NCBI GenBank assembly: GCA_020723855.1
Contig: DYIB01000012.1
Coordinates: forward strand, 1 to 48,413
Length of the DNA: 48,413 bases
Direction: 5' to 3'
From: Uliginosibacterium gangwonense
GTDB taxonomy: Bacteria; Pseudomonadota; Gammaproteobacteria; Burkholderiales; Rhodocyclaceae
Shown here in pieces: positions 1 through 48,413 of this stretch; position 1 is the stretch's first letter, and every line of letters starts with the position of its first letter. The notes beneath the pieces are model-generated. The model searched no databases. It saw only the letters and a list, made by a program, of their open reading frames with translations, and was not told the origin of the DNA. Made by a program: the position numbers and the translations under genes.

Positions 1-2221
<2,221 letters not shown>

Positions 2222-2225
<4 letters not shown>

Positions 2226-2698
2226 ACAAGACTCCCCTGACCAAGGCCGGGGCGGAAATGCTGCGGGCCGAGCTGCATCGGCTGAAGACCGTGGACCGCC
2301 CCCGGGTGATCGACGCCATCGCCGAGGCGCGCTCCCACGGCGACCTCTCGGAGAACGCCGAGTACGATGCCGCCAAGGAGCGCCAGGGCTTCATCGAAGG
2401 GCGCATCAAGGAAATCGAGGGCAAACTGGCCAGCGCCCAGATCATCGATCCCAAACTGCTGGACGCCGACGGCCGCTGCGTGTTCGGCGCCACGGTGGAT
2501 CTGGAGGATCTGGAAAGCGGCGAGACCGTCACTTACCAGATCGTCGGCGAGGACGAGGCCGATCTCAAGGCCGGCAAGATTTCCGTTTCCTCGCCCATCG
2601 CCCGCGCTCTGATCGGCAAGTACGCCGGCGATGTCGCCGAGGTGCAGGCGCCCGGCGGCGCGCGCGAGTACGAGATTCTCGACGTCCGCTACGTCTGA
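2222..2698 (+). CDS. greA: Transcription elongation factor GreA
   Basis: 158 residues, the normal GreA length. GreA binds in the secondary channel of stalled, backtracked RNA polymerase and stimulates cleavage of the extruded RNA 3' end. The N-terminal coiled coil carries the expected acidic tip region ([18 protein letters not shown]), and the C-terminal FKBP-like domain includes [19 protein letters not shown]. The ATG overlaps the carB stop by 4 nt, a common carB-greA arrangement in proteobacteria. Family assignment is secure. Confidence 0.97.
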
Positions 2699-2708
2699 GC
2701 GTCACGCC

Positions 2709-3170
2709 ATGGCGAAACTGGCCGACAGCCTCTACCTGGTGGCCGTCACGCTCTGGGTGGGCGGTCTGTGGGCCATCGGCTACGGCGCGGCGCCCACCCT
2801 GTTCGCCACCCTGAGCGACCGCACCCTGGCCGGCGAGCTGGCCGGGCGCCTGTTCGCCGTCATGGCCTGGATCGGCATCGGCTGCGCGGCCTACCTGCTG
2901 CTGTTCCTGCTGTTGCGACGCGGCTGGGGCGTCCTGAAGTCGGGCGTGTTCTGGCTGGTGCTGGCGATGCTCGCTCTCACCCTGGCGGGACACTTCGGCA
3001 TCCAGCCCATCCTGGCCCAGTTGAAAGCGGAGGCCTTCCCGCGCAATGTGATGGAGAGCGTGGTGAGGAACCGCTTCGCCGTCTGGCACGGCGTATCCAG
3101 CGGGCTGTACCTGATCCAGAGCCTGCTGGGGCTGGCGCTGGTGCTGCTGCAGGGCCGCGAGGTACGCTAG
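2709..3170 (+). CDS. DUF4149-type small integral membrane protein
   Basis: 153 residues from ATG 2709. The longer ORF in the track starts inside greA and has 26 implausible extra residues. Four hydrophobic helices are visible, starting with MAKLADSLYLVAVTLWVGGL, then the stretches around FAVMAWIGIGCAAYLLLF, SGVFWLVLAMLALTLAG and LYLIQSLLGLALVLL. The pattern matches the DUF4149 (TMEM205-like) family that often follows greA in betaproteobacteria. Its function is not known to me. It lies 10 nt after greA, and its stop overlaps the convergent yhbY stop in a shared CTAG. Confidence 0.8.
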   Translation: MAKLADSLYLVAVTLWVGGLWAIGYGAAPTLFATLSDRTLAGELAGRLFAVMAWIGIGCAAYLLLFLLLRRGWGVLKSGVFWLVLAMLALTLAGHFGIQPILAQLKAEAFPRNVMESVVRNRFAVWHGVSSGLYLIQSLLGLALVLLQGREVR

Positions 3171-3496
3171 CGCCGGCGGGGTGACGGCGTGGCTTGGGCC
3201 TGGGGCTGAGAGGGGTTTCCGGCCTCGGGATTCTCGCGGTACACAACCACTATATTGCCGATGTGCTGGACAGGGATGGCGCCCAGCCGCTCGCAGATCT
3301 CGCTCAGCAATTCCTCCCTGCGCCCGCGTTCCTCGCCATATACCCGCACTTTGATGAGCTCGTGGGCCTTGAGGGAGCGGTCGATTTCGTTCAGGACGGC
3401 TTCCGATAACCCGTTCACGCTGACGCCGACGACCGGATCGAGGGAATGGGCGCGGGCGCGCAGGGCGCGGCGCAAGGCAGAACTGAGAGGTTCCAT
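3167..3496 (-). CDS. yhbY: YhbY-family CRM-domain RNA-binding protein
   Basis: 109 residues from the ATG at 3496; the 285-residue ORF in the track simply extends the open frame upstream through rlmE. The protein has a single CRM domain, with the family signature [20 protein letters not shown] and, later, GNIVVVYRE. YhbY-type proteins associate with pre-50S ribosomal particles. A basic, proline-rich tail ([11 protein letters not shown]) follows the domain. The gene is divergent from rlmE with only 36 nt between starts, a neighbourhood in keeping with ribosome assembly. It converges on the DUF4149 gene, and the two stop codons interlock in CTAG. Confidence 0.93.
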
Positions 3497-3532
3497 GGCA
3501 AATCGTGGCTTGAAGAGGCGGATTGTACAGCG

Positions 3533-4153
3533 ATGAAGAAGAATAAGACCAGCAAGGCCTGGATGCACGAGCACGTCACCGACCATTGGGTGCAGCGGGC
3601 CAAGGCCGAGGGCTACCGCTCGCGGGCCGCCTTCAAACTCAAGGAGATGGATGCCAAAGACCATCTTCTTAAGGCGGGTATGGTGGTGGTCGATCTGGGC
3701 GCGGCGCCGGGCGGCTGGTCGCAGGTCGCGGCCCAGCGCGTGGGGCGGGCCGGCCGCGTGATCGCCCTGGATCTGCTGGAGATGGCACCGATTCCCGGCG
3801 TCGAATTTATGCGGGGGGATTTCCGTGAGGACGAGGTGCTGCGCGCCCTGGAGCAGCGCCTGGGCGGCACGCCCGTGGATCTTGTAATTTCGGACATGGC
3901 GCCCAATATGTCGGGTGTGCCGACCATCGATCAGGCCCGTTCCTCCCTCCTGTACGAGCTTGCCCTGGAATTTGCCCGCTGGCATTTGCGGCCGGGGGGC
4001 GATTTCCTGGTCAAGGCCTTTCACGGGGCCGGCTTCGAGGAGCTGCGCGCGGCGATGCGGGCGGTGTTTGCCCAGGTACAGGTGCGCAAGCCGAAAGCCT
4101 CGCGCGACCGCAGCAGCGAGGTCTATCTGCTGGGGCGCGGCAAGAAGGGCTGA
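3533..4153 (+). CDS. rlmE: 23S rRNA (uridine-2'-O-)-methyltransferase RlmE (FtsJ/RrmJ)
   Basis: 206 residues starting at [14 protein letters not shown]; the ORF-track start at 3446 lies inside the yhbY region and is rejected. It methylates the ribose of U2552 (E. coli numbering) in the 23S A-loop using SAM. The SAM motif [14 protein letters not shown] is present, as is the K-D-K-E catalytic set: Lys in AAFKLKEMD, Asp in [10 protein letters not shown], Lys in FLVKAFHG and Glu in SSEVYLLGR. It is followed by ftsH, the widely conserved rlmE-ftsH pairing, but an 89-nt gap with a candidate promoter separates them here. Confidence 0.97.
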
Positions 4154-4169
4154 AGGGCCGGCGCCTCGT

Positions 4170-4198
4170 TTGCTTCAAGGAACGATCGGACTTAGAAT
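4170..4198 (+). promoter_or_regulatory. Candidate sigma-70 promoter for ftsH
   Basis: TTGCTT (4170-4175) and TAGAAT (4193-4198) are separated by 17 nt, ahead of the ftsH start at 4243. The -10 matches five of six consensus positions and the -35 only three. I looked for a heat-shock sigma-32 pair and found no convincing one. Confidence 0.4.
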
Positions 4199-4242
4199 GG
4201 GTCTGTGATATTGGCCCCTGTCGGGCGGTAGAGGAAGTAACT

Positions 4243-6123
4243 TTGAACAATCTTTTCAAGAATCTTGCGATCTGGCTCGTGATCGGTGTGGTGCTGATGA
4301 CGGTGTTCAATCAGTTCAATTCGCGCCAGGTCGCCCAGAACTCGATGGAATATTCCCAATTCCTCGAGGAAGTGAAGCAGGGCCGCATCGCCAAGGTGGT
4401 GATCCAGGGCCGCACCCTGGAGGCGACCACCAACGAGGGCAAGAAGATCGTCTCCTACGCGCCGCCGGACTTGTGGATGGTGAGCGACCTGCTCAAGAAC
4501 AACGTCAAGGTGGTGGCCAAGCCCGAGGAAGAGCAGTCCTTCCTCATGAGCATTTTCGTCTCCTGGTTTCCGATGCTGCTGCTGATCGGCGTATGGATTT
4601 TCTTCATGCGCCAGATGCAGGGCGGCGGCCGCGGCGGCGCCTTCTCCTTCGGCAAGTCGCGCGCGCGCATGCTGGATGAATCGGCCAACACCGTCACCTT
4701 CGCCGACGTCGCCGGCTGCGACGAGGCCAAGGAGGAAGTGGGCGAGCTGGTGGACTTCCTGCGCGATCCGTCCAAGTTCCAGAAGCTGGGCGGCCGCATC
4801 CCGAAGGGCGTGCTGATGGTCGGCTCCCCCGGCACCGGCAAGACCCTGCTCGCCAAGGCCATCGCCGGCGAGGCCAAGGTGCCCTTCTTTTCCATCTCCG
4901 GCTCCGACTTCGTCGAGATGTTCGTGGGTGTGGGCGCGGCGCGCGTGCGCGACATGTTCGAGCAGGCGAAGAAGCACGCGCCCTGCATCATCTTCATCGA
5001 CGAGATCGATGCCGTCGGCCGCCAGCGCGGCGCCGGCCTGGGCGGCGGCAACGACGAGCGCGAGCAGACCCTGAACCAGCTCCTGGTGGAGATGGACGGC
5101 TTCGAGGGCACGGCCGGCGTCATCGTCATCGCCGCCACCAACCGGCCCGACGTGCTCGACCCGGCCCTGCTGCGGCCCGGCCGCTTCGACCGCCAGGTGG
5201 TGGTGCCCCTGCCGGACATCCGCGGCCGCGAGGACATCCTCAAGGTGCACATGCGCAAGGTGCCGATCGCACCCGACGTCAAGCCGGACATCATCGCGCG
5301 GGGTACGCCGGGCTTTGCCGGCGCCGATCTCGCCAACCTGGTGAACGAGGCCGCCCTGTTCGCCGCGCGCGCCAACAAGCGGCTGGTAGACATGGAGGAT
5401 TTCGAGCAAGCCAAGGACAAGATCATCATGGGGGCGGCGCGCCGCTCCGTGGTCATGCCGGAAGAGGAACGCCGCAACACCGCCTACCACGAGTCGGGTC
5501 ATGCGGTGGTGGCCAAGCTCCTGCCCAAGACCGATCCGGTGCACAAGGTGACCATCATCCCGCGCGGCCGCGCCCTGGGCGTGACCATGCAACTGCCGGA
5601 AACGGACCGCTACAGCATGGACAATGAGCGGCTGCTCGAGAATATTGCGGTGCTGTTCGGCGGGCGTATCGCCGAAGAGATCTTCATGCACCAGATGACC
5701 ACCGGCGCCTCCAACGACTTCGAGCGCGCCACCGACATCGCCCGGCGTATGGTGACCCAGTGGGGCATGTCGGACAAACTCGGTCCCATGGTCTATGGCG
5801 AGAACGAAGGGGAGGTGTTCCTCGGTCGCTCCATTACCACCCACAAGAACGTGTCGGAGGCGACGATGCAGCAGGTCGATGCCGAGATCCGCCGCATCAT
5901 CGACCAGCAATACAACCTGGCCCGGCGCCTGATCGAGGAGAACCGCGACAAGGTGGAGGCCATGGCCAAGGCCTTGCTGGAGTGGGAGACCCTGGACGCC
6001 GACCAGATCAACGACATCATGGCCGGCCGGCCGCCGCGCGAGCCCAAGCGTTCGGCGCCTCCCGCCAGCACACCCCTGGACAATTCCCCGGGCGCCGCTC
6101 CCAACGCCGCGGCTCCCGCGTAG
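4243..6123 (+). CDS. ftsH: ATP-dependent membrane zinc metalloprotease FtsH
   Basis: 626 residues with an unusual TTG start, chosen because [15 protein letters not shown] is the usual FtsH N-terminus and GAGGAAG sits 5 nt upstream. FtsH degrades misfolded membrane proteins and short-lived regulators. In order: a first membrane helix, a small periplasmic domain, a second helix ([15 protein letters not shown]), and an AAA+ domain with Walker A GSPGTGKT, Walker [11 protein letters not shown] and the second region of homology near [19 protein letters not shown]. The zinc protease domain follows with HESGH near residue 416. The tail is rich in Pro and Ala. A hairpin follows the stop. Confidence 0.98.
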
Positions 6124-6139
6124 GCTTTCCTGCCCGTCA

Positions 6140-6167
6140 AAGGCCGGACCTCAAAAGGTCCAGCCTT
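6140..6167 (+). terminator. Hairpin between ftsH and folP
   Basis: AAGGCCGGACCT and AGGTCCAGCCTT form a 12-bp stem with one mismatch and a CAAA loop. The downstream run (GCTTTCTC) is only moderately T-rich, so this could be a weak terminator or a processing site rather than a strong stop. Confidence 0.5.
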
Positions 6168-6185
6168 GCTTTCTCCCATACGACC

Positions 6186-7028
6186 ATGGTGTCCGTTCTT
6201 CACTGCGGCAGGTTCCGATTGCCTCTCGATCGTCCGCTGATCATGGGCATCGTCAATGTGACCCCTGATTCCTTTTCGGACGGCGGGTGCTTTGACGACC
6301 CCGGCCGGGCGATCGCCCACGCCCGCCGCCTGATCGACGAGGGCGCCGACATCCTGGATGTCGGCGGCGAATCGTCGCGCCCCGGTGCAGATCCGGTTGC
6401 CGCGGAGGAAGAACTGCGCCGGGTGCTGCCGGTCATCGAGGGACTGGCCGACTGCGGCGTGCCCCTGTCCGTCGATACCGTCAAGCCTGCCGTCATGGGT
6501 CGCGCCATTGCGGCGGGGGCGGCGATGATCAACGACATCGCCGCCCTGCAGGCGCCCGGCGCCCTGGAGGCGGTAGCGGCGAGCGATGCCGCCGTCGTAC
6601 TGATGCACATGCAGGGCGAGCCCCGCACCATGCAGGCGGCGCCCACCTATGGGGACGTGGTTGCCGACGTGAAGGAGTTCCTGGCGCAGCGGGTGGCGAC
6701 GGCGCAGACTGCCGGGATAGCACGGGAGCGCATCGTGGTGGACCCGGGCTTCGGCTTCGGCAAGCGGGTGGAGCACAACCTGTCGCTGCTGCGCCATCTG
6801 GACCGGCTGGCCGAGCTGGGGCTGCCGCTGCTGGTGGGCCTGTCGCGCAAGTCCACCCTGGGGGCGCTGACCGGCCGGCCGGTGGACCAGCGCATGCCGG
6901 CGAGCGTGGCGGCGGCGCTTATCGCCGCCGCGAAGGGCGCTAAAATCCTGCGTGTTCACGACGTCGCCGCCACGCGCGATGCGCTGGCCGTGTGGACGGC
7001 CGTCCGGGGGGCGGGGCACGCATCCTGA
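6186..7028 (+). CDS. folP: Dihydropteroate synthase
   Basis: 280 residues. FolP joins para-aminobenzoate to dihydropterin pyrophosphate in folate synthesis and is the sulfonamide target. All family motifs are visible: IMGIVNVTPDSFSDGG, DVGGESSRPGAD, INDIAALQ, VVDPGFGFGKR and VGLSRKSTLGALTG. The ATG at 6186 gives the normal family length; the track ORF beginning at 5760 runs through the ftsH 3' end and is spurious. No clear ribosome-binding site precedes it, so the start is the least certain point. ftsH-folP-glmM is a conserved gene order in proteobacteria. Confidence 0.96.
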   Translation: MVSVLHCGRFRLPLDRPLIMGIVNVTPDSFSDGGCFDDPGRAIAHARRLIDEGADILDVGGESSRPGADPVAAEEELRRVLPVIEGLADCGVPLSVDTVKPAVMGRAIAAGAAMINDIAALQAPGALEAVAASDAAVVLMHMQGEPRTMQAAPTYGDVVADVKEFLAQRVATAQTAGIARERIVVDPGFGFGKRVEHNLSLLRHLDRLAELGLPLLVGLSRKSTLGALTGRPVDQRMPASVAAALIAAAKGAKILRVHDVAATRDALAVWTAVRGAGHAS

Positions 7029-7082
7029 TATTCCGGCGAGGGGCGGGGCACCCTTCGCGCCTCGTTTTCTTCGAGGGATACA

Positions 7083-8435
7083 ATGGGACGAAAGTACTTC
7101 GGAACGGACGGTGTGCGCGGGGAAGTCGGCAGCGCGCCGATCACCCCGGACTTCGTCATGCGGCTCGGCTATGCCGCCGGGATGGTGCTGGTGGAGCGCG
7201 GGCATCTGCCGGCGGGAGAGCACCCGGCCGTGCTCATCGGCAAGGACACGCGCATCTCCGGCTACATGCTGGAGGCGGCGCTGGAGGCGGGTTTCGCCGC
7301 CGCCGGCGTGGATGTCCTGCTCGCCGGCCCGATGCCGACGCCAGCGGTCGCCTATCTCACCCGCGCCCTGCGCCTGCAGGCTGGCATCGTCATCTCCGCC
7401 TCCCACAATCCTTATCCCGACAACGGCATCAAGTTCTTCTCGGCGAGCGGCAGCAAGCTGCCCGATGCCGTCGAAGAGGCCATCGAAGCGCGTGTGGATG
7501 ATCCCATCCGCTGCGTGGCGCCCGCCAGGCTGGGCAAGGCGCGACGCATCGGCGACGCGCCCGGGCGCTACATCGAGTTCTGCAAGAGCACCTTCCCGAC
7601 CGAGCTGGACCTGCGCGGGCTCAAGATCGTGGTGGACTGCGCGCACGGCGCGGCCTATCACATCGCCCCCAAGGTGTACCACGAGCTGGGCGCGGATGTG
7701 GTCGCCATCGGCGCCGACCCCAACGGCCTGAACATCAACGACAAGGTGGGGGCCACCTCGACCCAGGCGCTGCACGATGCCGTGCTGGCCCATGGCGCCG
7801 ACATCGGCGTGGCGCTCGACGGCGACGGTGACCGCGTAATAATGGCCGACAAGGCCGGCAAGCTCTACGACGGCGACCAGTTGCTCTACGTGATCGCCAA
7901 GCACCATCTGGCCCACGGCAGACTGAGAGGCGTCGTCGGCACCCTAATGAGCAACCTCGGCCTGGAGCATGCGCTGACCAGGCTGGACATTCCCTTCGCC
8001 CGCGCCAAGGTGGGCGACCGCTACGTGCTGGAAATGATGTGCGAGCGGGGCTGGCAACTGGGCGGCGAGAATTCCGGCCATATCATCTGTCTCGACCGCC
8101 ATACCACCGGCGACGGCATCGTTTCCTCCCTGCAGGTGCTCGCGGCGCTGCAGCGGGCGGGCAACACCCTGGCCGAGGCCTGCCGTGAATTGACCCTCTA
8201 CCCCCAGACCCTGGTCAACGTCCGTCTGCCCCAGGGCTTCGACTGGCGCAATCAGCCGTCCATCGACGCCGCACGGGCGGCCGCCGAGCGGGAACTGGGC
8301 GATACCGGCCGGGTGCTGCTGCGCCCTTCCGGCACGGAACCGCTGCTGCGCGTCATGGTCGAGGGCAGGGAGGAAGACAAGGTGCGCGCCCTGGCGAAGA
8401 GCATCGCCGAAGCGGTGCAGCGTGCCGCCGCCTGA
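7083..8435 (+). CDS. glmM: Phosphoglucosamine mutase
   Basis: 450 residues, full length. GlmM converts glucosamine-6-phosphate to glucosamine-1-phosphate for peptidoglycan and LPS precursors. The N-terminus [13 protein letters not shown] is diagnostic. The phosphoserine loop is ISASHNP (Ser near residue 107), the magnesium loop is DGDGDRV, the sugar loop GGENSGH, and the phosphate-binding loop [16 protein letters not shown] precedes the ATG at a normal spacing. It lies 54 nt after folP, and the pst promoter region begins just after its stop. Confidence 0.98.
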
Positions 8436-8455
8436 ATGCGACGGTTTTGTTACGG

Positions 8456-8489
8456 ATTTAACGAACCTGTAACAATCGGTCCCTAGACT
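8456..8489 (+). promoter_or_regulatory. Candidate Pho box and -10 for pstSCAB
   Basis: ATTTAAC and CTGTAAC (8456-8462 and 8467-8473) are 11 nt apart and resemble the two repeats of a PhoB box (CTGTCAT-n4-CTGTCAC). TAGACT (8484-8489) lies 10 nt further on, the spacing expected when a Pho box replaces the -35. A perfect 7-bp inverted repeat, TTGTTAC/GTAACAA (8447-8453 and 8469-8475), overlaps the site. Confidence 0.55.
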
Positions 8490-8529
8490 CCCCGCAGTTC
8501 GCGAAGCGCGTGTCCCACAGGAGAGACGG

Positions 8530-9522
8530 ATGAAACTGCTCAAACTTGCTGCTGCCGTCCTGGCAGTCGGCGCCGCCGCCGGGGTGGCGCATGCGAATGC
8601 CCTGATCAAGCTCGACGGCTCCAGTACGGTCTACCCCGTGTCCGAGGCGGTGGCGGAGGAATTCCAGAAAGCCAAGCGCGGCGCGGTACGCGTCACGGTC
8701 GGCATCTCGGGCAGCGGCGGCGGCTTCAAAAAATTCTGCCGCGGCGAGACCGACATCTCCAATGCCTCCCGGCCGATCCTCGAGAAGGAAATGGAGGAGT
8801 GCGCCAAGGCCGGCATCAAGTACATCGAGCTGCCGGTGGCCTACGATGCCTTGACCATCGTGGTCAATCCCAAGAACGACTGGATCAAGAGCATCACCGT
8901 GGCCGAGCTCAGGAAGATCTGGGAGCCGGCCGCCCAGGGCAAGATCACGCGCTGGAACCAGGTCAACCCCGCCTGGCCCGACGTGCCCCTGAAACTCTAC
9001 GGCCCCGGCGCCGATTCGGGCACCTTCGACTACTTCACCGAAGCCGTCATGGGCAAATCCAAGGCCAGCCGCGGCGATTTCACCGCCTCGGAAGACGACA
9101 ACGTGCTGGTGCAGGGCGTGTCGCGGGACCGGGGCGCTTTGGGGTATTTCGGTTTCTCGTACTATCTGGAGAACCGGCACAAGCTGAAGGCTGTTCCCGT
9201 CGTGGCGCAGGAGGGCAAGCCGGCGGTCGCGCCTTCCTACAAGACCGTCGAGAACGGCAGCTACGTGCCGTTTTCCCGCCCGATCTTCATCTACGTAAGC
9301 GTCAAGGCGGCGGAACGGCCCGAGGTCAGGGAGTTCGTGGAATTCTATCTGAAGAACGCCCCCGGCCTGGTCAAGGAAGTGCAGTACGTTCCCTTGCCGG
9401 CCAAGGCCTACGAGCTGGCCACGGCCCATTTCAGGAACAAGAAGATCGGTACCGTGTTCGGCGGCGAGCCGGACGTGGGGCTGTCGATCGACGAACTGCT
9501 CAAGCGCGAGGCGAAGCAGTAA
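8530..9522 (+). CDS. pstS: Periplasmic phosphate-binding protein PstS
   Basis: 330 residues with a clear Sec signal peptide, cut after [22 protein letters not shown]. The mature protein opens with a PstS-type phosphate loop ([18 protein letters not shown]), followed by [20 protein letters not shown] and [18 protein letters not shown], which carry the Ser, Thr and Asp ligands of the family. It binds phosphate in the periplasm and delivers it to PstCAB. It belongs to the COG0226 branch typical of betaproteobacteria rather than the shorter E. coli type. GGAGAGA precedes the ATG. Tandem terminators after the gene suggest it is made in excess over the membrane subunits. Confidence 0.95.
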
Positions 9523-9537
9523 AGGATTCCGCGAGGA

Positions 9538-9568
9538 CCGGAGGGAGCTGATCCCCCCTCCGGCTTTT
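9538..9568 (+). terminator. Rho-independent terminator after pstS
   Basis: CCGGAGGG (9538-9545) pairs with CCCTCCGG (9556-9563), followed by CTTTTCT. It sits between pstS and pstC and probably lets only part of the transcripts continue. Confidence 0.7.
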
Positions 9569-9574
9569 CTGTCC

Positions 9575-9592
9575 GCGGTTGGCCGCTTTTTT
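9575..9592 (+). terminator. Second small terminator-like hairpin before pstC
   Basis: GCGG-TTGG-CCGC followed directly by six T residues. The stem is only 4 bp, so alone it would be weak; it may back up the preceding terminator. A GATAAT (9595-9600) just after it could be a -10 for pstC, though I see no good -35. Confidence 0.4.
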
Positions 9593-9617
9593 GAGATAAT
9601 TCGCCTTTACCGTCCCC

Positions 9618-10571
9618 ATGTCCTCCCTGGCCCAAGCCCAGAGTCCGCCGCTCATGACCGACGCGACCACCAGCGCGCGACTGAAAAAGCGCCGCACGCG
9701 CCACCTCAAGGAGCGCGCGATCGAGTCCGTGCTGTTCCTGGCGGCGTCCCTGTCGGTGTTCACGACCGTCGCCATCGTGTATATCCTGGTCAAGGAGTCG
9801 GTACTGTTCTTTCGGCACGTACCGATCGTCGATTTCCTCACGGACACCCAGTGGACCCCGCTGTTCGACGATGCCCATTTCGGCATCACGGTGCTGCTCT
9901 CTGGCACCCTGGTCAGCTCGCTGGTGGCCCTGGCGGTGGCCATTCCCCTGGGGACCGTCATCGCCATCTATCTGTCGGAGTTCGCCTCGTTCAAGGTGCG
10001 GGAAGTGGCCAAGCCCTTCCTCGAGCTGCTCGGCGGCGTGCCCACCATCATCTACGGCTATTTCGCGCTGGTCTTCGTGACGCCGTTGCTCCAGTCCATC
10101 TACCCGGACCTGCCCGGCTTCAACCTGCTGTCGGCGGGGCTGGTGATGGGCATCATGATCATCCCCTACGTCAGCTCCCTGTCGGAAGACGCCATGCGCG
10201 CCGTGCCCATGAGCCTGCGCGAAGGGTCCTACGCCATGGGCGCGACGCGGCTGCAGACCGCCTTGAAGGTCGTCATGCCCGCCGCCACCTCCGGCATCGC
10301 CTCGGCCTACATCCTGGGCATCTCGCGCGCCGTGGGCGAGACCATGATCGTCGCCGTGGCCGCGGGCATGCAGCCCAACCTGACCTGGAACCCGGCTGAG
10401 CCGGCGGCGACCATCACCGCCTATATCGTGCAGGTGGCCCTGGGCGACCTGCCCCACGGCTCCATCGGCTACCAGACCATTTTCGCCGCCGGCCTGACCC
10501 TCATGCTCATGACCCTGACCCTCAACATCGTCGGCCATGTCATGCGCAAGAAATTCCGCGAGGCCTACTGA
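9618..10571 (+). CDS. pstC: Phosphate ABC transporter permease PstC
   Basis: 317 residues, close to the E. coli length. About six membrane helices are visible, starting at [20 protein letters not shown]. The permease EAA loop motif is visible in [20 protein letters not shown], followed by [16 protein letters not shown]. PstC forms the inner-membrane channel with PstA. Two in-frame ATGs compete (9618 and 9654) and neither has a good ribosome-binding site; the [14 protein letters not shown] start at 9654 is a real alternative. Its stop shares one base with the pstA start (TGATG). Confidence 0.95.
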
Positions 10572-11494
10572 TGGATACCCGGGACCGGCAACTGCTGCGC
10601 GCCATCATCACCCGCCACAAGCGCTGGGACGTGATATTCGCGCTACTGGGCCTGCTGGCCCTGATGATCGGCGTGCTGACCTTCGTGGCGCTGTTCGTGG
10701 ACATGACCATCCAGGGCGTGCCGCGCCTGAACTGGGAGTTCTTCACCAGCTTTCCGTCGCGCCGTGCCTCCCAGGCCGGAATCCTGTCGGCATGGGTGGG
10801 CACCTCCCTGGTGATGCTGGTGACCGCCGTTGCCGCCGTTCCCCTGGGCGTGGCAGCGGGCGTCTATCTGGAAGAATATGCCCCCAAGAACTGGGTGACG
10901 GACATCATCGAGATCAACGTGACCAATCTCGCCGGCGTCCCGTCCATCGTCTACGGCCTGCTGGCGCTGGGCCTGTTCGTCTACCAGTTCAACTTCGGCC
11001 AGAGCATCCTGTCCGCCGGGCTCACCCTGGCGCTGCTGATCCTGCCCATCGTGATCGTGGCGACACGCGAGTCGATCCGCGCCATTCCCCAGATGATCCG
11101 CGAAGGGTCCTATGCCCTGGGCGCCAGCAACTGGCAGACGGTGCGCGACCACATCCTGCCCTACTCGAGCGCGGGCATCCTCACCGGCGTGATCATCGGC
11201 ATGGCCCGGGCCATCGGCGAAACGGCACCCATCATCACCATCGGCGCGCTCACCTTCATCGCTTTTCTGCCGCCGTCGCCGCTGCAGGAGAGCTTCCCTT
11301 TCATCAACTTCGACTGGCTGTGGGCGCCCTTTACCGTCATGCCCATCCAGATGTTCAACTGGACCTCCCGCCCGGAGGCGGCGTTCCAGGCCAATGCGGC
11401 CGCCGCCGGCTTCGTGCTGGTGCTGATGACGCTGGGGATGAACGGCCTGGCCATCTATCTGCGCTATCGTCTGCGCCGCAACATCAAGTGGTAA
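10571..11494 (+). CDS. pstA: Phosphate ABC transporter permease PstA
   Basis: 307 residues with six predicted membrane helices (for example [20 protein letters not shown] and [20 protein letters not shown]). The EAA loop is [20 protein letters not shown], followed by [17 protein letters not shown]. It pairs with PstC to form the phosphate pathway. The start overlaps the pstC stop by one base, implying coupled translation. The pstB start follows 20 nt after the stop. Confidence 0.95.
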
Positions 11495-11514
11495 GCCGGC
11501 GCAACTGGAAAACC

Positions 11515-12303
11515 ATGGACATGACCCTGACAACGGAAAAGCTGGTGCCCAAGGCCGAAGTGCATGGCCTGGACTTCTACTACGGCAGCTTCCATGCCCT
11601 CAAGAACATCAGCATGACGGTGCATGAGAAGAAGGTGACGGCGCTGATCGGCCCCTCGGGCTGCGGCAAATCCACTTTCCTGCGCTGCTTCAACCGCATG
11701 CACGATCTCTATGCGGGCAACCGCTACGAAGGGGGCATCCGCCTGCATCCGGACAACACCGATCTGCTGGCGGCCGATGTGGACCCCATGGAAGTGCGCA
11801 TGCGCATCGGCATGGTGTTCCAGAAGCCCAATCCCTTCCCGAAAACCATCTACGAGAACGTGGCCTACGGCTTGCGCGTGCGCGGCATCAAGAAGCGCGT
11901 GATCCTGGACGAGAAGGTGGAGCAGGCCCTGCGCGGCGCCGCCTTGTGGGACGAGGTGAAGGACCGCCTGGACGATCTCGCCTTCAACCTGTCCGGCGGC
12001 CAGCAGCAGCGCCTGTGCATCGCGCGCGCGCTGGCCACCGAGCCGGAGATGATCCTGTTCGACGAGCCCACCTCGGCCCTTGATCCCATTGCCACTGCCA
12101 ACATCGAGGAACTGATCACCGAGCTGAAGCAGAAGGTGACCATCCTCATCGTCACCCACAACATGCAGCAGGCGGCGCGCGTGTCCGACTTCACCGCCTA
12201 CATGTACCTGGGCGAGCTGATCGAGTTCGGCGTCACCGACCAGATCTTCATCAAGCCCAAGAAAAAGCAGACCGAGGACTACATCACGGGGCGGTTCGGC
12301 TGA
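11515..12303 (+). CDS. pstB: Phosphate ABC transporter ATPase PstB
   Basis: 262 residues. It powers PstCA and, in other proteobacteria, takes part in PhoR/PhoU signalling. Walker A is GPSGCGKST, the signature LSGGQQQR, Walker [13 protein letters not shown], and the switch histidine lies in [13 protein letters not shown]. The ATG at 11515 is favoured; MTLTTEK at 11521 is possible. The track ORF beginning at 10537 is the same frame running open through pstA and is not a fusion. No phoU follows, which is unusual for a pst operon; it may be elsewhere. The last codons and stop lie inside a 19-bp perfect hairpin. Confidence 0.97.
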
Positions 12304-12320
12304 ACCGCCCCGTGATGTAG
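12279..12320 (+). terminator. Perfect 19-bp hairpin spanning the pstB stop
   Basis: The 19 bases 12279-12297 are exactly complementary to 12302-12320, with a 4-nt GGCT loop, and the pstB stop lies at the top of the stem. There is no T run after it, so it is either a transcript-end stabiliser or a factor-dependent stop rather than a classic terminator. Confidence 0.6.
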
Positions 12321-12330
12321 CGGCGGAGGC

Positions 12331-12367
12331 TAACGCGGGCGCAGCCCGCGTTAAGGCGCGCAGCGCC
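12331..12367. other. Two further GC-rich hairpins downstream of pstB
   Basis: TAACGCGGGC-GCA-GCCCGCGTTA (12331-12353) is a perfect 10-bp stem. GGCGC-GCA-GCGCC (12355-12367) is a 5-bp stem with the same GCA loop. Both could act with the 19-bp hairpin as a triple barrier at the end of the pst operon. Confidence 0.55.
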
Positions 12368-12388
12368 GGCCGCAGCCACTACCTCACC

Positions 12389-12557
12389 GTTGAACCTGAA
12401 AACCGCACTTAACGCAAAGGCCGCGAAGCAACGCCAAGGACGCAAAGGAAAATCCTGAAGGATGGCCGACACCAAAAAGGTGAGGCTGCGGATCGTTCTT
12501 TGCGGCCTTTGCGTCTTTGCGTCGAAGGCGGTTCCAACTGCGGTTTCAAGGTTGAAC
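12389..12557. repeat. MITE-like imperfect palindrome of 169 bp
   Basis: The ends GTTGAACCTGAAAACCGCA (12389-12407) and TGCGGTTTCAAGGTTGAAC (12539-12557) are inverted repeats matching at 16 of 19 positions. Inside, AACGCAAAGGCCGCGAAG on the left faces CTTTGCGGCCTTTGCGTCTT on the right, so the whole element folds back on itself. The CGCAAAGGC/GACGCAAAGG wording is known from dispersed non-coding repeats in many proteobacteria. The small ORFs in the track here (12462-12647 and reverse) have no coding character. The element and neighbouring hairpins account for most of the 374-bp pstB-tpiA gap. Confidence 0.6.
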
Positions 12558-12620
12558 CTACCACCCGTGACGGAAACCTTTCGCCGCGTCCCCCCAGGAG
12601 TCGCCGGAGGCCCTGTTTCA

Positions 12621-12650
12621 TTGACCCGCGCTCGCGATACACGGTAGAAT
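12621..12650 (+). promoter_or_regulatory. Candidate sigma-70 promoter for tpiA
   Basis: TTGACC (12621-12626) and TAGAAT (12645-12650) are 18 nt apart, each matching five of six consensus positions, 28 nt before the tpiA start. Confidence 0.6.
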
Positions 12651-12677
12651 CGACGGGTTTTATCGGTACGAGATCCC

Positions 12678-13424
12678 ATGCGTCGCAAACTGGTCGCAGG
12701 CAACTGGAAAATGCACGGCAGCCTGGCCGCAAATCAGGCCTTGCTGCGCGAGGTGATTCCTGCCGTGGCTGCACTGGACTGCGAGGTGGCCGTATGCGTG
12801 CCCTTCCCCTATCTGGCCCAGGCGCGCGCGATGCTGGAGGCCACGCCGATCGCCTGGGGTGCGCAGACCGTCAGCGAACACGGGCAGGGGGCCTACACGG
12901 GCGAAGTCAGTGCCGCCATGCTGCTCGACTTCGCCTGCCGCTACGTGATCGTGGGGCATTCCGAGCGGCGCAGCCTGTACGGCGAGAGCGACGCAGTGGT
13001 CGCGGCCAAGTTCGTGGCGGCGGTCAAGGCCGGCCTGACGCCGATTCTGTGCGTCGGCGAGACACTGGCCGAGCGCGAAGCGGGTGTGACGGAAGCCGTC
13101 GTCGCGCGCCAGTTGCAGGCGGTGATCGGCGCGGCGGGAGCGGCGGCCCTGGGGCGGGCGGTGGTGGCCTACGAGCCGGTGTGGGCCATAGGCACCGGGC
13201 GCACCGCAACCCCGCAGCAGGCGCAGGAGGTGCATGCCTTCATCCGCAGCCTGGTCGCCGGGCATGACACGGCCGTGGCCCGGAGCCTGCGCATTCTCTA
13301 CGGCGGCAGCGTGAAGCCGCAGAACGCGGCGGAGTTGTTCGCCATGGCGGACATAGACGGCGGCCTGATCGGCGGCGCTTCCCTGGTGGCGGCCGATTTC
13401 GCGGCGATTTGCGGGGCGGCTTGA
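12678..13424 (+). CDS. tpiA: Triosephosphate isomerase
   Basis: 248 residues, standard length. It interconverts dihydroxyacetone phosphate and glyceraldehyde-3-phosphate. Catalytic residues are visible: Lys in GNWKMHG (residue 11), His in VIVGHSERR and Glu in [12 protein letters not shown]; the phosphate loop is [12 protein letters not shown]. It has its own candidate promoter. secG follows after 31 nt, and the tpiA-secG-tRNA-Leu-nuo order is common in proteobacteria. Confidence 0.98.
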
Positions 13425-13455
13425 GGGCGCCGGCAAAAATTACGGATCGAGATAA

Positions 13456-13836
13456 ATGGAATTCCTGTTTCCCCTGGTGCTGACGCTGCATATCCTGGTC
13501 GGAGTCGCGCTGATCGGCCTCGTGCTGCTGCAGCACGGCAAGGGCGCCGACATGGGCGCCGCCTTCGGCAGCGGTGCCTCCGGCAGCCTGTTCGGCGCGT
13601 CCGGTTCGGCCAACTTCCTGAGCCGCACCACCGCCATCCTCGCCACCGTGTTCTTCATCACCAGTCTCGGCCTGAGCTATCTCGCCTCGAACCGTCCGGC
13701 GGCGCCGGGCAGCGTAATGGATACCGTGAAAACCCAACCGGCGGCGCCTTCTGTGCCCGCTAAAGAGCAGACCGATGCGGCGCCGGCGCCGGCAGCCGCA
13801 GGAACAGATTCCAAGGCGAAAGAAATTCCAAAGTAA
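13456..13836 (+). CDS. secG: Protein-export membrane protein SecG
   Basis: 126 residues. SecG is the small third subunit of the SecYEG translocon and assists SecA-driven export. Two membrane helices ([20 protein letters not shown] and [20 protein letters not shown]) flank the characteristic cytosolic loop [16 protein letters not shown] Pro/Ala/Lys-rich tail follows. It lies 31 nt after tpiA with no terminator between. Confidence 0.95.
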
Positions 13837-13860
13837 CGGTATTTGTGCAGCGCGAAAAGG

Positions 13861-13866
13861 TATAAT
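13861..13866 (+). promoter_or_regulatory. Candidate -10 box for tRNA-Leu
   Basis: A perfect TATAAT lies 70 nt before the tRNA, followed by a GC-rich discriminator (ACCGCCCGCGC) of the kind seen at stable-RNA promoters. No convincing -35 was found at 16-18 nt upstream. Confidence 0.5.
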
Positions 13867-13935
13867 ACCGCCCGCGCTGCCAGGGGCTGACGCGGTTCAG
13901 TGCAGGTGGTACTGGGCTGGTCCGCTGGTACCCGC

Positions 13936-14020
13936 GCCGACGTGGTGAAATTGGTAGACACGCCGTCTTGAGGGGGCGGTGGCGAAAGCCGTGTGAGTTC
14001 GAGTCTCACCGTCGGCACCA
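13936..14020 (+). tRNA. tRNA-Leu (anticodon GAG)
   Basis: A complete class II cloverleaf of 85 nt with CCA encoded. The acceptor stem is GCCGACG/CGTCGGC with discriminator A. The anticodon stem is CCGTC/GGCGG with loop TTGAGGG, giving anticodon GAG (reads CUC and CUU). The variable arm is long (GGC-GAAA-GCC) and the T arm is GTGAG-TTCGAGT-CTCAC. It sits between secG and nuoA. Confidence 0.97.
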
Positions 14021-14106
14021 AAACATGAATCGGTTTCCGCAGGCTTCGGAAACATGTGCCGCGGCAACGGCCGCGGCGGGCATAACGGCGAAGGCAGCGA
14101 TAGATT

Positions 14107-14481
14107 ATGTTGGAAAACTATTTCCCGGTCCTCCTCTTCGTGCTCGTTGGCCTCGCCTTCGGGTGCGTGCCAATCCTCCTCGGCTGGGTGCTGGGTCCCC
14201 GGCGTCCCGACAGCGAAAAGCTTTCCCCTTACGAATGCGGCTTCGAGGCGTTTGAAGATGCGCGCATGAAGTTCGATGTGCGCTACTACCTGCTCGCCAT
14301 CATCTTCATCCTGTTCGATCTCGAGATCGCTTTCCTCTTCCCCTGGGCGACCGTCATCAAGGAATTCCTGGGTATCGAAACTCTGCGCTGGTTTGGTTTT
14401 ATCGAGATGTTCGTTTTCGTCGGCATCCTCGTGGTCGGCTACATCTACGCGTGGGCCAAGGGCGCGCTTGATTGGGAGTAA
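14107..14481 (+). CDS. nuoA: NADH-quinone oxidoreductase subunit A
   Basis: 124 residues with three membrane helices. NuoA is a membrane-arm subunit next to the quinone site of complex I. The conserved loop [20 protein letters not shown] is the family hallmark, and [13 protein letters not shown] follows in the second helix. It is the first gene of the 14-gene nuo operon, 86 nt after tRNA-Leu, so its transcript may include the tRNA region. nuoB begins 3 nt after its stop. Confidence 0.98.
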
Positions 14482-14484
14482 ACG

Positions 14485-14961
14485 GTGAGTATTGAGGGCG
14501 TACTGCAGGAGGGTTTCGTCACCACCTCCCTGGACAAACTGATCAACTGGACGCGCACGGGCTCCATGTGGCCGATGACCTTCGGCCTCGCCTGCTGTGC
14601 CGTGGAAATGATCCACGCCGGCTGTTCCCGTTACGACCTGGACCGCTTCGGCATCTTTTTCCGCCCCAGCCCGCGCCAGTCGGACGTGATGATCGTCGCC
14701 GGCACCTTGTGCAACAAGATGGCGCCGGCGCTGCGCAAGGTGTACGACCAGATGTCCGAGCCGCGCTGGGTAATCTCCATGGGTTCCTGCGCCAACGGCG
14801 GCGGCTACTATCACTACTCCTACTCGGTGGTGCGCGGCTGCGACCGCATCGTGCCGGTGGACATCTACGTGCCCGGCTGCCCGCCGACGGCCGAGGCGCT
14901 GATCTACGGCATCATCCAGTTGCAGAACAAGATCAAGCGCACCAACACCATCGCCCGCTGA
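14485..14961 (+). CDS. nuoB: NADH-quinone oxidoreductase subunit B (cluster N2)
   Basis: 158 residues, GTG start. NuoB holds the terminal [4Fe-4S] cluster N2 that reduces quinone. Cluster cysteines are visible: the adjacent pair in GLACCAVEM, one in [15 protein letters not shown] and one in [12 protein letters not shown]. The length is that of the short bacterial and mitochondrial form. It lies between nuoA and nuoC. Confidence 0.98.
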
Positions 14962-14978
14962 CGGGATCGGATACAGAC

Positions 14979-15584
14979 ATGAGCGCCAAGGTGGATACGC
15001 TTTGCCAAAATTTGCAAAACGCTCTGGGTGAACGCATCAAGAGCCTCAAGACCGCGCTGGGCGAGGTCACCATCGAGGTGGATGCCGCCGACTATCTCGC
15101 CGTCGCCACCACCCTGCGCGATGATCCGGAGTTGCGTTTCGAGGAATTGATCGACCTGTGTGGCGTGGATTACTCCACCTACGGTGACGGCACTTGGGAG
15201 GGCAAGCGCTTCGCGGTGGTCAGCCATCTGCTGTCGGTCTCCAGGAACTGGCGGCTGCGCCTGCGCGTGTTCGCGCCGGACGACGAGTTCCCGGTGCTGG
15301 ATTCCGTGATCGGCGTATGGCCCTCGGCGAACTGGTACGAACGCGAGGCCTTCGACCTCTTCGGCATCATGTTCTCCGGCCATAACGACCTGCGCCGCAT
15401 CCTCACCGACTACGGTTTCGTCGGCCATCCGTTCCGCAAGGATTTCCCGATTTCCGGCTACGTGGAGATGCGCTACGACCCGGATCAGGGCCGCGTCGTC
15501 TACCAGCCGGTGACCATCGAGCCGCGCGAGATCACGCCGCGCATCGTCCGCGAAGAGCATTACGGAGACGTCGGCCATGGCTGA
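14979..15584 (+). CDS. nuoC: NADH-quinone oxidoreductase subunit C
   Basis: 201 residues from ATG 14979; the track ORF starting at 14568 is the same frame running through nuoB. NuoC is a peripheral-arm subunit bound to NuoD. Family signatures include [29 protein letters not shown] and [13 protein letters not shown]. It is separate from nuoD, unlike the fused NuoCD of enterics. The last codons overlap the start of a 25-codon mini-ORF that resembles the beginning of nuoD. Confidence 0.98.
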
Positions 15585-15654
15585 GATCAAGAACGACACC
15601 CTCGATTTTGGCTTCGGCCGCGCTGCGCTCACCGAGCTCGAAGAGGTCCGCTAG
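15577..15654 (+). pseudogene. 25-codon ghost copy of the nuoD start
   Basis: ATG at 15577 opens [14 protein letters not shown] and runs 25 codons to a TAG at 15654. The true nuoD start 4 nt later reads [14 protein letters not shown]. Ten of the first twelve residues are identical or conservative, and the DNA is similar too, so this looks like a partial tandem duplication of the nuoD 5' end that has decayed. It overlaps the last codons of nuoC in another frame. It could alternatively be a translated coupling leader. Confidence 0.5.
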
Positions 15655-15657
15655 ATC

Positions 15658-16911
15658 ATGGCCGAGATTCGCAACTACACGCTCAATTTTGGACCGCAGC
15701 ATCCCGCTGCCCACGGCGTTCTGCGCCTGGTGCTGGAGCTGGACGGCGAAGTGATCCAGCGCGCCGATCCGCACATCGGCCTGCTGCATCGCGCCACGGA
15801 GAAGCTGGCGGAGCAGAAGACCTGGATCCAGTCGGTGCCCTACATGGACCGCCTGGACTACGTCTCGATGATGTGCAACGAGCACGCCTACGTCATGGCC
15901 ATCGAGAAGCTGCTGGGAGTCGAGGTACCCCTGCGCGCCCAGTACATCCGCGTGATGTTCGACGAGATCACGCGTATCCTGAACCACCTGCTGAACATCG
16001 GCACCCATGCCCTGGACATCGGCGCCATGGCGATGGTGCTCTACACCTTCCGCGAGCGCGAAGACCTCATGGACGTATACGAGGCGGTGTCCGGCGCGCG
16101 CATGCACGCGGCCTACTACCGGCCGGGCGGCGTGTACCGCGACCTGCCGGACCGCATGCCCCGGTACGAGGTGTCGCTCTACAAGAACGCCGAGACGGTG
16201 CGCCTGCTCAACGAGGCGCGTCAGGGCTCCGTGCTGGATTTCATCGAGGACTTCACCAACCGCTTCCCGCGCTATGTGGACGAGTACGAGACGCTGCTCA
16301 CCGACAACCGCATCTGGAAGCAGCGCACCGTGGGCGTCGGCGTGGTGTCGCCCGAGCGCGCCCTGGCGCTGGGCTTCACCGGCCCCATGCTGCGCGGCTC
16401 TGGGATAGAGTGGGACCTGCGCAAGAAGCAGCCTTATGAAGTCTACGACCGGGTGGAATTCGACATCCCCGTCGGCGTGAACGGCGACTGCTACGACCGC
16501 TACCTGGTGCGCATCGAGGAGATGCGCCAGTCCAACCGCATCATCAAGCAGTGCGTGGACTGGCTGCGCAAGAATCCGGGGCCGGTGATCACCGACAACT
16601 ACAAGGTGGCGCCGCCGCCGCGGGAGCGCATGAAGGCCAATATGGAAGAGCTGATCCACCATTTCAAGCTCTTCACCGAAGGCATCCATGTGCCCGAGGG
16701 CGAAGCCTATGCCGCCGTCGAGCATCCCAAGGGCGAGTTCGGCGTCTACCTGATTTCCGACGGTGCCAACAAGCCCTACCGCATGAAGCTCCGCGCCCCG
16801 GGTTTCGCCCATCTCGCCGCCATGGACGAAATGTCGAAGGGGCACATGATTGCCGATGCCGTGGCCATCATCGGCACCATGGACATCGTGTTCGGCGAAA
16901 TTGACCGATAG
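15658..16911 (+). CDS. nuoD: NADH-quinone oxidoreductase subunit D
   Basis: 417 residues, standard size. NuoD forms the quinone-binding cavity with NuoB. The start motif [14 protein letters not shown] carries the quinone-site histidine, and [12 protein letters not shown] and the C-terminus [10 protein letters not shown] are typical of the family. It follows the mini-ORF by 3 nt. nuoE starts 10 nt after its stop. Confidence 0.98.
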
Positions 16912-16921
16912 TGAGCTCGAA

Positions 16922-17395
16922 ATGCTGAGCGAAAACGCACTGAAGAGAATCGACCGGGAGATCGCCAAGTATCCGCCCGACCAGAAGCAGTCGGCGGTGA
17001 TGGCGGCGCTCGCCATCGCCCAGATGGAAAAAGGCTGGCTGTCCACCAAGACCATGGAGTTCGTCGCCGACTACCTGGGTATGCCGGCCATCGCGGTCTA
17101 CGAGGTCGCCACCTTCTACAACATGTACGACCTGGCCCCCGTGGGCAAGTACAAGATCACGGTGTGCACCAACCTGCCCTGTGCCCTGTCGGGCGGCGTG
17201 CATGCGGCCGAATATCTCAAGGAGAAGCTGGGCATCGGCTTCAACGAGACCACGACGGACGGTAAGTTCACCCTGAAGGAGGGCGAGTGCATGGGCGCCT
17301 GCGGCGACGCCCCGGTGCTGCTGGTGAACAACGTGCGCATGTGCAGCTTCATGCAGCCGGAGAAAATCGACCAGTTGCTGGCGGAGTGCAAGTGA
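16922..17395 (+). CDS. nuoE: NADH-quinone oxidoreductase subunit E
   Basis: 157 residues from ATG 16922; the track start at 16850 lies in nuoD. NuoE carries the [2Fe-2S] cluster N1a next to the flavin. Its four ligands are Cys-x4-Cys in CTNLPC and Cys-x3-Cys in ECMGACG. The thioredoxin-like fold begins around [11 protein letters not shown]. Its stop shares one base with the nuoF start. Confidence 0.97.
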
Positions 17396-18714
17396 TGAGC
17401 GTGCAAGTCGTGATGGGCGGCACCACCGGCGAGAGCGGCTGGCGGCTGGACGAGTACCTCAAGCGCGGCGGCTACGAGGCGCTGAAGAAGATCCTCAGCG
17501 AGAAGATTCCGCCCGAGAACGTGGTGAACGAGGTCAAGAAGTCGGGCCTGCGCGGCCGCGGCGGTGCCGGCTTCCCCACCGGCCTCAAGTGGAGCTTCAT
17601 GCCGCGCCAGTTCCCCGGCGAGAAGTACGTCGTGTGCAATTCCGACGAGGGCGAGCCGGGCACCTTCAAGGACCGGGACATCCTGCGCTGGAATCCCCAC
17701 AGCGTGATCGAAGGCATGATCATCGCCGGTTATGCCATGGGCTGCCAGCGCGGCTACAACTACATCCACGGCGAGATCTGGGAAATCTACGAGCGCTTCG
17801 AGGAGGCGCTGGACGAGGCACGCCAGGCGGGCTTCCTGGGCAAGAACATCCTGGGCTCGGGCTTCGACTTCGAGTTGTTCGCTCACCATGGCTACGGCGC
17901 CTACATTTGCGGCGAAGAGACCGCCCTGCTGGAGTCCATCGAGGGCAAGAAGGGCCAGCCGCGCTTCAAGCCGCCGTTCCCGGCGAGCTACGGCCTCTAC
18001 GGCAAGCCCACCACCATCAACAACACGGAAACCTTCGCCTCGGTGCCCTACATCATCCGCGAGGGCGGCGAGAAGTTCCTGGAGCTGGGCAAGCCCAACA
18101 ACGGCGGCACCAAGATCTTCTCGGTGTCGGGACACGTGAACAGGCCCGGCAATTACGAGATTCCGTTGGGAACGCCGTTCCACGAGCTGCTGGAAATGGC
18201 GGGCGGCATGCGCGGCGGGCGCAAGCTGAAGGCGGTGATCCCCGGCGGCTCGTCGGCGCCGGTGCTGCCGGCCGACGTGATGATGGCCTGCACCATGGAC
18301 TATGACGCCATCGCCAAGGCGGGATCGATGCTGGGCTCCGGCGCGGTCATCGTCATGGACGAGACCACCTGCATGGTGAAGGCCCTGGAGCGGCTGTCCT
18401 ACTTCTACTTCGAAGAGTCCTGTGGCCAGTGCACGCCCTGCCGCGAAGGCACCGGCTGGCTGTACCGGGTGGTGCATCGTATCGAGAACGGGCAGGGGCG
18501 CAAGGAGGACCTCGATCTGCTGAACAGCGTCACCGACAACATCATGGGCCGCACCATCTGCGCCCTGGGCGACGCTGCCTCGCTGCCGGTGAGGAGCTTC
18601 ATCAAGCATTTCGCAGCCGAGTTCGAATATCACATTGAGCACAGGAAGTGCCTGGTCCCGGTGGACGTGCAGCGCGCGGGCAGCGGGTTCTTCGTAGCGG
18701 AAACCACATGCTAG
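17395..18714 (+). CDS. nuoF: NADH-quinone oxidoreductase subunit F (NADH/FMN site)
   Basis: 439 residues from ATG 17395; the track ORF begins within nuoE. NuoF oxidises NADH through FMN and holds [4Fe-4S] cluster N3. The nucleotide and FMN region is [16 protein letters not shown] and the NADH region is [15 protein letters not shown]. The cluster cysteines are in [13 protein letters not shown], with the fourth in TICALGDAA. It overlaps nuoG by 7 nt. Confidence 0.98.
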
Positions 18715-21050
18715 AAATCGAAATCGACGGCCAGCAGATCCAGGTGCCCGACGGCAGCACCATCATGGATGCCGCCAACAAGATCGGCGCCTTCATTCCC
18801 CATTTCTGCTATCACAAGAAGCTGTCCATCGCCGCCAACTGCCGCATGTGCCTGGTGCAGGTGGAGAAGGCGCCCAAGCCGCTGCCCGCCTGTGCCACGC
18901 CGGTGACCAACGGCATGAAGGTGTGGACCCACTCGGAAGCCGCGGTGAAGGCCCAGAAGGGGGTGATGGAGTTCCTGCTGATCAACCATCCCCTGGACTG
19001 CCCCATCTGCGACCAGGGCGGCGAATGCCAGTTGCAGGACCTGTCGGTGGGCTACGGCGCGCCGGCCTCGCGCTACCAGGAAGAAAAGCGCGTGGTGACC
19101 AACAAGGACATGGGGCCGCTCATCGCCACCGACATGACGCGCTGCATCCACTGCACGCGCTGCGTGCGCTTCACCCAGGAGATCGCCGGCCACATGGAAA
19201 TCGGCCAGGCCTTCCGCGGCGAGCATGCGGAAATCATGCCCTTCATCGAGAAGACGGTGAATTCGGAGCTGTCGGGCAACGTCATCGACCTGTGCCCGGT
19301 GGGCGCGCTCACGTCCAAGCCGTTCCGCTTCTCCGCCCGCACCTGGGAGCTGGCACGCCGCCGCTCCGTGAGTCCCCATGACGGACTGGGCTCCAACCTG
19401 ACGGTGCAGGTGAAGCTCAACAAGGTCTATCGTGTCCTGCCCCTCGAGAACGAAGAGGTGAACGAGTGCTGGCTGTCGGACAAGGACCGTTTCTCCTATG
19501 AAGGGCTGAACTCCGAGGAGCGCCTCACCAAGCCGCTGCTCAAGCAGTGCGGCGAGTGGCGTGAAGTGGAATGGCAGACGGCGCTGGAATTCGTCGCCAC
19601 CGATCTCAAGCGGATCATGGCCGAGCACGGCGCCGCCGCGGTGGGGGCCCTGGCCTCGCCCCATGCCACCCTGGAAGAACTCTATCTGCTGCAGAAACTG
19701 ATGCGCGGCGTGGGCAGCGACAACGTGGATTTCCGCCTGCGCGCAGCCGACTTCGCCCTGGACGGCAAGCTTGCCGGCGCACCCTGGCTGGGCATGAAGA
19801 TCGCCGAAGTACCGCGCCTGGACCGGGTCCTGGTGGTGGGCAGCTTCCTGCGCAAGGACCATCCGCTGCTGGCCCTGCGCCTGCGCCAGGCGGCCAAGCG
19901 CTGCGCCCAGATCAGCGTCATCCATGCCACGGACGATGACCTGCTCATCAATCTGCATGCCAAGGCGATAGTCGCGCCGTCGCAGCTTCCCGCCGCGCTC
20001 GCCCAGGTGGTGAAAGCGGCCGCGGAGCTGAAGGGGAGCGCGCTCGACGCCGGCCTGGCCGGTCGGTTGGCCGCGGTGCAGGTGTCGGACGCGGCGCGCC
20101 GCATGGCCGAGAGCCTGGCCTCCGGCGAGGACGGCGCCGTGTTCCTGGGCAACCTGGCCCAGCAGCATCCGGCGGCGTCCACACTGCACGCCCTGGCCCA
20201 GGAACTGGCGCGTCTCACCGGCGCGCGTTTCGGCTATCTCGGAGAAGCGGCCAACAGCGTGGGCGGCTACATCGCCGGCGCGCTGCCCAAGGGCGGCCTC
20301 AACGCCCGCGCCATGCTGGAGCAGCCGCGCAAGGCCTATTTCGTGCTGAACGCCGAGCCCGAGCTCGACTGCCACAACCCGCAGCGGGCGCTGGCCGCCC
20401 TGAAGGCGGCCGACCTGGTGGTGGCGCTGTCGCCGTTCAAGTCGCGCGCCAGCGAATATGCCCACGTGATCCTGCCCATCGCACCCTTCACCGAGACCTC
20501 GGGCACCTTCATCAACACCGAGGGGCGGGTGCAGAGCTTCAACGCCGTGGTGAAGCCCCTGGGCGAGGCGCGGCCGGCCTGGAAGGTGCTGCGCGTGCTG
20601 GGCAACCTGCTGGACCTGCCCGGCTTCGAGCAGGACAGCTCGGAGCAGGTGCGGGCCGAGATCCTCGGCGGCGGCAGGCCGGCCTTCATCACGGAGCGCC
20701 TGTCCAACGCGGCCCCGGGCCTGTCCGTGAGCTTGGCTGCGGCCGGCAGGCTGGAGCGGGTCACCGAGGTGCCGATCTATTTCGCCGATGCGCTGGTGCG
20801 CCGCGCCTCGTCCCTGCAGCAGACCGCCGACGCGCAGCCGCCGCGGGCGCGCATGAGCGCCGCCACCCTGGCCCAGTGCGGCGTCGCCGCCGGTGACCGG
20901 GTGCGGGTGCGCCAGGGGGCGGGCGAGGCGCTGCTGGAAGCGGTTCTCGACAAGACGGTGCCCGACGGCTGCGTGCGTGTGGCCGCCGCCCATGCGCTGA
21001 CCGCGGCCCTGGGCGACATGGTGGGCGAACTGAGCCTGGAGCGTGCCTGA
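18708..21050 (+). CDS. nuoG: NADH-quinone oxidoreductase subunit G
   Basis: 780 residues from ATG 18708. NuoG carries iron-sulfur clusters of the electron wire: the [2Fe-2S] site ([15 protein letters not shown] plus PLPACATPV), the His/Cys-ligated [4Fe-4S] site ([18 protein letters not shown]) and a further [4Fe-4S] site ([10 protein letters not shown] with [12 protein letters not shown]). A molybdopterin-oxidoreductase-like domain without cofactor follows. It is shorter than the E. coli protein (about 908) and lacks the extra N7 cluster region, as in many betaproteobacteria. Confidence 0.97.
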
Positions 21051-22099
21051 TGGATGCCATCCTGCAACCCTTCGAGCAATTCTTCGGCCCGGCCTGGCCG
21101 GCAGTGTGGACCCTGGTCAAGATCGTCCTGATCCTGGCGCCGCTGATGCTGGCCGTGGCCTACCTGACCTACGCCGAGCGCAAGGTCATCGCCTACATGC
21201 ACGTGCGCCTGGGGCCGAACCGGGTCGGGCCGCTGGGGCTGCTGCAGCCCATCGCCGACGGCATCAAGCTGATGCTCAAGGAAGTCATCATTCCCAGCGG
21301 CGCCAACAAGGCCTTGTTCATCTTTGCGCCGATCCTGAGCATGGCGCCGGCCCTGGCGGTGTGGGCCGCCATCCCCTTCGCCGACGGCTGGGTGCTGGCG
21401 AACATCGACGCCGGCCTGCTGTACGTGCTGGCCATCGGCTCCATGGGCGTCTATGGCATCATCATTGCCGGTTGGGCGTCCAACTCCAAGTACGCCTTCC
21501 TGGGCAGCATGCGCTCGGCGGCGCAGATGGTGTCCTACGAGATCGCCATGGGCTTCGGCCTGCTGTCGGTGATCATGGTGTCCCAAAGCCTGAACCTGAG
21601 CGACATCGTGCGCCAGCAGGGCACCGGCTGGTTCGCCGACAAGGGCCTGGGCTTCCTGTCGTGGAACTGGCTGCCGCTGCTGCCGATGATGCTGGTGTAC
21701 TTCATCTCCGGCGTGGCGGAGACCCAGCGCGCGCCCTTCGACGTGGTGGAAGGCGAATCGGAAATCGTCGCCGGTCACATGATCGAATACTCGGGCATGA
21801 CCTTCGCGCTGTTCTTCCTGGCCGAATACGCCAACATGATCCTCATCTCGACCCTGGCGTCGATCATGTTCCTGGGCGGCTGGCTGTCGCCGGTGGGCTT
21901 CCTGCCCGACGGCTTCTTCTGGCTGGCGCTGAAGATCGCCTTCTTCCTGTTCGTGTACTTGTGGATTCGCGCCACCTTCCCGCGCTACCGCTACGACCAG
22001 ATCATGCGCTTGGGCTGGAAGGTGTTCGTGCCGCTGACCCTCGTCTGGGTGCTGGTGGTCGGCGTATGGATGATGTCGCCCTGGAACATCTGGAAATAG
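21050..22099 (+). CDS. nuoH: NADH-quinone oxidoreductase subunit H
   Basis: 349 residues with about eight membrane helices. NuoH connects the quinone cavity to the proton-pumping arm. Family loops are clear: [35 protein letters not shown] and [20 protein letters not shown]. The start overlaps the nuoG stop by one base. Confidence 0.98.
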
Positions 22100-22103
22100 G
22101 ATC

Positions 22104-22589
22104 ATGGGTGCAAGAGATTTCCTGAACAGCCTGTTCCTCAAGGAACTCCTCAAGGGCATGGCCCTGACGGGGCGCTATTTCTTCGCGCGCAAGATCACCA
22201 TCCAGTATCCCGAGGAAAAGACGCCCCAGAGCGGTCGCTTCCGCGGCCTGCACGCCCTGCGCCGCTATCCCAACGGCGAGGAGCGCTGCATCGCCTGCAA
22301 GCTGTGCGAGGCGGTGTGCCCGGCCCTGGCCATCACCATCGAGTCGGAGCAGCGCGAGGACGGCTCGCGCCGCACCACGCGCTACGACATCGATCTGACC
22401 AAGTGCATCTTCTGCGGCTTCTGCGAGGAAGCCTGTCCGGTGGATGCCATCGTCGAGACCCGCGTGCTGGAGTACCACGGCGAGAAGCGCGGCGATCTGT
22501 ACTACACCAAGCAGATGCTGCTGGCCAACGGCGACCGCTACGAAGAGCAGATCGCCCGGGACCGGGAAGCGGATGCCAAATATCGGTGA
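22104..22589 (+). CDS. nuoI: NADH-quinone oxidoreductase subunit I
   Basis: 161 residues. NuoI holds the two [4Fe-4S] clusters N6a and N6b that lead to N2. Both ferredoxin motifs are intact: [16 protein letters not shown] and [16 protein letters not shown]. The N-terminal amphipathic segment ([18 protein letters not shown]) anchors it to the membrane. It lies 4 nt after nuoH and 5 nt before nuoJ. Confidence 0.98.
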
Positions 22590-22594
22590 CGCGC

Positions 22595-23197
22595 ATGGAC
22601 TTCAAGACCTTCGTTTTCTACTTCCTGTCGGCGATCCTGCTGTTCGCCGCCGTGCGCGTGATCACCGCCCGCAACCCGGTGCATGCGGTCCTCTACCTGG
22701 TGCTGTCGTTCTTCACCGCCGGCGGCCTGTGGCTGCTGCTGCATGCCGAATTCCTCGCCATCATGCTGGTGCTGGTCTACATCGGCGCGGTGATGGTGCT
22801 GTTCCTGTTCGTGGTGATGATGCTGGACATCAACCTGGAGCGGCTGCGCCAGGGCTTCTGGAGCAACCTGTGGGTGGGGCTGCCGGTAGCGGTGCTCATG
22901 GTGGCGGAAATGGCCCTGGTGCTGACCGGGCGTTACTTCGGCGCCGAAGCCCTGCCCACGCCGCCGCCCCAGCCGGCCGACTACAGCAACACCAAGGAGC
23001 TGGGCCGCATCATCTACACGGATTACGTCTATCCCTTCGAGCTGGCCTCGGTGATCCTGCTGGTCGCCATCATCGCCGCCGTGGCGCTCACGCTGCGCCG
23101 GCGCAAGGACACCAAGTATACCGATCCGTCCAAGCAAATCGCGGTGAAGCGCAACGAGCGGGTGCGCATGGTGTCGATGCCCGCCGAGAAGGAATAA
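22595..23197 (+). CDS. nuoJ: NADH-quinone oxidoreductase subunit J
   Basis: 200 residues from ATG 22595; the track start at 22304 is inside nuoI. Five membrane helices are seen, including the conserved helix 3 with the pi-bulge region [20 protein letters not shown]. NuoJ lies in the junction of the membrane arm. nuoK starts 25 nt after its stop. Confidence 0.97.
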
Positions 23198-23222
23198 CGG
23201 ACCGGCTGCCAGGGAGGAAAAC

Positions 23223-23528
23223 ATGTTGTCCCTATCCCATTATCTCGTTCTCGGCGCGATCCTGTTTTCGATCGCCGTGATCGGGATTTTCCTCAACCGC
23301 AAGAACCTGATCGTCCTGCTCATGGCGATCGAGCTGATGCTTTTGTCGGTGAACATGAATTTCGTCGCCTTCTCCCACTACCTGGGGGATCTGGGCGGCC
23401 AGGTGTTCGTCTTTTTCATCCTGACCGTTGCCGCCGCCGAATCGGCGATCGGGCTGGCCATCCTGGTCGTGCTGTTCCGCAACCTGCGCACGATCCACGT
23501 GGACGACCTCGACAGCTTGCAGGGCTAA
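23223..23528 (+). CDS. nuoK: NADH-quinone oxidoreductase subunit K
   Basis: 101 residues, three membrane helices, preceded by a strong AGGGAGGAAAAC ribosome-binding site. NuoK (MrpC-like) contributes membrane glutamates to proton transfer: [14 protein letters not shown] and [13 protein letters not shown]. nuoL begins 2 nt after its stop. Confidence 0.98.
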
Positions 23529-23530
23529 CC

Positions 23531-25522
23531 ATGACCGAGATGCAGAAACTCTACCTGCTGGTTCCCCTTGCGCCCCTGGCCGGCGCCATCATCGCCGGCC
23601 TGTTCGGCAAAGCCATCGGCCGCGCCGGCGCCCACTGGGTGACGATCCTGGGTGTCGCGGTGTCCTTCGTCGCTTCCATCTTCGTGTACCAGGACGTGGC
23701 CGCCGGCAACGTCTTCAACGGCACCGTCTATACGTGGGCCACCAGCGGCGACCTGAAGTTCGAGGTCGGCTTCCTGATCGACAGCCTGACCACCACCATG
23801 ATGCTGGTGGTGACCTTCGTGTCGCTCATGGTGCACATCTACACCATCGGCTACATGCACGACGATCCCGGCTACCAGCGCTTCTTCAGCTACATCTCGC
23901 TGTTCACCTTCTCGATGCTGATGCTGGTGATGTCCAACAACTTCCTGCAGCTGTTCTTCGGCTGGGAGGCTGTGGGCCTGGTGTCCTACCTGCTGATCGG
24001 TTTCTGGTACACCCGTCCGAGCGCCATCTTCGCCAACCTCAAGGCCTTCCTGGTGAACCGGGTGGGCGACTTCGGCTTCCTGCTGGGCATCGGCCTGATC
24101 GCCGCCTACACCGGCAGCCTCAACTACGCCGATGTGTTCGCGCAAGGGCAGAAGCTGGCCTCGACCCATGTCGAGCTGTTCCAGGGCGAGCCCTGGACGC
24201 TGGTCACCGTGATCTGCATTTGCCTGTTCATCGGCGCCATGGGCAAGTCGGCCCAGGTGCCGCTGCACGTGTGGCTGCCCGACTCGATGGAAGGCCCGAC
24301 CCCGATCTCCGCCCTGATCCACGCCGCCACCATGGTGACCGCCGGCATCTTCATGGTATCGCGCATGTCGCCGCTGTTCGAGCTGTCCGACGTGGCCCTG
24401 TCCTTCGTCATGGTGATCGGCGCCATCACCGCGCTGTTCATGGGTTTCCTGGGCATCATCCAGAACGACATCAAGCGCGTGGTGGCCTACTCGACCCTGT
24501 CCCAGCTCGGCTACATGACCGTGGCCCTGGGCGCCTCGGCCTACTCGGTGGCGATCTTCCATCTGATGACCCATGCCTTCTTCAAGGCGCTGCTGTTCCT
24601 GGCGGCCGGCTCGGTGATCATCGGCATGCATCACGATCAGGACATCCGCAACATGGGCGGGCTGCGCAAGTACATGCCCATCACCTGGATCACCTCCCTG
24701 GTGGGGTCGCTGGCGCTGATCGGCACGCCGTTCCTGTCGGGCTTCTATTCCAAGGACAGCATCATCGAGGCGGTGGCCCTGTCCCATCTGCCCGGGGCCG
24801 GCTTCGCCCACTTCGCGGTGCTGGCCGGCGTGTTCGTTACCGCCTTCTACTCCTTCCGCATGTACTTCCTGGTGTTCCACGGCAAGGAGCGCTTCCATGT
24901 GCATGCCGGTCACGGCCACGATGCCCACGGCCACGGCCAGCATGGCACGCCCCATGAATCGCCCCGGGTGGTGACGGTGCCGCTGATCCTGCTGGCCATT
25001 CCCTCGGTGGTCATCGGCTATCTGACCGTCCAGCCCATGCTGTTCGGCGATTTCTTCGAGGGCGCCATCGTCGTCTCGGAGCAGCATCCGGTGATGGCCG
25101 AGCTGGCGCATCACTTCAAGGGCGCGCTTGCCATGGGTCTGCACGCCTTCGTCACGGCCCCCTTCTGGCTGGCCCTGGCGGGCGTGGCACTGGCGTGGTT
25201 CTTCTACCTGAAGCGTCCGGAACTGCCGCAGGCCATCCGCGCCAAGTTCGGACTGGTGTACGAGATCCTGGAGAACAAGTACTACTTCGACCGCATCAAC
25301 GAGGTGGTCTTCGCCGGCGGCGCGCGCCTGGTGGGCCGCGGCCTGTGGAAGGGCGGCGATCAGGGGCTGATCGACGGCATCGTGGTGAATGGCTCGGCCA
25401 AGGTGGTCTATTGGGTGGCGCAGATCACGCGCCTGTTCCAGTCGGGCTATATCTACCAGTACGCCTTCTCCATGATCATCGGCGTGTTCGTGCTGCTCAC
25501 CTTCTGGTTCAACCGGGGCTAG
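23531..25522 (+). CDS. nuoL: NADH-quinone oxidoreductase subunit L
   Basis: 663 residues, the largest antiporter-like subunit, with the long lateral helix expected at the C-terminal end. Proton-path residues lie in FFGWEAVGLVSYLLIGFW, GKSAQVPLHVWLPDSMEGPT and AYSTLSQLGYM. A His-rich loop (HVHAGHGHDAHGHGQHG) sits before helix 12; it could bind metal but is a common low-complexity feature here. Confidence 0.98.
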   Translation: MTEMQKLYLLVPLAPLAGAIIAGLFGKAIGRAGAHWVTILGVAVSFVASIFVYQDVAAGNVFNGTVYTWATSGDLKFEVGFLIDSLTTTMMLVVTFVSLMVHIYTIGYMHDDPGYQRFFSYISLFTFSMLMLVMSNNFLQLFFGWEAVGLVSYLLIGFWYTRPSAIFANLKAFLVNRVGDFGFLLGIGLIAAYTGSLNYADVFAQGQKLASTHVELFQGEPWTLVTVICICLFIGAMGKSAQVPLHVWLPDSMEGPTPISALIHAATMVTAGIFMVSRMSPLFELSDVALSFVMVIGAITALFMGFLGIIQNDIKRVVAYSTLSQLGYMTVALGASAYSVAIFHLMTHAFFKALLFLAAGSVIIGMHHDQDIRNMGGLRKYMPITWITSLVGSLALIGTPFLSGFYSKDSIIEAVALSHLPGAGFAHFAVLAGVFVTAFYSFRMYFLVFHGKERFHVHAGHGHDAHGHGQHGTPHESPRVVTVPLILLAIPSVVIGYLTVQPMLFGDFFEGAIVVSEQHPVMAELAHHFKGALAMGLHAFVTAPFWLALAGVALAWFFYLKRPELPQAIRAKFGLVYEILENKYYFDRINEVVFAGGARLVGRGLWKGGDQGLIDGIVVNGSAKVVYWVAQITRLFQSGYIYQYAFSMIIGVFVLLTFWFNRG

Positions 25523-25584
25523 CGGTCCGCAGGTTTGGCGAGTTTAACGGCGCCCGCCGGGCGCACAAGAACGGATAAGTTGAC

Positions 25585-27069
25585 ATGACGGGTCTTCCTT
25601 TGCTCAGTCTGGCGATCTGGGTGCCGGTCTTCGGCGGTCTGGCGGTGCTCGCCACCGGATCGGACCGCAACGCATCCCTGGCGCGCGGCTTGGCCTTAAT
25701 TGCGGCCATCGCCGGTTTCCTGGTGACGATTCCGCTCTACACGGCTTTCGACGTGAAGAGCGCGGCCATGCAATTCACCGAAACCCTGCCCTGGATTCCC
25801 GGCTTCAACATCAAGTACCAGCTCGGCGTGGATGGCATCTCGGTGCTGTTCATCCTGCTCAACAGCTTCATCACCGTCCTGGTGGTGCTGGCCGGCTGGC
25901 GCGTGATCGAAGAGAAGGTGGCCCAGTACATGGCCGCCTTCCTCATCATGTCGGGTCTCATGAACGGCATCTTCTGCGCCCTGGACGCGGTGCTGTTCTA
26001 CGTGTTCTTCGAGGCCTCGCTGATCCCCATGTACATCATCATCGGCGTGTGGGGCGGCCCCAACCGGGTGTATGCGGCGTTCAAGTTCTTCCTCTACACA
26101 CTGCTCGGCTCGCTGCTGATGCTGGTCGCCCTGATCTACCTGTTCTTCGAGTCGGGCCTGTCCTTCAGCATCCTCGAGTGGCACCAGGTGAAGCTGCCCA
26201 TGAAGGCGCAGATACTGATCTTCCTCGCCTTCCTCCTCGCCTTCGCCGTGAAAGTGCCCATGTGGCCGGTACACACCTGGCTGCCGGACGCCCACGTGGA
26301 AGCACCCACCGGCGGCTCGGTGGTGCTGGCGGCCATCATGCTGAAGCTGGGCGCCTACGGCTTCCTGCGCTTTTCGCTGCCCATCGCGCCGGACGCCTCG
26401 CGCGAGCTGGCCTGGCTGATGATCGCCCTGTCGCTCATCGCCGTGGTGTACATCGGCTTCGTCGCCCTGGTGCAGGCGGACATGAAGAAGCTCATCGCCT
26501 ACTCGTCCATCTCCCACATGGGCTTCGTCACCCTGGGTTTCTTCATCTTCAACCAGCTCGGCGTGGAAGGCGCGCTGGTGCAGATGATCTCCCACGGCTT
26601 CGTGTCGGGCGCCCTGTTCCTGTGCGTGGGGGTGCTGTACGACCGCATGCACAGCCGCCAGATCGCCGACTACGGCGGGGTGGTGAACACCATGCCCAAG
26701 TTCGCGGCCCTGTTCATGCTGTTCGCCATGGCCAACTCGGGCCTGCCGGCGACCAGCGGCTTCGTCGGCGAATTCATGGTGGCCCTGGGCGCCATCAAGT
26801 ACAACTTCTGGGTGGGCTTCGCCGCCGCCACGACGCTGATCCTGGGCGCCGCCTATACCCTGTGGATGTACAAGCGCGTGGTGTTCGGCGCCGTGGCCAA
26901 CCACCATGTGGCCGAGCTCAAGGACATCGACGGCCGCGAGTTCCTCGTCCTCGGGCTGCTGGCGGCATGCGTGCTGGCGATGGGAATCTATCCCTTCCCC
27001 TTCGTCGAAGTGATGCATGCTTCGGTGGACAATCTGCTCAAGCATGTGGCGCTGAGCAAGGTGCTGTGA
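25585..27069 (+). CDS. nuoM: NADH-quinone oxidoreductase subunit M
   Basis: 494 residues, antiporter-like proton pump. Motifs include [40 protein letters not shown] and [16 protein letters not shown] 62-nt gap separates it from nuoL and contains a small GCGCCC-GCC-GGGCGC hairpin (25550-25564), which could be a processing point within the operon. Confidence 0.98.
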
Positions 27070-27097
27070 CAACGCAGGCAACTGGACCGGTTCCAAA

Positions 27098-28567
27098 ATG
27101 AATTTCACGATACCCGATCTCTATCCCGCTTCGGCGGAGATCTTCGTCCTCATCATGGCCTGCGTGGTGCTGCTGGTGGATCTCGTCGCCGGCAAGTCCC
27201 GGCGCTGGATGGCCTACTTCCTGACCCAGTTGACGCTGATCGGCGCCTTCGCCATCACCCTGTTCACCATGGACGGCCGCACCGTCCTCACCTTCGCCAA
27301 CGGCTTCATCGACGACACCTTTTCTGACATCCTGAAGCTGGTGCTGTACTTCTCGGTGGCGGTGGTGCTGATCTACGGCCGCAGCTACATGGCCGAGCGC
27401 CGGCTGGAGAACGGCGAGTTCTACCTGCTGGTGCTGTTCGCCACCCTGGGCATGATGGTGCTCATCTCCGCCAGCCACTTCCTCACCCTGTACCTGGGGC
27501 TGGAGCTGATGTCCCTGTCCCTCTATGCCATGGTGGCCATAAACCGGGATTCGGCGGTGTGCACCGAAGCGGCCATGAAGTACTTCGTGCTGGGGGCGCT
27601 GGCCTCGGGCCTGCTGCTGTACGGCATATCCATGATCTACGGCGCCACCGGCACCCTGGAGCTGCCCGGCGTGCGCCAGGCGCTGTATTTCAATTCGGCC
27701 AACAGCAAGGTGCTGGTGTTCGGCCTGGTGTTCGTGGTGGCGGGGCTGGCGTTCAAGCTGGGCGTGGTGCCTTTCCACATGTGGATTCCCGATGTGTACC
27801 AGGGCGCGCCCACGGCGGTGACGCTGTTCATCGGCTCGGCACCCAAGCTGGCGGCCTTCGCCATGGCCATCCGCCTGCTGGTGATGGGCCTGTTCGAGCT
27901 GGCCGAGCAGTGGCAGACCATGCTCATGCTGCTGGCCGTGCTGTCCATCGCCCTGGGCAACCTGGCCGCCATCGCCCAGAGCAACCTCAAGCGCATGCTG
28001 GCCTATTCGGCCATTTCCCACATGGGCTTCATGCTGCTGGGCGTCCTGTCGGGCGTGGTGGCGGGCGACCCGCGCTACGCCGTGCCGGCCTACAGCTCGG
28101 CGATGTTCTATGCCGTGTCCTACGTGCTCATGAGTCTGGGCGCCTTCGGCATGATCCTGCTGCTGTCGCGCGCCGGCTTCGAGGCGGAGAACCTGGAGGA
28201 CTTCAAGGGCCTCAACAAGCGCAGCCCCTGGTTCGCCTTCGTCATGATGATCCTGATGTTCTCCATGGCGGGCATCCCTTTCTTCGTCGGTTTCTTCGCC
28301 AAGTTCGCGGTGCTCCAGGCGGTGGTGGCGGCGGGCCATATCTGGCTGGCGGTGTTCGCCGTGGTGTTGTCCCTGGTGGGCGCCTTCTACTACCTGCGGG
28401 TGGTGAAGCTGATGTACTTCGACCCGCCGGCCGACACCACGCCCATCCGCGCGCCCTTCGACATGCGCCTGCTGCTGTCCGCGAACGGCCTGGCGGTGGC
28501 GCTGCTGGGCGCCATGCCCCAGGCGATACTCGACTACTGCGCCTACGCCTTCATAGGCGGCCGCTGA
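27098..28567 (+). CDS. nuoN: NADH-quinone oxidoreductase subunit N
   Basis: 489 residues, third antiporter-like subunit. Motifs: [37 protein letters not shown] and [15 protein letters not shown]. It closes the nuo operon; a short hairpin overlaps its stop. The small DUF2818-type gene that often follows nuoN in betaproteobacteria is absent here. Confidence 0.98.
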
Positions 28568-28577
28568 AAAGGCCGCC
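28556..28577 (+). terminator. Hairpin overlapping the nuoN stop
   Basis: GGCGGCC and GGCCGCC pair perfectly (7 bp) around the loop GCTGAAAA that contains the TGA. No T run follows, so read-through into the NUDIX gene is likely. Confidence 0.35.
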
Positions 28578-28620
28578 GGGCGCCGCGGGGCCGATGTCCC
28601 GTCCTTTCGCGAGGCCGTGA

Positions 28621-29190
28621 ATGACCGACCGGCATCTGAAAGAAACCAGGATCGACGGCTATACCGCTTTCTCGGGCAAGCTCCTGGAAGTGCGCGTGGA
28701 CCGGGTGGACCTGCCCGACGGCCAGGAGACCCGGCGCGAATACGTGGCCCATCCGGGCGCGGTGATGGTGATCGCCCAGATGGACAACGGCAAGCTCATT
28801 TTCGAGCGCCAGTTCCGCTATCCCCTCGATCGCGTGTTCCTGGAATTGCCGGCGGGCAAGATCGACCGCGGCGAAGACATTCTCGACTGCGCCCGGCGCG
28901 AGCTGCGGGAGGAGACCGGTTACCAGGCCCGGGTGTGGGCCTACGTCGGGGTGATCCATCCCTGCATCGGCTACTCCAACGAGCGCATCGAAATCTTTCT
29001 CGCCCGGGGGCTGGAGCATGTGGGCCATGCCCTGGACGACGGCGAATTCCTGGAGGTGGTGGAGTTGTCCCTCGACCAGGCCCTGGACGCGGTGCGGGCC
29101 GGAAGCATCACCGACGGCAAGACCCTAGCCGGCCTTCTATGGGCAGAAAAAATTTTTAGGGGCGGCTGGGTGCTCCCGGACATAAAATGA
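28621..29190 (+). CDS. NUDIX hydrolase, ADP-ribose pyrophosphatase type
   Basis: 189 residues. The Nudix box is complete: GKIDRGEDILDCARRELREETGY, matching G-x5-E-x7-REUxEExGU. The surrounding sequence (AVMVIAQMDNGKLIFERQFR, ELPAGKIDRGE and GYSNERIEIFLA) resembles the ADP-ribose pyrophosphatase branch, which splits ADP-ribose to AMP and ribose-5-phosphate. Position directly after nuoN is common in betaproteobacteria and suggests a house-cleaning role for NAD breakdown products. Substrate is inferred, not proven. Confidence 0.88.
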   Translation: MTDRHLKETRIDGYTAFSGKLLEVRVDRVDLPDGQETRREYVAHPGAVMVIAQMDNGKLIFERQFRYPLDRVFLELPAGKIDRGEDILDCARRELREETGYQARVWAYVGVIHPCIGYSNERIEIFLARGLEHVGHALDDGEFLEVVELSLDQALDAVRAGSITDGKTLAGLLWAEKIFRGGWVLPDIK

Positions 29191-29272
29191 TTTTCACCCC
29201 CGACAGAGCTTGAAGCACCACACCAGGATTCCCACATAGAGCGGGAACACCCGCCCGGGCAGGAGACGATCC

Positions 29273-30496
29273 ATGAACACCATGGGGCCGGCGCCCGCTC
29301 CGGTCCGCAGCGAGGAGGGGGACGTGCAGGACGCCGAGGAGCAGGGCGGCTACAAGCTGCAGGCCCTGCGCATCCTGTCCGAGGTGTCCGCCAAGCTCGC
29401 CTGCGAGCACAACCTGGAAGCCCTGCTGGAGCGCTTCCTCGACACCCTCATGCGCCTGTCCGGCGCCGCCGCCGGCGCCGTGCGCGTGCTCACCACCGAT
29501 GGCCGCCGCCTGCGCCTGCTCGGCGCCCTCGGGCTGCCCGACGATGTGTTGCTGGCCGAGCAGGAAACCGATCTCGACTGCGGCATCTGCGGCGTGGCGC
29601 TGCGCGAGGACGACGTGCGGCGCGCCTTCGAGCTGAAGACCTGCGCCGAACGCACCGGCCTGCCTTTCTTCCATAACTGTTCCGGCATGGTGGTGGTGCC
29701 CCTCAAATACCGCGGCAAGGTGCTGGGTGTCTACAACCTGTTCCTGCGCGAGCGGAGCGAGGTGCCCGAGGACCTGGCGCTGCTGTTCACCTCCATCAGC
29801 GAGCACTTGGGCATGGCCCTGGAGAATGCGCGCCTGATGCGCGAGAACCTGCGCATGACGCTCATCGACGAGCGCCAGATGATCGCCAACGAGGTGCACG
29901 ATTCCCTCGCCCAGACCATGGCCTACATGAAGATGCGCCTGTCCGCCATGCAGGAGGCCCTGCAGCAGGATGACAAGGCGCGCGCCCTCGCTTACGTGGC
30001 GGACGCCCAGCAGGCCCTGGACACCGCCTACGGCGACCTGCGCGAGCTGCTCGGCCAGTTCCGCCACCGCATGGACCCGCTCGGCCTGTTCCACGCCATC
30101 GATGCCCTGGCGCTGCAGTTGCGCGAGCGCACCGGCATCGAGCTGGAGCGGCGCAACGACATCCACGAGCTGGGCCTGTCGGTGGACCAGGAGGTGCAGG
30201 TGTTCCACATCCTGCAGGAGGCCCTGGCCAACGTGGCACGCCACTCGGGCGCGACGCGCGCGCGCCTGACCATGGAGACGGGCGCCGACGGCCACCGTTT
30301 CACCGTCGAGGACGACGGCAAGGGCTTCGTGGCGGCGGGGCACGCCATGCCGCGCCACCACTTCGGCCTGAGCATCATGCGCGAGCGGGCCGAGCGCGTG
30401 GGCGGGTGCATCGAGCTGGCCCGCTCGCCCCTGGGCGGCGCCCTGGTGCGCCTGGTCGTCCCCGTCCCGCCGAAGCCTGCTGCGAGGCGGCCGTGA
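29273..30496 (+). CDS. Soluble GAF-domain histidine kinase, NarX-like
   Basis: 407 residues with no signal peptide or membrane helix, so it should sense inside the cell. An N-terminal linker is followed by a GAF domain (about residues 40-190), the HisKA_3 dimerisation helix with the phospho-accepting His near residue 209 (ANEVHDSLAQT), and an HATPase domain (QEALANVARHSGA, VEDDGKGF, HFGLSIMRERAE). The GAF domain has four cysteines in DCGIC, KTCAE and HNCSG (C103, C106, C124, C136), suggesting a metal, iron-sulfur or thiol sensor. The stop overlaps the response-regulator start (GTGA), so the two form a pair. The signal is unknown. Confidence 0.88.
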   Translation: MNTMGPAPAPVRSEEGDVQDAEEQGGYKLQALRILSEVSAKLACEHNLEALLERFLDTLMRLSGAAAGAVRVLTTDGRRLRLLGALGLPDDVLLAEQETDLDCGICGVALREDDVRRAFELKTCAERTGLPFFHNCSGMVVVPLKYRGKVLGVYNLFLRERSEVPEDLALLFTSISEHLGMALENARLMRENLRMTLIDERQMIANEVHDSLAQTMAYMKMRLSAMQEALQQDDKARALAYVADAQQALDTAYGDLRELLGQFRHRMDPLGLFHAIDALALQLRERTGIELERRNDIHELGLSVDQEVQVFHILQEALANVARHSGATRARLTMETGADGHRFTVEDDGKGFVAAGHAMPRHHFGLSIMRERAERVGGCIELARSPLGGALVRLVVPVPPKPAARRP

Positions 30497-31155
30497 ATCC
30501 ACCCATCCGCATACTTCTTGCCGACGACCACACCCTGTTCCGCAAGGGCCTGGCGGAGCTGCTGGAAGGCCGCGCCGGCATCCGGGTGGCGGCCATCGCC
30601 GGCAACGCCGACGAGACCTTGCGGCTGGCCCTGGAGCACAATCCCGATGTCGCGCTCATCGACCTCAACATGCCGCCCCAGGGCGGACTCGAAGCCCTGC
30701 GCAGGCTGCGCGCCGAAGGCTGGAACGGCGCCGCGCTGATCCTCACCGTCAGCGACAGCGAAGACGACCTCGCCGGGGCGTTACGCAGCGGCGCCCGCGG
30801 CTACCTGCTCAAGGACATGGAGCCCGACGAAGTGGCCGACGCCGTACACCGCGCCGTGCGCGGCGAAGTGGTGGTGGCGCCGGCCATGACGCTCAAGCTC
30901 ATGCACCTGCTCCAGCCCGGGCGCGGCGAAGGAGCCAAGGCGAGCCCCCTGGCGCAGCTCACGGCGCGCGAGCGGGAGATCCTCGGCCATCTGTCCCAGG
31001 GCCTGTCCAACAAGGCCATCGCGCGCCAGCTCAACATCAGCCACGACACGGTGAAGCTGCACGTGCGCCACATCCTATCCAAGCTGAACCTCACCTCGCG
31101 GGTGGAGGCGGCGGTGTTCGCCGTGGCCCACAAGGAGGAGGGGGGCGGCAAGTAG
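30493..31155 (+). CDS. NarL/FixJ-family response regulator
   Basis: 220 residues from GTG 30493, overlapping the kinase stop by 4 nt; the track start at 30406 is rejected. The receiver domain has the acidic pair LLADDHTLFRKGL, the phospho-accepting Asp near residue 57 (LIDLNMPPQGG) and the switch Lys in GYLLKDMEP. A LuxR-type helix-turn-helix follows (LTAREREILGHLSQGLSNKA, then HDTVKLHVRHILSKLNL). It probably controls genes in response to the upstream kinase. Its stop is 3 nt from the convergent cobA stop at the end of the dsr operon, making dsr and nuo possible but unproven targets. Confidence 0.93.
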   Translation: MNPPIRILLADDHTLFRKGLAELLEGRAGIRVAAIAGNADETLRLALEHNPDVALIDLNMPPQGGLEALRRLRAEGWNGAALILTVSDSEDDLAGALRSGARGYLLKDMEPDEVADAVHRAVRGEVVVAPAMTLKLMHLLQPGRGEGAKASPLAQLTAREREILGHLSQGLSNKAIARQLNISHDTVKLHVRHILSKLNLTSRVEAAVFAVAHKEEGGGK

Positions 31156-31158
31156 CGG

Positions 31159-32007
31159 CTACAGCACCGCGCTTTCCAGCGGGGCCGCGGCCCCGTAAGG
31201 CGGCGCGAAGGCATCGCAGAAGCCCGCAAGCTTGCGCCGCAGGCGCACCACCTCCCCCACGATGATCAGTGTCGGCGGGGCCAGCCTGGCATCGGCCGCC
31301 CGCTGCGGCAGGGTTCCCAGGGTTGCCGTCACCACCCGTTGGCGCGGTGTCGTGCCCTGCTGCACGATGGCCGCCGGCGTGGCTTCCGGCAGGCCATGGG
31401 CGGCCAGTTGACGGCACAGCTCGGGCAGGTGGTGCAGGCCCATGTAGATGACGATGGTCTGACCCGGGCGGGCGAGCGCCGGCCAGTCGAGATCGGCACT
31501 GCCGTCCTTGTGGTGGCCGGTGACCAGCACGCAGCTGTGGGCCCAGTCCCGGTGGGTGAGGGGGATGCCGGTGTAGGCCGCCACGCCCGCGGCGGCGGTG
31601 ATGCCGGGCACCACGGCGAAGGGCACGCCGGCCGCTGCCAGAGCTTCCGCTTCCTCGCCGCCGCGGCCGAAGATGTAGGGATCGCCGCCCTTCAGCCGCA
31701 CCACCTGCGTCCCCTGGCGCCCCAGCCGCACCAGCAGCCGGTTGATTTCTTCCTGGCCCAGGGCGTGGTGGCCGCGGCGCTTGCCGGCATAGATGCGCTG
31801 GGCTTCGGGCGGGGCCAGGGCGACGATCTCCGGCGCCACCAGCTGGTCGTAGACCACCACGTGCGCCTGCTGCAGCAGGCGGGCGGCGCGCAGGGTGAGC
31901 AGTTCCGGGTCGCCGGGACCGGCGCCCACCAGGGCGACAAATCCCCCGGCGCCTGCGGCGCCACCCCCTTTTTCAAAGGGGGTAGGGGGGCGTGATTGCA
32001 GCTTCAT
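31159..32007 (-). CDS. cobA: Uroporphyrinogen-III C-methyltransferase (SUMT)
   Basis: 282 residues from ATG 32007, overlapping dsrN by 4 nt (ATGA). The enzyme adds two SAM methyl groups to uroporphyrinogen III to give precorrin-2, the branch point to sirohaem. The motifs are [56 protein letters not shown] and [11 protein letters not shown]. It lacks the CysG dehydrogenase/chelatase half, so that step must be encoded elsewhere. Last in the dsr operon, it should feed sirohaem to DsrAB. Residues 7-23 ([17 protein letters not shown]) come from an inserted palindromic repeat. Confidence 0.94.
31939..31991. repeat. CCCCCTTTTTCAAAGGGGG-family repeat inside cobA
   Basis: AAATCCCCC opens the element, GGCGCC-TGC-GGCGCC follows, then CCCCCTTT-TTC-AAAGGGGG (31964-31982), an 8-bp perfect stem. 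The same AAATCCCCC...CCCCTTTTTCAAAGGGGG pattern recurs at 39978-40010 between dsrC and dsrM. It lies in frame within the 5' end of cobA and encodes a low-complexity leader. Confidence 0.7.
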
Positions 32008-33398
32008 AGGGTAGCGGCCAGCGCGCGCCGGCGCTCGCGGGCGCACTGGCGCACGAAGGCGACGAAGCGGGCGGTCCAGTCGTGGCCCACGGTGGAGCGC
32101 AGGTGGGTGTAGGAGGCCAGCACGTTGTGGTGGATGAGGCCGTCATGGCGGCCGTCGATGCCGTGGCCGCGCAGTACCCGGTAGGCGAAGCGCGGTTGCC
32201 CGTCCAGGTTCTCCAGGCTCGAGTAGTGGAACTCGTGGGCACGCACTTCCGCCCGCGTGGCCCCGGGCCAGGGATGCTCCGCCGTCTCCTGCAGGCGCAC
32301 CAGGCCACGGCCCACGGGCTTGTCGTGCATCACCGCGTCGCCGGCGATGGCGCCCACCATGGGGCGTGTGCGCCCTTGCCAGGTGAGGGAGCGGGTGAGA
32401 TACATGAGGCCGCCGCATTCGGCATAGACGGGCAGGCCCGCCTCCACGGCGCGGCGGATGTCGGCGCGCAGGCCGCGGTTGGCCTCCAGCTCATCCATGA
32501 AGCACTCGGGGAAGCCGCCGCCGATGAACAGACCGTCGCATTCCGGCAGGCGCTGGCGCAGGCTGTCGAAGAAGCGCAGCTCGGCGCCGGCGGCAGAGAG
32601 GAGCTCCAGGTCGTCCGGGTAGTAGAAGCCAAAGGCGGCGTCGCGGGGAATGGCGATGCGCACGGGTTTGCCCCTCACCCCGGCCCTCTCCCCGGTCGGC
32701 GGGCAGAGGGGAAGCGGCGCGGCCGTCAACTCCAGCAGGCGCGCCAGGTCGATGCGCTGGGCGACGATGCCGGCGATGGCGGCGATGCGGTCCTCGGCCA
32801 GGCGCGTCTCGTTGGCGGGCATCAGGCCCAGGTGGCGCTCCGTGATGATCATGCGCGGTTCGTCGGGGAGCATGCCCAGCACCGGCACGTCGGTGTAGCG
32901 CTCGATCACGGCGCGCAGCTTGGCCTCGTGGCGCGCGCCGCCGGTCTTGTTGAGGATCACGCCGGCGATGCGCAGCCCGCGCTCGAAGGCCTGGTAGCCC
33001 AGGATCAGCGGCGCCACGCCCCGGGTCATGCCCCGGGCATCGAGCACCAGGACCACCGGCAGGCCCAGCAGCCTGGCCAGCGCCGCGTTGCTGTCGGCGC
33101 CGTCCAGGGCCATGCCGTCGTGCAGGCCCTTGTTGCCTTCCACCAGGCACACGTCGGCGGCTGCGCCGTGGCGCGCGAACTGGGCGCGCAGCTCGTCGCC
33201 CGAGGACAGGTTGAAGTCCAGGTTGCGGCAGGGCCGGGCGGCGGCAGCGGACAGCCACAGGGGATCGATGTAATCCGGGCCTTTCTTGAAGGGCTGCACC
33301 GCCAGGCCGCGGGCGCGCAGCGCCGCCGCCAGGCCGATGCTGACCGTGGTCTTGCCCGAGGACTTGTGGGCGGCGGCGACCAGGAAGCGCGACGTCAT
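32004..33398 (-). CDS. dsrN: DsrN, sirohaem amidase (CobB/CbiA family)
   Basis: 464 residues, glutamine-dependent amidase related to cobyrinic acid a,c-diamide synthase. In the dsr context it is DsrN, which amidates sirohaem to the sirohaem-amide used by DsrAB. The N-terminal ATPase domain has a P-loop ([20 protein letters not shown]) and [13 protein letters not shown]. The C-terminal class I amidotransferase-like domain has the nucleophile Cys in [12 protein letters not shown] and the His in AHEFHYS. Between the two domains, near residues 229-244, a proline/arginine stretch ([18 protein letters not shown]) is encoded by a dispersed repeat. It overlaps dsrP and cobA by 4 nt each. Confidence 0.93.
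32671..32711. repeat. CCCTCACCCC/CCTCTCCCC-family repeat inside dsrN
   Basis: CCCCTCACCCCGGCCCTCTC begins the element and GAGGGG ends it, a degenerate palindrome of a very widespread dispersed repeat family (typical wording CCCTCACCCC...CCTCTCCC...GGGAGAGGG). It falls exactly at the linker between the ATPase and amidotransferase domains of DsrN and keeps the frame open. Confidence 0.65.
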
Positions 33399-34603
33399 TT
33401 GGCCTCCAGTGCATCGATGATTTTGTCATCGAGCCGCTCGGGCAGGATGCGCAGCACCCGCAGGCCTACCGCCACCAGCGCCAGGGCCAGCGCCGTGCCG
33501 CCCATTCCCAGCAGCACCTCCCAGGCGCTTGGGGCGTAGGGATGGATCTCGCCGTCGAAGAAACTGCTCGTCTCCTGCATGCCCGGAAACAGGGCCAGGG
33601 GATAGGCCTGGCCGCCGATGATGGTGACGTACATCTGGGCGAGTCCCCCGCCGACCACCAGCAGGCAGGCGGCCGCGATGGCGGCGCGCGAGCGCCCCAG
33701 GCGCGGATGGAACAGCAGGGCCAGGGGGATCAGCCCGCCGGCCGCCACCTGGCCGAGCCAGAACAGCGCGGTATACCGGCCGCCGTCCAGCAGGATGAAG
33801 CGCGTCACGCCGTCGTAGCGTGCCATGTAGAGCTTGGTGAGGTGGAACACGGCGACGAAGTACAGGGCGGCGGCGACGAAGATCGCCAGCAGGCGTGCCA
33901 GGCGCGCCAGCAGGGCGTCGCTCACGGGGCGCGCGTCCCAGCGGCTGGCGACTATCAGCACCAGCAGGAACAGGGCGGTGCCGTAGGCGAGCGACAGGAC
34001 GATGAACAGGGGCGCCAGCAGGGCCGAGTCGTAGGCCTCACGCGCCGCCAGGAAGCCGAAGATGGAGCCGGTACCGGTGGTCAGCAGCAGGCGCCAGACG
34101 AAGGCGGCCAGCCCCGCCGCCCTGGCGTGGCGCTGCAGGCGCCGCTCCAGCATGAGCCACAGGTAGGCGGCGACAATGGCGAAGAAGCCGGTGTAGAGGA
34201 AGACGTTGAGGGCGAAGATCGACTTGAAGTTGAAGTGGGTCATGGCCACCACCAGCCGGTCGGGGCGGCCCAGGTCCAGCATCAGCACCGCCAGGCCGCC
34301 CGCCAGCAGCGCCAGGGCGAGCAGGCCCGACAGGGGCGCCAGGGGCTTGTAGGCCGCCTTGCCGAACACCGAGGCGGTGGAGGCGACGTTGAGCGCCCCC
34401 GAGGCGGCGACGATCAGGAACACGGCGAACACGTGGGGCATGCCCCACACCACCTGGTTGTCCATGCCGGTGATGACATGGCCATGGTGCTCCATCTGCA
34501 GGAAGGCATAGGCGCCCAGGGCGATCAAGGCGCCCAGGGCGGCGAGCAGGCCGTAGTAGCGGCGGCTGGTGATGTTCCATTCGCGCAGGGTCACGGTGGC
34601 CAT
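33395..34603 (-). CDS. dsrP: DsrP, NrfD-family integral membrane quinone-interacting subunit
   Basis: 402 residues with about ten membrane helices (for example YGLLAALGALIALGAYAFL and VFAVFLIVAASGALNVAS). It belongs to the NrfD/PsrC family that exchanges electrons with the quinone pool. In DsrMKJOP it pairs with the ferredoxin subunit DsrO. It has no haem motifs. The start is 3 nt after the dsrO stop, and its stop overlaps dsrN by 4 nt. Confidence 0.94.
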   Translation of the reverse strand: MATVTLREWNITSRRYYGLLAALGALIALGAYAFLQMEHHGHVITGMDNQVVWGMPHVFAVFLIVAASGALNVASTASVFGKAAYKPLAPLSGLLALALLAGGLAVLMLDLGRPDRLVVAMTHFNFKSIFALNVFLYTGFFAIVAAYLWLMLERRLQRHARAAGLAAFVWRLLLTTGTGSIFGFLAAREAYDSALLAPLFIVLSLAYGTALFLLVLIVASRWDARPVSDALLARLARLLAIFVAAALYFVAVFHLTKLYMARYDGVTRFILLDGGRYTALFWLGQVAAGGLIPLALLFHPRLGRSRAAIAAACLLVVGGGLAQMYVTIIGGQAYPLALFPGMQETSSFFDGEIHPYAPSAWEVLLGMGGTALALALVAVGLRVLRILPERLDDKIIDALEAK

Positions 34604-34606
34604 GGC

Positions 34607-35332
34607 TCACAGTCCTTGATAGCGCACGCCCGGGTCCAGGCGCAGATCGGCGCGCACCTGGGCGGTCGCCACTTGGGCGATGCGCTGGGCGATCTCGGCT
34701 GCCGGGTCGTTCAGGTCGCCGAACAGCATGGCCTTGCGGCCGGTGGCGGCGCAGGCCTCGACGCAGGCGGGGAGTTCGTTCCGGTCGATGCGGTGCACGC
34801 ACAGGTGGCAGCCTTCCACGCAGCCCTGGCCGCGCGGCACCTCCGGGTTCTGGCCGGTGGTGGGCTCGTGCACGAAGGAGCGTGCCTTGTAGGGGCAGGC
34901 CATCATGCAGTAGCGGCAGCCGATGCAGATGTGGCGGTCCACCAGCACGATGCCGTCGGCGCGCTTGAAGGAGGCGCCGGTGGGGCATACGTCCACGCAG
35001 GGCGGTTTGGCGCAGTGCTGGCACATCATGGGCACCTGGCGCGCGCTGCCGCTGCGCATGTCCTTCACCGCCACTTTGCGGATCCACTGGGCATCGGTGC
35101 GGCGCAGCTCGCCCTGGGGCAGATGATTCTCTTTCCGGCAGGCGCTGAGGCAGGCATCGCAGTCGTCGCCGCAGCGGCTGGTGTCGATGAGCAGGCCCCA
35201 GCGCACCTTGCCCGAGGCGGGGGCATCAAGCGGCCGGGCGGCGGCCACCTGGATCAGGCGTATGCCCGGGGCAAGGGCGATGCCGGCCAGGGCCGCGGCG
35301 GAGAGTTCGAGGAAGCGGCGGCGGTCGGTCAT
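34607..35332 (-). CDS. dsrO: DsrO, periplasmic ferredoxin-type iron-sulfur subunit
   Basis: 241 residues from ATG 35332; the track ORF extends 84 codons upstream into dsrJ and is rejected. The N-terminus is a twin-arginine signal (TDRRRFLELSAAALAG), so it is exported folded. Several [4Fe-4S] motifs follow: CGDDCDACLSACRKEN, CQHCAKPPCVDVCPTGA, CIGCRYCMMACPYKAR and CVEGCHLCVHR. It passes electrons between DsrJ and DsrP. It overlaps dsrJ by 4 nt (ATGA). Confidence 0.94.
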   Translation of the reverse strand: MTDRRRFLELSAAALAGIALAPGIRLIQVAAARPLDAPASGKVRWGLLIDTSRCGDDCDACLSACRKENHLPQGELRRTDAQWIRKVAVKDMRSGSARQVPMMCQHCAKPPCVDVCPTGASFKRADGIVLVDRHICIGCRYCMMACPYKARSFVHEPTTGQNPEVPRGQGCVEGCHLCVHRIDRNELPACVEACAATGRKAMLFGDLNDPAAEIAQRIAQVATAQVRADLRLDPGVRYQGL

Positions 35333-35688
35333 GGCTTGGCCACCGGCTTGGGTTTGGCGGAATGGCATTCGAAGCAATCCAGCTCCACCGCCGCATAGCT
35401 GTGGCAGCTCTGGCAGAAGCCGTCCTGGCCCAGCACGCTGCCGCTCTTCTCTCCGGCGTGGCAGGCGACGCATTCGTTGAGGCTGTGCTCCCTGGTGCGG
35501 ATGCCCTGGCGCACGGTCTGGTCCCGCTGATGCTTGAGGAAGTCCATATGGCTGCGGCGCATGGTGTCCTTGTCGGCGACGCATTGGCCCGGCTTGGCGA
35601 TGACAATGCCGGGCCGCGGCACACCGGCCGCGGCGCCGGTCAACCAGGCCGCCATGAGCGCTGCAACGGCCAATGCCTTTGGTCTCAC
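35329..35688 (-). CDS. dsrJ: DsrJ, periplasmic trihaem cytochrome c
   Basis: 119 residues from GTG 35688, which overlaps the dsrL stop as GTGA; the 385-residue ORF in the track only extends this frame through dsrL. The N-terminus (MRPKALAVAALMAAWLTGAAA) is a signal anchor or signal peptide. Three c-type haem motifs are present: CVACH (73-77), CQSCH (92-96) and CFECH (105-109). Cys36 (PGQCV) is in the position of the unusual distal Cys haem ligand described for DsrJ of Allochromatium. Part of the DsrMKJOP complex. Confidence 0.94.
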   Translation of the reverse strand: MRPKALAVAALMAAWLTGAAAGVPRPGIVIAKPGQCVADKDTMRRSHMDFLKHQRDQTVRQGIRTREHSLNECVACHAGEKSGSVLGQDGFCQSCHSYAAVELDCFECHSAKPKPVAKP

Positions 35689-37637
35689 TCGCCCAGCCCC
35701 ATCTGGATGTAGCCGGTCGGGCACACGTCGTGGCAGATGTGGCAGCCGATGCAGCGGTCGTAGTCGGTGTAGACGTAGCGGCCGGTGGTGGCGTCCTTCT
35801 TGGGCATGCGCTTGACCGCCTGCTGCGGGCAGTACACCACGCAGTTGTCGCACTCGAAGCACAGGCCGCAGCTCATGCAGCGCTTGGCCTCCGCCACCAC
35901 GTCCGCTTCGCTCAGGGGCGCCACGCGCTCCTGGAAGTTGCCCAGGGCCTGCTCGGCGGTCAGGGTGATCACCCGGCGCCGGTGGCGCGGCGTGTATTGG
36001 AAGTGGCCCAGGAACAGCTCCTTGTGGGTGATGACATAGCGGTCGGAGCGGTTCTCGAAGTTGTGGACCGCCACGTTGGCGTCGCAGGTGCCGCGGATGG
36101 GCTCGTGGATGGGCTGGGGCGGCGTGCCCTTCTCCACCAGCTTCCTCTGCATGTCCCAGTGGTGCACGTCGATCCTGGGACGCTTGTCCTGGCCCTCGCC
36201 GCGCAGGTAGCGGTCGATGCCCTCGGCGGCGATCCAGCCGTGGCCGATGGCGGTGGTGAGCAGATGCGGCCGCACCACGTCGCCGCCGACGAAGACGCCG
36301 GGCTGGCCCAGCACCTGGTAATTGCGATCGGCGACGATGCCGCCCTTGCCCGAGTCGAATTCCTCCAGCCCGGAAAAATCCACTGCCTGGCCGATGGCGG
36401 AGACGATCAGGTCCGCCTCGAGATCCTGCTCGGTGCCCGCGATGACCTTGATCTCCAGCTTCGGTCCCACGAACTTCGCCTCGCACTGAGCCACGCGCAG
36501 GGCCGTGGCGCGGCCGTCGGCGCCGCGCACCACCGCCACCGGCGCCAGGCCGCCGCGGATGACGATGCCCTCGGCCAGGGCCTGCTCGATCTCGTGCCGG
36601 TTGGCCTGCATCTTGTCCACCGGGAAGACCGAGGTGAGGGTGACTTCCGCGCCCTGGCGCGCGGAGATCTGGGCGACGTCGTGGGCGGCGCGGCCGCCGA
36701 TGACGTTCTCCGGGCGGTCCTGGTCGCGGGCGTGCTCGATGTGGCCCAGGCGCCGCGCCACGGTGGCGACGTCGATGGAGGTGTCGCCGCCGCCCACCAC
36801 CACCACGCGCTTGCCCACTTGCTGCAGCCGTCCGTCGTTGAAGGCGCGCAGGAAGGCGGTGGCGGTGACCACGTTGGGCGCGTCGTTGCCGGGGCAGGGT
36901 AGGGCCCGGCCCGACTGGGCACCCAGGCCCATGAACACCGCGTCGAAATCGCGGCGAATGTCGTCCATCGCCACGTCGCGCCCCACGCGGCAGTTGAGGC
37001 GCGTCTTCACGCCCAGGTCGAGGATGCGCTGGATCTCGGCGTCGAGCACCCCGCGCGGCGTGCGGAAGCCGGGGATGCCGTAGCGCATCATGCCGCCCAA
37101 CTGCTCGTGCTCGTCGAAGATGGTGACCTCATGCCCTTTCAGGGCGAGCTGGTAGGCGCAGGACAGCCCGGCCGGGCCGCCGCCGATGACGGCCACCTTC
37201 CTGCCCGTGGTCGCTTGTGGCTTCTTGAAGGCGAGGTTGTGGGCGATGGCATACTCCCCCAGGAAGTGCTCCACTGCATTGATGCCCACATGGTCTTCCA
37301 CCTCGTTGCGGTTGCAGCCCGCCTCGCACGGCGCCGGGCACACCCGGCCCATGACGGCAGGGAAGGGATTGGCCTCGGTCAGCCGCCGCCAGGCGTACTC
37401 CTGCCAGGTCATCCCCGTGGGCGGCTTCTCGATGCCGCGCGCGATCTGCAGATAGCCGCGGATGTCCTCGCCCGAAGGGCAACTGCCCTGACAGGGCGGC
37501 GTGGACTGCACGTAGGTCGGGCACTTGTGGGAATGGCCGGCCTTGAAGATCACCTTGTTCCAGGCGGGCGGCCGGTGGTCCCCGTCCTTGTAGCGGCGGA
37601 AGGTGAGCCGGGTGTCGGGCTGTTCCGTGGCGGACAT
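35685..37637 (-). CDS. dsrL: DsrL, NAD(P)H-dependent iron-sulfur flavoprotein
   Basis: 650 residues, related to the small subunit of glutamate synthase. An N-terminal cysteine-rich domain (CPTYVQSTPPCQGSCPSGED, VCPAPCEAGCNR) precedes the FAD site VAVIGGGPAGLSCAYQL and the NAD(P) site VVVVGGGDTSIDVATVARR. The C-terminal part has two ferredoxin clusters (CMSCGLCFECDNCVVYCP, CIGCHICHDVCPTGY). In sulfur oxidisers DsrL takes electrons from DsrAB and reduces NAD(P)+; its presence marks an oxidative or disproportionating dsr system. It lies 10 nt after dsrK. Confidence 0.96.
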   Translation of the reverse strand: MSATEQPDTRLTFRRYKDGDHRPPAWNKVIFKAGHSHKCPTYVQSTPPCQGSCPSGEDIRGYLQIARGIEKPPTGMTWQEYAWRRLTEANPFPAVMGRVCPAPCEAGCNRNEVEDHVGINAVEHFLGEYAIAHNLAFKKPQATTGRKVAVIGGGPAGLSCAYQLALKGHEVTIFDEHEQLGGMMRYGIPGFRTPRGVLDAEIQRILDLGVKTRLNCRVGRDVAMDDIRRDFDAVFMGLGAQSGRALPCPGNDAPNVVTATAFLRAFNDGRLQQVGKRVVVVGGGDTSIDVATVARRLGHIEHARDQDRPENVIGGRAAHDVAQISARQGAEVTLTSVFPVDKMQANRHEIEQALAEGIVIRGGLAPVAVVRGADGRATALRVAQCEAKFVGPKLEIKVIAGTEQDLEADLIVSAIGQAVDFSGLEEFDSGKGGIVADRNYQVLGQPGVFVGGDVVRPHLLTTAIGHGWIAAEGIDRYLRGEGQDKRPRIDVHHWDMQRKLVEKGTPPQPIHEPIRGTCDANVAVHNFENRSDRYVITHKELFLGHFQYTPRHRRRVITLTAEQALGNFQERVAPLSEADVVAEAKRCMSCGLCFECDNCVVYCPQQAVKRMPKKDATTGRYVYTDYDRCIGCHICHDVCPTGYIQMGLGE

Positions 37638-37647
37638 CGTGTCTCCT

Positions 37648-39174
37648 CTATGCGCCCAGCCGGATGGCGGTGCTGACCAGTTGGTGCACGCCGCCGATCA
37701 TGCTGCGGTCGAAGTGGTAATAGGGCAGGACCTTGGTGAACTGGGCCTTGCAGATGGCGCAGATGGTGGCCATGAAGTTCACGCCGTCCGAGTCCGCCAC
37801 CTGCTTCAGCGCCTCCATGCGCGGGCTGGCGCCCTTGACGCGCAGCTCCAGCAGCTCGTCGGTGAGCAGTCCCCCGCCGCCGCCGCAGCAGAAGGTCTGC
37901 TCGTGGGTGGTGCCCGGCGCCATCTCCACGTAATGGTTGGCCACGGCGCGGATGATGGCGCGCGGAATCTCGAACTGGCCGCCGGGCGCATCGCCCATGC
38001 GCGAGCCCCGCGCCACGTTGCAGGAATCGTGGAAGGTGACGATGCGGTGGTCGTTCGCCTCTTTGTCGAACTTGAGGGCGCCGCGCCGGATCAGGTCGTA
38101 GGTGACCTCGCAGATGTGGGACGGCTGCTTGTAGCGCTGATCGAGCTGCTTCTGCAGTTGCAGCGCGAAGGGATCGTTGCCGCCGGCGCCGATGCCCGTC
38201 AGCGTGTTCCAGAAGCTGTAGGCCACCCGCCAGGCATGGCCGCATTCGCCCACGACGATGCGCTTCACGCCCAGCTCCAGGGCCGCCTCGCGCACGCGCA
38301 GGGCGATTCTCCGCAACTGGTCGTAGCTGCCGATGAACATGCCGAAGTTGCCCGCCTCGGAGGCTTTGGAGGACAGCGTCCAGCGGATGCCAGCGGCATG
38401 GAATACCTTGGCGTAGCCCACCAGGCTGTCCACGTGGGGCTCGGCGAAGAAATCGGCAGAGGGGGTGATCAGCAGCACCTCGGCGCCGGCCTCGTCCAGG
38501 GGCAGGCGCACATCCACGCCGGTGTCGGCCTTGATGTCCTCTTCCAGGCCCTCCAGGGTGTCGGCCAGGGCCGCGGGCGGCAGGCCCAGGTTGTTGCCGA
38601 CGCGGTGCACCTTGCCGATGATCTCGTTGGTGTACTTCTGCCCGTAGCCGACGGCGTCGAGGATTTCCTTGGCCGCCATGGTGATCTCGGCGGTATCGAT
38701 GCCGTAGGGGCAGAACAGGGAGCAGCGGCGGCACTCGGAGCACTGGTTGTAGTACTTGTACCAGTCTTCGAGCATGTCGCGCGTCAGATCCTTGGCGCCC
38801 ACCAGCTTGGGGAACAGCTTGCCGGCGGGGGTGAAATGGCGGCGATAGACGCTGCGCAGCAGATCCTGGCGCGCCACCGGCATGTTCTTGGGGTCGCCGG
38901 TGCCGAGGAAATAATGGCATTTGTCGGTGCACGCGCCGCAGTGCACGCAGGCGTCCAGATACACCTTGAGGGAGCGGTACTTTTGCAACAGCTCGCCCAG
39001 CTTGGCGACGGCGCGCTCTTCCCAGTCCGCCACCAGCTCGCCGGGGAAGCCCAGGGCCTCGTTCATGGGTGCGCTGGCGACATAGGGCTTGGCTGCCGCC
39101 ATGGCGTCCGCCTTGAGGATGGGGATGACCGGGTATTCCTTCAGCTCGGGGACGGCGAATTCGGGTGCGGCCAT
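37648..39174 (-). CDS. dsrK: DsrK, HdrD-like catalytic iron-sulfur subunit
   Basis: 508 residues from ATG 39174; the track adds 31 codons from the dsrM region. Two [4Fe-4S] motifs (CVHCGACTDKCHYF, CSECRRCSLFCPYG) precede CCG-type domains with VVGECGHAWR, FHDSCNVARG and TFCCGGGGGLL, the signature of heterodisulfide-reductase-like centres. DsrK is the cytoplasmic subunit of DsrMKJOP that reacts with the DsrC trisulfide or disulfide. It is 4 nt from dsrM. Confidence 0.96.
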   Translation of the reverse strand: MAAPEFAVPELKEYPVIPILKADAMAAAKPYVASAPMNEALGFPGELVADWEERAVAKLGELLQKYRSLKVYLDACVHCGACTDKCHYFLGTGDPKNMPVARQDLLRSVYRRHFTPAGKLFPKLVGAKDLTRDMLEDWYKYYNQCSECRRCSLFCPYGIDTAEITMAAKEILDAVGYGQKYTNEIIGKVHRVGNNLGLPPAALADTLEGLEEDIKADTGVDVRLPLDEAGAEVLLITPSADFFAEPHVDSLVGYAKVFHAAGIRWTLSSKASEAGNFGMFIGSYDQLRRIALRVREAALELGVKRIVVGECGHAWRVAYSFWNTLTGIGAGGNDPFALQLQKQLDQRYKQPSHICEVTYDLIRRGALKFDKEANDHRIVTFHDSCNVARGSRMGDAPGGQFEIPRAIIRAVANHYVEMAPGTTHEQTFCCGGGGGLLTDELLELRVKGASPRMEALKQVADSDGVNFMATICAICKAQFTKVLPYYHFDRSMIGGVHQLVSTAIRLGA

Positions 39175-39178
39175 GGAA

Positions 39179-39904
39179 TCAACTCTCCAGTTTCGCCGCC
39201 CAGGGCGCCAAGTGGCGCTTCTCGCGCGGGTCATCCACCTGGTTGCGCGTCGGGCTGAAGAACACACCCGGGGCGTGCAGCAGCTTGCTGAAGGGGAAGA
39301 CCGCCATCAGCAGCGCCACCAGGATCAGATGCAGGTAGAGCCCCGGATGGGCCGGCAGCGGCTGGATGTCGAAGCGCAGCAGGCCGAGGAAATAGGCCTT
39401 CACCGCCACCACGTCGGTGTGCATGAAGAACTTCATGCCCAGTCCCGTGGCGCCGATGCCCAGGAGCAGGGCCAGCATCAGGTGGTCCGAGGGCGTCGAG
39501 ATGTAGCGGATACGCTCCACCAGGAAGCGCCGCGCCCACAGGGCTGCAAGCGCCACCGCCATCGCCAGTCCGGCGTAGATGCCGAAGGGCTGCAGCCAGA
39601 TGACCGGCGCCCACACCGGCTCGGTGAAGTAGCGCAGATGGCGCGCGAGCACCAGCAGCAGCGCGCCGTGGAACAGGATGCCGAACAGCCAAAGCCACAG
39701 GTTGGAGCGGAACAGGCTCTCGAACAGGGCCACTTCCCGCAGCAGACGCAGCGCCACCCCGCCTCTGGTGGTGGGCGCCGGCGTGGTGGGGATCTTGAGC
39801 GGCGCCGGGGTGCGGGCGAAGTCGTAGATCTTGTATGCCAGGCCGCCCACCAGCAGCGCGGCGGCGGCGTAGAACAGGGCGGCGAAGGCGTAAGCGGATG
39901 TCAT
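39179..39904 (-). CDS. dsrM: DsrM, NarI-like membrane cytochrome b
   Basis: 241 residues with about six membrane helices, for example ALFYAAAALLVGGLAYKIYD and WLWLFGILFHGALLLVLARH. Histidines in LFHGALL, ARHLRYF, TPSDHLM and LYLHLIL are candidates for the haem b ligands of this NarI-like family. It anchors DsrK and exchanges electrons with quinone. A 130-nt gap filled with palindromic repeats separates it from dsrC, the largest gap in the operon. Confidence 0.94.
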   Translation of the reverse strand: MTSAYAFAALFYAAAALLVGGLAYKIYDFARTPAPLKIPTTPAPTTRGGVALRLLREVALFESLFRSNLWLWLFGILFHGALLLVLARHLRYFTEPVWAPVIWLQPFGIYAGLAMAVALAALWARRFLVERIRYISTPSDHLMLALLLGIGATGLGMKFFMHTDVVAVKAYFLGLLRFDIQPLPAHPGLYLHLILVALLMAVFPFSKLLHAPGVFFSPTRNQVDDPREKRHLAPWAAKLES

Positions 39905-39929
39905 GCTTGCGTAACCGCGGGCAGAAGGT

Positions 39930-40011
39930 TCCCTCCTTTTTTAAAGGAGGGACAGGGAGGATTTTTCGGCGCGATGGAAATCCCCCTTGTTTCCCCTTTT
40001 TCAAAGGGGGA
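39930..40011. repeat. Palindromic repeat cluster between dsrC and dsrM
   Basis: TCCCTCCTTT-TTT-AAAGGAGGGA (39930-39952) is a perfect 10-bp stem. AAATCCCCC (39978 onward) leads to CCCCTTT-TTC-AAAGGGG (39993-40009), a 7-bp stem of the same family as the element inside cobA. The rest of the gap (39905-40034) has no gene. On the operon transcript these hairpins would follow dsrC directly. Confidence 0.7.
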
Positions 40012-40034
40012 GACCTGCTGCAAGGGGCGGTGCC

Positions 40035-40367
40035 TCACACGCACCCCGTCGGCTTGGGCAGGCCGGCGATCTTGCACGCCTGCTTGGCCGGGCCGTAGGG
40101 GAACAGCTCGTACAGGTACTGACTGTTGCCCTTCTCCGGCCCCAGCTTCTTGCCGATGGCCTTGGTGAGCACGCGCACGGCCGGGGCGATCTGGAACTCG
40201 TTGTAGTAGTCGCGCAGGAAGTTCACCACCTCCCAGTGGTTGGGCGTCATCTCCACGTTTTCCTGCCTGGCGATGAAGTTCGCCACTTCCTCGCTCCAGT
40301 CGCCCAGATTGACCAGGTAGCCTTCCTCGTCGGTCTCGTAGGTCTTGCCGTTTACTTCTATTGCCAT
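40035..40367 (-). CDS. dsrC: DsrC, two-cysteine sulfur carrier
   Basis: 110 residues. This is a bona fide DsrC: the flexible C-terminal arm has both redox cysteines, Cys98 (QACKIAG) and the penultimate Cys109 (TGCV), 11 residues apart. The core shows GYLVNLGDWSEEVANFIA, HWEVVNFLRDYY and GPEKGNSQYLYELFP. DsrC carries sulfur between DsrEFH, DsrAB and DsrMKJOP. Strong hairpins after the gene could stabilise a dsrC-containing transcript. A cysteine-less homologue is encoded divergently at 44908. Confidence 0.97.
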   Translation of the reverse strand: MAIEVNGKTYETDEEGYLVNLGDWSEEVANFIARQENVEMTPNHWEVVNFLRDYYNEFQIAPAVRVLTKAIGKKLGPEKGNSQYLYELFPYGPAKQACKIAGLPKPTGCV

Positions 40368-40386
40368 GGGATGCCTCCGGAAAAAA

Positions 40387-40686
40387 TCAAAGCCAGGACT
40401 GGCAGCCCTTGTGCTCGGCCACCAGGTCCACGAAACCCGCGTAGTCCACCAGGCGCACGCCGTCGATGACCGAGCCGGCGATGCCGCGGGCTTCCAGGTC
40501 CGGCGTCAGGACGTAGATCTTGAATTTTCCCAGCGCCTGCTCCAGCCGTGCTGCGGCGGCGCTGCCGCGGGTGGCGGCGTAGACCGCGTCCTCGATGAGC
40601 AGGATGCTGCCGTCCGGCCGGGCGGTGGCCAGGCAGGAGTCCAGCGTCGTGCTCTGGAAGGGCGATTTGTTGACGATGTGCAGCAT
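40387..40686 (-). CDS. dsrH: DsrH, sulfurtransferase complex subunit
   Basis: 99 residues, TusB-like. With DsrE and DsrF it forms the alpha2-beta2-gamma2 complex that passes sulfur to DsrC. The N-terminus MLHIVNKSPF and the conserved Cys in LDSCLATA (residue 18) fit the family; ILLIEDAVYAA follows. It lies 10 nt after dsrF and 19 nt before dsrC. Confidence 0.94.
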   Translation of the reverse strand: MLHIVNKSPFQSTTLDSCLATARPDGSILLIEDAVYAATRGSAAAARLEQALGKFKIYVLTPDLEARGIAGSVIDGVRLVDYAGFVDLVAEHKGCQSWL

Positions 40687-40696
40687 ATCCCGACCC

Positions 40697-41068
40697 CTAG
40701 AATGAGAACACCACGTCCTGCTGTTCCATGAGCCGGCCGATCTCGGCCCGCTCCAGCACTTCCACCGGCACGCACAGGTCGTCCGCCGTGAGGCCGCGCG
40801 CCTGCAGGGCCTCGCGCTCCACGTAGAGCCTGGTGATGTCGTAGTCCTCCAGCGCCCGGTAGGTGGGCTGGAAGTTCTTCACTTCTATGCCCTTGGTCTG
40901 GTGGCCCTTCCTGAGCTGGTATACGCCGTCGTCCATGAACACCAGGCTCACGTCCTGATCGAAGGCGGCGGCGATCAGCACCACCTCCAGGGATTCCAGC
41001 GCGTAGATGGTGCCGTAGGGCGCCTTGCGGTTGACGTACATGAACTTCTTGATGGTCCCTTCGCTCAT
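40697..41068 (-). CDS. dsrF: DsrF, sulfurtransferase complex subunit
   Basis: 123 residues, TusC-like. It shows the DsrE/F fold start KKFMYVNRKAPYGTIYALE and the central VSLVFMDDGVYQLRKGH. It is the structural partner of DsrE in the DsrEFH hexamer. It lies 3 nt after dsrE. Confidence 0.95.
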   Translation of the reverse strand: MSEGTIKKFMYVNRKAPYGTIYALESLEVVLIAAAFDQDVSLVFMDDGVYQLRKGHQTKGIEVKNFQPTYRALEDYDITRLYVEREALQARGLTADDLCVPVEVLERAEIGRLMEQQDVVFSF

Positions 41069-41071
41069 GGC

Positions 41072-41431
41072 CTAGTCTCCGAACGTCACGGTGCGGTCCG
41101 CCTGGATGCCCGCCTCGATGAGCTGGCCCAGGCCCGAGATGCGGAAGCCGCTGGCCAGATTCTCCTCCCTGATGCCGCGGCGCAGCGCCGCGGCGACGCA
41201 CACCACCAGGTCCACGCCGTGCTCCTCGGCCAGCCTGGACCAGCGGTTCACGATGTGGCGGTCGTCCTGGGGCGGCTCGGTGAGGCGCGTGGCGTTGTTC
41301 ACGCCGTCGTGATAGAAGAACACGCGCACAATCTCGTGCCCCTTGGCCAGCGCCGCGCGGCAGAACAGATAGGCGCTGTCGGCGGCCTGGTGGGTGTAGG
41401 GGCCTTCGTTGACCAGAATGGCGAACTTCAT
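41072..41431 (-). CDS. dsrE: DsrE, catalytic sulfurtransferase subunit
   Basis: 119 residues, TusD-like. The persulfide-carrying Cys sits in DLVVCVAAALRRG (about residue 78), the expected active-site position. The N-terminus MKFAILVNEGPYTHQAAD and VFFYHDGVNNA are typical. It donates sulfur to DsrC. It lies 9 nt after dsrB. Confidence 0.96.
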   Translation of the reverse strand: MKFAILVNEGPYTHQAADSAYLFCRAALAKGHEIVRVFFYHDGVNNATRLTEPPQDDRHIVNRWSRLAEEHGVDLVVCVAAALRRGIREENLASGFRISGLGQLIEAGIQADRTVTFGD

Positions 41432-41440
41432 GGGGCGCCG

Positions 41441-42517
41441 TCAGAAGCGGATATGGACCGAGGCGTTGAGGTTGGCGCGACCGCCGCGCCAGTCGTCGAT
41501 CAGGTACTTGGTGAAGGTGAGCCCGGTCTTCTCGAAGAAGCGCGGCCAGCCGATGCGCTCGATCCAGTCGGCCATGCGCTCCCAGGGACGGGCGTCCTCC
41601 TTGTACACGTGCAGGATGCGCTTCACCACCCCGGCCACCTCGGGCCAGCGCGGCGGATTGTTGGGCAGCCCGGCGGCCACCATCTTCATGAACTGGGGCT
41701 TCAGGCGTGCGTTCGAATTCTTGCCGCCGACCCACACCGCCAGCTTGGAATGCTCGGGATCGTTGATCTGCATGGGCGGGCAGGGCGGGAAACAGGCGCC
41801 GCAGCACACGCACTTCTTCTCGTCCACTTCCAGCGAGGGCTTGCCGTTCACCAGGGCGGGGCGGATCGCCGCCACCGGGCAGCGCGCCACCACGGCGGGG
41901 CGCTCGCACACGTTGGCGACCAGGTCGTGGTTGATCTTGGGCGGCTTGGTGTGCTGGATGATCACGGCGATGTCCGCCTGGCCGCCGCAGTTGATCTCGC
42001 AGCAGGAGGTGGACAGGCGCACCCGGTTGGGCATCCGCTCGTGCTTGAACTCTTCGTAGAGCTCGTCCATCAGCGCCTTGACCACGCCCGAGGCGTCGGT
42101 GCCGGGAATGTCGCAGTGCAGCCAGCCCTGGGTGTGGGCGATCATGGACACGGAGTTGCCGGTGCCGCCCACGGGAAAGCCGTTCCTCTCCAGCTCGTCG
42201 ATCAGCGGCGCCACCTTCTTTTCATCCGCCACGATGAACTCGATGTTGGAGCGGATGGTGAAGCGCACATGGCCTTCCGCGAACCGGTCGGCGATGTCGC
42301 ACAGCTTGCGCACCGTGTGGATGTCCATCTGGCGCTGGGTGCCGGCGCGTACGGTCCACACCTCGTCGCCGCTGTGGGATACGTGGTGCAGGACGCCCGG
42401 GCGCGGGCGGTCGTGGTACTTCCAATTGCCATAGTTCCTGGCCAGCATCGGGTGCAGGTACTGCATGTGGTCCGGCACGCCGCATTCAATGGGTTTGCGC
42501 ATTTGCGGTTGCGACAT
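41441..42517 (-). CDS. dsrB: Reverse dissimilatory sulfite reductase beta subunit
   Basis: 358 residues. DsrAB oxidises DsrC-bound sulfur to sulfite. Sirohaem/iron-sulfur cysteines are in LSTSCCEINCGG, and a ferredoxin domain contains CVCCGACFPPCPP. The N-terminal region CGVPDHMQYLHPMLARNYGN is characteristic of DsrB. The presence of dsrE, dsrF, dsrH and dsrL in the operon places the pair in the oxidative group. It lies 24 nt after dsrA. Confidence 0.97.
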   Translation of the reverse strand: MSQPQMRKPIECGVPDHMQYLHPMLARNYGNWKYHDRPRPGVLHHVSHSGDEVWTVRAGTQRQMDIHTVRKLCDIADRFAEGHVRFTIRSNIEFIVADEKKVAPLIDELERNGFPVGGTGNSVSMIAHTQGWLHCDIPGTDASGVVKALMDELYEEFKHERMPNRVRLSTSCCEINCGGQADIAVIIQHTKPPKINHDLVANVCERPAVVARCPVAAIRPALVNGKPSLEVDEKKCVCCGACFPPCPPMQINDPEHSKLAVWVGGKNSNARLKPQFMKMVAAGLPNNPPRWPEVAGVVKRILHVYKEDARPWERMADWIERIGWPRFFEKTGLTFTKYLIDDWRGGRANLNASVHIRF

Positions 42518-42541
42518 GTTGGTCTCCGTGGTCGATTGGTA

Positions 42542-43834
42542 TCAGGCGGCGGACTTGGCCCTGATTCTCGCTACCTCCTCGTCCCAGCCGTCGGTGCGCA
42601 CATAGGGGTTGGTGCGCGGGGCGGAAACCATGTTCGGGTCTATTTCCAGTTCCACGCCTTCGAGGAAGTTCACCAGGCCGATGCGCTCGATCATCTCGCC
42701 GCAGCGCTCGTGCTCCAGGGCGTTCTCGGCGAAGAAATCCACGATGCGCTTGGCCAGATCCAGCAGCTTGTCGAAGTCCTCGTCGCTCTCCAGCTTCATG
42801 AAGGGCACCACCACCGTGCCCATGAGGTCGCCGATCTTCAGGGTGCGCTTGCCGCCCACCAGGATGGTGGCGCCGCGGTCCTTGCCCGGCGCCAGCGCCC
42901 CGGTCATGACGTTGATGCAGTGCATGCAGCGCACGCAGTCCTTGTTGTTGATCTCCAGGGCCTGGCTGTCATTGAGGGCCACGCTGCTCAGGTTCGGGCC
43001 GCTGCGTACATCCTTGATCTCCTTGAGCTGGATGGCCTTGGTGGGGCAGCGGTTCACCACGTCGTTCACCAGCTCGCTCAAGCCGTGCTTGGCGAACCAC
43101 TTCTTCGCCAGGGCCTCGTCCGTCTGCATGTTGTCGCGCCAAGTGCCGATGACGGCCATGTCGGAGCGCTGGATGGAGTTCATGCAGTCGTTGCCGCAGC
43201 CGGAGAACTTGAACTTGAACTTGTAGGGCAGGGCCGGGCGGTGGATGTCGTCCAGGAAGGCGTTGATGATCTTGCGATGGGCCTTGGCCTCGTCGTAACA
43301 GGACTGCTCGCAGCGGGCGTGGCCGACGCAGGACATGGAGGTGCGCACCGCCGGGCCGGCGCCGCCCAGGTCGAAGCCCAGGGCGTTGATCTCGTCGAAG
43401 GCCTTCTGCACGTTCTCCGTGGTGCAGCCCTGGAACATGATGTCGCCGCTCTGGCCGTGGAAGGCGATCAGCCCCGAGCCGTACTTCTCCCAGATGTCGC
43501 AGAACTTGCGCAGGATGTCGGTGGTGTAGTGCATGCCCGCGGGCGGCATGACGCGCAGGGTGTGGAACTCGGCGGCATCCTTGAACACTGGCTGGTCGTG
43601 CTCGTCCTTGATTTCCGTGAAGCGCGGGATGACGCCGCCGCCGTAGCCGAACACGCCCACGGTGCCGCCTTTCCAGTAGCCCTTGCGCGTCTGGTAGGAA
43701 TGCTCCAGGTGGCCCAGCAGATCCACCATGTAGTCCTTGTCCGCGGCGAGGCGCTTCAGGCCCGTGACGAAGCTGGGCCAGGGGCCGGCTTCCAACTGGT
43801 CGAGATTGGGCGTGTCGTGGGGCTTCTTGGCCAT
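42542..43834 (-). CDS. dsrA: Reverse dissimilatory sulfite reductase alpha subunit
   Basis: 430 residues. DsrA pairs with DsrB and binds sirohaem(amide) coupled to a [4Fe-4S] cluster: ligand region SMSCVGHARCEQSCYDEAKA and KFSGCGNDCMNSI. A ferredoxin insertion has CVRCMHCINVMTGAL. GGAG lies 9 nt before the ATG on the minus strand. It is the first gene of the dsr operon, transcribed away from the TusA/DsrC-like cassette. Confidence 0.97.
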   Translation of the reverse strand: MAKKPHDTPNLDQLEAGPWPSFVTGLKRLAADKDYMVDLLGHLEHSYQTRKGYWKGGTVGVFGYGGGVIPRFTEIKDEHDQPVFKDAAEFHTLRVMPPAGMHYTTDILRKFCDIWEKYGSGLIAFHGQSGDIMFQGCTTENVQKAFDEINALGFDLGGAGPAVRTSMSCVGHARCEQSCYDEAKAHRKIINAFLDDIHRPALPYKFKFKFSGCGNDCMNSIQRSDMAVIGTWRDNMQTDEALAKKWFAKHGLSELVNDVVNRCPTKAIQLKEIKDVRSGPNLSSVALNDSQALEINNKDCVRCMHCINVMTGALAPGKDRGATILVGGKRTLKIGDLMGTVVVPFMKLESDEDFDKLLDLAKRIVDFFAENALEHERCGEMIERIGLVNFLEGVELEIDPNMVSAPRTNPYVRTDGWDEEVARIRAKSAA

Positions 43835-44044
43835 GGGTGATGTCTCCGTGATTGGTCGGCCGCGTCCGGCGCGGGTCCGTTAGTTGCTGCTGATGCTACG
43901 CATGCTGCGCTGCGATCAGCCATCACCCGCGCAGGCTATCGCCGGCCCTCCGTGGGAGTAGGCGCCCCCTACCCGAAAGGGTTATGGGCTGCCACGCCAT
44001 GCCGGTGATAGGCGGAGCCGGTGGCGCCGTGCATATTGCCGCGC
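43835..44044. promoter_or_regulatory. Divergent control region between dsrA and the sulfur-carrier cassette
   Basis: 210 nt without a gene. It contains GTAGG-CGCCC-CCTAC (43958-43972), a 5-bp dyad set in GGGAGTAGG...CCTACCC. Overlapping it, TACCC-GAAAG-GGTTA (43970-43984) is a second imperfect dyad. Closer to dsrA, GCTGAT (43889-43894) and ATCAGC (43915-43920) form another. These are plausible operator sites. I found no clear sigma-70 promoter for either direction, which suggests activator-dependent transcription. Confidence 0.4.
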
Positions 44045-44293
44045 ATGAGCGTCGATCGCGACCCGGACGACAAGGAAGAGCTGGTCCGCCTGGACAAGTT
44101 CACGGCGCCCCTGTGGGGCCAGGACATCGAGCTGCTGCAGGTGGAGTACCGGTCGGGCGGCACGCCGCTGCTGCGCCTGCGCATCCGCGAGAAGAAGCGC
44201 TTCACCATCTTCGACATAGACGCCCAAACCGCCCGGCGCTGGGGCCAGGTCATGCTCGACTGGGCGCGGCGGCAGGAGAGCGGTGACGGGTGA
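44045..44293 (+). CDS. Small unknown protein of the dsr-linked cassette
   Basis: 82 residues from ATG 44045 (a GTG at 44021 is in frame but less likely). I do not recognise it with certainty; it resembles small uncharacterised betaproteobacterial proteins. There is no signal peptide or membrane helix. It is mostly charged, with VRLDKFTAPLWGQDIELLQV followed by a beta-rich core (LRLRIREKKRFTIFDID) and a helix AQTARRWGQVMLDWARR. The pattern of an ordered, conserved-looking fold argues it is real. The frame ends in a heptamer repeat (GESGDG tail), so its last residues may be repeat-derived. It is the first gene divergent from dsrA. Confidence 0.7.
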   Translation: MSVDRDPDDKEELVRLDKFTAPLWGQDIELLQVEYRSGGTPLLRLRIREKKRFTIFDIDAQTARRWGQVMLDWARRQESGDG

Positions 44294-44360
44294 CGAGTGA
44301 CGAGTGACGAGTGACAAAACCGAACCGCGCGAGCGCAAGCCGTCACCCGTCATCCGTCAC
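44283..44360. repeat. GTGACGA heptamer repeats with inverted partner
   Basis: GTGACGG-GTGACGA-GTGACGA-GTGACGA-GTGAC (44283-44315) is a tandem 7-bp repeat. GTCACCCGTCATCCGTCAC (44342-44360) is its inverted partner 26 nt later, so the region can fold into a long hairpin between the 82-residue gene and the TusA gene. Confidence 0.75.
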
Positions 44361-44376
44361 GATTCAAGGAGAAAAC

Positions 44377-44859
44377 ATGGCTAGCGACAAACCGACCGTC
44401 ACCCTGGACATGAGCGGCCTGTCGTGCCCGGCGCCGCTCCTGGGCGCCAAGAAGATCGTGGACGACATGCAGCCGGGCCAGACCATGCTGCTCGTCTCCG
44501 ACTGCCCCGGCACGTCGGACGACTTGTTCGCCTGGTCGCGCCACACCGGTAACGAAGTGACGGAGGTGCGCAAGATCGAAGGCAACCGCGTCGCCTACAC
44601 CATCCGCAAGGGCGGCGAAGCAGTGCGCCGCTCGGCCCACGCGGTGCTGGACATGCGCGGCGTCACCTGCCCCGGCCCCATCCTCGAAGCGAAGAAGCTG
44701 CTGGACGGCATGGCTGCCGGCGAGGTGCTGCTGCTCATCAGCAACTGTCCGGGCACGGCGGCGGACGTGGACGCCTGGGTGCGCGCCACGGCGCTCGAAC
44801 TCCTGTCGCGCGTGGCCATCGGGCCGAACGCTTATGAGTTCTACCTGCGCAAGAAATAG
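44377..44859 (+). CDS. Tandem double TusA-domain sulfur carrier
   Basis: 160 residues from ATG 44377, with AAGGAG 5 nt upstream; the track start at 44311 falls in the repeat. Two complete TusA/SirA domains are fused. Domain 1 (residues 9-80) has the sulfur-binding Cys17 in GLSCPAPLLGAKKIVDDM. Domain 2 (residues 90-160) has Cys98 in GVTCPGPILEAKKLLDGM. Each also has a second Cys in a parallel DCPGT or NCPGT loop. TusA proteins carry persulfide sulfur to DsrE-type partners. Most are single-domain, about 80 residues. Its position next to dsr suggests sulfur delivery to DsrEFH; which domain is active is unknown. Confidence 0.92.
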   Translation: MASDKPTVTLDMSGLSCPAPLLGAKKIVDDMQPGQTMLLVSDCPGTSDDLFAWSRHTGNEVTEVRKIEGNRVAYTIRKGGEAVRRSAHAVLDMRGVTCPGPILEAKKLLDGMAAGEVLLLISNCPGTAADVDAWVRATALELLSRVAIGPNAYEFYLRKK

Positions 44860-44873
44860 AGGGGGACGGAACG

Positions 44874-44900
44874 ATGGCACACGCCAAGGACGAGTACTGA
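44874..44900 (+). other. Eight-codon mini-ORF between the TusA and DsrC-like genes
   Basis: ATG GCA CAC ... TAC TGA encodes MAHAKDEY, preceded by GGGGGACGGA, a plausible ribosome-binding site. It ends 7 nt before the DsrC-like start. It may be a decayed gene start or a coupling leader; it could also be chance. Confidence 0.25.
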
Positions 44901-44907
44901 GGCCGGT

Positions 44908-45273
44908 ATGGGTGACGCCTATCGCGATACCGCCGCTCGCGTGGTGATGGTGAACGGCCGTGCCGTGCCCACCGATGCGGAAGGCTATCTCATCCATCCG
45001 GAGGACTGGTCCGAGGACTTCGCCCGGGCGCTGGCGCGCGAGGAGGGGCTCACGCTCACGGACGAGCACTGGCAGGTGATCCGCTTCATCCGCGACTATT
45101 ACCACGAACACCGGGTGCAGCCCCAGGTGCGGGTGATGATCAAGCACTTCGCCGCCCTGTGGGGGCCGGAGCGGGGCAACAACCACTACCTGCACGAGAT
45201 CTTCCCCCGCGGCGGCCCCCAGAAGCAGGGCAACCGGCTGGCGGGGGTGCTGCGCACCAAAGGGGAGCACTAG
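44908..45273 (+). CDS. DsrC-family protein lacking both cysteines (RspA-like)
   Basis: 121 residues. The DsrC/TusE fold is clear: GYLIHPEDWSEDFARALARE, HWQVIRFIRDYYHEHRVQPQ and GPERGNNHYLHEIFPRGGPQ align with DsrC encoded at 40035. The C-terminal arm ends QKQGNRLAGVLRTKGEH, where DsrC has QACKIAGLPKPTGCV. The upstream Cys is Gly and the penultimate Cys is Glu; there is no Cys anywhere in the protein. DsrC relatives without cysteines have been named RspA and proposed to be regulatory. It therefore cannot carry sulfur and may compete with or modulate DsrC binding. Confidence 0.88.
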   Translation: MGDAYRDTAARVVMVNGRAVPTDAEGYLIHPEDWSEDFARALAREEGLTLTDEHWQVIRFIRDYYHEHRVQPQVRVMIKHFAALWGPERGNNHYLHEIFPRGGPQKQGNRLAGVLRTKGEH

Positions 45274-45276
45274 CTA

Positions 45277-45843
45277 ATGGCCGTGCGCATCCGCAGCCGC
45301 TTCCATGCGGCGCAGCGCAGCCGCACCGCCGCGGAGCTCGCCAGCGTCGTCGCGCAGCTCGCCTGGAAGCTGGCCCGGGAGTCGATCCGGCGCATGCGCG
45401 AAGCGCAGTTCGACATCGATCCCGGGCCTGCCTATTTCGATTTCGTGTGCGAAGCCCTGGCCTTCCACGCCTTGGTCGCCGACCGCATCGCCTACCGGCA
45501 ACTGGCGCCGGCGCGGCGCGCGGAATTCACCCGCGCTCTTGCCCTGCGCCTGGCGGACCTGGTCGAGGACAACGCCGACATGCTTCTGGCCGAGCCGGCG
45601 CCGGGCACGTGCCGGCGCCGCTTCCTGGAGCTGTTCAACACTGCCGGGGAAGAGTACGGCGCCTACGGCTACGGCGCCGACGGGCCGGATTTCGGTTTCC
45701 GCCGCTGCTTCGCCGCGCGCCTGGGCCGGGTGCTGCCGGCCAAGGACCGGCCCTGGGTGCATGACCAGGCGATGGAGATCGAAGCGCCGACAGCGGTCGC
45801 GGCCATCGAGAAGACCCTGGCGGGGTTGTTGGCGCAACGCTAG
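45277..45843 (+). CDS. Unknown helical protein of the dsr-linked cassette
   Basis: 188 residues beginning 3 nt after the DsrC-like stop, so almost surely co-transcribed. I do not recognise a family. It is soluble and predicted mostly alpha-helical, with an Arg-rich N-terminus (MAVRIRSRFHAAQRSRTAAE) and segments such as FDFVCEALAFHALVADRIAY and LALRLADLVEDNADMLLAE. A Gly/Tyr-rich patch follows (GEEYGAYGYGADGPDFGF). The size and helical character recall chaperone-like or sensor helical bundles, but this is only an impression. Its stop interlocks with that of the GGDEF gene in CTAG. Confidence 0.8.
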   Translation: MAVRIRSRFHAAQRSRTAAELASVVAQLAWKLARESIRRMREAQFDIDPGPAYFDFVCEALAFHALVADRIAYRQLAPARRAEFTRALALRLADLVEDNADMLLAEPAPGTCRRRFLELFNTAGEEYGAYGYGADGPDFGFRRCFAARLGRVLPAKDRPWVHDQAMEIEAPTAVAAIEKTLAGLLAQR

Positions 45844-47000
45844 AAGTCGCAGGCGACGACGCGGTCGCGCCCGGCCTGCTTCGCGCGGTACATGCGCGCG
45901 TCGGCCAGATCCACCAGCGCCTTCCAGTTGGCCGCGCCGTCGGCGGTGCGCTCCGCCACGCCGATGCTGGCGGTCTGCCCGGTGCCGTCGGGCCGCGTCG
46001 CCAGCGGCTGCGCCCGCAGGCGCTCCAGCCCCACCAGCGCCTGGCGGCAATCGGTGTGGGGCATGACGAGCAGGAATTCCTCGCCGCCCCAGCGCGCCAG
46101 GATGTCGCCCGTGCGCAACTGGCTGGTGATGGTATTCACCGTATCGCGCAGCAGCGTGTCGCCGGTATCGTGGCCGTAGTCGTCATTGACTTGCTTGAAA
46201 TGGTCCAGGTCGATGAAGGCGACGGCCAGGGGCGCGCCGCTGCGGCTGGCGAGGGTGAACTGCAACTCGAGCAGCTCTTCGCCGCTGTACCGGGAAAAAC
46301 TGCCGGTGAGCGGATCCCGTATCGCCTGGCGCACCAGCACGATGACGAACGCCAACTGGCTCATGCTGGAGAACATCGCCACCGCCGTCACCAGCAGCAG
46401 CAGCCAGAAGGCGCCGGCCACCGCGGGCCAGTCGGGCGGCGGCCAGTGCAGCAGGCTGGCCCAGATCTTGGCCAGGAGAATCGGCGCCGCCAGCGCCAGC
46501 GCCTCGACGGCGGTCAGCGGGAAGATGCTCATCCCGGCAAGCAGCAGGAAGGGCAGAAAGGTGTGGGTCGCCGCCACGGCGCGTGCCAGGCCGCTGAGCA
46601 CGTGCTGTTCGAGCAGGATCGCCGAGTAGAGATAGAACACTGTGGGGATGGCGAACAGCAGCCCGATGGCCCACCGGGCGTCCTTCATGCGCGTGCGTCC
46701 GCGTAGGCCGAAGAACAGCCAGAGCAGGGCGGCCGTCGCCGTGAACCGCCCCAGCGCCAGCAATGCCCACAGGTCCAAGCGGAAGGCGACGTAGTCCACC
46801 AGGGTCCACAGGGGCGTCAGCACCGCGAACAGGGCGGCCACCAGCCGCACCCGGGACAGGATCATCTGCGCGCGCCGGTTGCCGAGCAGGGCCATATGGC
46901 CGCCCGGGGCCGTCAGCCAGAACAGCTCCTGGCGCGTCAGCCCGCCGAGGGAAAGTTCGGCGAATTGGTCGATATAACGCTTCTGTGGGGAGGCCAACAT
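45840..47000 (-). CDS. Membrane-bound GGDEF diguanylate cyclase
   Basis: 386 residues from ATG 47000, with GGAG upstream; the track start at 47090 is in the IS region. A cytoplasmic N-terminus is followed by about six membrane helices (for example LVAALFAVLTPLWTLVDYV and TAAALLWLFFGL). The GGDEF domain begins near RDPLTGSFSRYSGEE. The active-site motif is GGEEF, and RTGD five residues ahead is the inhibitory c-di-GMP site, so it should be an active, feedback-controlled cyclase making c-di-GMP. The signal is unknown. It converges on the cassette gene at 45277. Confidence 0.92.
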   Translation of the reverse strand: MLASPQKRYIDQFAELSLGGLTRQELFWLTAPGGHMALLGNRRAQMILSRVRLVAALFAVLTPLWTLVDYVAFRLDLWALLALGRFTATAALLWLFFGLRGRTRMKDARWAIGLLFAIPTVFYLYSAILLEQHVLSGLARAVAATHTFLPFLLLAGMSIFPLTAVEALALAAPILLAKIWASLLHWPPPDWPAVAGAFWLLLLVTAVAMFSSMSQLAFVIVLVRQAIRDPLTGSFSRYSGEELLELQFTLASRSGAPLAVAFIDLDHFKQVNDDYGHDTGDTLLRDTVNTITSQLRTGDILARWGGEEFLLVMPHTDCRQALVGLERLRAQPLATRPDGTGQTASIGVAERTADGAANWKALVDLADARMYRAKQAGRDRVVACDF

Positions 47001-47078
47001 GTCTCCGGGCTTCTTTATTAACGGCGCAGAAAGAGCCAAATGTAGGCTTGTTATCACTCTTGTCCAAAACAGCTTATG

Positions 47079-47155
47079 ACGACGGGCCATCCGAAGGTGT
47101 AGGGTATGGGTGCATCGCCAAACGCACTTTTGCCCGACCGAAGGAGGCCCGTCGT
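47079..47155 (+). promoter_or_regulatory. Fold-back structure covering the transposase start
   Basis: ACGACGGGCC (47079-47088) is exactly complementary to GGCCCGTCGT (47146-47155). The right arm covers the end of the AAGGAGG ribosome-binding site and the GTG start. A transcript entering from outside the element would contain both arms and hide the start, whereas one starting inside would not. Confidence 0.5.
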
Positions 47156-48254
47156 GAGCGCATCATGCAGCATGTTTAGCCAGATACTCAAGTTGATTCC
47201 GCGCATCGAGTTTGAGCGCATGGTCAAGGAGACCGGTTCCGAATACGCCGCCAAGGGGCTGTCGAGCTGGAGCCAGTTCGTCGCCATGGTGTTCTGTCAG
47301 TTGGGCCGGGCTCATTCCTTGCGGGAGATCGAAGGGGGGCTGAAGAGCTGCGAAGGCAAGCTCACTCATCTGGGCATCGAGGCGCCGGCCCGGTCGAGTT
47401 TGTCCTACGCCAATGCACATCGACCGTGGCAATTGTTCGAGCAGGTGTTCTACCGGCTCTTCGAGCGGCTGTCGGGGAGCATGCGGCTGCCCAGGAAATT
47501 CCGCTTCAAGAACAGGCTGGTCAGCCTGGACTCGACGGTGATCGACTTGTGCCTGTCGGTCTTCGACTGGGCGAAGTTTCGCCGGACAAAGGGGGCGGTG
47601 AAGCTGCATCTGGTGCTCGATCACGATGGCTATCTGCCCTGTTACGGGGTGATTACCGACGGCAGCGTCCATGACGTCAAGCTCGCCTGGCGCATTCCCT
47701 TCCCGGCCGGCACGGTGGTGGTCGATGATCGGGGCTACAACGACTACCGGCTCTTCGCCTACTGGACGGAGTCCGAGGTGTTCTTCGTCACCCGCATGAA
47801 GGACAACGCCCTCTTCGAGGTGGTCGAGGAGCGGCCCGTGCCGCAGAACCGAAATATCCTCAAGGATCAGACCATCCGTCTGATCGGCGCGGGTGCCCAG
47901 GAGAAGTGCCCGCATCTTTTGCGCCGCATCGAGGCCATCCGGGAAGATACCGGCGAAACCTTGGTGTTCCTCACCAACCATCACAATCTGGGCGCTTCTA
48001 CCGTGGCCGCCATTTACAAGGATCGCTGGCAGGTGGAACTGTTCTTCAAGGCCCTCAAACAGAACCTGAGACTCAAGACCTTCGTCGGCACGTCTGCCAA
48101 CGCCGTGAAAATCCAAATATGGACGGCGCTGATCGCCATGCTGCTGCTGCGCTACCTGCAACTGATCTCCCGCTTCGGCTGGAGCCTGTCCAATCTGGCG
48201 GCGCTTCTGCGCATGAATCTCTTCACCCATCGCGATTCTCGCGCGCCTGGCTGA
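47154..48254 (+). CDS. IS4-family transposase (DUF4372 N-terminus), C-terminus frameshifted
   Basis: 366 residues from GTG 47154, preceded by AAGGAGG at 6 nt; ATG 47106 and ATG 47172 are alternatives. The N-terminal DUF4372-type region is FSQILKLIPRIEFERMV. Catalytic residues of the DDE type: Asp in SLDSTVIDL, Asp in VVDDRGYNDYR and Glu in the IS4 signature YKDRWQVELFFKALK. Near 48235 the frame shifts: it ends THRDSRAPG, while the neighbouring frame continues AWLNEPFATPPDPQTHPQ to 48319, the expected tail. An extra CG in a CGCGCG run explains this. The catalytic core is intact, so activity is uncertain rather than excluded. Confidence 0.88.
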   Translation: MSASCSMFSQILKLIPRIEFERMVKETGSEYAAKGLSSWSQFVAMVFCQLGRAHSLREIEGGLKSCEGKLTHLGIEAPARSSLSYANAHRPWQLFEQVFYRLFERLSGSMRLPRKFRFKNRLVSLDSTVIDLCLSVFDWAKFRRTKGAVKLHLVLDHDGYLPCYGVITDGSVHDVKLAWRIPFPAGTVVVDDRGYNDYRLFAYWTESEVFFVTRMKDNALFEVVEERPVPQNRNILKDQTIRLIGAGAQEKCPHLLRRIEAIREDTGETLVFLTNHHNLGASTVAAIYKDRWQVELFFKALKQNLRLKTFVGTSANAVKIQIWTALIAMLLLRYLQLISRFGWSLSNLAALLRMNLFTHRDSRAPG

Positions 48255-48385
48255 ACGAACCCTTTGCCACCCCGCCCGATCCGCAGACGCACCCCCAGGC
48301 AACGCTGGCCTTCGCCTGATCCTGGACAGCATAAGGAGGCTCGATCTTGAATTCCCGTCATACTAAAACATGCATAAACATAGCC

Positions 48386-48410
48386 TCATGCCGTATAATT
48401 CGAGGCATGA
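48386..48410 (+). promoter_or_regulatory. Inverted repeat around a -10 box at the window edge
   Basis: TCATGCC (48386-48392) and GGCATGA (48404-48410) are perfectly complementary and flank GTATAATTCGA, which holds a consensus TATAAT. This looks like a promoter with an operator across the -10, reading into the next gene outside the window. An ATG at 48407 lies too close to the promoter to be judged. Confidence 0.35.
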
Positions 48411-48413
48411 AAT

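Follow-up and report, generated by a model that had tools for sequence, protein, structure and literature searches.

The dsr operon of the window that we analysed (the whole 48,413-nt stretch of DNA) contains a 130-nt intercistronic gap (39905..40034, minus strand) between dsrC and dsrM, and it is rather probable that this gap holds a hairpin of the malE/puf type, which protects the 3' end of the upstream dsr mRNA with DsrC as the likely beneficiary. We propose that the soluble part of the dsr message ends at this hairpin. An RNase E-type endonuclease would cut the long transcript on the dsrM side, 3'-5' exonucleases would degrade the fragment as far as the hairpin, just past the dsrC stop, and stall there, and the upstream mRNA ending in dsrC would outlive the part that encodes the membrane complex, the outcome being that DsrC would be made in excess of DsrMKJOP. 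We infer this cleavage, the stalling of the exonucleases and the effect on protein ratio; the hairpin would thus probably allow a single message to yield DsrC in excess of the membrane complex.

The NCBIfam models assigned dsrA, dsrB, dsrE, dsrF, dsrH, dsrC, dsrM and dsrK in the window. The last gene before the gap is dsrC (40035..40367, minus strand; TIGR03342, 173 bits) and the first gene of the membrane-complex part is dsrM (39179..39904, minus strand), which scored 178 bits against NF038037, below the curated cut-off of that model (300), although its identity is hardly in doubt given where it lies and what its relatives are. As the first-pass annotation had claimed, the dsrC-dsrM gap is the only sizeable one found in the operon, the other measured gaps being 3-24 nt (A-B, 24; B-E, 9; E-F, 3; F-H, 10; H-C, 19; K-L, 10 nt). 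From the ORF coordinates and the reading of frames, L/J, J/O, O/P and P/N abut or overlap, and so do the dsrM and dsrK ORFs overlap. The dsrM ATG of the window has no nearby Shine-Dalgarno sequence, the sole GGAGG lying about 27 nt upstream, in the 3' arm of the hairpin (39905-39935).

Both palindromes previously noticed in the gap are present, namely CCCCTTTGAAAAAGGGG on the dsrC side (about 39993-40009, minus strand) and TCCCTCCTTTAAAAAAGGAGGGA on the dsrM side (39930-39952, minus strand). Their description as strong holds for the latter, which as RNA forms a 10-bp stem without U-tract (−15.1 kcal/mol; z −3.6), but not for the former, which is weak alone (z 0.5) because a C.A mismatch restricts its stem to 7 bp. 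The palindromes belong to two copies of a dispersed REP-like repeat, of which the dsrC-side unit (39978..40021, minus strand) matches a 160-bp genomic repeat at 78% and the dsrM-side unit (39921..39964, plus strand) is inverted relative to it. These 44-nt arms are 73% complementary, and both halves of the inverted doublet pair with each other to form a single 101-nt hairpin (39921..40021, minus strand; −48.1 kcal/mol, z −6.1), the fold energy of which was matched by none of 200 shuffles. The hairpin begins 13 nt past the dsrC stop and ends 16 nt short of the dsrM ATG, and the fold of the 161-nt gap region has a z of −5.0. An Rfam search of the gap gave nothing near threshold, the best match (20.8 bits versus the 42 required) lying on the opposite strand. 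The sense-strand tails 3' of the two palindromes (AAACAAGG and ACCTTCTG) are not U-tracts. An intrinsic terminator at this gap, i.e., a GC-rich stem followed by a U-run, was rejected from this lack of a U-tract after either hairpin and from a terminator scan that returned nothing in the window dsrC-dsrM gap. What the window does contain is a stable stem-loop without U-tract, situated between co-directional genes of one operon shortly past the upstream stop, as in the malE/puf type.

A hairpin at this position recurs in relatives. In 276 of the 283 dsrM loci taken from GTDB-type collections, dsrC is the gene immediately upstream and the median gap is 94.5 nt; in a set of 77 loci plus the window, the dsrC-dsrM gap has a median of 80 nt, versus 0-48 nt between the other neighbouring genes. 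When the loci were dereplicated at 85% DsrM identity, 173 were left. Their stems were scored explicitly, because shuffled-energy z-scores are too blunt (GC runs survive dinucleotide shuffling); perfect stems had to score at least 22 within 100 nt of the stop, and a looser version allowed G.U or one mismatch. Perfect stems were found after dsrC in 35.8% of the 173 loci (1.4% in shuffles), after dsrH in 2.6%, after dsrF in 2.0% and after dsrE in 0%, while the looser version placed a hairpin in 110 of the 173 dsrC-dsrM gaps (64%) versus about 12 expected by shuffling. Dereplication at 75, 70 and 65% gave 77/111, 47/68 and 21/32 for the dsrC-dsrM gaps, and 6/98, 4/58 and 0/28 for the H-C gaps. In the control made of same-strand gaps of 40-400 nt from the genome of the window itself (the window and a further 400 kb, with genes from a crude ORF caller), a hairpin occurred in 27 of 95 (28%). 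The hairpins start at a median of 16 nt past the dsrC stop and are shifted toward dsrC within the gap (relative midpoint 0.36 versus 0.48 in shuffles, p = 4.6e-5). Only eight of the 110 are followed by at least five T in the next 8 nt, the other 102 having no U-tract; as a class, they are therefore not intrinsic terminators. To cite individual loci, Marichromatium gracile DSM 203 (L109) has a 10-bp stem (CCGGGGCGGG/CCCGCCCCGG) 9 nt past the dsrC stop, and two Thiodiazotropha loci of the sample (L129 and L133) carry a hairpin.

This distribution has limits. None of the 11 gaps shorter than 40 nt, among them Gallionella-type loci, carries a hairpin, and about one third of the lineages lack a strong simple stem, which implies that the hairpin is not essential. 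Furthermore, other dsr gaps of at least 40 nt often bear hairpins too (A-B, 13/26; B-E, 6/13), and the signal is therefore partly a general property of long operon gaps. What sets the dsrC-dsrM gap apart is that in most lineages it is both long and structured; it is not the only place where this occurs. The dsrA-dsrB gap hairpins (L066, L076, L086, L112, L116, L129 and others) may constitute a second stability boundary.

Two lines of evidence suggest that what is selected is the structure at this position, not its sequence. First, knowing that G.T and A.C mismatches in stems should be equally common if the DNA palindrome alone mattered, we counted them on the dsr mRNA strand using a stem score blind to mismatch type. 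There were 39 G.U and 13 A.C mismatches, versus a ratio of 46:54 in composition-matched shuffles (p = 3.5e-5), and this excess of G.U over A.C therefore argues that selection acts on the RNA, and on the mRNA strand. The structure thus appears to be selected at the RNA level across the relatives taken together. Second, the gap sequences change within genera and the structure persists. Loci sharing at least 88% DsrM identity have gaps of several unrelated kinds; in one genus (g2), these are a stem (CCGGATGCGG), a type that has a U-tract (GATTGGGGTAGGCGCCGGC) and two repeats (ATCAGG and CGTCATTCC). In the CCAGCGCCGA group, the stems stay paired despite sequence change. Of the nine gaps in g10, the nearest genus, eight have a different palindromic repeat, also as an inverted doublet, with the same architecture as in the window; the doublet of L149 and L150 is opposite in orientation to that of L144-L147, L151 and L152, and has therefore been inverted or inserted twice between species of one genus. 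The structure would be supplied here by the inverted doublet of a dispersed palindromic repeat; in relatives, other repeats or unrelated stems would take its place. Clustering of the hairpins at the chosen, strict threshold found no two sequences alike, but the resulting 110 families do not stand for 110 origins, since the stems within some genera are clearly homologous. A formal covariation count on one stem group was abandoned, the quality of the MAFFT alignment being too low. Eight loci (L092, L101, L104, L141, L202, L238, L244 and L249) have a conserved block near GCCGTGGTGCACCGTCC directly 5' of dsrM, and CGCCAGCGCCGANTTT after the stem.

We considered that the hairpin might instead act by partial transcription attenuation, i.e., by pausing RNA polymerase, or that the untranslated gap might permit Rho-dependent termination, fewer transcripts reaching dsrM in either case. 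Attenuation would yield the same expression step, and about 95 nt are untranslated after dsrC in most lineages. In addition, seven loci of genus g2 (L068, L085, L158, L169, L233, L234 and L236) share a conserved, terminator-like stem mostly followed by CUCUUUUU or a similar U-run. We nevertheless regard this explanation as unlikely, given the absence of a U-tract from the window and from 102 of the 110 hairpins, and the empty terminator scan of the gap. Of the two roles that the first-pass annotation had offered, protection of the upstream mRNA end is accordingly the better half, as it concerns an element conserved in position and apparently selected as RNA, whereas loss of read-through by intrinsic termination finds neither a U-tract nor a terminator hit. 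The seven g2 loci have in common the order GATTGGGGTAGGCGCCGGC..TCCTCCTTG..GCCGGCGCCTCTTTTT, an arrangement that resembles either a terminator or a so far undescribed RNA motif.

Just as unlikely is a neutral insertion, in which the doublet of the window would be one of many mobile-looking repeat copies sitting without function in a tolerated gap. The repeat is indeed dispersed in this genome and patchy in relatives, and nothing in its sequence distinguishes the copy of the gap. Against neutrality, 64% of the dereplicated loci have a hairpin at the same position with unrelated sequences, the nearest genus has other palindromic repeats at the same spot, and the mismatches favour pairing of the mRNA; these arguments concern the position, not strictly the copy of the window. 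Finally, it is very improbable that the gap is a spacer for translation or regulation (an internal dsrM promoter or leader) in which the hairpin is incidental or tunes dsrM initiation: conserved blocks such as GCCGTGGTGCACCGTCC do occur just before dsrM in some Rhodocyclaceae and the window dsrM lacks a Shine-Dalgarno sequence near its ATG, but the hairpins lie toward dsrC, away from the dsrM start, and a search for sigma-70-like promoters, the only type covered, found none in 32000-45500.

Published expression data from relatives bear on the protection of the upstream message. In Allochromatium vinosum, the dsrEFH and dsrC transcripts are above that of dsrA (PMC3397948). The dsrC gene of this organism has its own extra promoter, as stated in PMC11267869, which alone could explain a high dsrC message. 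In one comparison of pyrite with control, dsrC changed least among the listed dsr genes, and dsrE/F and the membrane-complex genes all fell (PMC11267869), so that there is no simple two-block pattern. In Ca. Thiodiazotropha endolucinida, the TPM values are 23,149 for dsrC, 2,369 for dsrH and 1,472 for dsrE, and dsrM is absent from the shared top list (PMC13137333), the gene identities being inferred from peg numbers and the TPM of short genes being noisy. Taken as they stand, these data fit a dsrC message exceeding those of its neighbours, with stability and promoter effects unseparated. The first-pass annotation had proposed an excess of all of DsrABEFHC over DsrMKLJOP; the published evidence speaks chiefly for DsrC, and for DsrEFH relative to DsrA.

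Control of the proposed type is known from other operons; for the dsr operon, we found no earlier description of it. In Rhodobacter, the hairpin between pufBA and pufLMX sets the ratio of light-harvesting complex to reaction centre. Its deletion alters segmental mRNA stability, according to Klug (1987) as cited in PMC6238624. Both cases involve an intercistronic hairpin within a bioenergetic operon, but dsr pits a sulfur carrier against a membrane complex, and the deletion evidence concerns puf. The REP element between malE and malF of Escherichia coli is similar in being a palindromic repeat placed on one transcript between a soluble, highly needed gene and genes for a membrane complex, and in forming, directly 3' of the upstream gene, a hairpin that lacks a U-tract. 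It differs in that RNA stabilisation is proven in E. coli and proposed in dsr, and in that it belongs to another repeat family, whereas many lineages have the dsr structure, built from sequences that are unrelated. In the differential decay of E. coli operons, 26 of 34 upstream-stabilised gene pairs end at a U-tract-free hairpin (PMC5927463). In the cip-cel operon of Clostridium cellulolyticum, intergenic stem-loops set subunit stoichiometry and change in evolution (PMC4423207); selective RNA processing and stabilisation by such stem-loops is the likeness to dsr, and the difference is that they are orthologous across Clostridium species, whereas most dsr ones have no recognisable sequence kinship. 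The search for an earlier account of a dsr intercistronic hairpin is a weak negative, the main dsr papers not being covered by it.

In the Dsr pathway, DsrC serves as the co-substrate that carries the sulfur. For its excess over the membrane complex that recycles it, an extra dsrC promoter is the sole cause that we found cited. A hairpin kept in position across many lineages with its sequence swapped offers a clean, testable answer. There is an even chance, in our estimate, that the dsr operons of sulfur-oxidising Proteobacteria have in common an RNA element defined by its position, i.e., an exonuclease-stop hairpin after dsrC the sequence of which has been repeatedly replaced, partly by captured palindromic mobile repeats. 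Genomic parasites would thereby have turned into interchangeable stoichiometry parts, exerting an operon-wide control of the DsrC-to-DsrMKJOP dosage that would have gone unnoticed because no sequence is conserved. Screens for sequence conservation would overlook the dsrC hairpin, which would be a natural example of REP-type repeats reused for the same job in several lineages.

The repeat of the window consists roughly of GCAGCAGGT, then a CCCYCYTTT/AAAGRGGGG stem, then ACAGGGRGGATTT. Its core pattern, CCCCTTTNNNNAAAGGGG, has 21 matches per strand in the genome versus 1 for the reversed control, related places of the unit occur on several contigs, and the sequence-divergent copies retain paired stems, as expected for REP-like elements. 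In other genomes its occurrence is patchy: most have none, whereas the forward matches number 18 in G072 (a species of the nearest genus), 13 in G057, 19 in G1055 and 14 in G1081. In several genomes, doublets lie about 75-80 nt apart. Short dispersed palindromes, often as inverted doublets, together with the presence of Y1 transposase genes in the genome, liken the family to REP, BIME and REPIN elements; it differs in that mobilisation is putative here, and in that we could identify the unit with no described REP class. One of the three Y1 transposase genes (C29:8898-9101), which matches the domain model in part, is separated by 25 bp from a copy of the related 160-bp repeat, and the two others have no such copy nearby. 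This 160-bp repeat (contigs C70, C57, C27, C65, C16, C102, C100, C95, C89, C86, C9 and C3 of G000; L036-L048), which carries the same hairpin units as the gap with their tails pointing outward, occurs as 13 near-identical full copies and as partial ones, the latter mostly at contig ends. The contig-end matches were considered as ends of a larger insertion sequence, an idea that was dropped, as they look like assembly breaks inside the repeat. One copy is intragenic: the palindrome in cobA (31964..31982, plus strand) does belong to the same family as that of the gap, as had been suggested, and it occupies N-terminal codons of the cobA frame ahead of the methyltransferase domain. The cobA ATG overlaps the dsrN stop, and the repeat may have given rise to an N-terminal extension there, or else the start may be wrong.
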